Assembly (NCBI GenBank): GCA_020809705.1
Contig: CP085827.1
Coordinates: forward strand, 6,014,001-6,078,000
DNA: 64,000 bases
Direction of reading: 5' to 3'
DNA from: Calonectria ilicicola
Taxonomy: Eukaryota > Ascomycota > Sordariomycetes > Hypocreales > Nectriaceae
Within the stretch, counting starts at the first letter, position 1; every line of letters starts with the position of its first letter. The notes under the pieces are model-generated. The model had not been told where the DNA came from, did not search any database, and saw only the letters and a program-made list of their open reading frames with translations. The position numbers and the translations under genes are program-made. Of this stretch, positions 1-64,000 are shown one piece after another.

Positions 1-2
1 TA

Positions 3-503
3 TGCATTGGCCGCTTGGTCTTGGCCTTCCACGAGATATTTGGCGTGGAGAGTTTCATCACTGTCATGCTAGACAACATGTACATTGCGGCGAGCACTTT
101 GATCTCTCACATCTTGCAACCACCGACGAGCCGCTGCGCCGCGGTGATACCCGACGCACACCAGATCCTGCAAGCAATATCTGAGACAATGGAGGAGTTG
201 CAGAAGCACTTTGCTGTCACGGAGCGGATGCGTCGAACCTTGGCTCTTATCACAAAAAACACGCCTTTGGTTGGATTGTTCGGCTCGCCCGACGTCGTTG
301 GCGATACCCAACGATCGGCGCACCAAGGACTACCGGCCACGGTTTTATCACCCGTTGATGGATCCTGGGGTTCTATGGAAGCACTTGTGCATGATGATTT
401 TATTCTGAGCCAGAGTAACATCTTTGGAAACTTTATGATTGCGGAACCTTGCCTTCACGATACGTCTTGGCTCCAGGACATAGGGACGGAGTTGATCCAG
501 TGA
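3..503 (+). CDS. C-terminal part of a probable fungal transcription factor (5' truncated by window edge)
   Basis: The frame is open from the first bases of the window and ends at TGA 501-503, giving the last 166 residues of a longer protein; the N-terminus lies outside the window. The segment has the look of the poorly conserved C-terminal tail of fungal Zn2Cys6 regulators: an amphipathic helical part (LVLAFHEIFGVESF, then a stretch around MEELQKHFAVTERMRRTLAL) followed by a loose acidic and aromatic tail. No DNA-binding motif is visible in the part present, so the family call rests on general resemblance and is inference. A different alpha-helical fungal protein is possible. That the region is coding is more certain than the function, because the frame is open for 500 nt with no need for introns. 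Confidence 0.45.
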   Translation, partial: CIGRLVLAFHEIFGVESFITVMLDNMYIAASTLISHILQPPTSRCAAVIPDAHQILQAISETMEELQKHFAVTERMRRTLALITKNTPLVGLFGSPDVVGDTQRSAHQGLPATVLSPVDGSWGSMEALVHDDFILSQSNIFGNFMIAEPCLHDTSWLQDIGTELIQ

Positions 504-717
504 TTTCAAAATCTGGTATTATGGACAAATCTGTAATATTACCTGAGAAACAGATTGGAATAGTTTAATCGACTCAATTGTTATCCTCGTCGCTTACCAG
601 TTGAATAGATGGATCACATACTATCTATCGACCACCTCTCAAAGAATGGGAACTGAAAGCTCAAACATTCTTGGATTTAAAAGTCCCCTGCAGTTACCCA
701 ACCAAATGAGTTCAACT

Positions 718-1959
718 TTACCCATTGCTGCTGGCACACTCCAAAGTCATGTTCAAATCCCTCTTCAGTATCTCACCAATATCCATGGAAAGGGACATGG
801 TTATTCCGTCCATTGCTCCAACAAAATACGGAATCTCCTCCCCTCCATTCGTCACGTTGAGGATCTTCATATCGAAAGGCAACGTTCCAGTTTTGCAAAT
901 AGGCTCCTGGGACAAAAGGGCGAAGACAGCAGTTTGATTAAGATTAGCCTCCATGCTGCCGTTGTTGACGCCGGGTAACAAGGTGAAGTTGTCAACGGAG
1001 GCAATGCCAACCTTTTCGCCTTTTACGTAGGCAGTAAACGATGCGTTTCCCTGTGTAATGATGCAAACTTTTAGTCAGCTTCCGCCCTTACCGTACGCCG
1101 GAATGAGATCAAACTTACGCCTTCAGCTGTGAAGACGGTAGGGTTGGGTATATTGACAAAACCGAAAAGGTTATTGCCCTCCGCGTCAGGTCGCTGGGAG
1201 ATTGTCATGGAGGTAACATCAAAGCCATCGAAACAATTCATGCCTGTTCAGATCAGAATTTAGGAGAGATGCAATTGATTTTATAGCCGACACCGTCCCC
1301 TTACCTGCAAGTTCTATAGTCTTCCTGAACGTGATGGGAAAGTGTTTGGAGATTCCCTTAACGCGAAGTGAGGTTTCTCCCTTTATACCAACGCTAACAG
1401 ACTCATTACTCAGAAGCCAGGCCGCGAAAGTGGTAAACGCTTTCATGTCCGGTATCTGGACCTCTTGAGTGATGTTAAGAGTCTGCACCGACTTTGCTGT
1501 CATCTTAGGAAGATCGAGGTGGAGGAAAGTCGTATGAGGTTCGATATCCGGAAGGTAAAATTCAGCGGCAAAGGGTTTAATAGTAGCCTTGATGCCAGCA
1601 GTGCCGCTGATGCGGATGGTGGCGTTGAGAGCCATTGTGAATGACTGCTCGTGCGTATGAGTGATGGCCATTCCATCCACCTCGAACTTGGCATCGTTTA
1701 TCTTTTCTTGGGCTAGATTTGGGATACCAACGAAAATTCTGCCGCATATCAGCTGGAAAATAAAGTGCATAGTTATACAGCCCACCGAAAGGAGCATCAC
1801 TTACACGAGGCAAACGACCAGTATCACCACGCAAGCGAAGGCAGATAGATATGCCCACCAGTATTTCTTCAAGCTACTCACACATTTTCTACGCTTGCTT
1901 TCCTTTACAGGCGCATATTCTAAATCGCTGGTCTGGGCTTTCTCAGACATGTTTGCCAT
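718..1959 (-). CDS. DUF3712-domain membrane protein
   Basis: Four exons on the minus strand: 1959-1807, 1752-1305, 1243-1119 and 1050-718. The introns are 54, 61 and 68 nt, all GT...AG, and the joined frame encodes 352 residues. The N-terminus has a basic stretch (KESKRRKC), then one membrane segment at about residues 35-60 (YLSAFACVVILVVCLLICGR), then an extracellular-type domain beginning VGIPNLAQEKINDAKFEV. This order, cytosolic tail, single helix, then a beta-rich domain starting with an (A)QxxIND motif, is typical of fungal DUF3712 proteins, whose function is unknown. The first donor reads GTGTAAG after CTC; the neighbouring GTAAGT would create a stop, so the less common site is preferred. 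The membrane topology is prediction by eye. Confidence 0.8.
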
Positions 1960-3958
1960 GCCGTAATTGTGTAAGCTTGTGAAGATAATAGGACTGTTAT
2001 AATAAAGCTAAAAGGTGGAAAGTGTCAAGAGTGAAGGAAACCGCAGAGAAAATTCGGTACTGCGCTATGGTAGGAAGACTCAAATATAAAATAGCTATTA
2101 CCAGCACATTTTTTCTGTATCTCTAGAGCTCTCACCTGACTCGAATGAAGCGGACCGAGGACGTGTCCAAGGAGACTAGTCGATCAGCGCTTTCTCCACT
2201 ATACCATACATCCTTACGGCTCTTGAGCACTATCTGCCATCCATCTAAGGTGAGATTTCGGCACGGCTTCATTTTCCGGCTTACTAGAGATGTTCTGGCA
2301 ATGCCCAATAATTAGAAGTGAGTTTGTCATATAATTACCGAGTTAGCATGTCACGATTCAGAATATGTGTTGTCTTAAGAGAGGAGAAAAGAGAAAATAT
2401 ACACTCTGATAATAATTTCTACATTAAATCTGACCACTGGGTGTGTGCCAGAAGGTTAAAACCACTCCGTGGTCTATCTAGTAAGGTAATCAATTAGCTA
2501 GTGTCGACAACAATTCAAGATTTCTTGGAATCGACTAAGCTTGGAAGCAAGCAGCTAGTCAGGCAGTGCAAGCTGGGTAGTGAAGAGAGAGACCATCACG
2601 GGTATCTAGACAAGGATAATAATTGGCAATAATGCAAGTCCGTTGGTTGTATGGGAGCGTCAGTTTACCCAATTTGGGGAACATAACGTCTCTGCCTACG
2701 TCCCCAATTTCAAATAATTGCCTTTTTTCCATTTGAGGCATTCTTTGGGTCTTCATGTTGCCCTTCTTCGAATATTGAACAGGCCGATATCCGGTTACAG
2801 CAGAGGTTAACAATAAGAGACTTCAGCCTCACCAGATTACGTATCAGCTGGCAATATGTCCCAGCGAGAATTTAGATACAATTGCGATGCTATGCCAGAA
2901 GTGCCCTTTCGAGAAATGGAGGAGCAGGAGATCTTCATGCCCTGAGAATTATGTAAGGTTGAAACATTGTGAGTGGGCCCCCTTTTCCGACCAAGTACTT
3001 ATCGGCTACCATCTCCGGATATCCGTGTATGCTTCAATCTGATACAGCAAGGCCGGAAAGCCGGAGAAAGATCGACTTTTGCTGTTCACGTAGAGTTTTA
3101 TCCCATGATGACATCATTCGAACCTGTATTCCTTTGGTATTGTTCGGCGAAACTCCAGCGACACATGACCTACTGTTACGGCTTCACCGTACGTCTCATA
3201 GTGGCTGTTTTCCGTGCCTGTAATCACGATCAATGCGATTATAGACTTATCTTTTAGCGTAACGGGTTAATCGATGTAACGGGATGCACGGATTCCTAAC
3301 ATATTCTGGCATTCAGTTCGATTCTTGGTTGATCTAGGGCATGGCACTCCTTTAATTAAACCCCTGTTTCAACACCACTCTAGGTGTTACATTATTTATA
3401 TTTTAAGGAACTATACGAACAACCTGGAAAACTTATATTAGAATAATCATATTTAATCGATATTATTGTCCTCAATTTCAAATTTGGCCATTAGTTTCAG
3501 GCTTGTTCCCGTCGTAAGATCCAACCCTGCAGGCTCTAACGAGACAAGTATCGCTTATCTTGACCCACATAGCCACTACCGTATTATCTTGTCCCCACCT
3601 AGTATCGGGTAGGAATGTTCCGAAATCTTAGAATATCGGTTCGATTGGCTCCTATCACAAATTGAAATTGTAAATGAATCTCGTCAATTACCGGCTTTTT
3701 TCTAGTTTCTGCCATCAAACCCCATAACGCGGTTGGTTTTATTTCTTATTGTTTCAAGTGCCTGTAGGAATTGAATGTAAAGATTTCCACCATCTCTTGC
3801 ATCTCTGAAAGGTATTCCCGTTTCATTACAGTGCTGTATCGTGCGACAAAATACCGCACGGTGTAAAAGACCTCACATTCATAAAGGCATTCAAAGATTC
3901 ATATATAGCATTTGTGGCGACCATCTTTTCAAACAGACGAACGGCATTTCCTTCAACC
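1960..3958 (+). other. 2.0-kb divergent intergenic region
   Basis: This lies between the start of the DUF3712 gene (leftward) and the amidase gene (rightward), so it should hold both promoters. Short open frames occur (for example 2559-2813 minus and 2973-3257 plus) but none shows a recognisable domain or a convincing splice pattern. The part around 3340-3480 is clearly AT-rich. I see no tRNA or repeat. Confidence 0.5.
3902..3908 (+). promoter_or_regulatory. possible TATA box of the amidase gene
   Basis: TATATAG lies about 50 nt before the ATG at 3959. The position suits a short 5' leader, but this is motif matching only. Confidence 0.3.
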
Positions 3959-5720
3959 ATGTCCACCGTAGCCCTTCCGACTGACTACAGGTGTGTTTAA
4001 TTCATGATAAAATACTTCAAATATGTCAGCTAATTTCTTAACTATCTATAGATCTAACCTGACAGTTGATTATCTAAGAGAGCTTGCCCAGACTTGGAAT
4101 ATCCAATTTACGTCAACAGAAGAGGAAGAACAATATTTATTATTACTGCAATCTGCTGAAGCCATTCATAAGATTATACAAGATGAGCCGGATTTTATTG
4201 ATCCGGAACTGGCTCCAGTTGTGTCCAAGGAACCTCGCCAGTTTTGGAAGCCATCCCCAAGCGAAAATGCCAACAACGCTTGGAGTCATCGTTGCAACAT
4301 TGAGGCTGCAAATCCCAAAGACTCTGTCCTAAAGGGCCGATCAGTAGCCATAAAGGATAATATTTGCGTCGGTGGTCTTCCGACCACTGTCGGTGCTTTT
4401 CCGTCTTTGCAATCCGAGAACGGATGTTATCGGATTTCACCAATGGACTCAACAGTGGTCAAACGGCTGTTGGAAGCGGGAGCCATTATCAAAGGAACAG
4501 CCACTTGTGAGATGTATTCTGCAGCCCCAATTTCGTGTACCTCTGCAAATGGCCCCGTCCATAACCCCTGGGCAGCTGGGTTTTCGTGTGGTGGAAGCAG
4601 CAGTGGATGTGGCTGTCTGATTGGTATGAACGCTATTGACCCCCAAAAAGTGATACCTTTTGGAGATAGATCAGAACTTGCTATTGGCGGTGACCAAGGG
4701 GGGTCGATACGTATCCCAGCTTCATATAATGGTATATATGGTCTGAAGCCCACCCTTGGCCTCATTCCATATACGGGAGCGGCAAGCATTACGCCCATGA
4801 TCGATCATCTTGGGCCGATGGCCAACAATCTCCACGATATTGCAGTATTACTTAAAGTTCTGGCAGGTTATGATGGCTTGGATCCGCGCATGACCCCCGA
4901 GTCACCCTTGCCTCAGGAGGTTCCAGATTACCCTGCGGCATTAAAGCTAGCTCAATCCCCAAACGCAGGATCCGGTTTACGGATTGGCTTGTTAAAAGAA
5001 TCCTTTGACATTCCTGGAATGTCAGAGAAAGTTCGAAATTGCGTTCGCAATACAACGCTTCAATACTTTACTGCTATGGGAGCAACAGTTGAAGAAATTT
5101 CTATTCCACTGCACAGTCTGGGTCCAGCCATCTGGACGGCCTCCACAAGAATGCATATGAGTGATTGGGCCTGTGGCAACTTTTGGTCAGGCTTTCTCTC
5201 TCACCAAATGCCTCACCTCCAGTGGAAATGGCCACCAGATCAAGACATGCACAACTTGCTGACGTCTACGAACCCCAGCATTATGAACCTCATCTTCTCG
5301 TCCAAATATTTGAAAGCTGAGCATTCGCCTGAAATAGTAGCGAAAGCCCAACGGAAGGTTTTTCAGCTACGTCGAGCATATGATGAAGCTTTTCGTAAGG
5401 TCGATGTTCTTATCACTCCGACTACACCTACAGTAGCACAGCAGTTACCCAAGCTACACGACGATGATGGCAACTCTATAGGCATGACAGAAAAAGTGAA
5501 AATGGCCGTAGGGATTGTAGTAAATACCTGTGGATTCAACGTTACTGGACATCCGGCAATGAATGTTCCATGTGGTTTTGAGAAGGTGATGGTCAATGAA
5601 GGTGAAAAGAAATTACCAATCGGCCTACAGATGGTTGCGAGGAGATGGGACGAGGTGACGCTTCTACGAGCATGTGCTGTTTTTGAACAGGGGAAGGAAA
5701 TCAAGCCGCTGGGTGACTAG
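3959..5720 (+). CDS. amidase (amidase signature family)
   Basis: Two exons, 3959-3990 and 4052-5720, with a 61-nt intron (GTGTGT...CTATAG) whose removal puts the first 10 codons in phase with the long frame; total 566 residues. The amidase-signature catalytic elements are visible: Lys112 in VAIKDNICVGG, the Gly/Ser-rich stretch CGGSSSGCG near residues 190-198 carrying the cis-Ser, and the nucleophile Ser229 in GGDQGGSIRIPAS. Enzymes of this family hydrolyse carboxamides to acid and ammonia; the substrate cannot be read from sequence. The extra segment of about 18 residues between the two Ser motifs, and the GGDQGGS form, resemble the nitrile-pathway and acetamidase type rather than GatA. No signal peptide is seen, so it is probably cytosolic. 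It converges on the GMC gene downstream. Confidence 0.9.
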
Positions 5721-6707
5721 TGTTTTTGATCGATAAATTTGATCTTTAAATCTTCATCAAAGGCGAAGCTATAGTAATTGTGTTATGGAACAGACTAACG
5801 ACTTTCTAAAGCGTCTCCGCCTTCTACAAATTCTCGTGACCAGTAGAGGTCCTAAACACAATTTCTTCGAGACTCTCGACAATCTGCGGAAGCCGGACGC
5901 TCGCCAGACGCTTGCCAGATTATCACTTTTTGCGCCGCCTCTCATTTCAAGCCTAACCAAGACCCAAGTTAACCTATCCAACTGCAGAACTATACCTAAC
6001 GTATCTGTAGCTGCGGCAAGCTTGGCGAATGCATTTCATGACTCTAGAGTGGCTAGATTCATGTTTACATTAGGGCGTGATTCTCTCATCAACAGGCAGC
6101 CCCACCTCAGTCACCCAAACAAGCACCGGAGGATTATTACCAAAATATGCACCCAGTAGCCTGTACGCTTGTGCTGTACAACATGAAGTAGAATGAATCT
6201 TGAGGCAAAGGCTTTTAATGACCGTGATACCTCTTCCTGCAAATCTTATTGAGACCTGAGTATATGAATGGTTTTGCCTCCAGGCAACATAACCTAGCTT
6301 ATCTTTGCGTATGGCAAGTTAGGCATGATCGAAATCTACAAAGCCACGGTCTTTATATCCTTATTTATTTCTGTATCAATGACGGACAGGATTAAGTTTT
6401 AATGCTAACAATTCGATGGTGTCGTTTGAATGTGCTAGATACCAATTCATGCATGTCAGCAGCTCGTGGTTCAGCTTGACATGCACCTTGCCGTCAATGG
6501 CACTTTCCAGTTGGAGTAACAGAAAGATCTCACAATAGAAAGAATCTTCCTAACAGAACAAGGGGGAAACAGTGGGAGTCGTTTTAGCTGAGATCTGTTG
6601 CTAGGGTCCATCCCATCGCAATATAAAAATTCTATATTTTTAATATAAGATGTTAAATACAAGAATAAATATTCGGAACCTAGTATACACTAATAAAGAA
6701 GTGAAAG
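5721..6707 (+). other. convergent intergenic region with one unsupported ORF
   Basis: This holds the 3' flanks of the amidase and GMC genes. An open frame of 124 codons (5785-6159, plus) is present. Its stretch SVAAASLANAFHDSRVARFMF vaguely resembles the start of a GNAT acetyltransferase, but the rest does not, so it could be a decayed fragment or chance. The remainder is AT-rich near 6620-6660, next to the end of the GMC gene. Confidence 0.4.
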
Positions 6708-8697
6708 TTAAGATCGGCTTTGAATAATATCATCTGCAATTTTCTCGGCCAGAGCATAGATAGTGCTTTGTGGATGACCAGGTGGAAGAAGTGGCAGCGC
6801 ACTAGCATCAACAACCCTCAAACCTTGCACGCCAAATACACGAGCAAGGTTATCAACAACAGCCATTGGGTCTTCCTTCTTTCCCATCTTATTCGTGCAG
6901 GCTGCGTGCCAGACAGTCATGAATGAGTCCTGAATGACATCGAGAATTTCCTCATCAGTTTCGTTTTCAGATCCAGGCCAGTACTCTTCACCGACAGTAA
7001 TAGAGTTGATCGCCTTCCAAACGTCTCGCATTCTTCTAAACCAGGCAACAGCAACTTCTTTATCTTCTTTTGCCGTGAGCCAGTTGGGGTTAATCGCAGG
7101 TGGATCGAGTGCTGACGCGGAGTTCAAGGTCACATTTCCCCTCGAAATTGGAGCGACCATGGCACCGAGGACAGTAGCGTAATTTCTTCCGTCATTGGGT
7201 TGCTGCATGATAGGCCAGTCGAAATTTCCCAGATAGCCATTGCCACTAAGAAACTCAACCTCCGGCCAGTCACTAGGGAACTTGGCTAGTCTTTCTTCAG
7301 TTTCAGAGGAAAAGTTGGTACGATATGCTTGTGGCAGCTTCTCCCACCCAAGGAATTCGATGATATTGGAACTAAGTGGTCCGTCCTTCGTCAAAGTGTA
7401 TCGCAAAATTGCATTCGTTAGCTTAACTGGGTCAGCGAGAACTGGTCCCAATGTAGGAATGCCAACGGCATAAGATGATCCAAAAAATATGTGGTCCCAC
7501 ATGTTCTGGCCAACCCCTTCCAAGGCTGAGACAATTGGGATGTTGAACTTTTCGAGAGTCTCTGTGGGTCCTACACCCGAGACCATCAGCAGTTGAGGTG
7601 ACTGGAAGGCACCTGCACTCAGAATAACCTCCTTGGATGCCTTAATTGTGTATGAAACTCCAAGGAAATCTACCGTGACTCCAGTAGCATTATTATCCGC
7701 ATCAAAAAGGACTTTGGTAACTTTGGTGTTCGTGAATACTTTGAGGTTGTCAGAGACCTTGTCGGCAGCCTTGCGGATGAATTCTGCAGATGAGCATCTT
7801 GTCGCGCTATCTGGGCGGATTGTTGTTTGGGCATAGTGATATCCAAGGAGACTGCCACTGTTGAAACCTGTTGTCCGTTTTAAGCCAATAGACTTCAACC
7901 CTTTCTCCAACCAGGTTGCCCATGCTGAAACCCAATTAGTATAGCTCACTTGCAAAGAGCCACCCTGTCCTGGAGGTGCAAAGTCATTTGCGTGGTAGAT
8001 GGTTGTGGCATTCTTGAGTCGTTTGCTAGTGTCTGGAGGAGTGAAAGTGGCACTCTTTTTGAAGTAAGGCAAAAGATTTTGGAGTCTGTTTTTCGATTAG
8101 CTTCATGTATTATGAGCGCAAGTGAAATAAAACAAACTTGTAGCTCTGATCGCCGACCTCGTCAGCCCAAAGGTCGTAGGTTCCAGTGGTTCCTCGATGG
8201 TAGAGCATAAAATTCAGGGCAGAAGATCCACCAAGGCATTTGCCACTGGCATAATGGAATTTTCGGTTCTTGGCACCAGCTTGAGGCTCCGTCTGAAACA
8301 CCCAGTCAATCGTAGGAAAGGAATCTTCCATATTCCGACCAATTCCTATAATGTCGCCAGCAGGGGTCGTGCTCAACACTGGTTTCGAGATTTCATAGAA
8401 AGTGCCGGCTTCGATAATAGCAACATTAAAACCTGCCTCTGCCAACCGGGTTCCCATGAGATTGCCAGCGGTACCACCACCCGCGATAATGTAATCAAAC
8501 TCCTGAGAGTCGCCAAGCACACCACCTAGAACGCCGAGTGTCGATTCAATCAGCCCATCGCCATTGAGCAGAGAAGTGACAAGGTCGCCAAGAGGGCTCA
8601 GTAATGGACTAGATGTAAAAGCATCACCGAGGACGGCTTGGCCTAAGCATACCAATTGAAGGATAAGAACATGGTGAAAAGAAGTATGAAACTGCAT
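6708..8697 (-). CDS. secreted GMC-family FAD oxidoreductase
   Basis: Two exons, 8697-8138 and 8085-6708, with a 52-nt intron (GTTTGT...AACAG); 645 residues. A signal peptide covers about residues 1-24 (hydrophobic LILQLVCLGQAVLG). The FAD-binding motif GGGTAG is at residues 73-78, followed by IIEAGTFYE. GMC signature 1 is seen as GKCLGGSSALNFMLYHRG and signature 2 as SAGAFQSPQLLMVSGVGP. The C-terminal catalytic region contains VWHAACTNKMG and LLPPGHPQSTIYALAEKIA, which supply the usual active-site histidines. The family includes aryl-alcohol, glucose and choline oxidases or dehydrogenases and versicolorin B synthase; the substrate is not deducible. Secretion suggests extracellular oxidation with H2O2 or a cyclisation role. 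The donor GTTTGT is weak, but the joined sequence SYKLQNLLPYFKKS fits the family. Confidence 0.9.
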
Positions 8698-9418
8698 TGG
8701 CTTGATGTTGATGTTGAAACAGGCAATAGAGGCTTCACTTAAATAGATGCAGAGAATGAAATTACAATAAAAATAGGTCGATCATGAAGGCTAATCTTCT
8801 GGAGTTTCGAATAGATGACCAAGATTCGTGGTTTGGGTGCGACCTTAAGATATTTAAGCAACGCTGGTTTGTGGCGTCTGGCATTTCATAATCGCAAATC
8901 ATCTTGGCAACTTCTACCGGTCGCTATTCTAAGCCTGCGCTAGCCCAAACCAATAAAATTGATAAACATGGAGTCTAGTTCTGCAGTTGCCGGAAGGGAG
9001 AACAAGGCGGCTTGTGCCCCATGTGTGTCAAGCGAATTCCGAAGTGGCCGTGTGCAGACGTCACGGTACGTTGACCAACACGCGCGAGTTCCAAATCAGG
9101 AAAGCAACTCATCGAGCTATGCTTTGTTGATATTGATGCAGTGCACACGCCAAGCCCTGACATGAAATGAGTGTAGATCATGGCGCTATGACCTCTAGCG
9201 AAATTACATTGATTTTCCGCCCCATCAGCTAAATGACCCCAGCAACTTCGCGAACCATCTTGCAATGTTCGAGATTCTAAAATTCAAGTGATTTCATATC
9301 CAATGAACAAAAAACTTCATTCTACCAAAGAAATTTACTTTTAGGGTTGGCGCTTCACTGCCTTCAGCGAAGCAGACAGGGACGTAATTATGGAAGAGGA
9401 GTGTGGACATTCAGAGGC

Positions 9419-9492
9419 CGAAAAAAAGAAAGAAAAAAAAAGAAATCAAAACAGGAATAAAATGAAGCGATTTTTTTCTTTTAAAAAAAAGG
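9419..9492. repeat. low-complexity A/purine-rich tract
   Basis: Runs of A interrupted by G (AAAAAAAGAAAGAAAAAAAAAG), followed by a T run and another A run. This is simple-sequence DNA with no sign of coding. Confidence 0.7.
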
Positions 9493-10126
9493 TTTTAATT
9501 TGACAAATGATCACAAGGATATCCTGATTTAATCATATGTTCCGAAGCCAACAGTTGCAGCGGGCCGCGTCGGAGTGTTTGAACGTTTAGTTACGGGAAA
9601 GATCTGCAAGCTGAACTGCCGACCTGCTTGTCCTGGCAGATAACCAACCCACTGGTCCAATGAATTAGTTTTGCAATGGAATGAGACAGGATCTTCCCAC
9701 GAACGTATTACTCTATTTGGATAAGGTTCCCCATCTTTCCCCAAGATCATCTTTGAAACCGCGGCCCGATCGGATCCCCCCACAATTTAAGGGGATTGGC
9801 AGGCGAGTGGGGACTGGAGAAGCCGTGGAAGCCGTGTAGGTTTTGGCAATACAAACTGGGCTAACAGAGATTCCAAATGTATTTAATGCCCACAACGTCA
9901 TTATGGATAAAATACGAGAGCAAATTTGATGCCCTGGGCATTTGCAATGGGAGTGAGTGCTGTGTTGGGTCTTTTACGTAAAGGGACCGCCCACCGTATC
10001 GGAACTCCGGCAAGCTCTTGATGTTACGCTACGAGCCGCTAACTCGAGTCAGTGCAGCGCCCAAAACCGCACGTGTGACTATATACGATTTGATAGCTGG
10101 TTGTCAGAGACTGAGGGCAATTGATT

Positions 10127-10145
10127 GGGGGGGAGGGGGGGGAGG
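10127..10145 (+). repeat. G-run, potential G-quadruplex
   Basis: Seven G, an A, eight G, an A and two G in a row. It could form a G-quadruplex in single-stranded form. It sits about 290 nt beyond the 3' end of the neighbouring minus-strand gene. Confidence 0.5.
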
Positions 10146-10437
10146 TCGACCTATTCTAAGCTAGCGATCATAACTACCTCCCACATTTAGCGCATCGCAC
10201 CCTACGATTCAACATCCTTGCAGTGGAAGCATTTTAAAAACTGTTTGCGAATTCAAGAAGCAACATAACATATCAAATAAGTATCAAGATACAAAGCTAA
10301 ATACCCCATAACACATAACCATTACAAAGAATTAACATAGGAAATACCTCGCCCGTGAACCTTTTTCAGAACCTTCCATTTCCTGCACAAACTTGTTCCC
10401 TAGCCGTGGACAAAAACTAGCAATTCCTATCACAGAA

Positions 10438-12778
10438 CTATGATGTAAATGGATGAATCAAAGAGAGGCTGGTATCCTCATTTTCTTGCTTGATACTGGG
10501 ATGGCGTCTTCGCTTTGATTCTTCGCACGGATCGTTGGCGAGATCGGATCGCGGTAGCCGTTGCGGTCGCCGTCCCAGTCGCACGGGTCGCTGACCGTTC
10601 TTCAAGTGGCCTACTTTGTTGACCAGAGACTTCCAATTGATTGTCAACTCCCAGCCATCGAATGCAAATCTTGGACTCCTCTCACATTCTGGGTTTGTGA
10701 TGCTCGTGGAGGCTTCCGGGGGCCGCGCTGCATCTCGTTGCATGTTTGTTTCTCCCTCTCTGTGCATCTGCTGCTGCATTTGCTCCTGCATCATATCCAA
10801 AGATCTCATGCTCAAATCCTGGAGGAATTCGCTGAACTTGCTTTGTGAATTGCTTTGACTCGGGCCTGGGTTCGGATTCCCCCCTTGCGATTGGGATTCT
10901 TCCTCTGTCGGGTTGATCGGCGACGCTAATTTTTCGATTGGCTGCTCTGAATAATTGTTAGCCCCCCTTCTCAATCCAATGGTGAGTACAGGAGATATTA
11001 CCAGCCATAGGACCTTCTAGAGCCTGTTGATGATCTTCCTGCTGAGGAATCTGGCGACTGTGATAATCTTCGACGGACGCAGAATTTCGGATCAAGTTCG
11101 GTGGGCAATGGGCATAATCACGATCCTGAAGATCCCTTGCCATAACCCAAGCGGGTTCACTAACCTCTGGGAAACTGCCTTCGCCGAGGTCTTTAAAAAA
11201 GAGAGCAGGGAACTGCCGCCTATCGGCGCAATCCCCCCCAAGTTCGTACCTGGGTTCCCACTTGAACTTCTTTGTGGAGCGATCATAACAAAGGCCCTCG
11301 GGGATGTTTTCTGTTAACCCGTACGTATCCAATGTTCCAGGAATTCCGCATCTATCCAAATTATCGAATGGGAGAATTAGGGCTGGCATCCATGCGCCTT
11401 CGGGATCCCAGTAAGCTTCGTAGATTTTGCCGGGTGTTGGGTTAGTTACAGGTTCCGGGTTACGATATTTTCTGGTCGATGGCGATTTTTCGGGTGGCTT
11501 CTCGCCGGTTTTCCGGTACCTTGCCAGCCAGATAGCATCATCGGTGTCATTCGTGTTGTTCTTCGTATTTATGCGGTCCTGTGTATTTGAGACAATGCGA
11601 GCGGCTTCGAGATCGAATGCTTCTCGGGCTATTTCGTTATTGGCTTCGGCCAAAGATTCATCGCATCCAAGTACTCTAACACCAAAATGCCGAATTGCAT
11701 CCTCGCCCCGTCTTGAATTACAGCCGTGGTCCCTTTGGGAGAGGTGGCTGCCAGCTTCCCTCAACGGGTGCTTTCCAAAGGTCTTATTGTGCTTAGTGCA
11801 CCGAAGGATATACCAAGCGCCCTTCCATTTGGGATGCGACACAATGATATGTTTTTCACGTGCTTTTCCCTCTTTGAAGACTTCGTCAAATGATATTGTT
11901 GGCTGAGCGCTCGGAATGGTTTGTGGACGTTTTGAGGGCGTCGAAGAGTCTTGGTCGTTGCCGTCAGAGCTTTTTCGTTTTCCCTGCTTCTAATTAACGA
12001 TGAGCTATTTATCTTGATTCATCAGGGTATAACTTACAACATTTATTGTGTCCCTGGACTGGGGACAGGCTTCACGACTCTCCTCTTCCGAATCCTCAAT
12101 TTCGATCGGGTCATTGCGATCCCCAAGCACAGTTTCAATGTTCTTTGGTGAGGATAATTGTATATTCAAGTTAGGAGAGCTCGTGAGGCGTGCGGGAGGA
12201 GACACGGATGGACTGGGATCCTGCTTGCATACATGGAGTCGTATCCTTTCCACATGAACTGGGTCGAGCACTTGGAGGATATTGTCGAACGCTTGAAGAA
12301 TATTGTCGAACAAGTTTTTCATGACATCATCTAGTTTTTCCTGGTATTTTATTTTTTCTGCGTTGAGATTGTCTTCAGAGTTCAGCCTTTCTATCTCCTC
12401 CACGAATTTCTTCGCATGGGTATATTCCATGTAGCGCTCTTCATCGCTTTTATCATCCCAGCTTAGGAAGGAGTCTCTCAAGAACTGTTTTTTAAGTGAG
12501 GTCCTTTCTTCTTTGAGTTCGCAAGGAGACTTCATTTCTTCCAAGGTGCTCTTGCTCTCCGTGGCCAAGCTCTGGATTTTGCAAGCCGCCTCATAGTGCC
12601 CAGAATTCGACGTAGCAGTCATTGCTGTAGCAAGTAGGTGATCTGAATCAATGACGGTCAAGATTAAAGGGCGAATCCACTTCAGGGGTCTGAATAGAGT
12701 TGCAGGGTTGGTGCCATGCGTTGAGTGCGACTTGTCATGAGCGATCAATTCAGCTGAGCAAGCAGCAGTGTTTGTCAC
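10438..12778 (-). CDS. uncharacterised fungal protein, probably nuclear, 745 residues
   Basis: Three exons: 12778-12038, 11989-11002 and 10946-10438. The introns are 48 nt (GTAAGT...ATTAG) and 55 nt (GTAATA...CTAAC...TTCAG). The N-terminal third is charged and helical, probably coiled coil (EIERLNSEDNLNAEKIKYQE), and ends in an acidic motif NDPIEIEDSEEES that resembles a SUMO-interacting motif. The middle has WYILRCTKHNKTFGKHPL followed by AGSHLSQRDHG, a C-x2-H...H-x5-H pattern that could bind zinc, then a Trp/Pro-rich part (GKIYEAYWDPEGAWMPALI). The C-terminus has Gln/Met-rich and Arg-rich segments (LGRRPQRLPR, ESKRRRHPS) suitable as nuclear localisation signals. I recall similar uncharacterised proteins in Fusarium and Trichoderma, but I know of no function. 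The gene structure is well supported; the role is unknown. Confidence 0.75.
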
Positions 12779-13836
12779 CAGTTCTTATTTCGTTTTTTCC
12801 GCGGCATAGCCTCTCTCACCGCCTCTTTCTTTTTCTTTGGGTCATTTTTTTTTCTTTTTATTTACGTTGCGACGGGAGGATTGCTGCGTCCTGTAGTGGT
12901 TGCTAGCCGAAGCTCGATTTCAGAATCTTGGCAATCATTTATTAAGCCTTGATGTTTAGACAGTGGCCATTTGATCGGCCGCGTACGGGTCTCTTCACTT
13001 GTATCAGCCAATCACTGCATCTTGAGGTCGAAAAAAAGTTTTTCATTGCTTGATTCGGCTGTAATAGTTGCGCTTAGTTGGGTTTGAGAAAAAGAAAGAG
13101 TGCATGAGTGGAATGTCATTGCCTTGGAAATCTGCTGATGTTTGATCTCACAACAGGTTTTTATGAGACACAATCGCTGGGTATGTGATGTGTAATATAC
13201 GACCCCGCCCAAAGCCGCCAATAACGGCTCGCAAGGCTTCCAGCATGCTGCAAGAGCCGCCTTAGCTGAAGCAGCCACGGCGTAGGCGAGTGGCGGGCAG
13301 AGTAGCATCGAGACCGTGCTAAATGCGTGGCATGTGAAGGCCTGGGGCGGCTTATGGCTGCATTCCCCCCGCGGAATTGAAAGACTGGAACGTTCGATAG
13401 TTGCCAAGACGCGTTCAATTGCCGGCTGCGCGTCCAGCACAACGCTGTCGCCGCGTTCGCGACTTGGGCCGTCCATTCACAGCGAAGCATTTTATCAGGA
13501 AATCGATCAACGCGTGTCTAACAAAGGAATCGAATACGTAAGTGACTATAGTAGAAATACTTTTTACACGAGAAATCGGGTCATTTGACCCCCCAAACCC
13601 ACGCCGATGCGTCCGTCTCTTGTCGCGTGCAGACCAGTCGCAGATGTTGTGCTCCGTCGCCCACTGCTTGCTCCCCCTCCTCTTGAGAGCTCCAGGTCCG
13701 ATCAAGACCAAAGATAACACAACGCGTGGCCTCGCATTCATAAACAGTGCGAATTCAAGCACAAACATAATATATGTCATCAAGCATAGCTGTTCCCCTC
13801 TCGGCTACTCGCGGAGAGAGTGCAAGCGAGGGCGCC
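12779..13836 (+). other. intergenic region without supported gene
   Basis: This lies between two minus-strand genes. It holds the promoter of the 745-residue protein gene and the 3' flank of the WSC gene, with a T-rich tract near 12845-12865. Overlapping frames on both strands at 13012-13588 have no recognisable domain, and their coexistence argues against coding. Confidence 0.4.
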
Positions 13837-15993
13837 TCACATCAAGTAAATTGTCAGTGCGATACTGAAGATCATTGTTGTCATACCCATTGCTGTGGGA
13901 CTCGAGGCCCCGGCGACCACCACCACCTCTTCTGAAGCCTTGCTCCCTTGAGTTTCATGGCCAGGGACCTGAGCAGCGTCCGTCTCGGGAGCTTTATTGG
14001 CTCCAGGACCATTGTGAGTCTCATGCTCATGGTCCTGGCCAGCCTCGTAACCCTCTGCGTCTTCGTGGCCCTCTGGAACCGCATGTGCACCCGACATCCC
14101 ATGAAGCTCAGGAAACTCGGGGGCTCCAGGATTCCCGCCTGTCGGTTGAGCCGCGTCTCCGCTGCTGCCTGGGACAGGATGATCAACGCCAAGGGGACCG
14201 GTGCCAGCGCCACCTGTACTGGTTGCTAAGTCTGCACTTGGTGGCAAGCCGTGCGAAGGACCATATGCAGACGCTGTGCCATCCTTGGGCTTGTACAACA
14301 CGCCCCCGACACAATCACAGGGCTCAGGCTCTACGACCGGGTAGTCCTTGCAAATGTCACCGTAGCACTGTTCGGGTTTGTAGACAGTTTTGCCTGCACA
14401 CCGATTACTGCTGCACCGCATGGGCGCCCAGTGGTGGCCGTCTTCGACAAAGACAACCTGCCCTCCACACTGGTCCCCAGGATATGGTTTGAGCACCACT
14501 ACGACAGTGTGGCAAATGCCCTCCACGCAGATCGTATCGCCGCCACGGGCCGGCCCTGTTTCTGACGGAACGGCCGCGCTTGTGGCAGTGGTGACTGGCT
14601 CGCTTTCTACGTCCTGATCGACATAAATGGTTAATAGAATGTCGCTAGGGACGTTCTGGCGAGCCCTAAGGCCTCGGAGTCGGCCGCCGCACATTTGAGA
14701 CTTTTGACCTGGACATGGGTGATCACACTGGTCAAGTGACACACGTTTCATTTTGCCTCCAATCGTTCTTCCGCAATAGCAGTCACTATCAAAGCCAGTC
14801 AGCACAAAACCCTGGTCTAAATCTAAATCCTGGCAGTTGCATACCTTTCAAAGACCCCGGCATATCGAGTGCCTCGACAGGCAGTCATGCATCGGTCCAG
14901 GCTCATCTGTGGGCTGGATTCCTTGAGCTTGAAGGAGGGGTAACCATCTGCCGAAGCAAAGCATCCAAGAAGCTCAAACCCTGCGACGCTCTGAGGAAAA
15001 GGGCCGGATGAAGGTGCGGAGGTGGCTGAGGGGGTTTGCGTAGCTGACCCAAAAGTGCTCTCCTGCGTCACTGCGGCCGGGGTGGATAGTGCAGCAATTG
15101 TCGCATCCGCACTGGAGGTGCGATGGAATCCGTGATGCGATTGGGTGTGGGGACCCCCATTAACATGATAGTCTCCGCCTCGCGTTTTCCCACCCTTGGT
15201 ATGATGGAACCCGTCGATGTGGTGGTTATTGTCGGAATGGTGACCGCCGTCTGGGTGGTGGCCTCCATCTGGATGATGGCCCTCAGAGTGACTAGGTCTA
15301 GGAGTGGGAGTGGGTGGTGGGGGAGGTGCAGCGAGGGGAGTAAAGGCCTCTTCGCCTGCGTAGCTGTATGACGTGATGGAAAATGAGTCAATCTCAAAGC
15401 CGATGCTGATGACGAGAAATTCAGACGCCGTATCTTGGCATGTCTGCGTCACCATCACTGGCAAATCTTGATACCCATCATAATATGTAAATGAATCATA
15501 GCCCAGTGTTAAAAGATCACCCTGGGTTGGTCCTAAGGGAGATTGGTATATCACGGTGTTGTTGACAGATATGACCAAGTCACAAAACTGAACGGGATTG
15601 TTATCTGGTATATGATCGGCACCGTGATTATCGACCGATGCTGTGCCGGTAATATTAATAAAGGTAGCTCCTGGATTTGCGACTTGTGTATTGACAATAA
15701 TTGTAACTTGGCTGTCGTCTTGTATGCCGTCGGGGTAAATTGGCGGAACTGAAAAGCTCGCGTTACCATTGGACGGCGCAAACATCCGCCTAGACCATTA
15801 TGTTAAGATTAGTTTCCAGTACAGTACCGCAAAAATACTAAACTGACATATAGTAGGAGGCATTATCTGAAAGATAAAATTGGGAATTGATCAGGTCTGA
15901 GGCTAACGTGAAGTTTAGCTGTGAATCCTGTGCTGCAACGAAAGTGGATAATAAGACCACGCCAGCGATCTTGGTTTTTAGCGATCTCATCAT
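13837..15993 (-). CDS. WSC-domain cell-wall protein with His-rich spacer and GPI-type tail
   Basis: Three exons: 15993-15848, 15789-14845 and 14785-13837, with introns of 58 nt (GTCAGT...CTAG) and 59 nt (GTATGC...CTGAC...GATAG); 679 residues. Residues 1-21 are a signal peptide (MMRSLKTKIAGVVLLSTFVAA). An N-terminal beta-type domain rich in Asn glycosylation sites follows, then a Pro stretch and a His-rich spacer with repeated HHPDGG units. Next is a WSC domain (FELLGCFAS...MTACRGTRYAGVFESDCYCG...CPGQKSQMCGG); the second intron falls inside this domain and its removal restores the CYCG motif. A Cys-rich segment, a Gly/Pro/Glu-rich stretch and a hydrophobic C-terminus (MTTMIFSIALTIYLM) suggest GPI anchoring. 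WSC domains bind wall polysaccharide or act in wall-stress sensing. No long cytosolic tail is present, so this is more likely a wall protein than a sensor. Confidence 0.85.
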
Positions 15994-17367
15994 GGCGTTT
16001 CTGAAACGAATGAATGTACCAAGAGGTCTAATCTTGTGATACTAGATTGGCTTAAAAGAGCGACGAGGTTGTAGGTGACGTAGATACGACTGTAAAAGGG
16101 ATACCCCTAGGGGGGAGGAGCAGCAGTCGTTATATAACTTGCACAGCCCAAATTCATTGTTCGGTTAGAGGATACATCTTAATCTGAGTACAGGGGCTCA
16201 AACATTAACGGCCAGCACTTTCCGTCGCGGTAGTGGTAACCGCTCTGCCAACACGTCGCATTCCAGTCTCCGAGGCCTTGTATCTCTTCATGTCTTGGCA
16301 CACGTGCGCCGTGGTACGTTCCAGATACCTAGGAAACGCGGCGATCTCTACCTTTTACACCTCTTTGCTTAATTGGTTGACCGGGAACTGAGCCCGCGGG
16401 CTCTTGTTGCTGTGTCGTGTTGGCGCAGAGACGTCAAGGCGGGTAACAGGCGTGGAACAATCACATCACAGGTCCAAGATATTTTTACTTCTGCAATATG
16501 TCTAATCGGACCATCACGGCTCAATACAACTAATATTCTTGGCAACGGTCGAACGATTCTACCCACTCTCCAGCAGGTGGCGCTAACCATCGCTCCCGGT
16601 GTGAGGCTTGAAGCTAAAGTGCTACTTAATTGCCCCTCCCTTTTTGACTTCCCGATTGTGAGTGGAGGTTTCATGCCCCCAAAGCCAACATTCCAGAAGT
16701 CGCGGCCCCTTTTCTTGTCCCTGTAGCTTCCATTGTGTCTAGGCATGCACGTTTTGTCTCTGAGACCTTTGTCGGAGAGCCGGAGTCGACAGCTTCAGGT
16801 TCGTAACGACGCGGTCGTGGTGCTCATTTACGTGGGCAAAATATATTTACTTTTCCTTCGACCAGTCAAGGTTGCTCATATCTTCTACTCCGGTTATCAC
16901 CCATAAAACTATTGCTGCTGCAACTTTAGCCTTGTCTCGCGTGTTTCAGGTCTTGCAAAGTAGCGCTAATCCTAATAATGAAAAGAGGTTTGGGGTCGTG
17001 GGAAGTCTGACATCGGCTCGCAAGGCCTGGTATTGGACGGTGGAATGGAATGTTTCTGATTTTCGTAGCTGGTGCGCGAGTTAGATAAATGGTGTCTTAG
17101 GCTTTAAGATGCGTGTTTCAAAAATCAGGCGATGGCAAACCTTTACCCCGCGAAGCCGAAGGGGAGACCGGAATCCAAGACAAATCCCATTAATGACTAG
17201 ACAACCACTGAAAAGGGGGTCCTAAAAGAGTGTTGTTAACCGAGTGAGTTCACAGCAAAATTTCGTTATATAAAACTTGAGGCCTTAGCCCATGTTATAT
17301 TCTGACCCGTTTCATTGGTAGGGTGGCTGCTATTGATGCCCGTCCGTCAATAATCTTTTCCGTCTTC
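15994..17367 (+). other. intergenic region with two mutually overlapping ORFs, no supported gene
   Basis: A plus frame (16373-16726) and a minus frame (16369-16746) overlap completely. Neither has a domain that I recognise, and at most one could be real. The remainder is the promoter side of the WSC gene and the 3' flank of the next minus-strand gene. Confidence 0.35.
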
Positions 17368-18123
17368 CTATTCGTCTTCCGACTCTTCTTCGGATTCATC
17401 TTCTGATTCAGACACATTCGATACACCTCCTAATCCTGGAGCACTAGAGCCTGGTGGCTTTTTCCGAATATATTGCTTTTGAACCTTTGATTGGAGTAAC
17501 CCTTCGCTTTCCATGTCGCACAGAAGAGTTAGACACCTATCCTTGTTGAAATCCCAGCATGTTTGGTGGTCTTTAGGTTCCTTTACCTTCACAAACAAAT
17601 CGTCATCTTCGTCCGTATCTCGCCCTTCATAGTATCCGGGTAACATATCCTGGTGATTCTTTGCGAAATACTCGATGATGTGATCATTGGCCCACGCCGC
17701 ATTGTCGTAAGTTCCAAGGCATTCCATCTCAAGGGCGGTATATTCGCCAGCAATACCGCGGGTTGCAACATAAACTTCCTCTGGGTGACCAGGCTTCTTT
17801 TTCTCTGCAGGACCAAATTGAGCGTATATGGATTCTATACGTTCCGCGCCAGCATGTCTGATGAACGAGCCTGAGTCTTTGAATACAGGTTACCACGTCT
17901 CCAGCCAGACGTCGTGGTCTGCCACAAGACGTCGTATCTATATATGAGTAGAGTATCATTAATAATTCGGGTCTCAAATATCGTTTCGTTTGAGCTGATC
18001 TTTTACCTCTTGACTTTGGCCCGCGGTCTCCGAAGCAATGTTGTGGGCATTGGCACCGCCATGTCCAGCGTTGATCGCATCGGACTTTGTTTGGTTACTT
18101 TGGCGCTTTCTCGGTCTAGACAT
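17368..18123 (-). pseudogene. uncharacterised gene interrupted by one in-frame TAA (candidate pseudogene)
   Basis: A convincing start (ATG 18123) and a 69-nt phase-0 intron (18006-17938, GTAAAA...ATATATAG) join to a second exon that reads on in one frame to the stop at 17368, except for a single TAA at 17892-17890 (codon 55). Upstream of the stop the frame gives IRRLVADHDVWLETW and downstream PVFKDSGSFIRHAGAERI, with no sign that the register changes. Without the stop the product would be 228 residues: a basic N-terminus, a middle with VYVATRGIAGEYTALEMECLG, and an acidic Ser/Glu C-terminus (SESEDESEEESEDE). I do not recognise the family. An unusual intron spanning the stop was looked for and none kept the phase. 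The possibilities are recent inactivation, a sequence error, or translation from a downstream ATG (for example 17727). Confidence 0.5.
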
Positions 18124-18816
18124 TGCGAAGACCAGGGAAATAAATGAATCAAGATTCCAAATGCAGAGACAGCCTGCCCGTAGAAGTATGTAGAAGCGGT
18201 TGGTAACTTTCAGATCCACAAACGAGCTCCGATCACGTATCTCTTATAGCCACGAGAGGCTAGCTGCATATCACGTGATAGGCCAGCGAAAGTGCGATTT
18301 CGTCCTACACCGTAATTTGCCGAACTAGTCCGACAATTTACACCTGTCTTTTGATCCATCATCCATCAGTGAGGCAGGTCCAGTGTAATTTCTTTGGTGA
18401 AAATCATCCAACTATTTTAGCATTAACTCGCTTTGGGACTTATTTTATCTGTGTTTCTGTTCACATTACAATCAGGTCGGGGGGTAGACTTCAGAAGTAA
18501 GCAAGAAAATATCCAAACAGAGCGTGCGGAAACAAGATGTATCAAACTCGTTTCCCATTTCAAGTCCGATACATTCAACAAATTGGATGCGTCCCTTTTC
18601 TTGTTATTTCTTAAGATAGATGGTACGTTTTGCCAGTAGATTAGACTGAATCATTATTTGCAAAATGAATCGAGCATACAAGACAACTAGATGGCTAGCC
18701 AAGAAAAATAATAAAGCGGCAAGACATATATACATGACAAACTGAGAAGCGAAGAAGAGTTATTTACAATCAGAAATACTGGAATTGAAAGTCGCCAGCA
18801 GTTAGCAGCTTGCTTA
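18124..18816 (+). other. intergenic region without supported gene
   Basis: This lies between the 3' end of the xyloglucanase gene and the start of the interrupted gene. The only open frames are short and have no domain. I see nothing else in it. Confidence 0.4.
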
Positions 18817-21326
18817 CTACAGGCATTGCCAATAGTAATCATTCTGCTTTGTGCACGTGTACGGACTCTCGCACACCGTCGGGCCCGGCCAGCTAATACC
18901 ACCGCACTGCTGGTAATGGCTGGCTACCTCTGTGGTGGTCGGGGCAGTAGAGGTGGTCGACGATACTCTCGTAGTTTGTGTCGTAGAAGTTGTCGCGGAT
19001 GCCCTAGTGGTTGAAGTTGATAGAGTTGAAGAAGACGAAGACCCACCGCCACTGCTACCGCCTGAAATGGTCACCTTACCATAGAATACACCACGACCAT
19101 TTGTTCCTACAAACACGTAATTGGCTTCATTGCCGCTTCCTGCCACACGGCCACTGTCCACTGCACCAAATGTCTGACTGTCGCCTTGTACATCTGTCCA
19201 AGTAGATCCACCATCGGCACTGCCATACAATCGCTTTCCGTTGCTGCCTGTGCCGAATGCGTACAGGTTCCAAGAGGAAGAGCCTTTTCCGAGGGAAATC
19301 TTATGCGTGTCTGTCAGTGCTGTCGACACCTTTGTGAAGCTGGAGCCGTAGTTGGTGCTATGGAAAATTCCGACATCTGTGGACACGTAGAGCTCGCCAG
19401 CTGTAGTGGGGTGGGCTTCGATGTCACGAATGGCACCGGCCCCGCTGAGTGAGCCGCTCTGGGAGAAGCTTGAGGCAGTGTTTGAAGATACATAAAATGT
19501 GCTGCCAGACGCGGCGTAAAAGTATTTGTTGTCGCGCTTATCAGATGCGATAACGGCACCTGAGGGAAGGCTAGAAACAGACGCGAAAGTGGCGCTATTG
19601 GAGGATCGTACAACACCGCTTGACGAGGTGGACCACAAAATTGTGTCTGCATCAGCAGAATAAGCGACTTGACCACCATACTTAGAGGTGTCTGTTGCAT
19701 AGTTGATGTACCAAGAGGATCCACCGTTGCTAGACATGGCAACCATGTAGTTACCAGCTTCGTTGCCTACGCGAACGACATTGCTGACCTTGTTACCAGC
19801 GTAGTCGACACTGCTTGCGGTGGTCCACATAGGAGTATCCCAGGCTGAGTTTGGTGAAGTTCCCAGGTCAGACTGAGCCTTGAAGGTGAAGCCGCATTCA
19901 TCACCAACAGCAGCGAGGAGCTCGGTGCCTCCGGGAACAGACTTGACCTCTTGGACGGAGTACTCTTCGATTCCATTTGCAAGTGACTTGGTGGTGACTT
20001 TGGAAGATGTTCCCCAGTTACTCAAGTCATGCCCACCGTAAATTGTCAATCCAGTGCCATATAACCAATGGTTGCTGTCGTGGGGATTAATCTCGAGGCT
20101 CTCAATCATCCAGCCGAGCCATTTGGAGTCGACATCAAGAAAGTCAGTCTTGATCCATGGCGCCAGGGACACATCCATGGTGTGGTAACGGTCCATGGCG
20201 CCACTTGATCCCCATGCCCAAATTGGCTTCCAAGAGGCACCAGAATCAGTGGACCGGAAAAGTTGAGCATCAGGCCACCAAGAGTTTAAGCTGGCAACAA
20301 CCAATGTGCCAGGGTTTTGCATGTCAACACCAAGTCCACCAAAGCCAAAGTACAGAGAGCTCCCTGACACTGGAGTAATGTTGGTCCATTTACTCGATGC
20401 AATGTCGTATCGATACACAGCTCCCTGGGTTCCGTCATAGGGGCCTGTTCCATCTGAGTAGGTCAAGTACAGAGCCTTTTCATCAGGCTGCAAGCGACCC
20501 TTGTGGGGGAAGAATGTACCGGGTTGACCAGAAACAGCTTTCCACGTTGATCCAGCATCCTCAGAGACATATACAGACGCAGTGGTATTGTCAGCAGTGC
20601 CAACAAAAATACGAGAAGTTGCGCCGCTCGTGGTGCCCGAGGTTGAATCAAATGTGACAAAGGTAAGACCCTGTTTGTCACTGTTGTACCCGTATTGATC
20701 ATTTGGGTCTGGTGCATAGGTCCCAACTGCACTGAAGGAGGAAACCTTTTGGAAGCTCTGGCCACCATTTGTGCTCTTCCAAAGTCCATTTCCACTTCTA
20801 GCCCCAAAGTACACAATGTTTGAGTTTTTAGGGTCAACCGCCAAACGTTCACCTGTTCCTCGACCAGGCATATTGCCACCTACCTTGAAGGAAAGGTTCG
20901 TAAAGCTCCATGAGGCGCCTCGATTTGTACTTTTCATAATGGCCCCGTTGCTCGGATCCCAACTGTTAGTGTACATTCCAACAGCTGCATAAATAATGTC
21001 TGGGTTTTGAGGATCAAGCGCAAGAGCGTCAATGCCCCAGTTATGCCTAATGCCAGGGTCAGGGAATGAATGACTGCGACAGTGGAACTTGAGTCCTACC
21101 AGTTGTCACTATCTGCAATACCATCCGTGATTGGGGTCCAAGAGTCATCGCTATTGAGCTTGTAGATGCCTCCAATATCAGTTCGAGCATATGCTAGACC
21201 CTTTTCGGTAGGATGAAAGATGATGCCAGAGACAAAACCACCACCACCACCAATGCGAACATTTTGCCAGCTTGTGGCGGCCAAGGCAGGTGCCACAAGA
21301 CTAGTGATGAGACTAAGCAGCTTCAT
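18817..21326 (-). CDS. cel74a: xyloglucan-specific endo-beta-1,4-glucanase, GH74 with C-terminal CBM1
   Basis: Two exons, 21326-21100 and 21046-18817, with a 53-nt intron (GTAGGA...CTGAC...ATTAG); 818 residues. The signal peptide is [17 protein letters not shown]. The GH74 double beta-propeller follows, with its characteristic start [18 protein letters not shown] and [20 protein letters not shown], the segment [21 protein letters not shown] and repeated Asp-box-like blades ([15 protein letters not shown]). A Ser/Thr-rich linker leads to a CBM1 ([16 protein letters not shown]...WQCL, last ~36 residues). The length is close to the 838 residues of Trichoderma reesei Cel74A. It cleaves the glucan backbone of xyloglucan outside the cell, with CBM1 binding cellulose. 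The family and domain order are very clear; the gene symbol follows the T. reesei name. Confidence 0.95.
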
Positions 21327-21400
21327 GGCGACGATGCCAGGACTATTGGGCCTGTTGGTGTTGCTTCCAATATCAACTAGCTATTATAACTTTGCCACGC

Positions 21401-21406
21401 TTTATA
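21401..21406 (-). promoter_or_regulatory. TATA box of cel74a
   Basis: TATAAA on the minus strand, about 75 nt upstream of the start codon at 21326. Confidence 0.45.
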
Positions 21407-21476
21407 TCAATTTCAACTATACTAATTAACAGTAAACTTTTTATCGCACATGTTCAGTCCACAACATAGCCATCTA

Positions 21477-21482
21477 GGCTAA
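21477..21482 (+). promoter_or_regulatory. GGCTAA motif, possible XYR1/XlnR site
   Basis: GGCTAA matches the core recognised by the xylanase regulators of filamentous fungi. It lies about 150 nt upstream of the xyloglucanase start. One copy of a 6-mer is weak evidence; the position and the target gene type make it plausible. Confidence 0.35.
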
Positions 21483-21506
21483 TTACAATATTGACTACAC
21501 CAATTT

Positions 21507-21512
21507 CCCCGC
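21507..21512 (+). promoter_or_regulatory. CCCCGC, possible CRE1/CreA carbon-repression site
   Basis: The reverse complement fits SYGGRG. It lies 25 nt from the GGCTAA motif. Such sites are frequent by chance. Confidence 0.25.
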
Positions 21513-22505
21513 GAATCATGTTAATTCCCCATGATCAAGTTGGGTCCATGTTTGTGGAAGGTTCGGAAGCGCACACCCCTACAAAGCGAATGGAACCTAA
21601 GACTCCGAAGACTTGCCTTGGCAAGGCCTCAAATGGCAGATCACGAGGCCAGTGCGAGCTGGTGCCAGGAACTAGCGCCGATTTGAATCGCTTCATTTCG
21701 GTTCCGGAACCAGGGCCGCAAATCCGGGGCTTGTGACTGGGCATGAGCCCATATTTAGTTTGGCCAAATATCGCTTCTCACAGATCACAAAAACTCTCAC
21801 GATGGGAAAATACTCAACATCACATAATGCCAAGTTGCATGTCAGTTGATGTAGAAGATGGACAACTAGTATCAGCAAGCGGAGAACCCTGGGTGATTGG
21901 TGCGCTAAGCTGGGTCTTCAATCAGACAACCAACGACAATTTCAAGTGCAACAAGGGGAACAAGGCGAATCTTGCCTTAATCCGATCAGTTCTCACCAGG
22001 ACTCGGGTAAATATGCAAGACGTAAAATAATTAATCGCAGCTGCGACAAAATACGAGGTTTCGTGTCATCAATATCTTTTCGCCTACCCTAGAGCATGGC
22101 GATAAAGTAGGGGACGCTACAAAATGGATACTATTGATGTCGTGAGACAATTAATTGATGATCGCCTTTCTGTAGCATCGCCTATAAGACATTCATTACA
22201 CGTCCAGTTCAAAATCACTATTGGTGTTTGATCCAACCTCTGATCTTCCCAACACAATGGTGTGAAGGATGATCCTCAAACCATCGCAGTCCAACAGACC
22301 ACCCACACTCCAATAAATCAACACCTCCAACACTCTGCCGTCCAAAAATCCGGAGTAAGGCAACAAATCCTCTCCTCCTTTCACTCTTCCACCATGGTGG
22401 GGCTGCCTTGAGACATCTCCCAGCCACGCCCAGAAATGCCGCATACCCACCCACACCAACCCCAAAAATTAGCCCTCCACACCCAATTAAACCTCTTTCG
22501 AATGC

Positions 22506-22518
22506 AAAAAAAAGAAAA
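22506..22518 (-). terminator. Pol III terminator of tRNA-Leu
   Basis: On the minus strand the tRNA 3' end is followed at once by TTTTC and a run of eight T. Confidence 0.8.
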
Positions 22519-22620
22519 TGATGAGACTGGGACTCGAACCCAGGAGGATTGCTCCATCAGGAAGTTGAGGTTGTTAAGGTGACCTTAACCTGACGCCATA
22601 ACCAACTCGGCCATCTCACC
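22519..22620 (-). tRNA. tRNA-Leu(AAG) with a 20-nt intron
   Basis: The sequence folds as a class II tRNA. The acceptor stem is GGTGAGA with TCTCATC (one G-U) and discriminator A. The A box contains TGGCCGAGTTGG, the long variable arm has GGAG...CTCC, and the T arm is CTGGG/CCCAG around TTCGAGT. The anticodon stem TCAGG/CCTGA carries the loop TT-AAG-G. The strand is continuous only after removal of 20 nt (22563-22582) at the canonical position one base 3' of the anticodon. Intron bases ACCTTAAC pair with GTTAAGGT of the anticodon region, as is usual in pre-tRNAs. The mature tRNA is 82 nt. It reads CUU leucine codons and, through inosine, CUC. Confidence 0.93.
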
Positions 22621-23828
22621 AGATGTTTTTGATGGTGGAGCAGCCGCTAAGGGTAGATATACAGCCTAGACAGCGAAGGCGTTTTGTTGATGGGATGTTT
22701 TTGTTCATTTTCTAGAATTAGGGTCGCTGGTGGATTGTTAACAGACAAATCTCCAGCATTATGAAGCCAATGGATGTAAACAGCATATTTTCCCGATCCA
22801 CGGCAATTGCAATCAAAGTCTTGGGCGCGCGCCGATGGATCCGCACTCTGACACTGATGAATCTACTACGCTTTGCAAATTTCGGGCAAATGAGTTGTTT
22901 AGAGGATGCAAGACCTGTCGCCTGTTGAATGTGGTTATATGGTGGTGTTTGCTCGGCTCAGACACTGGATGTAGTGTTGGCTTTTTTTTTTTTTTTCGCC
23001 TGGTAGCCAGAGATTCCTTCACGGGAATATAGACCCGCTCCTAAATGCGAATGGGCCATATTATGACTCTTGGTTCTGGAATCCATGTCGTATGTCAACT
23101 GGGGTGAGGTGCCTATTTACGTCATTTGTCCCCTGTCCGATAAAATACGAAAGGCTTTGTTCCTTATGCATTTGATATCCGTGAGCAGATATGGTGTTTT
23201 TTGTTTTTTTTTTCGCTCTGGATCATAGGCTTCTGCTTGAGTGAATGGGCATTGCTAGGCAGATTGGCAAAGAGGCTCAAACAGATCGCACAGCAGTACG
23301 TCATACTTGAAACCATTATGGCGGCTCTCGAAACACCTGTTTTTTGCATCCATGATATATCTGCATTGCACCATATTGTATAGAAAAGGTAAAAATCCAT
23401 ATTGCTATTATTTGCATCCGCTTTTGGTCGAATCCATGACAGCCTGACTGTACAATTAAGTAATTCCCAAACCTCAAGAACATTGCAGGGGTGGTCCACC
23501 TATTGCACAAACAAGTAGCCGCGCCCTACTCGCAATAGACGACTGACACCTGCAATTATCCCACATCCCACCTCAATAATGACACCATCTGCCCCAAATT
23601 GATAGAAACCCCCCCAATTGCGCCTGTGTGTGTCCAGTTGGGCTTGTCTAGAAAGGCGTCAGTTTACCCCACATTGACGCTAAAATCGGGGATGTCATGG
23701 TCGGGCGATTTGTCATCTAGATAAGAGCTTCCCTGCCCTACGTTGACCTCGGCCGCGGAGTCGTATATCTTATCACCAATCCATCCGTTTTCCAAATCAT
23801 CGCCTTAAATTGAGAGGAAAGGGTAGTC
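22621..23828 (+). other. intergenic region upstream of the 2-hydroxyacid dehydrogenase
   Basis: No supported gene. T-runs occur near 22981-22996 and 23197-23213. Frames such as 23164-23499 (minus) are short and show no domain. Confidence 0.4.
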
Positions 23829-25087
23829 ATGACGCTGATTCGACTCAATTCGAACAAGACTCTCAAGGGCCACAAGGCTGTCCTGCTCGGGACCGTGGCC
23901 CTCCCCGAGGCATCCGTTCAAGCCATTCGCGACCAATTCCCCGATCTCAAAATCATCCAGCGCGTTGTACCGTGGGGCTCAAAAGAGGTCGGAGGTGACT
24001 TTTCTGAGGATGAATGGAAGGACACGACCTTGTTGCTCACTTCGACTGTGCTGCCCACTATTGAAAAGGCCCCTCATATCCAATACGTCCAGCTCTCTAG
24101 CGCTGGCGCTAACCATATCCTCTCCCACCCCTACTTCTCAGAGACTCAAATCCCATTCAGCACGGCCAATGGTGTCCATGGGTGAGCGATTTGATTTGGA
24201 ACGAGATGAAGGAGTCAGGCCAGCTAATACCGAGTACAGCCCTCAAATATCTGAATGGATCATTGCCACTTTTCTCTCATTTCAACACAACTGTACGTTT
24301 TCTGGCATATGTTAGAGAATCATCTAACGTATAATAATAGTGACTACCTATTATGAGTATCAAAAGGAGGAAAATTGGCAAGGCGTTAATGCCAACCCCA
24401 AACCAAAACCTGTAGATGACGCAGTTGCCCAGAGAGTGTAAGAAAAGCCAATCTGGCCCCGGATATGCAATTCTAACATGAAGCAGCGGAATTCTAGGCT
24501 ATGGAAGCATTGGCCGTCAAACAGCCCGTCTTGCCAAGGCTCTCGGCATGGATGTTCATGCTTACACCTTGCATCCTCGCCCTACGCCTGAATCGCGAAA
24601 AGACTACTCGTATATTCCCAGTGGGCTCGGTGACCCTGATGGCGTTCTCCCGAGCAAATGGTTCTCGGGTGGCTCTAAGGAAGAAATTCACGAGTTTCTT
24701 GGGTCCGGTCTCGATCTTCTCGTCATCGCTACGCCACTTACCGACCAGACCAAGGGTTTGATCTCCAAGGCCGAATTTGAGGTTTTGGCCGCAAAGAAGA
24801 CATTTGTGACCAACATTTCACGAGGACCAGTTGTCAACACTGAAGACTTGATCGAGGCCCTCAACAACGATGTGATTCGTGGCGCAGCATTGGATGTTAC
24901 AGACCCAGAGCCGCTGCCTGCAGGCCACCCTTTGTGGAAGGCGAAGAACATCACCATTACCCCCCACATTAGCGCCTCATCAAGAGCATATTTTGTGAGG
25001 TTGCTGGAAATCTTTCAGATAAATCTTCAGAGGATAACTGAGGGACGTCCGCTAATCAATACTGTGAACCGCAAAAATGGATATTAA
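23829..25087 (+). CDS. D-isomer-specific 2-hydroxyacid dehydrogenase
   Basis: Four exons: 23829-24181, 24240-24292, 24341-24437 and 24487-25087. The introns are 58, 48 and 49 nt (GTGAGC, GTACGT and GTAAGA donors); 367 residues. The N-terminal substrate-binding lobe ends in STANGVHGPQISEWIIAT. The Rossmann NAD-binding motif is GILGYGSIGRQTARLAKALG, formed across the last splice junction. The catalytic residues are Arg in NISRGPVV, Glu in DVTDPEPLPAGHPL and His in ITPHISASS. The enzyme reduces 2-oxoacids or oxidises D-2-hydroxyacids with NAD(P)H; the exact substrate is unknown. No targeting signal is seen. The insert GLGDPDGVLPSKWF after the cofactor motif resembles the fungal glyoxylate/hydroxypyruvate-reductase-like branch, which is a guess. 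Confidence 0.92.
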
Positions 25088-25193
25088 GAAATAAATAGTT
25101 TGCTTGACTTGTAATGACGGCAGTTAGAATCACGAATATGAACCACGTTTAAACGACGGTAGAAAGATGTGCTAAAATACATGAGATACTTGA

Positions 25194-28100
25194 TTAGTTC
25201 CTATGATTCATTTCCTTCATCAAAAGACGAACACTCTTCACGTCTTCGTTTGCGGATGCCTTTTCGACCAAGTCCAAAACCCCATCTGCAGTGATTTCTG
25301 GATCCCAACTGTCGGCGGCAACCACTGCGTTTATATCGGCTCCTCCTACTTCAATGAATAGCCGCACTATTTTTGCCCATCTTTTCGTACCATCCGGATC
25401 AGTATCGTGTTGCACGATCCATCCTCTTCGATTTGCGTCGCGGAGATGTCGGAGCAATGCCAGCCATGGGGTTCTTGCTGCATGCGTAACAAAATCTTCA
25501 TATGCGTGATTAGGCCCTGGATTAATATCCGAAGAGTTCTTGAGAAGGAATTCAACCAGCCGAGGATCTGAGACTGGGAAGATTGTCTTATTTCGCGAAC
25601 ACAGAAACTCGATTGCGTAGGACAAGAGCGGCGTTGGCTCCCCGACATCTGGAGATTCATCAAGTGCAGCTTTTTTGCCCTCATTTGTGTATGCCTCAAG
25701 CTCTTCAATTATGTATTGTGTCAATCCGAATTTTGCTGCAAGGTACAGGAACGGATGGCGAATTGGAGGAGCCTTCATTCGAATTTCATAGGCACCAAAC
25801 GTGGCTCTAGCCCAATGGTCGAGGGGATCTGACGCTTTGGAGAGCCAGTACCAAGAGAGAGCGCTGTTCATCTCATTTATAAACAGTCTCTGGAGGTTCT
25901 TGGCATCCTTTGAAATGTAGCGCGCATGGGACATCGCCAGTGCAATGTCCGGATACCACTCGTCGAGTCTTCGGTGATGTTCAATCTCTTCAAGTGGATA
26001 CTTCAATCGCAGAGTGTAGGATCTCAGTAAATGTAGGTGAGGGTCAAATTGAGGGCTTGAAAGTTGGCTTAATCGACTGTATGCTCCATCCGGATTCATC
26101 ATCCAATCTTTGACGGTGCGATGAATGTAAGTGACCTTATCATGGACAAAGACAAGGTCAGTTTCTGTTCGATGGTTATCATCCACAAATTTGGGAACCC
26201 GCAGGTTTCCCAATCTGCGTCTTCGATGAAGAGCCAAGAGCCCCGAGAGGCGATTTTGAATATGAGCAGCAGCTTTAGCGTATCGCACAGTAATCTCATC
26301 AAGAGTGGCTTCTTCAACCTTGCGTTGCAGAGCCAGATCATCATCCTCTTCATTCAGTGCAAATGCCAGCTCCCACACAGTCAAGGAGTTGGATGATTCA
26401 TCTTTGAGAAAGTCGGCAACGCTTTCTCGAGCACAGATAAGCTGGAAAAGGTTTGCAGCTTCGGCAACATGCGCACTGCTCTGGTCTTCAAAGACTAGCT
26501 TGTGGAAGAAGTCATCCAATTCCCCAGGAAAACCTTGCAGGAGTTCTCTGAGCCTCTGCATGTCATCAGTCCGGTTAAAGAGAACGAGCATTCTTTCAAT
26601 TGCGAGGCGCACCCATAAAAAGACACCGTCAGCTCGCTGCACAGCACTCTCAACAAACTCAGCCTCTAAATCTGCACTGGTCTCGAGCAATTTTCGGATG
26701 TGAGGATTTTCTTTGAGCTCCTCCTTTGCATAGCGATACATGTCGTCATGTGTGAGATCTTGAAGACGACCATTGGGTACGCTGTTCTGAAAGGCCTCGG
26801 CAAACGCTGCCCACGGGCGTGAAGATAGGCACATTTTGAGATGCTGGCCATGGGTTCTCTGTGAAAGAGACTTGAAGAATTCGACGATACCAACGTGGTC
26901 TCCGTCAAATTCATCCAGTCCGTCAATAAACAGACAGATGTTCGTTGTCGGCAATGCAGCGTCGAGAAACAAATGAAAGGCATCCATCAAATCGGAAACG
27001 GTCCAATCTATGGTGAAATTAATTCTCTCTTTTGTTGTCATTTTTCTCAAGTCTTGCCAGAGCATAGGAAAAGCAGAAGCAATAAGCTCTGGTGTAGCCG
27101 ATAAGAACTGGTGCAGGAGGCTGCGCAATAGTCCTGTCTGTGACCTTTGATCTCGAGTGCCGCTTGTCCAGAAAAAGAAGCCTGCGGAGCAAACTGGTCG
27201 GCCATTTGCCCATTTTCGAAGATGTTTTTGAGCATGGCGGTTCTGGGAGATGAAGCTCATCAAAGTTGACTTGCCGGAACCAGGTTTGCCAGTAATCCAG
27301 TATATGGGCCCCAGCTCAGTTGTCTTTAGCCATGTAGTGAATTCTTTGCTGAAGTTCTTTCGTAGAGGATCGTCAATGTCGGTATTATTAAAAATCCACT
27401 TCAGGGTTTGTCCATGTGCCTCCGTAACCTCTTCTTCGCGGTCATACATGCTTTTGTATGCAAGGCTTTCAAGGAGGAAGTCGTTGATCAGAGGAGCGGC
27501 AGCAAGTATTTGACGGGGTTGCTGTCTTTGATAATTACCACACTTGAATTTAGGAGCGACTTTTGGTTTAGGTTCTGTTAATTCCTCAGAATCTTTGTTC
27601 ATGTCCAGACTCTCGCCATCGCTGGGACCATCCTTCATTTTGTCAACAAGAGTCAGTTTGGAGAAACCGAGCAGGTCTGGTAGCTCGACAGAATCACTAC
27701 TGAGACGAGCGCGCAGTTAGCCTGGTGATCGAGATGATGACTAGATAGCCATAAGAACCTACCTGCCTGATGGTCGAGATTCTTTCCATTGCTGAATAAT
27801 GTCACAAAGTTGCTCATGTAGCGTCATGACATGCTCTATTGGCCAGAGGGTGACAAACTGTTTTGCGTTAATCTGTGGAGGATCTGTATCGAGGAATGAG
27901 GGGCGAGCTCGAGTGATCTGAATAGCAAGGCCTTGACCGATCTTGACACAAGGATGCATCAACCCCAAAGCAATAGAATTGCCAGCGGCGTTTGCAGGTT
28001 GCTTGAATAGCTTGATCATGCCTATGAGAGCAAGCGATAGGGTGCCAGACAACTCTTCCATGTCATGGTCAACAACCATGGACCCAGACGGGTTTGCAAC

Positions 28101-28208
28101 ATGGACGGCGTGAGTGACGCGATAAACATCGACAGCATTTTTCAAGAAGCCGGTGATGGCATCCCAAATCGGCTGGTCGGGGAAGGGGATGGTTGCAGCT
28201 GGCTCCAT
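25194..28208 (-). CDS. NACHT-domain STAND protein (fungal NLR-like)
   Basis: Two exons, 28208-27763 and 27699-25194, with a 63-nt intron (GTAGGT...GTCTCAG); 983 residues. The N-terminal ~150 residues form a helical domain (FLKNAVDVYRVTHAVHV...) that I cannot assign, in the position where fungal NLRs carry an effector domain. Walker A, ITGKPGSGKST, is near residues 284-294 and Walker B, CLFIDGLDEFDGD, near 404-416. A DUF7791-like winged/helical region follows (DDFFHKLVFEDQSS, VTYIHRTVKDWM). The C-terminus has degenerate ankyrin-like stretches (RLVEFLLKNSSDINPG, VRLFIEVGGADINAV). In fungi such proteins act in heterokaryon incompatibility and other non-self responses as NTP-driven switches. It is divergent from the asparaginase gene, with 432 nt between the two starts. 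Confidence 0.88.
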
Positions 28209-28640
28209 TTTATAGCATGTAATGGGTCCAGTGCTGGTTCAATTTCTACGTTTGTAACTCTACGCGTACGTTTTGTGCTCAATTCTGTCACAGTAATTTG
28301 CCTCGCAATAGCGTCAGCGGACAAATGTAAGAAAAGGGATTTTGGCTGTAGGACGAACAGGGGGTTGTACGCGTTTTATACGGGCGGCTATCCACAGGTT
28401 CACGTGGCTAGTAGCGAGGGACGGAGTTATTTGGTTCCGATAGGATTTTAGTGTGTTCGGTGTTATCACTCGCTAATGGGGCCCAGCCTCTGCAATGCGT
28501 GGACGGTTGGGATGAGAGCTAAAGGCTGGATTTATGTATGCGAAGAAAAAGAAGAAAGAAGATTTCATTCCACTCATATTCAATAATCAATTAGTCGAAA
28601 CCAGGAACGCCCGTCAGAGCCGTCCCCCAGGGCAGTCGCA
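28209..28640 (+). other. 432-nt divergent promoter region
   Basis: This lies between the NACHT gene (leftward) and the asparaginase-like gene (rightward). An A-rich stretch AAGAAAAAGAAGAAAG is present at about 28543-28558. No gene is seen. Confidence 0.45.
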
Positions 28641-29678
28641 ATGCGTCCATCTCGATTATCGGCATTCCTCGCCCTGGCCGCACCTGGTCTCACAACCCCC
28701 TCACCAGGGCTCCCAATGGTGATTAATACGTGGGGAGGGGACTTTACGGCCGCGACGGATGCCGCATTCACCGCTCTGCAGCGCGACGGGGGGTCGGCCC
28801 TCGATGCCGTCGAGGTTGGCTGCACCACCTGCGAGCGCAATCAATGCGATGGCACCGTCGGCTACGGCGGATCTCCAGACGAGAACTGCGAGACAACGCT
28901 GGACGCCATGATCATGGACGGAACCACTATGAAATCAGGCGCCGTGGCTGCCCTGCGCAGGGTGAGAAACGCGATAGGCGTGGCGCGGCACGTCCTCGAG
29001 TTCACGACTCACACCATGCTGGCGGGCGATTTCGCGACCGACTTTGCGTTGCAGAACGGCTTCAAGGAGGAAGACTTGATGACAGACAGGTCAGCCAAGA
29101 TATGCAGCGATTGGAAGGCGGATCGGTGTCAGCCCAATTACCGACTCAACGTTAGCCCCGACCCGTCCGCATCGTGCGGGCCCTACGCGCCCTTGTCCCA
29201 GGGACGTGTGGGCGAACACTCCGGCCAAGCGTCCCACGACACGCTCTCCATCATTGCCTTGCACGCAGACGGATCCATGGCCGCGGGAACCACGACCAAC
29301 GGGGCCTCACACAAAATCCCCGGCCGCGTGGGCGATGGGCCCATCACGGGTAGTGGATCGTACGTCGACGGAGATGTTGGCGGCTGCGGTGCCACAGGCG
29401 ATGGCGACATCATGATGCGCTTCCTCCCCTGCTACCAGGCCATTGAGAACCTGCGGCGTGGCATGTCGCCGACCGAGGCTGCGGAGGACGCTGTCCGGCG
29501 CATGGTGGCCAAATACCCTGCTATTTCCAGCGGTATTGTCGTTGTGAACAACAAGGGCGAGCACGGAGCTGCCGGAAGCGGCTGGACATTTACCTATGCA
29601 TTCCGGGGCGGCCAAATGGGAAGCGCCCAGGTCGTGACGGTGCCGCCTGTGGTCCTGGACCAAAGTACTGAGCTGTAA
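28641..29678 (+). CDS. N4-(beta-N-acetylglucosaminyl)-L-asparaginase-like Ntn hydrolase
   Basis: A single exon of 345 residues with a hydrophobic N-terminus (FLALAAPGLTTPSPG), a probable signal peptide of about 18-20 residues. The mature start LPMVINTWGGDFTAATDAAF is typical of glycosylasparaginases. The autocatalytic site is in GQASHDTLS, with Thr201 as the new N-terminal nucleophile of the beta chain; the human enzyme has Thr at 206, so the length fits. Downstream are TTTNGASHKIPGRVGDGPI, carrying the Arg that binds the substrate carboxylate, and GCGATGDGDIMMRFLPCY. Family members cleave GlcNAc-Asn from degraded glycoproteins, or act as plant-type asparaginases. GC-rich codon use is marked compared with neighbours such as the amidase. 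Start choice: first ATG, directly upstream of the signal-like segment. Confidence 0.93.
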   Translation: MRPSRLSAFLALAAPGLTTPSPGLPMVINTWGGDFTAATDAAFTALQRDGGSALDAVEVGCTTCERNQCDGTVGYGGSPDENCETTLDAMIMDGTTMKSGAVAALRRVRNAIGVARHVLEFTTHTMLAGDFATDFALQNGFKEEDLMTDRSAKICSDWKADRCQPNYRLNVSPDPSASCGPYAPLSQGRVGEHSGQASHDTLSIIALHADGSMAAGTTTNGASHKIPGRVGDGPITGSGSYVDGDVGGCGATGDGDIMMRFLPCYQAIENLRRGMSPTEAAEDAVRRMVAKYPAISSGIVVVNNKGEHGAAGSGWTFTYAFRGGQMGSAQVVTVPPVVLDQSTEL

Positions 29679-32357
29679 ATGTAAATTTAGGCCATCTGTG
29701 TCCTCTGCTCGTTTTGTCACTGTACCGTACTCCCGCTCTCTCTCGCCACACTCCCTCCTCCTCTCGCCCCTATGAGTTCTTTTTCGCGGTAGAATTCCGT
29801 GTAATTGCTTTGCTTGCTCTCTCGGCCATTCCCCCTCGCGAGGGCTGAATTGTTCTCCTCCGCAAGACCCGTAAGCGACATGCACGACACGATAGTCTGG
29901 AATGCCACTGTGGGGAGCCCCGCATCTCGTACATGAAGCTATTGACGGATCGCTGACCACCATTATGTCGGGCGTCCCATCGGGTCTTGGAATACGTCCG
30001 CGCGCTGGGGCATGTATGGCGATGCATATTGACAGCTTCCACAACGGTTTGTGCTGATGCCCAATGTGAAGTTCTTGGCATATTTACAAGTTCCGGCCAC
30101 TTTAGGGTAAGATGGCGAGGATTTTGGATGGATGTAGAGTGACTGGGGATTGAGTCACCAAGTAAAAAAGGATTGATTGCTATATTATACGACATTGAAT
30201 AAACTATGATTGATATGCGAGTTTTACTGGACTTCGTGGTGGAAATTATTTATGAACGGTGAACGTGTTTTAATGAAGTAGCACGCTTATCTCGTGCATG
30301 ATAGACATAGGCAAAGTACCTTCAGCTCTATTCTATTCACACTAATTAATAACTGGGCATAAAATATTCGTAGATAAAATTGGCATTTGGCGAGAATTGA
30401 AAACAAGGAGGATAAAATTGTGAAGAAAGGAAAAAAATATAATAGAGCGTTTCATTATGTCTTGGTCGTCAAAATCGTTCCCGTGTCCGAGGCCAAGTCC
30501 TACCTCAGATGCATCCGCTAATTTCCGCTGTTACTTCTGAACTTGGAGCCCACTTCCCGTGTCTATGCGAACGTTTCCTCACCCTCGGAACCCTAGCTCG
30601 CGGCCATAGTGATGCGTCACGCCAATTCCCGTTCAGCTGTTTGCCTGCATGAGTGGCGTTCTCAATCAAACCTCCCAGCTTGAAGTGGTGACCCCATTTT
30701 CAGACGTGTGGGGCAAGCATCAGTTCTTCCAGGTGGAGGCAAAGACATGATGTCTGGTCAAAATGTGGCTGGCTGCATGACGCGTATCTGCTGCGAATGG
30801 TTACGTTTGCACACCACTTCAATATAGTCTTTGCTTTTGCCTTTTTGCGATATCTCAATCGCAAGCTAGAATGTTGGTTCATAAAAAGTGCCTGGATGGC
30901 TAGTATCGGTCCGCACCGTCGTCGTATAATGTGGGGAAATATTGATGCCATGTTGCGTCTTTGAACGCGACTTTTCCCGCCGTCTATTGCCCAATTGCCC
31001 TCGAAGCTGATTCGCCTGTCACTGCAGGTACACAGGCGCTAAAGCCGGAGCACTTGTTCAGCTATCCATTGTGGCTTGGAAACGGCCGCTCTTCCCTTTG
31101 TGGAGCAGCATACATGTCTTAGCTGTCTGTGTCGTATTGTCTGAGTTACCTTTTGGGCTTCGCAGACTTCACCATCACTTACATGTGAGCGGCCTTTTCA
31201 GCCGTGTACCTGTCTCACATTGTACGGAGCACATGACCATCTAACCGGGCCAAGCCCTGACGAACTACACAGCGCTGACTGCCTTGCATCTTGACAGAAC
31301 CAATGAAACCATAAGTGATGCTTCATGACTAAATTGAACAAAGCTCATATGCATGGTGCAAATTATGAGATTCCTTGTGCATTAAATTTCTGGTGATCGG
31401 CAAACAATGGTAATCCGGAGTCTAGATCTGCTTGGCAGCAAAGCCACTTCGTAAGCACCAGCATCTCTTCTTTTCTTCTTGGCTTATCATTCACCTTCTG
31501 CCTGGCACACTCTTTTTTCTTCTTTTTTATTTTATTGATTGCATGCTTTTTGGGCCTAGAAGAAAAAACTAATTAGGCATTCCTTCCTGCACAATTGACC
31601 CCAGCCCCGCCAAAAATTGCCTAGAGGCGTCACATTCCGTGGACACAGGCACACCTAGTTGGCGCAATAAAGGCCTGGAACGAAGCTATTGACATACACG
31701 ATGAAACCCCCGGTCTTGACCCCTTTTATCCTACGCTGTGGCGTCGATCCCTTCTACCCATACACCTGACCGTCTTCATTCTGAGAGGCAGCTCTGGCTG
31801 GAATCGCATACATCCCCACACCACCAATTCGACCTCCTGAATACAGTACTAGTCTCAGCGCAACTCCTGAAATTAGGTGTGCTTTTGACGCGCTCGAGCT
31901 GTCGGAAAGGCCGTCTTATGCCTGAGGCTGACGCTGAGCAATGCTACTCGTCCTATATCCCGGTGTCTCCGCCAGCGTCGTTGTGGGCTGAGCCATTGGC
32001 GGCAGCAAGCTCCAATAGTCTTTTCCTCATTCGACAATCTACTGACATTGAAGTCGTAAGGGGCGCAAAATGGCTAGCTGAGAACTCTGGATCGGGACAC
32101 TAGGCTAATGCATGAGGCTGTCTCCAGGCCGGAGCTATCGTACAGCTGAGACCAAGCATGGACATGGCCGAGGATACGCGCAATAGGGTCCGCTCCAAGC
32201 CTCAAGGGCCTTCTTCTGAAAAGATATATAGCATCCATGATGCACGCATTGATGTTTGTATTCTCTATCGAAAGCTCGACAGAGGTGGACCACCGCCTTC
32301 CTGGATAGTTGCGACTGCTACTCATTATTTAATCCTCTCATTTATACTCTAGTCAAA
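29679..32357 (+). other. 2.7-kb intergenic region
   Basis: No gene could be supported. A pyrimidine tract lies at about 31510-31537, and a TATATA at about 32225-32230 could serve the downstream gene. A plus frame at 31738-32103 opens with GTG and has no ATG start or domain; it may be leader sequence. Minus frames at 29307-30195 overlap the 3' end of the asparaginase gene and look spurious. Confidence 0.4.
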
Positions 32358-35300
32358 ATGCAGTCTGTTCTACAGATGAGCCGCACCCCTGAGCCCGTGT
32401 CAATTGGTGAGCATGGACTCGCCGATTACGACAAGCTCTCAGTTTCGGAAAGAGCTAAGGTATGACAACTCTACGGCCGTAGAAGTTGATGACATTCTGA
32501 CACATTACAAAGATGCTCAAGGCTCTTCAAAGGGCGGTCCAAGATGTCGAGAGGTCTTTGGAAACATCCAAGAGCGACAAGGATTTCCACAGTGTAACTG
32601 ATGATTCGGCTGTTGATTTATCCGAGTCTACCGAATTTATTGGAACGAGGACCAAGTCTGGCCTGCCCAAGACTGACAACTTTGAGACAACAAAGGTGAC
32701 TTCCGTGACCGATGCTTCCAACAATATTGTGGTAATTCATTGTTAAAAGATGTTGGCCTTCATAATTGCTAACACTTGATTCAAGCAGAAGTATGTGCCT
32801 AAATTCCGCAAATCCGATCTCGACACTATGGCAGTGGTTGGTCTCAAAGGCGACAACATCATGTACATCAATGGCAAGCGAGAACCACAGACCGAGAGCA
32901 CCTGGTCCGTCTTTTCCCAGATCCCCCACGACGCAAACATCGATATTCGCAAGGCAGTACACTTCTTTCCTTACAAGGGCCACTTCTACATGGCTGTTGG
33001 CACAGAGGTCTGGAGAAAGTACCACAAGATCCAGGATCACTTCGTGGCCGAGCTTCCAGATCAATACATTAACGAGTGGGAGCGTGTTGGAGAAGATGTC
33101 TTCCCCAGCGAGTATCTCAGCAGCATTGTCCCCTTCGTCAAGGCTTCTGGAGAGGAGATCAAGTTCCACCTTGTCATCCTCAACGAGGAGGGCCGTGTGT
33201 TTGCTCTACGAGGTGGATTCACCGCAAGCAACGAGTTTGTCGAGCTCAAGGATCCTAGCAACAATAGCATCAAGTTCAAGAAGCTGGTCTACGGCGATGA
33301 GCACATCGTTGCTTATGATGCCGAGAACAACATCTGGAACCTCACTCCAGACTTTGTCAACCACACCTTTACTGTGCAGGACAAGAAGCCAATTGAAGCT
33401 GTCTATGAACTTACCGCCATTGATAGTGGACTGGTAGGAGTTCGTCGAGATGGCTGGCTCTACCGACAGGTCCAGGCGTCTCAGGGTCTCAACGGTCACA
33501 TTTCTGAGCTGCCCAAGACTTGGGAGAAGTGGATCAGGCAGAACGGAATTCTCCATCTTGGAATGGTTTCGCCTGACGCCAATCTCGGCTTGGAGAAGGT
33601 TCCAGAGCCTCCAAAGGTGACTCGCGTGAATGGCGATGTCAACATCACCATTGCACACTCCGAGACTGAGATCCCCAGATCCACGTCTCTCGATATCCAG
33701 ACCACTCGAACTGGGCCCAAAACCGAGACTACAACCACAACCGCACAAAACAGTGTTGTTCAGAAGGAAGTCGAGACTCTCCTTCGAAATCTTCCAATCG
33801 GGCGAATTGCCAACCGACGCCACGGCGCCCGAGGCCTTGAGAGACTTCTCAGAGAACTCCAGCTTTTGGTTGAAGATGACGAAGATGATTTTGAGGATAC
33901 TTATGATGAAACCCTTGGACGCTTTTGGAAGCAGGGACTCAACCTTGCAGCGGGCCATAAAAAGGGCGAGGAGTTTATTTCGGACAAGACTGACAACGGC
34001 AACCTCACTCGAGGAATCATCAAACGATCAGAGGATGGTCGTTCCAGGTACTTGGCTGTCTTCAACCAATCCAACCTTGTTATCGCGGCTGAAGATGACC
34101 ACAGGCCTGTCGAGGTGGAGCCCAAGACTGTTGACCGAGTCATCGTCGTGAGCCCCCCATCCGAGACTGTTCAACCCTTTACCGACAAGGAAGACATTAT
34201 TCGAGAGGGCTCTTTCGTTGAGATCACCAAGCCCATTGAGAAGCACGAAGTTGAGACCAAGACCACTGAAAAGGTCACCACCGAGTCCAAAGTAGAGATT
34301 GTTGAAGGGGTCAAGAGCGATGCTGTTGACAAAGTTGTTGAGACCAGGACCATCGTTCAAGAGACTGTTGTGGAGCCCGTCCCAGAAGTCAAGCTGATTT
34401 CCGTCCTTGAAAAGACCACTGCATACCCCATCGTCACGCCAGGCTGGTTCTTGCAACAGACTATTCAGTCATTCCTGGAGCTGCACAACATTACTCTAAG
34501 CTTCCAGCCCGAAGTGCCCTATCTCAGCAGTCTGAAGCCTCTGATTGTCCAGGGGCGCGGAGAATTCATTGCTTTAGTCAGCTCTACGTTTAACCTCACA
34601 GTGGCTTTTGGGGATTGGGTCCGCCAGATTGAGCAGGTTACAGTTCCGGAGGCAGATCACACCCAAGTAACTCAGTACGAGAAGACCCATGGATTGTCCA
34701 AGTTGGCTGTCGACAATGCGGTACTCACCAACAAGACTGTAGCACAGCTCAGCCAGGTAGCGCGATCCCAGATTTTTGACATTGAGAAGGATGTCCTAGT
34801 CCTTGAAAACAAGCTAAGAGCCCTTGGACATGAGCTTCAGGACATCAAGCACCAGGTCTGGGTCCCAACTTGGCTGCGGGAGCTGCACGGCCAGAACCAG
34901 CCTGGAGATGTCTTCAATGCGGGAGCTGCAGAGGTCAAGATCGAGGCTGAAATGAAGGATCTCAAGATTAAAATCTCCCAGTTCGCCCAGGCCAGGGATA
35001 TTTGCGCCCGATGGGTGGATGTCTCGCAGGTTTGGCTGCAGCTTTGCGGTCAGGTGAATGCCAACCTAGGCAAGGTTTACGAAATGCTGTCGACCTCCAC
35101 ATTCAAGTTGGATGACACGAACACTGGCTACGTCTCTTACAAGGCCGTTTTTGTCACTGAGTGGCGACAGATTAGCAAGGAGGCAGAGGAGACTGTTCAG
35201 TTGCTCCAATCAGCTTCGACTAGCCAGGTGACCTTGGCCACCGACACGCTTAGCACAGTCAACAGCGTCAACACGACCACGACAAGCTCCACCATCGTAA

Positions 35301-36307
35301 ACCCTCTCACTGCTAACACCCTCGCTACAAACCCTCTCACTACAAGCGAGTTTACTACAAGCCAGCTGACTACAAACCCGCTGACTACAAACTCGCTCAC
35401 CACGAACCCTCTCACCACAAACTCGCTGACCACGAACCCGCTCGCCACGAACACCTACACCACACAGGTTGAAACAGTTCGAACTATCCAAAACGGTGAT
35501 GTTCGAAATAGCGTTGTCCAGAACAGCCATGATGAGAGCCTAGTCAAGGTTGTTTCTCCACACCCAACCCTATTCCAGCAGCTAGAGGTTCAATCGAGCA
35601 GCTCGCGGACCATTGTCGAACTTCTGGCCAAACTCGGATCGCAGACGGACATCAACGATCTCGTAGCCTACATTGACACCCAAGACCGCAGCAAGGTGAC
35701 TGTGGCAGCCATTGTCGAGAATGTTCGTTCCATTTATGAGCGCGTCGCGGCCACCAACTACGAGACCATCGACCAGATTCACACCCTCGCGCAGCTTCAG
35801 ACTTTGCGCTCCCGCCAGGCGGGCCAGGGCAAGGTGACACCGCATGCCTTCCTCAAGAGCACCTTGAACACAGTCTCTCGCGCCCACAACTATTCAATTG
35901 GTGGAAGGGATGTTCCCCAGGGCATTGCTGACAGACACGAGGCTTCCCTTGAGAAGATTAGAGGCTACACTACTGGTCTGAAGGCTAAGCTTGCCGAGGC
36001 CAGCGTTCAGTCTGACATGTCAAAGACGCAAAAAGTTGGTTTCGTCATTGCCACTCTTGAGAGCATCGAGAAGGCCCTGCAGGAGCTGTTGGCCGGTGTC
36101 AATAGGGTGTCGGAGATCCTCGTTGAGATGAAGCAGAGGTGTGAGAAACACGTGGGCCAACTAGATTCCGCTGCGCCTCTGGCCTTTGACCACAGCCACG
36201 CTTCTGAGGTGGACGCTGAGTGGCAGCACGTGGAGAGTGCCTGCGAGAAGTGGCTGGACGTGTTCAATGACCAGGGAATTTCTCCCATTTCTTACCGCGA
36301 ATTTTGA
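32358..36307 (+). CDS. large uncharacterised protein (1279 residues) with pentapeptide repeats
   Basis: Three exons: 32358-32459, 32513-32731 and 32789-36307, with introns of 53 nt (GTATGA...CAAAG) and 57 nt (GTAATT...CTAAC...GCAG), both phase 0. The N-terminal part (to about residue 380) has the alternating pattern of a beta-rich, propeller-like domain (GDNIMYINGKREPQTESTW, GHFYMAVGTEVW, GRVFALRGGFTASNEFVEL). The middle is acidic and Thr/Val-rich (EVETKTTEKVTTESKVEIVE). The C-terminal half is mostly helical with likely coiled coils (KDVLVLENKLRALGHELQDI). Residues ~838-893 form a TTNPL-type repeat. There is no signal peptide and no membrane helix. I do not recognise a family with a known function. 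The codon use is GC-rich and even, as in highly expressed genes. Confidence 0.85.
35300..35466 (+). repeat. 15-bp coding repeat (TTNPL/TTNSL pentapeptides)
   Basis: About 11 imperfect copies of a 15-nt unit within the 1279-residue protein gene. The units read NPLTA, NTLAT, NPLTT, SEFTT, SQLTT, NPLTT, NSLTT and so on, with NPL and NSL alternating in the centre. The repeat is in frame, so changes in copy number would alter the length but not the frame. Confidence 0.85.
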
Positions 36308-39300
36308 GGGGAGTGCCCTGTCGAGATGATGCAATCTAACGCCTTCTTCTGTGCCCATACGCAGGCACTGCCACGCGCGGTCGCGTCCTCGGCCGCATGT
36401 CGACGGGGATGCCTGCGTCCCCCGGTTTCCTTTGTTGAAAACACTCCTTGATAAGTCCCTTTGTATGGGTTGGTAGTTTGTGATTTCAGTAGTTTTAATA
36501 TATACTTTGTGTTTGTTGAGAATGTCTGTCTGTATTGATGCGTGTAATGTGAAAGATGTGAGCTAAGCGCTATAAATTTAGGGAGGATGCCCCGCGTGAC
36601 GCCCCCGGAAGGATCTGAATGCAGTGGCGATGCAACCGTGTAAATAAGGTGGTAAATTATTGCCCAAAGAGGTTTATATCTATGCTATCCGAATGAACAA
36701 CGCATATCCCTTCCATATTTATCCATCGCGGGACCCAAACGAGCACGGTTCAAGGTTCATGGCCCCCATGAGAGCGGCCAAAGAGAGGACCAGCCCTCCA
36801 ATATAAAGACCGGATAGAACCAGGAGAGTGCAGCTACATCTATTGGCGAGTGTGAAGATCCTCCCCGTATTTATTCTGAGTATATTTTGACCTCTGTGGT
36901 CAATGAAGATATTTACTGTTCTCTTTGTAAGTGCTTGAATCATGCCAAATGTGGTATTTTTGTTTGCCTACCTGCTTGTCGACGGAGCGCCCGAGACATG
37001 CATCACCATCGCCCACATTGCGATGTCCCCCAATCATTTGCCACTACATTCAGCTTTTCCAAATCTTTTGGTTCGGAGCGCCGTGTTTTTCGGTATTTTT
37101 GGGCGACCTCTGTGTTCTGGGGGCCAAGAAAAACTCGGACACGGAACTTGAGCGTTCTGAATTTGTACTTGAGCGATTTTGATTTGAAGTGCATCCGTGA
37201 ACGAGGCCTCGCGGGCTCCTTTGACGGGCAGCCACCCATACTGGAGAAGGTGGTGTTGGAGTAGGTAAACTCGCTTAGTTGTTTGGCGTCACTCATTTGT
37301 GAAATTGGATTCAAGTTGGGAGCATACAAGGCACAATGAAGATATCAGTGAAAAGACCGGACGGAAGGAGGGGTGGAATGACCAAATATAAGTAAACCAC
37401 GGCGTTCCACGATTTCTGCGCTGTCTAAGGGTCTAGAACACTCGTGGCTGCGACCAGTCGTTCACTTGTCGAAGCAAACACACCCGACATTTTGTGTATC
37501 GCATGTTGGCGCGTCATCCGCCTTTGATGACACACCCACACGCATCCCACCAGACACAGCCGCCCTAGATAGCTACCCCTTAGTCTTCCGAAACTGGAAA
37601 TTGGGGGCTGCAGGATGCGAGACAAGGTAGGGATGCTGTACATCAAGCAATTGGAACAAATGTGGAGAGCGTGCGCGCCAGATCAAACACGGTCTAAATG
37701 ACTCTGCAGAATTATAGCATGGATTTCCTTGTTTGTATTTAATAACTAGATAGACCATATCGTTCGCAATTCACCAGTTATCCAGCAACCTGTACCTCAT
37801 CAACAAGAACTGAAGCAGGTGACGCTTACAGGTATCAAAAAGCGTGGCTTGTTTCACTTTGTGAGGCTGTGATTGGCTGAAGTGAGGAATGTGGTGTGGA
37901 AGGATGGCTCTACATCTTATGTCAGAGTGTCAGAACGTGAGAAAGGCGGAAAAGAAAAAGAAAACGGTAGCGCCTGTGGGAGCCGTGGCTGGAGCAGAAC
38001 CAAACAATGAAAAGCGACCATTGAATCCCGAGAGGCGATGGCGGAACCATGAGAGACGCTAAGAAGCAATCGCCCCCATGTCATGGATCTCCAAGACGAG
38101 CTGATTTTGATGCTTCAGATGATCAGGTTGCATTTTTTTACTATCAATAACTTTTGCATCACCTCCCCAACGTATAGCCAGCCAATCGCTTCGCATCCAA
38201 AAACAAGACAGTGGCATGCATTGAGATAAAAACTGCTCGATTCAGCCTTACTAAAAACCATCCCTAAGGCTCTTGCTTCCTGTTTTGATTGTGGCCGAGG
38301 GGCGGGATGAATTACCTCAGCCAGTACAAAATATTAAATGATGTCTTGCCATTGACGGCTACAGTAGAACTGAAATGAACGCTCTGCTAATGCGCATTGC
38401 AATGCTAAGCCATATTCCCTTTGGAAACTCTCAGCAAGGCGGAGTAAATTCGTATCAAAGATTTATCTTGACTAGTCTCACATTGCAACTCAAATGCATT
38501 TGAAGCATTCCCCGACCACACATCTATGACGTCATCACTCAGGCATTTCTCATTCTGCGTCAAGACACAGTTTTGGTCTCCTCATCACTTGCATGGTATC
38601 AAGGAGTGGAAGGCAGATTTATTCTGTCGTAAATAAATCCACGCCACGCAACAGTACATGCCCAACAAACGCTGTAGCGGATCGAACTAGCTAACAGACG
38701 AGGGCTACTTGGGCGGTGGGATTCTCTTCTGGAGTCTGAAAGCAGTAAGATTTTTCCTGGAGCTTGGACCAATGCTTGGGCAGTTATGATTATGAGCAAA
38801 ACTGTGTGAGACGGCGTTATCCGTGACATTTTTGTGTCATATTTGCCACACGTTTACCAGTGGCGCTGGTGAGATCCGCACAGTATTAGATGTTCTACAA
38901 ATGATGAAAGGTAGCAAAGGTTTCCACCGCCGGCCAAGCACCCGAGTTTGAGCAAAGATAATGTTTCTTACTGTGATATTCCGACGGAACTTCCGTCCAA
39001 AACCTCCGGGTACATGGACCTCAAAGTTCTACCATTTACTTCAGGGTAAAGTTCCTTGAAATTTAGATACCAATGCAGGCTGGTCATCGCCTCGAATATT
39101 CCATGAGGAAAAAATACTCATTAATCACCCCTTCTTGAGCCATGCACTAACATCTTCAGGTTGACTTTTTAGGATTTCGTTGGCGTCAAAAATGGCAGCT
39201 TGGATTTCTTTTTCGCTAGGTTATTGGATCGGATTAGCAGTGTGAATTTACGTCTGAGCGAGTATGCATCTAATGCTTTTGATATTCACATTTTGCCTAA

Positions 39301-39692
39301 CTGTCTGTTCACCACTTGATTCACCCATCAAGTCAAACGCCTCATTCACAGTTAAGAGATCCGCAAATGCTAGAACCTTTTGTTGATTGTCCTGGGATCG
39401 GTAATAATCTTGGCTACATATTTCCTAACATCGAGTAACGAAGGGAAAGCGTTCGGCACAGTACCATCACCGGGAACAATCCCCGTGGCTAACTTCTGAG
39501 TGCTATAAACCACATAACACCTCGTAGAGCTGGGGTTCCAAAATTACATGGCACTTGGAAGCCGGATGTTGGTTTGTCATACGACGTAAGCAACCGCGAT
39601 GTTCTGGAATCAACAAAGGCTGGCTTTTCTCCACGGAACAAATATTGATGGCCAATCAAGCACGGATTTAACCTTTTATCCACCTGTCCCAA
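36308..39692 (+). other. 3.4-kb gene-poor region
   Basis: This lies between the 3' ends of the large protein gene (+) and the sugar transporter gene (-), so both genes converge on it. The longest frames (36887-37264 plus, 37003-37329 minus) overlap each other and have no recognised domain. I see no tRNA, repeat or transposon signature. It may hold long 3' UTRs, a non-coding RNA or decayed sequence. Confidence 0.4.
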
Positions 39693-41370
39693 TTATACGC
39701 TGTCGTCACTCATCAAGACATTCTCGCGCTCAGTATGAGATGCTTTGACTTCTTCATCAACACCAAAGCCGTACTCGCGCGCTTTCTCGTGCACTTCATG
39801 ATCCTGAAGCTGGGGAAGTTCTTCAGCCGCTTTGACGTAACTGATATTCTCTTGGTGGCCCTTGGCGAAAATGAGATCAATCTCTTCCAGGGAGCGACCT
39901 GCCGTCTCAGGGTAGTAGAAATAGATGATGGGAAAAAAGATGGCATTCATGGCTGCAAAGAAGAGATATGTGCCCCAGCCAGATGTTCCAGTGCCCTTTA
40001 TCATGACTGGCGTAATCATGACGATGAAAAAGTTCCACAGCCAGTTTGAGACGGTTGAGGTAGCATTTGCCTTCGCCCTAGTCTTGAGAGGGTTGATCTC
40101 GGCGGGATAAAGCCACGGGAGAGGCAGCCAGGTAGCGCCGAAGAAAGCAATGTAGGTAAACAAACCGACGGCTGCACCTCTTGCAGCTTCTGGTGTGCCA
40201 GGAAGCAATGCGGCGAATGTGATGACCATGGAAAGACATTGGCCAACGGTGCCAATAAGGAACAACTTGCGCCGACCGATACGTTCAACAGCGAACCAGG
40301 ATGTTGTCGCAAAAATGGCGTAAATCACCATGTTGACACCACCAAGCAAAAGCGCGAGGTTATGAGAAGTGCCGATTGAAGTTTGAAACAGGATGGGGAA
40401 GTAGTAGATGACGGCGTTGCAACCGGAGAGCTGCTGCATCATCTGAGAAGAGGCACCGAGGATAAGACGTCGCAAGTGCTGAGTCTTGCCGCCGGTAATA
40501 AGAGAAGACATGGGAGTCTGGCCCCCATCATTCCCAGCGGCCCGGAGAGCAGCCTTAATGGCAGTAATTTGTGTCAAAACTTCGACGTCATCGCGCGGTT
40601 TGCCGGCGAGAGCAGCCAGCACAGTAGATGCTTCGTCGTGGCGGTCTTTGCTCAAAAGCCAGCGAGGAGATTCAGGTAGTTTGATCATCAAGCCGAGCAC
40701 AATAAGTGCAAAGAAGCACTGGAACGCGATGGGAAATCTCCAAACGAAAGGGTCAGGGCCGTATGTACAGCCATAATCGATCCAATACGCAATCAGTGTT
40801 CCAATGGCAACATTACCACCCTCAATGCAAATGAGCTTGCCACGGTTGTGCGAGGAACTGCACTCTGCTTGATACGTTGGAACGGTCGAAGTGTTGACTG
40901 GGAGCGCCAGTATTAGGATTGACTCAAGGCATTCAAGGGCTCTAGTGGGGGTGCTTACTTCCATTGCCGATTCCTGTGATGCATCGTCCGATAATAAATT
41001 GAGCCGTAGCTCCTCTTGATGGCGGGACGGACGCGATTTGGACAATAACGCCGATTATCATAATAGTAGCTCCGAGAAAGATGGACTTGCGGCGACCGAG
41101 GCGATCGCCAAAGGTGAGAATAAAGACCGCACCAAGGAAGCAACCGACCGCGTAGATGGAAGTTACGAAACCCTCATACGTGCTATCGTTGTCGACTTCG
41201 GGGAAGTCATGAACAAAGGCAGGTGCCGAGATAATTCCAGACATGACGCCTTGATCGTATCCGAATAGCAGAAAGTCCGTAGTTGCAACGGCTGTGATGA
41301 GCATCTGGAGGCCCTTGCCGGTCCTACCCCAGTATGTGGGCACGCCGGCTTCGTTGTCGACGTGAGCCAT
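39693..41370 (-). CDS. MFS sugar transporter (hexose/lactose permease type)
   Basis: Two exons, 41370-40959 and 40897-39693, with a 61-nt intron (GTAAGC...CCCAG) that interrupts the signature GIGNGINTSTVPTYQAECS; 538 residues. Sugar-porter motifs are GYDQGVMSGIISAP in the first helix region, FGDRLGRRKSIFLGA (loop 2-3), PESPRWLLSKDRHDEA (before the central loop), a helix-7-type segment QQLSGCNAVIYYFPILFQ, ERIGRRKLFLIG (loop 8-9) and YPETAGRSLEEIDLIF at the end of helix 12. Twelve membrane segments are expected, with both ends cytosolic. Family members move sugars by proton symport or facilitated diffusion; the sugar cannot be told from sequence. Confidence 0.93.
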
Positions 41371-42750
41371 TGTGGATGAACAAATCTTATCGTTCTCAAT
41401 GTATTTCTGCTGATATCAGGCCTTTTTAGTGATGAAGTTGATAGTTTGATTCCAGGTCGTCCAGGGAAGACATCGTAGTCGAGACCAGGTTTTCATATAC
41501 GCACAGCGAAGCTGTTTTTGCTGACATGATGGCGAATGCCTGCCAAGAAGTAAATCTGGAGTCTACGTGGGTACACCGAGTAATGACCGAATGCGATTTC
41601 GTCATCGAGATCATGGCAAACTATAGAGATTTGACGTTTGTTATCGCGCAGCCGAGGATGACGGGAGTATTAGGCATCCTGAGCAACCCCAGTTGACCCA
41701 GTTGTTGACCCAGTTGTTGACCCAGTTGTTGACCCAGTTGTTGACCCAGTTGTTGACCCAGTTGTCGGCCCAGCTGATGGGGCATGGCATTACGTCGAAG
41801 GATATTGGAGGGTCCGAAATACTAGAGAGGGAGAAATACCTCCAACGTGGGCGTTGGCCAATTTTGCTGATCAACGCTCAAATTGAAATTCTTTGATCAT
41901 CGGTGGTTCTGGTGGCGCCGCAAGGCCCGCTGTTGTGAGCGCCGTGGTTGCATTTATTCCCTATTAGTGGACCGGATCCCGGCACTCGTGGAGTTGTTGG
42001 ATGGGCCTTTTTTGACCTTGTCCCAATTTTTCTCCTCTTCAAGTTCTTGTTAGAAATCCTCTGCGACATTTAGAGGGTCAAAGCTTTGTGAACCCTTGAG
42101 GCCGGGGTCAGAGTGATCGCATCTGTACCTTATCTAGCTCATCTTCCGTGTCGTCAGCATACTGACGAGTCGCAGCAAGACCTGTCTTGCACTGATCCCA
42201 CACGGTGCACGCTGTGTTTTGGAACATCCGCGCTATGCTGCATGACATATACTCGTTCCTATCGAAGCCTAGAAAATAATTATGTCGAGTGCCTAAAAAG
42301 CTAGAAAATTTGCGAGCGATTGATTTATTTCAACTAGTCAATTCCAGGGTATTAAATTTGAACCGGTTCGTCTTGACATCACTGTGATGATGGAGATCCA
42401 CACATGACGTAGAACCCCATTTTCTCGGCCGAAGTACCCACCGCCTGGATGGTTGCGAAACAAGCCGCTAGTCATCGGGTGAAAGCTCGTTAGTTAGAAA
42501 AGATAAGCGTGGCAAGGCAGAGAAATGTTGGGCAGTGCAAAATTTTCTATTTTCCGAGCAGATTAATAACATTTGGTTACTCATTGACCGAAAATTTGAA
42601 TCTGTGGATGAGGTAAATTTTAACATTCGCATTTGCCTGTACTAGACGCGACAGCAGATGTCTACTTCGCTTTAAACGCACGCAGTGGATTTGCCCAATC
42701 AATCGAGTGTATCTACCTACAAGCTTCTAGACTAGATTAAGGAGAGCCTT
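41371..42750 (+). other. intergenic region with minisatellite
   Basis: Promoter side of the transporter and 3' flank of the monooxygenase gene. It contains the 12-bp tandem array described separately. Frames crossing the array encode simple NWVN or TQLL repeats and are not believed to be genes. Confidence 0.5.
41688..41780. repeat. 12-bp tandem repeat (minisatellite)
   Basis: Five perfect copies of CCCAGTTGTTGA (41697-41756) are flanked by one shortened copy (41688-41696) and two diverged copies (41757-41780). The whole array is about 7.75 units long. Confidence 0.95.
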
Positions 42751-44405
42751 TTAGAATATCGTGAACTGTTCAAGCCCGCCGTCGAGAGCTTCGTTAATAT
42801 ACTTGGTGTACTCGGGTAAGCCGCCAAGAAAGTTGAGCATCTCTATAAAAGTGTTAACATCTGGTTTCACAACAATGATCAGTACTTACCCTCAGGCTTG
42901 CCTGGGATGTTGCTGCCCATAAACTCAGACTTGGTTTGAGAGTACAGAGTCGTGTTCCCAATTTGATGAACGAGCTCCCTCCATTCGTTCTCCGCTTTGA
43001 CGGTGGCATCTATATGTTGGCATTTCTGATCTTGAAGGTGGATAATTGTGTTTGCAATCCAGTCGCCTTGGACCTCTGCACAGGTGGGACCGTTGCAAAA
43101 CTCCGTTGGGCTTTGGGGTCCATATAGAAACATCATGTTTGGAAAGCCAGCCGTCATTAATCCTAGTTGAGTAAAGATTCCATTCTCCCACTTCTCCCTC
43201 AAGGAAACACCCTCGATTCCTTTAATATCGATGGACAAGAGACCTCCAGTGACCGAATCGAACCCAGTGGCAAAGATGAGGACATCCAGGGGCCGAAGTT
43301 TTCCATCTCTTGTGACAACCCCATCTGGAACCACTTTAACAAGAGGATTAATATTGATGTCAATCAGATCAACGTTTTCTTGGTTGTACACTTCGTAGTA
43401 TCGCTGCTCCAGCGCGAGCCTCTTTGTTCCGAAATGGTAGGTTGATGTTGGAGGTGCGAGAATCTCAGCGACCCCAGGCTTCTCCAGTCGCGGCAATGTC
43501 TTGTTGCGCCAAAATTTGTACGCGTACTCGCTGGCTTTTGGATCTAATATGACGTCATGAAATGTCTCCAGACAAATAGAATTTCCTCCTTTTCTCCAAA
43601 TGTGTTCAAAATGAGCTTCTCTTTCCTCATCAGATACTGCAACAGCGGACTTGGGACTCGGTTCAACATCAAACCCAAAAAATGTTGTTTTGCGTTGCTC
43701 AAAAGTCTTTGGATATTCCGATTTGATTTGATTTTCATCATTTAGTAGTGCTTGGCGCATTGGGATCGCGTAGGTTGGGCTTCTCTGGAAAACAGTCAAG
43801 TGGCCCACTTCAGCCGACACATCTTGAATGATTTGTATGCCACTTGGTCCTGTGCCGACTATACCAACGCGTTTATCCTTGAAATTTATACCACTCTGGG
43901 GCCATTTCGAGGTATGACAGGAAAACCCGGCAAAGGTTGTCACGCCATCAATCGTTGGAACATATGGCTTGGAAGCAAAGCCAGTACAGAGGAGTAGGTA
44001 GCGAGCTGTGCGACGGGCGCCGGCATTGTCGACAACATCCCAGCGATTGTTTCGTTGGTCGAATTGGGCGGAAATGACGCGGGTGTTGAAAACAATGTCT
44101 CTCTTCAAGTCCAATTTACACTCAACATGATCAAAGTATCGACGGATCTCGTCTCTGCCAGGATACTTTTCCGACCATGTCCAATCACGCCAGATGCGCT
44201 CATCTGAAAACTCGTAAAGGGGTACAGGAGTATCTGCACGAGCACCTCTATAGCAGTTCCAGAACCAAACGCCGCCGAGATCAGCAGCCTCATCAAGCAC
44301 TAAACATTTGAAACCAGCGTTGCGGAGCTTTTGCAGTAAGTAGCACCCACCAAAGCCACTACCCACAATAATGCAATCCAATTGAGAATCTGGATGTAGG
44401 GTCAT
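42751..44405 (-). CDS. Baeyer-Villiger-type flavin monooxygenase
   Basis: Two exons, 44405-42890 and 42842-42751, with a 47-nt intron (GTAAGT...TTATAG); 535 residues. The second exon restores the usual C-terminus (GKPEEMLNFLGGLPEYTKYI). The FAD motif IIVGSGFGGCYL (GSGFGG, residues 15-20) is followed by LGGVWFWNCYRGARAD. The Baeyer-Villiger fingerprint FxGxxxHxxxWP is present as FAGFSCHTSKWP (residues 158-169), and the NADPH motif GIVGTGPSG follows (184-189). The enzyme inserts oxygen next to a ketone to give esters or lactones, using NADPH and O2. No signal peptide is seen. The neighbours do not form a recognisable biosynthetic cluster, so a catabolic or detoxifying role is as likely as secondary metabolism. 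Confidence 0.94.
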
Positions 44406-44878
44406 CTCGATGACTTAAACTAGTCGATTTCATCGAAGGTCGAAATATCTCGAGGAAATTGTCTGAGCCCCGCCTCCGACGTTAAAAATTCGAGAGAATA
44501 GGCATGCATAATATTTGCTGAGTGAGAGATATAATGGGCAGCAATGGCTCTTTGAGTGGGCTGTTGTGGAACATATTTCGTAGCGCGTCTTTGGGCGCGA
44601 TGTTAGGTGGATTCCACGTCTCACAGTTTACGTGTCGGGCGCTGAACAGATCACACTATTTTTTGGGCGATAATTAGGCACGCATGCATGTTATACACAT
44701 CAATTCCAATTAAAATGTGACACGTTATCCGGATTTTCTGTTTAACGAGTTGCTGAAAAGCAAAAAAAAATACCGATTGATGCTTCACCAAATTTTTGTC
44801 AGCTATTCCGGATCTTCAAACAGGTCGAGTGTCCCTTGACTCACAAGAAAGTAATTCAGCAATACGGAATGAGAGCCA
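44406..44878 (-). other. promoter side of the monooxygenase gene
   Basis: 473 nt between two minus-strand genes. No gene or clear motif is seen; there is an A-run near 44762-44770. Confidence 0.4.
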
Positions 44879-45271
44879 TTAAATCCATCCAACTAATTGA
44901 GCGCCCAATCCCAAGCTCACAGGCAAAAACCCCCAGTGACCCCATTCCATGGCTCCAATCAAGGATCTGCTGATAAACCCATCAATCAATGCAATTGGTG
45001 TGGCTGCAAGGAGGGTGTAGCCTAGTGTCTTCCGGTCTGCAGTGTACCACACGGCAAGTGTTGTCAAAGTCAAGGTCAAGTTTCGTGCACCAGACATTCG
45101 GACGAGCGCATGAGCTATCTCCTTGTCGTCGTCTTCCGGGGGAGTCGGGAAGCCCAATAGTGATAGGGCATGGCCTGGCCGTAGAAGGGAGTTGATACCT
45201 ACGATGCCAGGCATGAGGCAGAGGGTAACAACTGCCGTAGCAGTGCGGTCGGTGGTTTGGATCGAAGGCAT
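44879..45271 (-). CDS. DUF4267 small membrane protein
   Basis: A single exon of 130 residues. The pattern is that of fungal and bacterial DUF4267 proteins: an N-terminal hydrophobic segment (TAVVTLCLMPGIVGINSLLRP), then the conserved ALVRMSGARNLTLTLTTLAVWY, a third hydrophobic segment (LGYTLLAATPIALIDGF), and a last one ending GHWGFLPVSLGLGAQLVGWI. About four membrane helices are expected. The family function is unknown. The start is the first ATG (45271). It lies on the same strand as the Baeyer-Villiger enzyme, 473 nt upstream of that gene's start, but fungi do not use operons, so a link is only possible. Confidence 0.85.
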   Translation of the reverse strand: MPSIQTTDRTATAVVTLCLMPGIVGINSLLRPGHALSLLGFPTPPEDDDKEIAHALVRMSGARNLTLTLTTLAVWYTADRKTLGYTLLAATPIALIDGFISRSLIGAMEWGHWGFLPVSLGLGAQLVGWI

Positions 45272-46617
45272 GTTGCTGTTAAGATTGAAGTATAATTAGA
45301 GCGATTAGAGTGAATGAAGACTGGTGATGTCAACGAGATGAATGAACGTGGCCGGACTTTGACGATGGTGGTTTTATTAGTGGCGTTTTCACTCCGTACC
45401 GTAGTTTTCCCTTACTAGCCCCGATCTACTCCCGGTTTAGTCCAATCATGTCTAGATTCGATGTCTGGTAGCAGTCTCATCGGCTCAACAATGATGCGCG
45501 CCCCTTTCTTTTGCATGCTGCACATTGCAGGCACAGCCCGGCGAAGGATTTTCCCATGATTCACGAAAGCACATCCACGCAGGCCATCTTACGTTCATTA
45601 TCACGTTAAGCCATTAGAGTCTAGGTTTACAGCAGAATCGCGCCGTTGATTGGTCTGTAAGGAGCGGTAGTGGCATTTGAGGCAGTGTTGCCAGAGCCTG
45701 GTGAGGCTATGTCTGACAGGCAGCGAATTGTTTGTCGGTATTTATCCCCACAAATGCCATATTTGGCTGATGATTGTCGCTAGTGGTGGCAGTGCTTAAA
45801 TAGCAGTGGAATATATATATATCTCCATTCTTCCACATCCATCGTCCTGGTCTTGAAGGTGATGTCGTGCTCCCTCCGTCCTCCTCACAACTGAATCTGA
45901 AGCCGTCCGCACACACGATGGCAATCGACTTGAGAAGTTTTCTATTATCTGTTTCTAATTTGATAAACCCGCCAAGCCATCATCAGAGGCTTTTCACTAT
46001 ATCACGCACTCGTCCTTCGTGCACGGAAGCACCGGGTTTTCAGTTCTAACCGCATGACCTCATTTATCGGCCATTTCCTAATGCGTTCCATGGCTAACAT
46101 GAGTCAACGTAGTGCATTAAGGCAACCAGCTCTAGGAAATAGGGTGGTCGCCTCGCACAATTGTGGTAGTTGCACCAATAACAATCGATATCCGTACGAA
46201 GTGGGTCGTTGATACTGAGCAATAAGAAGCCAAATTACAACACAATTTCAATCACTTGTCCTACTTTTGTCCCTGATGGGATGCACTTTGGGTCTCGAGC
46301 ACGCTCATTTGCGTCATTTCGCTGAATACGGTCCTAGGAATCAGACCCGTCGTTTTATCCTTATGCAGGGCGAAGTTGAGATCCGATATTTCCACTGGGA
46401 TGACGCGTCGATGGTGAACGAACGAATAGAGATGGTGTTATTCATTGCAGGTCTCCAGTTTGGTGGTTTAAGGGAATTAAGTGGAAAAAGGGATGTGCCA
46501 GGGACACTTCTTGCCCATCTCAAAAGAGCTTCGCCGGGCACATGCCAGTGCCAGCTTTGTACCAAATTCCTGCCATTTTTTACAGTTCATATTTGGAATT
46601 TTCAGACAGTAAAGAAA
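45272..46617 (+). other. intergenic region between DUF4267 and C2H2 genes
   Basis: Divergent promoter region. A short AT dinucleotide run lies at about 45809-45821. From 46276 an ATG opens a frame that is continuous with exon 1 of the zinc-finger gene; it could extend that protein by 114 residues, but its composition is unremarkable. Confidence 0.4.
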
Positions 46618-48287
46618 ATGACAGAATCTCATTCCGGTTTACTCTTGGCTGAGATGCCTGGGACACCCTGGTCTTCAACTGGAGAAGTTGAGTCGCCGAA
46701 GCCACCTTCCAGGCTGCAACACTTTTCGACCGAGTCCTCTACCATCCAGTCAAATTGCCCGTATTTTCTACTATGCTATTTTGAATACTTTACACGGAAA
46801 TATTAGCTAACCTGTCTAGCATGCGTACCTTGGCTGAAAAAGTTGACAGCTGCGCAAAGGCAAGAGTCATCGCCATGATGGCCCTGGAGATATTCGTCAA
46901 TGATGGCAAGCATCATAATCAGAGATGGAACTGGGCCTGCCCATTTAGCAATTGCAAAGAAAGTTACGTGGATGCCAAAATGCTGATGCGCCACGTCCCG
47001 ACTTGCCCTCATATTTCGAGCGACCAGGTCTACTGCAATAGTTGCCGCGGATACGACTGCTTCGCACCCCACAATCAGTACTTCAAATTCTGTTGTGGAT
47101 GCGAAAGCCCTGAATGCGGCGAGACAGCTTTGCGAAAAAAGACGAATAAAATTCGCAAACTAGCAGCAAGCATGTTTAATCTGAGTCGGGTAGGTTCAAG
47201 GGCATCATCGCCAGGTTGCGTCAACCATGAAGATTCCAGCCAAGAGGTTGACGAACAAAGCCAAACCTCCGCTGCAGTATCTACTACTCCCTTAGGAGGG
47301 AATCTTGCGGAGCTTACAGCTCCTCCACCTGAATCTATAGAAGATCAACCCCAAGAGTCCAATGCTTTCTTGGGACGATGGGAACTGTCTGGTGGAATCA
47401 TTCCCCAAGAGCTCCCCACTGCAATGTCTGAGTCTTCAGAGGATCTCCCATCCCCTCCAAGAATTATTGACAGAACTTTCACGCATTCCCCATCAATGAT
47501 GGATTATTCTATTTTAGAAACCCTTCCACATTCGATCCTGCTTTCTGATAGCGCCACCAAGGTTTCTTCCAAATGTCGACCTCGGGTAGACAATTTAGTT
47601 CTAGGGCCCAATGTATATCTTGGCCAAGCCACTCAGATGCCTCAATCTCTCTCTCCATCACAGACCGGAGGCGAAGTCCAGTCAACCTATGGGAATTCAG
47701 CGAGCAACCAAATAACCAGTGGATCAAGCATGGAAAGGTCTCTTTTTTCGTCTCAGAACTCATATGACGCACCCGTGGCTTGGCAGTCAATGTCTGTCAA
47801 ATCTCAGCAAGGATCTGGTGATTCATGGTCATCATTTGGTTCTGATGCTACTCTGGCGTCCTCAAACCCAGAATTTACAGAGTATGTGGAGCAGGAAAAT
47901 TTTATTTCACATTCAACTGATTCAGGGTTAATATCCACAAGTCCTCCCGCAGGCTTTACCCCACCCGCTGATTCTGATCAGTTGATTTGCGATCTCTGTG
48001 GGTATCAGCCCCGCGGGAAAAAGAGCCATTGGAGAACGTATTTCAAAAAGCACATGATCATTCACAGCGCCAACAAAATAGCATGCGAATATTGTGGAAA
48101 AAAGATAAGCCGCTCGGATAACTTGAAAATACACCAAAAGAATTCTTGTCCTGGGCCCTGTGCCTCAAGATCAATATTTCAACGCTCAAAGCGACCTGCG
48201 GATGAAGAGCTAGGGTATGGCCTGTCAGGTCGAAGGAAAGTACACATACCAAAGAACTATAGTAGTCTTCGGGGGTTATGTGTCTAA
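46618..48287 (+). CDS. C2H2 zinc-finger protein, probable transcription factor
   Basis: Two exons, 46618-46748 and 46820-48287, with a 71-nt intron (GTCAAA donor, GCTAAC branch, GTCTAG acceptor); 532 residues. The N-terminal part has FSTESSTIHMRTLAEKVDSC across the junction, then a Cys/His-rich block (WACPFSNCKESYVDAKMLM, then HVPTCPH and VYCNSCRGYDCF) that may bind zinc. The middle is long, Ser/Pro/Gln-rich and probably disordered. The C-terminus has two C2H2 fingers at about residues 433-487 (ICDLCGYQ...KKHMIIH and IACEYCGKKISRSDNLKIHQ, the second ending in C instead of the last H). A basic tail follows. The start is uncertain: an upstream in-frame ATG at 46276 exists. The targets are unknown. 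Confidence 0.75.
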
Positions 48288-49232
48288 TGGAAAGTATGAA
48301 GAAAATAGTATAAGCATGGAAAATGGGACGTTTCGCCACCCTAGTCGAAAAGAAATATTCTGTTTTGTGAAATACCAATTGATGATAGTGAGCGATGGCT
48401 TGCTTTGTTAGCTTCAAAGTTTCCCGCTTTAACGTCTCAAATAAGCATCAATTTTCTGCTATGTCACTAGTTATCATCAACTGGATCATCTTAATTTCCT
48501 CCATTTTAATATTATTGTAACCCTTGTGCCTTTAGTGTGAGAAGCATGGCGATCAGTGCTTAAACAATTTATCTAGCGAGAATTTTTCATCACACAGTAC
48601 ACCAGCATATTGATAACCCGTTGGAGAATCCAAGAGCCTAGTTCGTTAGTCACCTGATAGTCTCAACGGCGACAGTAGAAGACTTTTCGCGAAATCCGAG
48701 AAAGATTTTAACAACACTCCCTCAACAGCAACGCTGACGGCACTAATGTTGAAAACAAGGTATAAATTTGGAAGTCTAATTATGCAGTGATCAGTGACAC
48801 ATTTCACTGGAGTGGGTCGTTTTTGTTATGTCCCTAGGTCTTCCCTGACAAAGGGAAGTTTGACAGGGGACGTTTGACAGGGGAAGCATGTTTGCAAGTT
48901 CCTCCTCGGAGCTGTATTTGCCCTACTAGTATTCCCGTTTACCGGTACGCCTTGACCCATATTATCACTGAAGGTTCTTTCACTTTTTCCAGGATGGAAC
49001 ATAGTATTCTTTTCCTGATCCTATGGTGGACTTTAAGGGTTGGATCACTGGAACCTACATATCCTCCCTCAGCCCGGCAATAAAGTGGGTGTTAGTAGTT
49101 TTCGGAACTCATATTTAGCTACTCTACCTATCAATACTTCTTTCGTGTTCCCAACAATATATTTTGCTCTTTATTCATTCACTACTCTATAATCATTCAC
49201 CTCGTCCTTTTTTCACTTCCACTCAAACGAAT
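48288..49232 (+). other. intergenic region without supported gene
   Basis: Frames are short and lack domains. Short repeats of the type GACAGGGGA and GACAAAGGGA occur at 48845-48885. Otherwise nothing is seen. Confidence 0.35.
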
Positions 49233-49522
49233 ATGGAGACTCCAAAGTAAGTCAAGGCATTTTGATGTGTATCAGCACTGATAGTTTAACCGTTTCCATA
49301 AAATTCAGTCAATCCAAGAATCCTTCATCGTCATTTTCCGTTCCCGCCGACCTTCTCACGAGAGACAATGTTAATCAGATCCCTCGGGTATCCAGTATAC
49401 AATTTTATACACAATGCCCACAGAACTTTGAGAGAATTCCGCTCGGGATTAATACTTCAGACAAGAACGTACCGTCATATTGCAATAAATGGCAGGCCAG
49501 CTTTGATAGTTTGAAGAAATAG
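49233..49522 (+). CDS. hypothetical small protein, 75 residues
   Basis: ATG 49233, a 14-nt first exon (49233-49246), a 62-nt intron with a perfect GTAAGT donor and TTCAG acceptor, and a second exon 49309-49522. The joined frame gives METPNQSKNPSSSFSVPADL, then a part with QFYTQCPQNFERIPLGIN, ending ASFDSLKK. There is no signal peptide, no membrane segment and no known domain. The support is the strong donor placed exactly where the upstream ATG phase joins the downstream frame. It is short, so chance remains possible. Confidence 0.4.
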
Positions 49523-50741
49523 TCGTGGGGGGTTAGGTGAGTTGAAATTCGCGTCTTTAATGCCGAGCACTAACACAGGATGGACAGATCAGCTACCATC
49601 TTGGTTTTGAACTTTATACATACGATCAATACGACCGACAGATCTTTGAAGGATTTCATGGTCAAAGGTTCAGACACCCCATTTTGCCATGAGACCTAGG
49701 AAAGGTCATGTAATTAATTTCAGAGCCTTCTACAAGCAGAGATGTCCTCTAGACATAGACGGCTTAGGTTGGGGTTAATTTAAATTGAGGTTTTCTTTTT
49801 GTTTTCTTATTTAAAATGCAAGTTGTCTTCTTCATGGTACCCGTAGGTTAGGGGAGCAAGCTGGTTTGTCGTTGAGACTTGATGCCTATTGTGAATGCGT
49901 AAATCTGGTGGTGTGCTAAATGTATGTCTGGAGTTTAGCTAACACTGACCCGAAATCATGATGCCCGCGCACTACCGTTTGAGAACCTAGCAAGCCTAGA
50001 AGCCGGAGGCTTTTGATGGCTCTAGACAAGGGACACATCATCCCCACATATGGGTAGTGTGGGCTGCCTCGGCGAAAGAGCACCGGAGGCTTTTGTTGCA
50101 CACGTTGACCCACTTAGATGACTCCGTGAGTGCCTGTCTGATCTTAATTTTAATATGCAACTTGACTTTTCGATTCAGACTATGACGCAAATCCAGTCGC
50201 CTTTCACATCAACAGTGTTAGCATTGATTAACGGTATAGAATTCTGCCGGACTGAACCGACAGCTTGCCCGCGTCAAGTTTCAAGACCTGAGTTCTTGTC
50301 TCTTAAAATATTCACAGAATACCGCAGTTTGTCATATTTCTTGCTTAAGAATCTTTCAAATTAAAAATTTATCCCACTTTCATTCAATAATTTCTGCGCT
50401 ATAGCTTTCTCAACAGGTATCAGCTATTTCCCAGGGTTCCCCTTGTGCATTTACTCATACCCTTTTCCTCCTAGTGACTGCAGCCCAGTACGGTTGCATC
50501 GGAAACCTTAATTCATTGCGTCGTTAGTGCGACATTGAAAAAGCATCCGAACTCGATGTCGTTTGCTAATCTGTCAGATTTTTCTTACATCGCTCCATCA
50601 TGTGTCAGCAAATTACTTGTCTAATTTTCTCAGCCCTACAACGAGACAAGTATAAAAAGGGATTTGAGTGTATCCTTTCATGACATTGAGATATCCAGAA
50701 TATCTGTACTTTGCAAAAGCCCTTCGGTAGCTCAATCCGCA
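49523..50741 (+). other. intergenic region without supported gene
   Basis: AT-rich in parts (49780-49830). The stretches GGAGGCTTTTG at about 50005-50015 and 50086-50096 repeat each other. No gene is seen. The promoter of the next gene lies at the right end. Confidence 0.4.
50651..50658 (+). promoter_or_regulatory. TATA box of the CrtC/AttH-like gene
   Basis: TATAAAAA lies about 90 nt upstream of the ATG at 50742, a usual spacing for a fungal TATA promoter. Confidence 0.5.
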
Positions 50742-51904
50742 ATGAGATTTTCTTCAGTATTCGCAGCGGCACTTGTGCCAATGCTGTCAACAGCCCATCC
50801 GAAGAGCAATCTAGTCAAGATCCCAAACACGATTTACAACGGAACAGTTGAAGCAGAGTTCACTTCAGTCTCAGGAGGATTCGATGGACCAAAAATCAGT
50901 CCTCGCCCAAATGACACGAGCTTTGATTGGTACTTGTCTAGAATCCATGAAAACACTGCTATCAAACTAACATCTTTAAAAGGTGGTATTTCGACGCTGT
51001 ATCAACTTCGTCCACCAACGAATCTATCTCTGTTGTCTTCTACGTATCTGGGAAAAAAGCTCTAGTTACGACTTCACCCAAATTGCTGTACATTGACTTC
51101 AGTGGAAGCTTCGCAAACGGCACTCTCTTCAAGTGGGTCATTGATGCTACTGATGACGCGACGATTATTTATGGTGAAGATGGCGTTTACGGAGAGTACA
51201 AAGGGACAGGACTCTCTTTCTCTGGAACGAGTCTTGCATCCCAGAACCCGACCTACACGCTCAAGGTCAACAATCCGGAGCTCGGCCTCCACGGTTCGCT
51301 CAAGCTACGCTCTCGTGCCCCAGCGCATTACCCATGCGCAATGAATGTCCCCGGTGTCAGTGAGGAGATTATTCCCCATATTGGCTGGTCAAACGCGGTT
51401 CCTGATGCGCTTGCGTATGCTGACTTCACCATTGGCGATACCAAGCTGAAGTTTAAGGGCGCTGGCTATCATGACAAAAACTGGGGAACCATCCCTCTCG
51501 ATGCTTCAACCCAGTCATGGTATTGGGGCCATGCTAGTTTGGGTCCGTATTCGGCTGTGTGGTTTGACACTCGTACGCCTGATGGGAAGGAATACTACTC
51601 TGGATATGTTGCTAAAGATGGCCGGGTCATTCAGAAAAGTTGTGCCGTTGAGGCTGTCAAGGTTCGGCCGTTTGGCAACAATAGCGAGTATCCTCCCGTT
51701 CCTGAGTCCGGCATTCCAGATGGCTTTACGATCAGGTACGATCTTGGCGACGAGGGAATCTTGGCCCTCAACGTTAGCACTCAGCTTGTTGTTTTCGAGA
51801 CTACGATCTATCAGCGCTATATCGGACCAATTAGTGGTGGTATTGAAGGCGGAAAACAATACAAGGGAAAGTCCCTTTTTGAACAATTCAAATACCCTAT
51901 GTAA
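50742..51904 (+). CDS. secreted CrtC/AttH-like (hydroxyneurosporene synthase-like) protein
   Basis: Two exons, 50742-50929 and 50983-51904, with a 53-nt intron (GTACTT donor, CAAACTAAC branch, AAAAG acceptor); 369 residues. The join creates DWWYFDAVSTSSTNESISVV, the hallmark of this lipocalin-like family. The N-terminus MRFSSVFAAALVPMLSTA is a signal peptide. Other family features are GAGYHDKNWGTIPLDAS and WYWGHASLGPYSAVWFD. Relatives include carotenoid 1,2-hydratase CrtC and fungal pericyclases (Diels-Alderase type) of polyketide clusters; many fungal members are uncharacterised. No polyketide synthase lies in the window, so function here is open. Asn-X-Ser/Thr sites are frequent, in line with secretion. 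Confidence 0.82.
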
Positions 51905-52633
51905 AGAAATTGGCTGACAGCAGGTGGGTTCCCTTGTCACAAGGCTCAACAGAAACCCAATGCCAGAACAGTATAAAATTTCATATAGTGATAGTGCTAA
52001 ATTTCATTTCTAACAAATCTTTTATTCTCATAGACTAAATTAGAACAAATAAGTCCAATATTCTCTAACATTGTTCTGGCGTGTCCTGGCGTCACCTCCT
52101 CACCAGTGTAGATTTCGAGTGGCCAATCCCAATTTCAACTTGATTAAGTAGAATTTGCTGTTTTCGTTCTTTTTCTTTTATTCATTCCCACAAAAGAAAC
52201 ATCCATTGAACAAATCCATCTTTTGGCAATGGTTTACCACTCATTAAAATAACTAGCACCGGAATTCGCACCTCCACTTCTCACATATCAATGACCAACG
52301 GTATCTGATTGTATGATCAACGTTAAACGTCAAGTGCAAAATACAATATGGTTTATTTATAGTCATAGGAAATGTGAGTGAGAACGCGCTATGCTCTAGG
52401 CTTAGGACCATAATCCGTTGCCCCATTTGATGTAAGCCGGTATGAGTCATACACCGATCTTGCGGTAAGACTTCAGTATTATACGTGTACTAAACGCAAA
52501 TAAAATGGGTGCCATCTTCAAACCATCAAGTCAATTTTCTATTGATGCTATATTCATCACCGGGATCTACGAAAGGATTGAGTCAAACCTCATCAATAAT
52601 ATTCTTTTCGCGCTCACCCACCATTCGATCACA
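51905..52633 (+). other. intergenic region without supported gene
   Basis: 3' flank of the secreted protein and promoter of the peptidase gene. No ATG-starting frame of note and no repeat. Confidence 0.4.
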
Positions 52634-53374
52634 ATGTCTGACCATCAACTTGTGCGGGTCCTCGTCACAGGCTTTGGTGTTAGTTTCCCCACTCCGATTT
52701 ACTGACAGAATTCTAACCTAAACCAATAGGCCTTTCAAGATGTGACCACGAACCCATCTTTCGAAATCATCAAGCGTTTGCCCCAATCTCTACCCGGTAT
52801 TCAAATTATGGCCCACCCAGAGCCTATGAAAGCGGCGTATCGTTCGCTGCTGCAGGTTTCTCCTAAACTGATCCATGATAATAACCCAGACATAGTGCTC
52901 AACATCGGCCTAGCAGTTGAACGAGACTACTTTGCTGTCGAGCAGGGCGCTTTCCGGGATGGTTATCATCAGTATCCCGATGTGGACCGTCAAGTGATTT
53001 CCAAGCTAGAGGGACAAAAGATCTGGGGAAAGAAGAGCGCAGAGAGACTAGAAACATCCATGGATCTAGAACAAGTTGTTGAGTCGTGGAAACGGAATTT
53101 CAAGGCTATTTCGGGGTCGGGTGCAGGTGGGAAAAGAGGGAAGGGCAAATCCGATGTCACCTCTGTCGAAATGAAACTATCCGATGATGTGGGTGACTAT
53201 GTCTGCGGTTTGTTGTACTACACATCGTTGGCAGAGATGGCTAAGAGGGGAGACGGTAAAAGAAATGCCGTGTTTTTACATATACCGCCACTGTCCGAAG
53301 ATGCAGACTTGGACAATGGAAAGGCGGTTGTGGAATCTTTGATTCCTGCACTTGTCGAAGCGTTGTACAATTAG
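52634..53374 (+). CDS. pyroglutamyl peptidase I (peptidase family C15)
   Basis: Two exons, 52634-52678 and 52730-53374, with a 51-nt intron (GTTAGT...CTAAC...AATAG); 229 residues. The join gives VLVTGFGAFQDVTTNPSFEI, the conserved N-terminal stretch of C15 peptidases. The catalytic residues can be placed as Glu86 (in FAVEQGA), Cys174 (GDYVCGLLYYTSL) and His199 (VFLHIPPLSED). The enzyme removes N-terminal pyroglutamate from peptides in the cytosol. Between the Glu and Cys regions there is a Gly/Lys-rich loop (GSGAGGKRGKGKS) that bacterial enzymes lack. The other ATG codons upstream are out of context, and this one lies directly before the conserved domain. Confidence 0.92.
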
Positions 53375-53864
53375 CACATATTTTAACAGGCTAATAAAAT
53401 CAGGTTCTTACTACAGCTATTCCGATTAAATCTTTGAATGAAAATGGCTTCAATTTATTTTAGCTGTGACGCGACTTGACTCAAAGAAGGGGAAATTTGG
53501 TGTGGATTTCCCACCTCAGAGGTAAATGGTTGTCGCGCCACAATCCAGCCACATTTTGGCTGCTTGCTACGCCAGGGTTAGTGCTGTGTAATCTGTCCCT
53601 TCTTTTATTTGCCACTCGTTCATCGGGTTCGGATGATTCTCATCGAAGCTGGCCGTGAAGCTGGGATGGAAGGGCGCTATGCCGAAAGCAATCCTCAGAT
53701 TTGGCGTTAGTTGAGGGTCAAATAGATATTTCAACACAATTCCAATCATCCATTACTTTCACAACTGGATTCCTCAACTTCAGGTAAGAAGTCTTGTACA
53801 CTGGTGGAGCGGCATACATGATAAGGACATACACAATATCACAAATCGCCCTGAAACTTGCGGC
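53375..53864 (+). other. convergent intergenic region
   Basis: 3' flanks of the peptidase gene and of the small minus-strand ORF. No gene is seen. Confidence 0.4.
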
Positions 53865-54125
53865 TTAGCAACCTCCAAATGATGGTGGCAGCGTTGGTGG
53901 TGCTTGTGGTTGTGCACTGTTGAAAGCTATTGCAGCAGCTTCGTTGCGCATCACAGTGCTCTGTTGCGGCCCATGGTTAGAGATGGCATGAGCATGAGAT
54001 GGAGGATATTGTGGGCGAGGGGGCTCGCGAGTATGTCTTGCTTTAGGAGCAACTTGTGCTGCCAAAGAAGCCGGTTTGGCTGTTATTGCGTCGGTCCTTT
54101 CCTTGATGAAAAATGGGAGACACAT
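53865..54125 (-). CDS. hypothetical small protein, 86 residues
   Basis: ATG 54125 to TAA 53865. The product starts MCLPFFIKERTDAITAKPAS and is Pro/Ala/Gln-rich after that, ending APPTLPPSFGGC. The frame stays open 69 nt upstream of this ATG. A short protein with an MCxPF-type start and a Pro-rich tail resembles small, fast-evolving fungal proteins of unknown function, but this is an impression. No signal peptide or membrane segment is seen. Confidence 0.4.
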   Translation of the reverse strand: MCLPFFIKERTDAITAKPASLAAQVAPKARHTREPPRPQYPPSHAHAISNHGPQQSTVMRNEAAAIAFNSAQPQAPPTLPPSFGGC

Positions 54126-54944
54126 AATGTCTGTGGCCTGAGTGCTGGGCGGTGATTCGACAGTGAAGAGAGGGTTGAAATTTGGAAGATACAAGCGCGA
54201 TCACGTATGTTTCTGAAGCCGATGGCTTTGTTTTATATCATTACATCGAATTATGAAATTTGTCATGTGAGTACTCTAGGCATCCATCATGGAAAAATAT
54301 GGAACGAATTAATTAGTTCAGTTGACTTAGCCGAGATTTTCGGTGCATCGCCACCGCCAAGGCATAATTGGTGTCCAGCGAATCTATCCATCATTTGGCT
54401 ACCAAAATGGTGCATAGAAATGAGCTCAATTGCGAAATATTTTTAACATTACATTGAAGTACCATCAATCGCAATTGAATGGTGCATTCTTCACGATTCC
54501 TCCAGCAGGGCAGTAGTAACTCAGACTGGACTAAACAAAATAACCTCAATACAACGAAACCGAGTAATAATTCACTCATTCAAAATTCAGTCATCATTAT
54601 CATTAATGAGCCAAAAGAATAATTACTAGATTCGTTCCAAAGAAACTGGGCCCCCAGCCATCAAACACCGCATAAAGCGCTCAATTGTATCGACTTTAGT
54701 CCAACCAAGATTCTGGAACTCAAAGGCTCACTGCTCAGAGACTAAAACGACCATTATTACATTGCATTTTATATGTTCCAGTTTCTCGTTCCAATTAGTT
54801 TTAGTGGCACGCTTCTCTACCTTGGCCAAATAGTGATCCAGTGAACTGTCTAAAATGTCGCGATTCTATTATCTTGAAATGCAGAAGGAGCTAATCCATG
54901 GAAGTGCTCTTAATTCAAATATCGACCTGCAATTTGTAAAAATC
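54126..54944 (+). other. intergenic region upstream of tRNA-Cys
   Basis: AT-rich, without a supported gene. Confidence 0.4.
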
Positions 54945-55073
54945 GGATCGATAGCTCAGTGGTAGAGGTGAGTTGAATTCAAATGTCTCAGATGCAAGTT
55001 CAAGCATATTAACAAGCTTCGCAGCGAGAGATTGCAGATCTCTAGGTCACGTGTTCGATCCACGTTCGGTCCT
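54945..55073 (+). tRNA. tRNA-Cys(GCA) interrupted in the D stem by a 57-nt intron-like segment
   Basis: Parts 54945-54967 and 55025-55073 join to a perfect 72-nt tRNA-Cys. The acceptor stem is GGATCGA/TCGGTCC, the D arm GCTC-AGTGGTA-GAGC, the anticodon arm AGAGA-TTGCAGA-TCTCT, the variable loop AGGTC and the T arm ACGTG-TTCGATC-CACGT. All invariant bases (T8, A14, G18, G19, A21, T33, T54, T55, C56, A58) and the Cys-specific U73 are present. The intervening 54968-55024 lies between positions 24 and 25; because both the 5' part and the insert end in AG, the junction is ambiguous by 2 nt. A and B boxes are intact and a T-run follows. Standard scanners would miss it or call it a pseudogene. Whether the insert is removed in vivo is unknown. 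Confidence 0.8.
54968..55024 (+). other. spliceosomal-type intron candidate inside tRNA-Cys
   Basis: 57 nt, starting GTGAGT and ending TTCGCAG, with TTAAC at 55009-55013, 11 nt before the end, as a possible branch site. The length is in the middle of the range of protein-gene introns in this window (47-71 nt). It also contains the palindrome TTGAATTCAA (54973-54982). It does not sit at 37/38, where the eukaryotic tRNA splicing endonuclease cuts. Confidence 0.6.
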
Positions 55074-55081
55074 TTCTTTTT
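55074..55081 (+). terminator. Pol III terminator of tRNA-Cys
   Basis: TTCTTTTT directly after the discriminator base, on the sense strand. Confidence 0.75.
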
Positions 55082-55509
55082 GGAGTTCAATTGACAAGAG
55101 GATCGAATTGGTTTTTTTTTATTCGATGATGCACGGAGACCAAATAAAGCTGCATAATGTTGTTCGAGTTCTAGCAAATCCGGTTTAGGTGTAGATTATC
55201 ACACACTCGCGCGGGTCGTAACGGCGATCCGATTGTCACGCCCTTCATGGTCACATCGTCAACTTGACCATGACCACGATGATAACCCCAATGAACTCAT
55301 CGTCAATTGTCCCCTCTTTAGGCAATTCCTTTTTGGGAGACCCAGTCCAGTGGGTCAGCAGCTCGGTATGAAACCCCAAATCGGGCCTAGCTAAACATCA
55401 TCTCATCCAGGGTCTTGCAACATTAGCAGAAGTTCTCCTCCAGCCTTTGCTCCTTTCTCTTGTGAATTCAAATCAAAATCCAGCAGATATCAAATTTACT
55501 TTTGGGAAT
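55082..55509 (+). other. promoter region of the Zn2Cys6 gene
   Basis: 428 nt between the tRNA and the transcription factor gene; a T-run lies at about 55112-55119. The coding frame of the factor is open upstream to 55447 but has no ATG there. Confidence 0.45.
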
Positions 55510-57462
55510 ATGGCCAAAATCGCGGATCCCAATGTCGTCGACTCGGGTTCACCGCAAAAAAGCCGGGCTAGAACCTTCTCTGGATGCTGGACCTGCAGAG
55601 CCAAGCACGTGAAATGCGACGAGGCGCAACCAACATGTAACCGATGCCGTCGGTTAAAGCTGCACTGTGAGGGCTATGGAGTGAAGATATCATGGACCTC
55701 GGTGCGAAGCCCGTCGAACTTCAAGTCAAAATCATCCAAAAGGAAGACCGGCCACATACCCACCCACGGCATCATTACATTTTGTAGGCGCGGTTCCATT
55801 CATCAACGATCGACCACTCGGATTCAGCCAGCGATAACAGACGACTCGCCGTTCAATGAAGACACAGCGACCGTGGAGGAACCTTCCAGACCTGGTGCAG
55901 GTATTTCACCCCAGCCTGTACAAGATTCGCCTCTGGAGGATGATCTGATCACCGATGACTTGTGTGATCAATTGTTCCGCTCTTACGGAACCCTCGGCCA
56001 AGGGTTCTCGAGAGACATTTCATACCCGCTCTCGGTAAGCCTATCAGAAGGCCAAATCGAACCCACGGGCGCCCAAATCGACGACAACAACACTGAGAAA
56101 ATCGACACTCCTCTCCAGTTCGACGAATGTGATTCAAGCTATACCGACACTGCGTGGTTTCCTCAACCTCATTCATACCCTCGCAATTCGAAAGTAGCGT
56201 CTGACTGGATTCCTCGCAATAAAAATACAGTGGACACTAACGCCATAATTGGCTTACGACACTTGGATGTTGTTCCGGATATAACCCTGCAATGCCAACT
56301 GATAGAGCATTGGTCAAATTGTGTCTCTGATGCTTTGAATCCTGTACCTGGGCCCCATAACATTATTCGTACGGCATTCATTCCTATTGCACTCGAGGGA
56401 GCCCGAGCAGATTCCACAACATCTACGGGGGCAACGGCCCTGTTTCATTTGATATGCTCAGCATCGGCGTTTCACCTATCAGCCAGAGGAACCCATGATC
56501 CGAAGCGTAATCTTGAAAAGATTGCCCTCGAGCATCATCATTTAGGCATTGTTCACTTGGGTCAAAATATAAACGAACCCCACAATGAGAGCCAATGCAT
56601 ATCCATCCTCGCCTCTCTGCTCATGTGCATCCTAACTGAAGCTGTGACAGTACCTACGCCTTTTTGGTATGTTCATCTTCGCGGGGCGATAGAATGGGTT
56701 AAAAAGTTTAACCCTCAGATGTGGCACCAGTCTGAATCAGGTTCGGCAGTCTACCAACTCTTCATGGGCATGGCAATTCTTGCCCAGTCCCAATTTCTAT
56801 CAGGCGATCTTGACGATGCCATGTGGGACCTTTCTCCGAGCATGGAACTTCAACCAGATCAATACGTGCTCGAGGCGGCATATGGTGTGTCTCGGCCGAC
56901 TTTACAATTTATTTATGAAATGAATCAGCTCAGAATAGAGTGGGGGTTGTGCCGCGGCCAAAATCCGGATTCTGACGCTGGGATTTCTGAAAGGTTAGAT
57001 GCGCTAGAAGTCGAGCTTTTTCTTTCATTGCCGAAAAGACCTCAATTGACTATGGGCAAGGAACTTGAAGATTTAATACATCACTATGGATATATCTACT
57101 ACTTTGGAGTACTAATTTATCTCAAGCGGACGGTCAGGGATAGACGACTGGAAGAGGTTCAAGTTTTGGTTGAACAATCCTTACCACATATTGAATCGCT
57201 CGCATTGTGTACCAACAGACCATTTTGCCCAGGTCTTTGGCCTATTGCAATAATAGCCTTTGAAGCAGAACGATCAGTATTGCAGAACCGTATTCTAAAT
57301 TGTCTCAGGACCTTTGCAGACCGATCGGGCTTGGGCGTTGTCACACAATTGGCAATATTAGTTCAGCAGCTATGGACCCTACGCAAGGAAGAAGGGGATC
57401 TAAACTTGAAATGGCACGACAGTGGTCTTCCATCAATGAATAGTTGTTTTATTCTCTTCTAG
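55510..57462 (+). CDS. Zn2Cys6 fungal transcription factor
   Basis: A single open frame of 650 residues from the first ATG. The binuclear zinc cluster is complete: Cys26, 29, 36, 43, 46 and 53 in GCWTCRAKHVKCDEAQPTC and NRCRRLKLHCEGY (spacing 2-6-6-2-6). A basic linker follows (SFKSKSSKRKTGH by composition), then an acidic Ser/Thr region, and from about residue 250 a helical region typical of the fungal-specific regulator domain (LQCQLIEHWSNCVSDALNP, ATALFHLICSASAFHLS, SILASLLMCILTEAV). It should bind CGG-type sites in the nucleus. Its targets may include the hydrolase genes just downstream on the same strand, a common arrangement but only inferred here. Confidence 0.9.
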   Translation: MAKIADPNVVDSGSPQKSRARTFSGCWTCRAKHVKCDEAQPTCNRCRRLKLHCEGYGVKISWTSVRSPSNFKSKSSKRKTGHIPTHGIITFCRRGSIHQRSTTRIQPAITDDSPFNEDTATVEEPSRPGAGISPQPVQDSPLEDDLITDDLCDQLFRSYGTLGQGFSRDISYPLSVSLSEGQIEPTGAQIDDNNTEKIDTPLQFDECDSSYTDTAWFPQPHSYPRNSKVASDWIPRNKNTVDTNAIIGLRHLDVVPDITLQCQLIEHWSNCVSDALNPVPGPHNIIRTAFIPIALEGARADSTTSTGATALFHLICSASAFHLSARGTHDPKRNLEKIALEHHHLGIVHLGQNINEPHNESQCISILASLLMCILTEAVTVPTPFWYVHLRGAIEWVKKFNPQMWHQSESGSAVYQLFMGMAILAQSQFLSGDLDDAMWDLSPSMELQPDQYVLEAAYGVSRPTLQFIYEMNQLRIEWGLCRGQNPDSDAGISERLDALEVELFLSLPKRPQLTMGKELEDLIHHYGYIYYFGVLIYLKRTVRDRRLEEVQVLVEQSLPHIESLALCTNRPFCPGLWPIAIIAFEAERSVLQNRILNCLRTFADRSGLGVVTQLAILVQQLWTLRKEEGDLNLKWHDSGLPSMNSCFILF

Positions 57463-57842
57463 GGCATTACCAAAGCTTCGGAAAGAATCCTGCTACTTTA
57501 GTGGAGAAAATGGCGCTAGAAAGGCATCTGTCCCCAAGCCATTCGAATCCTTTTCTAATAGTTAGAAAGATTCGTATTAAATCATAGTTTTACATTCACA
57601 ATCGAAGGCGATAGTATTTAATCAGATGGGATTCATGTGCAATCTCCTTTTGAGGATGGAGATTTATTTGTTTTTGAATAACGGGTTGGGTGGAAAGCGA
57701 AGCTAACGAAACGCGGCGTCAGCACTAGGGGTGTTGAGCGGGGTCTACCTCAGATTACCGACACTGCCTGTTCAACGAAGCTGTGATTTTCCTTCAGCCG
57801 TATTTGATTCTTTCCTTCGCTCAAGTGAGTGACACAGTCATA
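57463..57842 (+). other. intergenic region upstream of the alpha/beta hydrolase
   Basis: 380 nt; no ORF or motif of note. The hydrolase frame is open to 57783 but begins there only with GTG. Confidence 0.4.
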
Positions 57843-58661
57843 ATGGATGCTTGCGGTGCTGAAACAACACTTTCTCATCTCTCTCTCAATGAGGAGTACA
57901 ATACGTCACTTTTGATAATCCATGGCGCTTTTGACTCCTCTCAGACCTGGGGTCATCTTGAACAATCAGTTTCACATCACCTCTTGATTCCTGATCTACC
58001 ACAACATGGCAAATCTTCCGGCTTCAAACCCCTTACATTTGAGTACACAACAGCTCTGTTGGCAAAACTTGTCACTGAGAAGGCGCGGCAAGGCAAAGCA
58101 CATCTAGTTGGTCACTCGATGGGCGCCAATTTAGCTCTCCATTTTGCGATTACCCACCCTGACTTGTTACTATCTGTCTATGTTTCTGGGACTGCCCAAA
58201 CCTCCAACACACAGCTGATGCCCTATGGCATGTCACTAGAAGGACTTTTGATTTCAGCACTTCCGAAGCGACTGATCAATCATTTTATCGATGCAAGAGA
58301 AGATATGCACGTAAAAGCCGCATGGGGTGGTTTGCGTTCATTGCAATTAAGCCAGCAGATTGTAGCAATCACTGGAACACCGCTACGGTATATCATTTCG
58401 GACATGGCGGCCCAGAAAATCAAGGAAAAGGGAGTGCGTGTGCTAGCCGTTGCGGCAACGAAACAGGGACCATTGCCCACCAACGATAGTGAAGATGTCG
58501 CCAAGTTAGTGGCTCATTTGCTCGGGGGTGCCGCTGTGGCTGTGCCTTCAATGCGACATGCAATGCACGTACAAGATCCCGATTTACTCGGAAGAGGAAT
58601 ATCTGCCTGGGTACAGGGAGTTGGTTTGCCAGAGGAGTTTGTTCCATTAAGCTTGGAATGA
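57843..58661 (+). CDS. alpha/beta-hydrolase fold enzyme
   Basis: A single exon of 272 residues from the first in-frame ATG. The fold landmarks are in order: LLIIHGAFDSSQTWGHL (oxyanion HG motif, residues ~22-38), LLIPDLPQHGKSSG, the nucleophile elbow GHSMGA, DVAKLVAHLLGG with the late acid region, and MRHAMHVQDP carrying the probable catalytic His. No signal peptide is seen, so it is probably cytosolic. The substrate (ester, lactone or other) cannot be told from sequence. Confidence 0.88.
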   Translation: MDACGAETTLSHLSLNEEYNTSLLIIHGAFDSSQTWGHLEQSVSHHLLIPDLPQHGKSSGFKPLTFEYTTALLAKLVTEKARQGKAHLVGHSMGANLALHFAITHPDLLLSVYVSGTAQTSNTQLMPYGMSLEGLLISALPKRLINHFIDAREDMHVKAAWGGLRSLQLSQQIVAITGTPLRYIISDMAAQKIKEKGVRVLAVAATKQGPLPTNDSEDVAKLVAHLLGGAAVAVPSMRHAMHVQDPDLLGRGISAWVQGVGLPEEFVPLSLE

Positions 58662-58928
58662 TGGGAAAGGATGGAACTAAATATTCAAGACATAGTCCAT
58701 ATTCTCATATTGATGGCTCGGTGGCATAGGCAGCGAAAATAGTGCTGGTACCGATATTTCCGAAGCCATGGCCAAAATCACACTAAACTTACCGGTTGTG
58801 GCAATATCATGTGTCTATGACGTGGCCCTCTTCCTCCACTTTTAAATCTAGGTGCCTTGAATAGGACCTTTTTTTCCCACTGTCCCACGGTCTTCTTCGG
58901 CGTCATTGAGTTCAGCCTCATCATCGTA

Positions 58929-60824
58929 ATGCATCTTCATCATTTCATTCTAGTAATAATAACAATTACAGTCCATGCATATGGAAATCTTGACATATTG
59001 CCATCACAAAATGGCAAAGCATCAGATTGCCCATTGGCTGGCCCAGCATTTCCTTCGCCTTCACGTCTCTCAAGTAGTCCCTTATTTTTAAATTCATTGT
59101 TTGAGTTTGAGCGATTTCTAGCCATAAAGAGCCTCGGGATAATGGCCAATGACACCGCACTAGCCATTGCAATATTTTCTGCTAAGGAGAATCGAACGTT
59201 GTACGAGCGGTACTATACACCCTCAATCGATGTTGGTGTTGAAAAGGTTGACCGAGACTCTATTTTTCGCGTCGCAAGCGTGACTAAAGTCTTTACTGTT
59301 TGGACTATACTTGCAGTCATTGGGGATTCACGGTTCAATGATCCCATCACCAAATATATTCCCGAATTGACTAATCACGCAACTCACCTTGAGTACGATG
59401 ATATCGAAAATGTTAGATGGGAAGATGTTACTCTGGGGGACCTTGCTAGCCAGTCTGCTGGGATAGCGAGAGATGGTAAGTTACAGGTCCGAACTCAGCC
59501 AACCATCGCATATTATAATGCTAAAAGACTCCAGTGGGGCTTTTTGATTTGATGCTCAATGTCCCTGGCGGAAGCCCGGAAAGTTTGGGATTCCCTGTAT
59601 TGGACAAAGCTGAACTTCCGGTTTGTGGAGGGAATCTTACCCAGCCACCATGCACGAGAAAAGGCACGCCATGTTCGAGAAATTGCCCTTACACTCACTG
59701 CTGACAAGTATCATTTAGAATTCTTGGACCTTTTACTGAAAAAGTCACCAACTTGGCCATCGGCACATTCGCCGGCATATAGCAACATCGCATTTACCCT
59801 CCTCGATTACGCCCTTCAGACAATTACTGGAAAAAGTCTAGAAACTGTCATGGCCGAGTCTATCTTCAAACCTCTCGGTATGAAACATAGCAGCTACAAA
59901 TCAACACCCCCAGCTGGCGGCGTTATCCCTGGAGACGCCGTGAATACGTCATGGGCCGTTGACTTTGGTACAGACAACGCGGCAGGGTCCATATACATGT
60001 CGACCGGGGATCTAACTAAGGCTGGTCAAGCAATTTTACAGTCTACCTTGTTGAACCCAGCCCTCACTCGTCGCTGGCTGAAGCCAAAAGTCATGACGGG
60101 ATATTTAGGTGCCGCTGTCGGTGCACCTTGGGAAATTACTTTCTTACAGTCGCCCAATAATAGATTGGTGCCTTATTACATCAAGGATGGAGATCTCATT
60201 GCGTATCATTCTTCAATCGTCTTGTCTCCACAACATGATATCGGGTTTACCATTCTTACCGCTGGGTCCCGAGAACTTAATGCGGCCAGGATCAGAAATT
60301 TGCTAAAAATAAAATTAGCAGAAATTTTCATGCCTTCTATCGAAGAACAAGCCAGGTTAGAAGCAGGGGTCAATTTTAATGGCACGTATCGGGACCAAGC
60401 AACCAACAGTTCTGTAATAATCGTGGCAGGATACAAAGGGCATCCAGGCCTCAGTATTCGATCTCTTGTAAGTCGAAGCATCCCGCTAATTGGACCCGGC
60501 TCTTCACCAAAGGGTCCGATGGCATCCAGGTTTGGTATTGGAAACACCACCAGGCTATACCCGACTACCCTTCGAACTATGACACGCCACTCCAATGGAC
60601 ATGGGACATATGAATCTCGCTTAGGATTCCGCGCCTCATGGAGTACATCTTTGGATCTGCCTGGTACAATTATAGACCAGTGCATTGGAGCCTGGGCAAG
60701 TCTGGATGGGGTCAACTATGGCAAAGTAGCCTTTGATGACTGGATATTCAACATTTCGGAAGATGGAAGAGCAACCAGTGTGAATATTCGTATGCTTAAA
60801 TTAAATTTGATTAGAATTAGTTAA
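58929..60824 (+). CDS. secreted beta-lactamase-related serine hydrolase
   Basis: Three exons: 58929-59475, 59535-59663 and 59719-60824; 593 residues. Intron 1 (59 nt) is GTAAGT...CCAG. Intron 2 (55 nt, 59664-59718) begins GC and ends CTGAC...TTTAG, apparently a GC-AG intron, because no GT site keeps the frame without a stop. A hydrophobic N-terminus (FILVIITITVHAYG) suggests secretion. The class C beta-lactamase/PBP motifs are S117-V-T-K120 in VASVTKVFTVW and Y246-S-N248 in PAYSNIAFTLLDYAL. Family members in fungi include transesterases, lactonases and peptidases; activity on beta-lactams is not implied. The C-terminal ~200 residues match the less conserved beta-rich extension. Confidence 0.85.
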
Positions 60825-61453
60825 TCGCATTATCAGTAATCCTTAACATGCCTATTTATTGCGTGTGATGATTTATAGGAATTTCAAGGGACCCATCCAA
60901 TTAAATTATATCTAGGACTTTGAACAAAATTCGTGATTTGCCCCAGGCTCGCTGGATTCTCTCAACACGTCGCCCAAGCCAAATTTTAGTTAATTCCCGG
61001 AAAGTATTGAAGTGGCACGTCTTTGTAACATCATCATTCCAAATCACAAGTTTCTGAATTGGATTTGCCAATAGGCCGTAAACTCCTATTGGGCCAAGAC
61101 ATGTTTAATTTCATTCCACCAAACTCGCCACCTAATCTAGTTAGTATTCGCCACGCCGAGCTTCAACTTTAAATCTAAACGCCGCTATCTCCATCCAATA
61201 AGACCAAATTATGTGGGGAAATTCCATGAAGAGGGAGCTAATAAGTATGAGGGTGTTGTCACGGGCTTCAGTAATGTTGAAAGTCCTGTGTATTGACCAG
61301 GGTTTGACCCCTGCTGGTACCGGTACTTATATCTGATGCAGTTATGCAGAAAATATCCTTCTACCCAGTCCGGGTTTAATCCCTGTACATCGTCCTCCAA
61401 CAGGTGTCGTCCAACCGCATTTTCAGATCCGGTCAGGCTATATTTCCGCAGTC
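60825..61453 (+). other. intergenic region upstream of the bZIP gene
   Basis: 629 nt without a supported gene. Two short segments (CAGGGTTTGACCCCTG near 61299 and CGGGTTTAATCCCTG near 61371) resemble T arms, but no tRNA can be folded around them. Confidence 0.4.
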
Positions 61454-62380
61454 ATGGATTCGACCAACAACCCGGCATCTAACGAGCTTATACCCATAGC
61501 TCCCATGTCACAAAGAATCGGAGCACAGGATTCCATCGATGACTGGACTGGAGTAACAGACACTAAACAGAGAAAACGCCTTCAGAATCGACTAAACCAG
61601 AGAGCATACAGTTGGCTTCCCGTCCAAACTGCTTAATCGCGCTAATATGTCTGCTCAGGAAAAAGGAAGCTTACTGGACAAGATAACCAAGAAACAACTG
61701 AAGCTGGGCCGTCTCAACCGAACTCAACTGTTCCGGCAGAGAGCTCAAACGACACCACGCGCTCTCTTCCCAAAATTGAATTTGATGAGCACTTGCTCTG
61801 GCTTTGTCCTAGCAGGGAGGAGAAAACACTCACCTTTGCTAGAAGGGCAATGCAGGACTTCTCAGCCGGCTGCCCAAGTCCCGTAGCTCTACCTAACTTG
61901 ATCCGTATCAATGTCTTGAATGCTGTCACGCACAACGCCAAATTGCTCGGCTGGGATCTAAAAGGCTTCTGTGCAGAAGAATTCATTTCACCATTCAATC
62001 AGAGCGGTCCCGGGCTTCCCGCCACAATGCCAGAAGTACAATATCCAACAGCACTTCAACCAACACCAACTCAGCTTGCAATGGTACACCACCCCTGGTC
62101 TGACCTTATTCCTATTCCGGGATTTCGAGATAATTTACTCAGAGCTGTGGAGCTCGGGCTTGATGAGGATCTGATATGTGAAGACTTCTTTCGAGTTGAC
62201 GAAGAAAATTACGGCGATGCATCTTTGATCGTCTGGGGTGAACCCTGGGACCCTCGGGGATGGGAGGCCAGCGTTGCATTTTTACAAAAATGGGGATGGT
62301 TGTTGAAGGGATGTGGGGATATTCTAGAGGCTACAAACCACTGGCGCCAAAAGAGGGGAGAAAGGAAAATAAAATTCTAG
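61454..62380 (+). CDS. bZIP transcription factor with DUF3425 domain
   Basis: Two exons, 61454-61610 and 61659-62380, with a 48-nt intron (GTTGGC donor, GCTAAT branch, CTCAG acceptor); 292 residues. The basic region is seen as DDWTGVTDTKQRKRLQNRLN followed by QRAYRKRK (residues ~29-56); the intron falls inside it and its removal restores the basic motif. No long leucine zipper is obvious, as is common in this class. The C-terminal DUF3425 contains NLIRINVLNAVTHNAKLLG and the final WGEPWDPRGWEASVAFLQKW. These factors are widespread in filamentous fungi and mostly of unknown role. The donor is weak, but the reading frame leaves little choice. Confidence 0.87.
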
Positions 62381-64000
62381 CCACAATATTTCGGACGCGT
62401 TTGCTTTTGCATAGAATAGAGGAATTTAAGGTCATGTTTCATAGAAGGAAAATTCATTTCTGACAAATATTAAACGTCATAGTACCTACATGGCCAAGAG
62501 CATTGCATATGGTGATGCGAAACTGTTTGAAACAAGTGGAGTAAAACAAGAAGCTAAATTCAAATTTACACACACCTCCTCCTTATCCTTCAAACTATTA
62601 CTTGAATCCTTTTATCCAGGTTGGCTAACCATGCCGATAGATTGACTCTTCTATTCTACAGTTTGCTTGAATCGTGAATGCGGGAAATGAAATGCAAATT
62701 TCTTCTCGGCTTTAGGGCGGAAATGATACCGAGATTCGACCAATGGGCACCTCTTCCACGTCTCCACAAGGATGACCAGCTGTGTGTAACTTGCACATTA
62801 TTCAACGAGAAAGCCAGCTCTGATAGTGCTGTAGTGTGCCAAAAGAAAAAAAAAGACCGTTCTTAGTTCTTTTGATATGCAAAACACTCTATTTATGCTC
62901 TTTCATCACTTCCAGAGTTCGCTCGTGCAAATTGACTTCTATAGGGTAAGCAGGGACATTCTTCGTTGAATTTGATCTGGAATTAATAGCTTGATTTTGA
63001 TGAAGAGCGTTGCTAGATTAAAAATATCTAGGGCATGTTCTTTTCGTTACTAATGTAGACCATCATGTTGAATAAGTTGCCGTGAGTTACAAAAGTACTG
63101 GGGATAAATGCTTGTTCAAGCGTCTATATGCTCCAGTTCAAGTTCCTGTGACTTTGAGTGGTCCAGGTTTGACATAAATAAGAGATCGGAGTTTTTTTTT
63201 GTTGCGAATATTTGCGTCTATCAGATTCATTTAGGCCGGTATTTTGTCCATAAAGTAGCTTTCCATTTCAATAATGCTGGACCCGCTTGACTCGGCAAGC
63301 GAGTCTTGCCGGCGCGATTCATAAATATTATGCAAACATATACAAGTCTGTGCACTGCACAGATATGGCCAATAACACTCGTATTATTGTTGCACCATGG
63401 TAGGACAATTCTTGAATCGTGCAGGAAACTAATTCCCTCAACAGCTGGTATTAAACCGACATTTATTCTTCTGCGGCAAGACGAGACGTGGAGCACATCG
63501 GAGAGATACTGGAAAGATCGTTGGCAATTTGGCTGAATTGAGTTTGAACTCCAGTTTGATTGAACGTGCCAGGTTTCGTATTTGACAAGACTCCAGGTGC
63601 CTCCGAGACGGGGTCATGCGGGGTACTAGCGATGATCCACGATTAATAAATGAAGACCAATATTCGCGGGGAAAGATAGCCCGAAAACTGGACCCAGCAA
63701 AAGGATCATCGTTGATGCGGGGAAAGTTTATGTCAGGCGGGATGCTTCTGTGGAGGAGTCCCCATCGTCGTATGACTCGAGGTTGCATTAGCTATTGCAA
63801 ATGCGGGACATGCGCACAATTATTTTAGAGGGACATTCTACAAATCCACAATCAACAGCTGGCGAGTAAAAGGTCCGAATATCGGCATGCTGAACCTGGC
63901 CTTGTGCAGTAGGACCCATTGCTGTTGGCTGCCTGCGAAGCCATTTGGAAATAAACGTGGAAATGCGAACGGGAAACGACCCTAGACAGGCGAGTTTCCG
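62381..64000 (+). other. 1.6-kb region without supported gene
   Basis: A small hairpin, GGCAAG-CGAGT-CTTGCC, is present at 63294-63310. Frames up to 116 codons exist on the minus strand (63438-63788) but have no domain and overlap plus-strand frames of similar size. No other structure is seen. Confidence 0.4.

Follow-up and report, generated by a model that had tools for sequence, protein, structure and literature searches.

Nuclear introns are normally handled by two separate machineries: those of tRNAs are removed by a protein endonuclease and those of mRNAs by the spliceosome. A tRNA-Cys(GCA) gene of the fungus Calonectria ilicicola, whose D stem is interrupted by a short insert with GT...AG ends, raises the question of whether a nuclear tRNA can depend on the spliceosome instead. 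This gene lies in a stretch of 64,000 nucleotides (contig CP085827.1, positions 6,014,001 to 6,078,000), referred to here as the window. A preliminary description of the locus had stated that excision of the insert leaves a flawless 72-nt tRNA-Cys(GCA) with U73, A and B boxes and a T-run, and that the insert measures 57 nt, sits between positions 24 and 25 and carries GTGAGT, TTAAC and CAG. Direct reading confirms both statements (Table 1). Exon 1, merely 23 nt long, and exon 2 add up to 72 nt ending in U73; once the insert is taken out, all 21 stem pairs are standard, with U4-G69 as a wobble. Moreover, the position of the insert leaves both the A and the B box exonic. Because AG is present at both ends, the boundary of the insert can slide by 1-2 nt, and it is the GT-AG rule that sets the register at 54968/55024.

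Table 1. Positions of the interrupted genes and their parts; locations without a contig prefix are window positions.
Feature	Location	Strand	Basis or layout
tRNA-Cys(GCA) gene with GT...AG insert	54945..55073	+	direct sequence reading
tRNA-Cys(GCA) exon 1, positions 1-24: acceptor 5' strand, D arm to G24	54945..54967	+	
A box TAGCTCAGTGG, uninterrupted	54952..54962	+	sequence
57-nt GT...AG insert, proposed U2-type spliceosomal intron	54968..55024	+	
GTGAGT, resembling a 5' splice site	54968..54973	+	GTNAGY in 5/5 Cys copies
TGTCTC block, same in 5/5 inserts	54984..54989	+	insert alignment
TTAAC, resembling a branch site	55009..55013	+	YTAAC in 5/5 Cys copies
CAG, resembling a 3' splice site	55022..55024	+	Cys insert alignment
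tRNA-Cys exon 2, position 25 to U73; anticodon GCA at 55034-55036	55025..55073	+	
B box GTTCGATCC	55053..55061	+	sequence
TTTTT, resembling a Pol III terminator	55077..55081	+	sequence
tRNA-Pro(CGG), tandem copies (L055, L057)	C4:986015-986164 and 986253-986402	-	
tRNA-Pro(CGG), third copy (L056)	C7:2457987-2458135		
U6 gene (L053)	C1:6580508-6580615 and upstream		AACGAT / 55 nt / ACAGAG
U6 gene (L054)	C3:884181-884349		GAAGAT / 58 nt / TAGCAT

The unspliced window gene is missed by ARAGORN and, at the gathering score, by Rfam. In a virtual excision, every GTNNGH...HAG stretch of 45-77 nt with an inner YTRAY was removed from either strand of the window. Among the 432 resulting variants, a single one yielded an ARAGORN tRNA across the junction, and it was precisely the excision of 54968-55024. 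The pattern GGTAGAG-GTNAGY-gap-CAGCGAG matches the window once and none of 100 shuffles. The insert had also been likened to the mRNA introns of the window. This comparison stands for one intron backed by a homologous protein, that of a GH74 gene (21047-21099), which is 53 nt long and has CTGAC starting 16 nt before its end; it does not extend to the other candidates, since our heuristic scan of the window returned 19 candidate rows of which this one alone is protein-backed, some of the others being plainly alternatives or spurious. The closest relatives of the GH74 protein, at 82-87% identity, are found in Dactylonectria, Neonectria, Thelonectria and Ilyonectria. Another tRNA of the window, at 22519-22620 on the minus strand, has an intron in the anticodon region and a long variable arm, and is probably a tRNA-Leu(AAG), judging by its likeness to locus L154.

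The window is part of contig C3 in a genome of 69.9 Mb and 12 contigs, which we searched for tRNA-Cys genes with a 29-base pattern around the anticodon, allowing up to 3 mismatches. Eight places were found, and none in the reversed control. Five of these genes are interrupted, all between positions 24 and 25 (contigs C3, C9, C7, C1 and C6), and the pattern of exon 1 followed by GTNAGY retrieves exactly these five with no control match. The remaining three are uninterrupted: two genes in tandem on C4, which match the spliced window gene at all 72 nt, and a copy on C1 with an additional D-loop base and compensated stem changes. A run of five or more T follows within about 20 nt of all eight genes. 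Alignment of the tRNA-Cys genes, which the preliminary description had called for, thus places the insert in five copies. An assembly error, the alternative named there, is excluded, since the same architecture recurs on five contigs in copies that have diverged from one another. On the other hand, the three uninterrupted genes mean that the interrupted copies are not obviously needed. BLAST comparison of the 1.2-kb flanks of the five interrupted genes gave no match between copies, all 12 rows being the self matches that served as control. The flanks are otherwise unrelated, save that in the other four interrupted copies (L002-L005), though not in the window copy, CATCCA starts 11-12 nt ahead of the gene, where it is possibly an upstream Pol III element. 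Two adjoining tRNA-like genes on C6 (L132 and L144, C6:676243-676574) have a Pro-like D arm and a different acceptor stem; ARAGORN reads L132 as a Cys(GCA) tRNA whose intron lies at 33, but its body is a different one and we did not count it among the tRNA-Cys genes; L144 receives no ARAGORN call.

The five interrupted tRNA-Cys genes display very different constraint in their exons and their inserts. Variation touches only 4 of 72 exon columns but 34 of the 57 in the insert (Fisher P 9e-12), and any two copies differ at 0-4 of 72 exon positions and at 15-23 of 52-57 aligned insert positions. All 21 cloverleaf pairs are retained in the five genes. A single compensated pair is seen, in the T stem of the C6 copy, because most pairs do not vary at all. 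Within the inserts, GTNAGY, YTAAC and CAG are kept in every copy, and the ten core splice-signal columns (GT, AG, TAAC and the final AG) are invariant. We found no sign of the relaxed exon constraint expected of pseudogenes. This pattern of drifted inserts, unchanged exons, and kept pairs and signals fits genes matured by excision and not disrupted copies; the simplest reading of the alignment would be that selection acts both on the mature tRNA and on the ability to remove the insert. The earlier argument that paired stems speak against an old pseudogene is borne out in all five copies. The preliminary description had also reasoned that intact tRNA-Cys genes elsewhere, together with a lack of spliced junction reads, would point to a recently disrupted copy. 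Such genes exist, but recent disruption is contradicted by drifted inserts lying between near-identical exons.

One feature of the Cys inserts is not accounted for by splicing. Apart from the splice signals, the TGTCTC block is the longest invariant run, at 6 columns (permutation P 0.002). In the RNAalifold consensus of the Cys precursors, its UCUC pairs with the GAGA that opens exon 2, and one may speculate that this modelled pairing keeps the anticodon stem open until splicing. The same consensus is a non-tRNA fold with no compensatory pairs, and we rejected a conserved RNA fold of the Cys precursor on that account. Single-strand folds of the eight precursors gave z-scores of -0.4 to -2.2 relative to shuffles.

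A second family of interrupted genes came from a scan for other tRNAs, made with four patterns that combine a branch site with a B box at AG-to-B-box distances of up to 34, so that further cases may exist with other branch motifs, other B boxes or longer distances. The patterns gave 46, 28, 6 and 26 matches, compared with 13, 7, 8 and 11 in the reversed control; the first of them, CTAAC plus AG plus a spaced B box, provided the lead to tRNA-Pro(CGG). Virtual splicing with ARAGORN covered 39/46, 28/28, 3/6 and 10/26 of the matches, and the remaining 7, 3 and 16 were judged by eye. Besides the Cys positive controls, only L039, a Pro locus, gave a tRNA across the junction. Several alternative calls were obtained for it, among which excision of GTAAGT...AAG gives Pro(CGG). 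In the Rfam search for tRNAs, 63 of 2542 candidates were scored, and the sequences of 40 of these were retrieved. As expected, there was no match in viral contigs (two patterns) or in prokaryote genomes (one pattern). The genome also contains a dispersed tRNA-like repeat, CTAACTAATC...GAGGGTTCGAACCC, with variants (e.g. L160 and L165). It received no ARAGORN call in the stretches tested and possibly represents tRNA-derived elements.

The three tRNA-Pro(CGG) genes follow a common layout, in which GGCGTTTC is followed by GTAAG(T/C)...CT(A/G)AC...(C/A)AG and then by GGG, a 24-nt intron and TATGCC. In all three, the GT-AG insert (54, 54 and 53 nt) lies inside the anticodon, between C34 and G35, and an ordinary 24-nt intron follows position 37. 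Each gene has a run of five or more T downstream. ARAGORN reads the unspliced loci as Thr(CGT) with an intron of 77-78 nt; after removal of the GT-AG insert, its call changes to Pro(CGG) and the intron to one of 24 nt at 37. Exon variation is again slight, at 2 of 72 columns, which face each other in one compensated acceptor pair, compared with 27 of 54 columns in the GT-AG inserts. The canonical intron varies at 3 of 24 columns, fewer than the GT-AG insert (P 0.002). Leaving out the T13-T21 position, 20 stem pairs are present in all three copies.

The Pro D arm, searched with up to 1 mismatch, occurs at 22 genomic places, namely the three CGG genes and 19 others. Among these others, ARAGORN identifies 12 as Pro(AGG) and 4 as Pro(TGG); in all 16, an intron of 10-19 nt follows GGG. 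L127 has an AGG-type Pro body and an Ala call, and L132 and L144 are not Pro-like. The D arm and C73 of tRNA-Pro(CGG) are common to 17 AGG/TGG tRNA-Pro genes, and the Thr(CGT) genes L059, L066 and L067 have a different body and A73. None of the 22 places holds an uninterrupted tRNA-Pro(CGG), a search that a more diverged body could escape.

The U6 genes provide a further point of comparison. Two genes stand above the Rfam cut-off, 47 of 4404 candidates having been scored, and both carry a GT-AG intron, at different places. Both introns have the form GTAAGT...ACTAAC...CAG and contain a B-box-like GGTTCGA, and the spliced U6 cores agree save for one T and the 3' end. U6 is described as a Pol III product (PMC10484740). 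Hence, if the fungus has no further U6 gene, its spliceosome must act on Pol III transcripts.

Altogether, the tRNA inserts resemble short fungal mRNA introns. GT...AG ends fall at boundaries that restore the product in 5/5 Cys and 3/3 Pro genes, GT-AG being one of the possible registers given the 1-2 nt ambiguity. The 5' splice site is close to GTRAGT and conforms to GTNAGY in all eight inserts (GTGAGT, GTTAGT, GTAAGC and GTAAGT, two each). A YTRAC motif is likewise found in all eight, starting 16 nt (Cys) or 15 nt (Pro) before the insert end; fungal branch sites are given as 6-36 nt from the acceptor (PMC5832005). The full fungal branch consensus RCTRAY is present in 1/5 Cys inserts (the window copy reads ATTAAC), 3/3 Pro inserts and 2/2 U6 introns. 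Lengths of 53-58 nt and the branch distances match both the one protein-backed mRNA intron of the window and the fungal range. Both families have the boxes, cloverleaf and T-run of functional tRNA genes, and the inserts lie at 24/25 (Cys) and 34/35 (Pro), not at the 37/38 of canonical tRNA introns. We know of no instance in fungi in which the usual tRNA-splicing enzyme serves these positions.

These inserts are very probably U2-type (GT-AG) spliceosomal introns in nuclear tRNA genes, a reading of the sequence that is strengthened because tRNA-Pro(CGG) was found only in interrupted form and both U6 genes found carry introns. The suggestion in the preliminary description that a nuclear tRNA needs the spliceosome is in line with the near-identical exons and the drifted inserts with kept splice-type signals. 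What the sequences show directly is the anatomy, the copy number and the pattern of constraint. On the proposed reading, the tRNA-Cys gene would be transcribed by Pol III from its own A and B boxes to the T5 terminator; the spliceosome would recognise GTGAGT, the YTAAC branch site and CAG in the precursor; and removal of 57 nt would join G24 to C25 in a normal tRNA-Cys. The same excision would take place in the four other interrupted tRNA-Cys genes. In tRNA-Pro(CGG), spliceosomal excision at C34/G35 would create the CGG anticodon itself, leaving the second, ordinary intron at 37/38 to the tRNA splicing endonuclease. It is likely, at a somewhat lower confidence, that nuclear tRNA genes have a third, spliceosomal class of intron, with tRNA-Pro(CGG) encoded in this fungus solely by genes that have two introns of two kinds, so that one tRNA would need both splicing machineries.

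Points that tell against the spliceosomal reading are the branch motifs of four of the five Cys inserts, which fall short of RCTRAY, the 23-nt first exon, the three intact tRNA-Cys genes and the TGTCTC block. Several other explanations also have to be weighed against it. The interrupted Cys copies could be dead or decaying, with the intact copies supplying tRNA-Cys and with exon identity due to recent spread or gene conversion. The genome does contain three intact genes, and two match the spliced window gene exactly. However, the large pairwise differences between inserts imply that the interrupted copies are not recent, and intact copies acting as donors in gene conversion should erase the inserts. 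In addition, the T-stem change of the C6 copy is compensated, and no intact tRNA-Pro(CGG) was found as a conversion source. We regard decay as improbable. Alternatively, the tRNA splicing endonuclease and a ligase could act at non-canonical positions to excise inserts whose GT-AG look is incidental. Ectopic tRNA introns are indeed known from a red alga, nucleomorphs and archaea, and many of those of Guillardia are presented in the same sources as having no defined bulge-helix-bulge (PMC4090602, PMC3978253). Of the four central pairs of this motif, the Cys inserts reach 2-3 and the Pro GT-AG inserts 4, 4 and 3, a scoring without power, as ten canonical controls reach 1-3 with no discrimination. 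Against this, the Pro helices are without their flanking pairs (0-1 of 3), the best scores of the five Cys precursors fall in the mid-range of shuffled inserts, and there is no consensus structure with compensatory support for the Cys precursor. More importantly, GTNAGY, YTRAC and AG are conserved in two unrelated tRNA families, and an endonuclease has no reason to keep them. Removal by the endonuclease is accordingly very improbable in our judgement.

The remaining alternatives touch on the identity of the products. If the tRNA-Pro(CGG) loci were truly tRNA-Thr(CGT) genes with one canonical intron of 77-78 nt, as the ARAGORN labels of the unspliced genes would have it, only the Cys case would stand. 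Yet they share D arm and C73 with the AGG/TGG tRNA-Pro genes, the genome has separate Thr(CGT) genes built on a Thr body, and a single canonical intron leaves the conserved GTAAGY, CTRAC and AG/GGG unexplained, so that we give this assignment almost no credence. Just as hard to credit is the proposal that the interrupted genes make products other than tRNA, e.g. stable 5' or 3' fragments, with the insert as a processing signal. It could draw on the TGTCTC shared by all five Cys inserts, which splicing alone leaves unexplained, but the production of fragments does not need the cloverleaf pairs that are retained across both exons.

Regarding the origin of the spliceosomal introns proposed here, the Cys inserts have in common their length (54-57 nt), TGTCTC and much of their 3' end, and for this reason a single gain before dispersal is likely on sequence grounds. 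The GT-AG insert of tRNA-Pro sits at a different site, which suggests a separate gain. The three uninterrupted tRNA-Cys genes would reflect either intron loss or descent from copies that were never interrupted. The interrupted C6 copy and the uninterrupted C1 copy share a T-stem variant, which hints at gain or loss after these two split, or else at convergence. Further copies of the 57-nt element, also proposed as a check, were found in the form of the four diverged tRNA-Cys inserts; the insert-only search, made with the window insert and 5 flanking bases, matched itself alone at E up to 10. A mobile origin was set aside on this result, which is weak, as the same search missed the four other tRNA-Cys inserts. 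Fungal introner-like elements (PMC4457414, PMC9860276) also bring new spliceosomal introns into fungal genes. They are described in these papers as multiplying into many genes; diverged relatives of the window insert may exist elsewhere too, given that the search was blind to the four known ones.

Fungal mRNA-type introns in U6 snRNA genes were reportedly described by Tani and Ohshima in 1989 and by Canzler et al. in 2016. Such introns are known from work cited in PMC5832005, and they resemble the present ones in being short GT-AG introns of small-RNA genes transcribed by Pol III. In our case, the host is a tRNA, and the B box is exonic, unlike the intronic B-box-like GGTTCGA of U6 in this genome. 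The introns of fungal U3 snoRNA genes, as presented in PMC5832005, are similar in their GT-AG ends, their CTRAC branch site and, in some genomes, their mixture of intron-bearing and intronless copies. That paper singles out U3 and U6 as the small structured RNAs in which, alone of their kind, introns are known to be frequent, and tRNA is not named in that statement. Canonical tRNA introns, removed by the endonuclease at 37/38, also interrupt tRNA genes and are present in tRNA-Pro here, but the inserts at 24/25 or 34/35 differ from them in position and in their mRNA-type signals. The ectopic tRNA introns of Cyanidioschyzon merolae, nucleomorphs and archaea share the non-canonical positions, including the D arm. 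In the accounts cited, they have bulge-helix-bulge motifs or are short inserts (3-24 nt in Guillardia), and not GT-AG ends with a branch site (PMC4090602, PMC3978253). Eukaryotic tRNA genes are described as limited to one intron in the tRNAscan-SE 2.0 paper (PMC8450103), in contrast to the two that tRNA-Pro(CGG) would have, and the non-canonical intron step of that program is presented there as serving archaeal candidates. Across the open-access literature, with subscription journals mostly outside this coverage, we found spliceosomal introns reported in fungal U6 and U3 and none in a tRNA. A need for the spliceosome in making a functional tRNA, probable from these sequences, would be new for tRNAs, and it would carry the mRNA-type introns of fungal Pol III small-RNA genes into the tRNA class.

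If spliceosomal introns do mature these tRNAs, the nuclear division of labour between the two splicing machineries would be breached in a functional gene class, and the supply of tRNA would be tied to spliceosome activity. With U6 interrupted as well, the spliceosome would control its own RNA together with part of the tRNA pool. Since the tRNA finder used here passed over the window gene and took the Pro genes for Thr, genes of this class may go unnoticed in other fungi. Because a single genome has copies of the same tRNA with and without the intron, intron gain and loss can be tested directly. Spliceosomal introns would then be able to enter, to persist in and perhaps to be lost from Pol III genes of only 72 nt.
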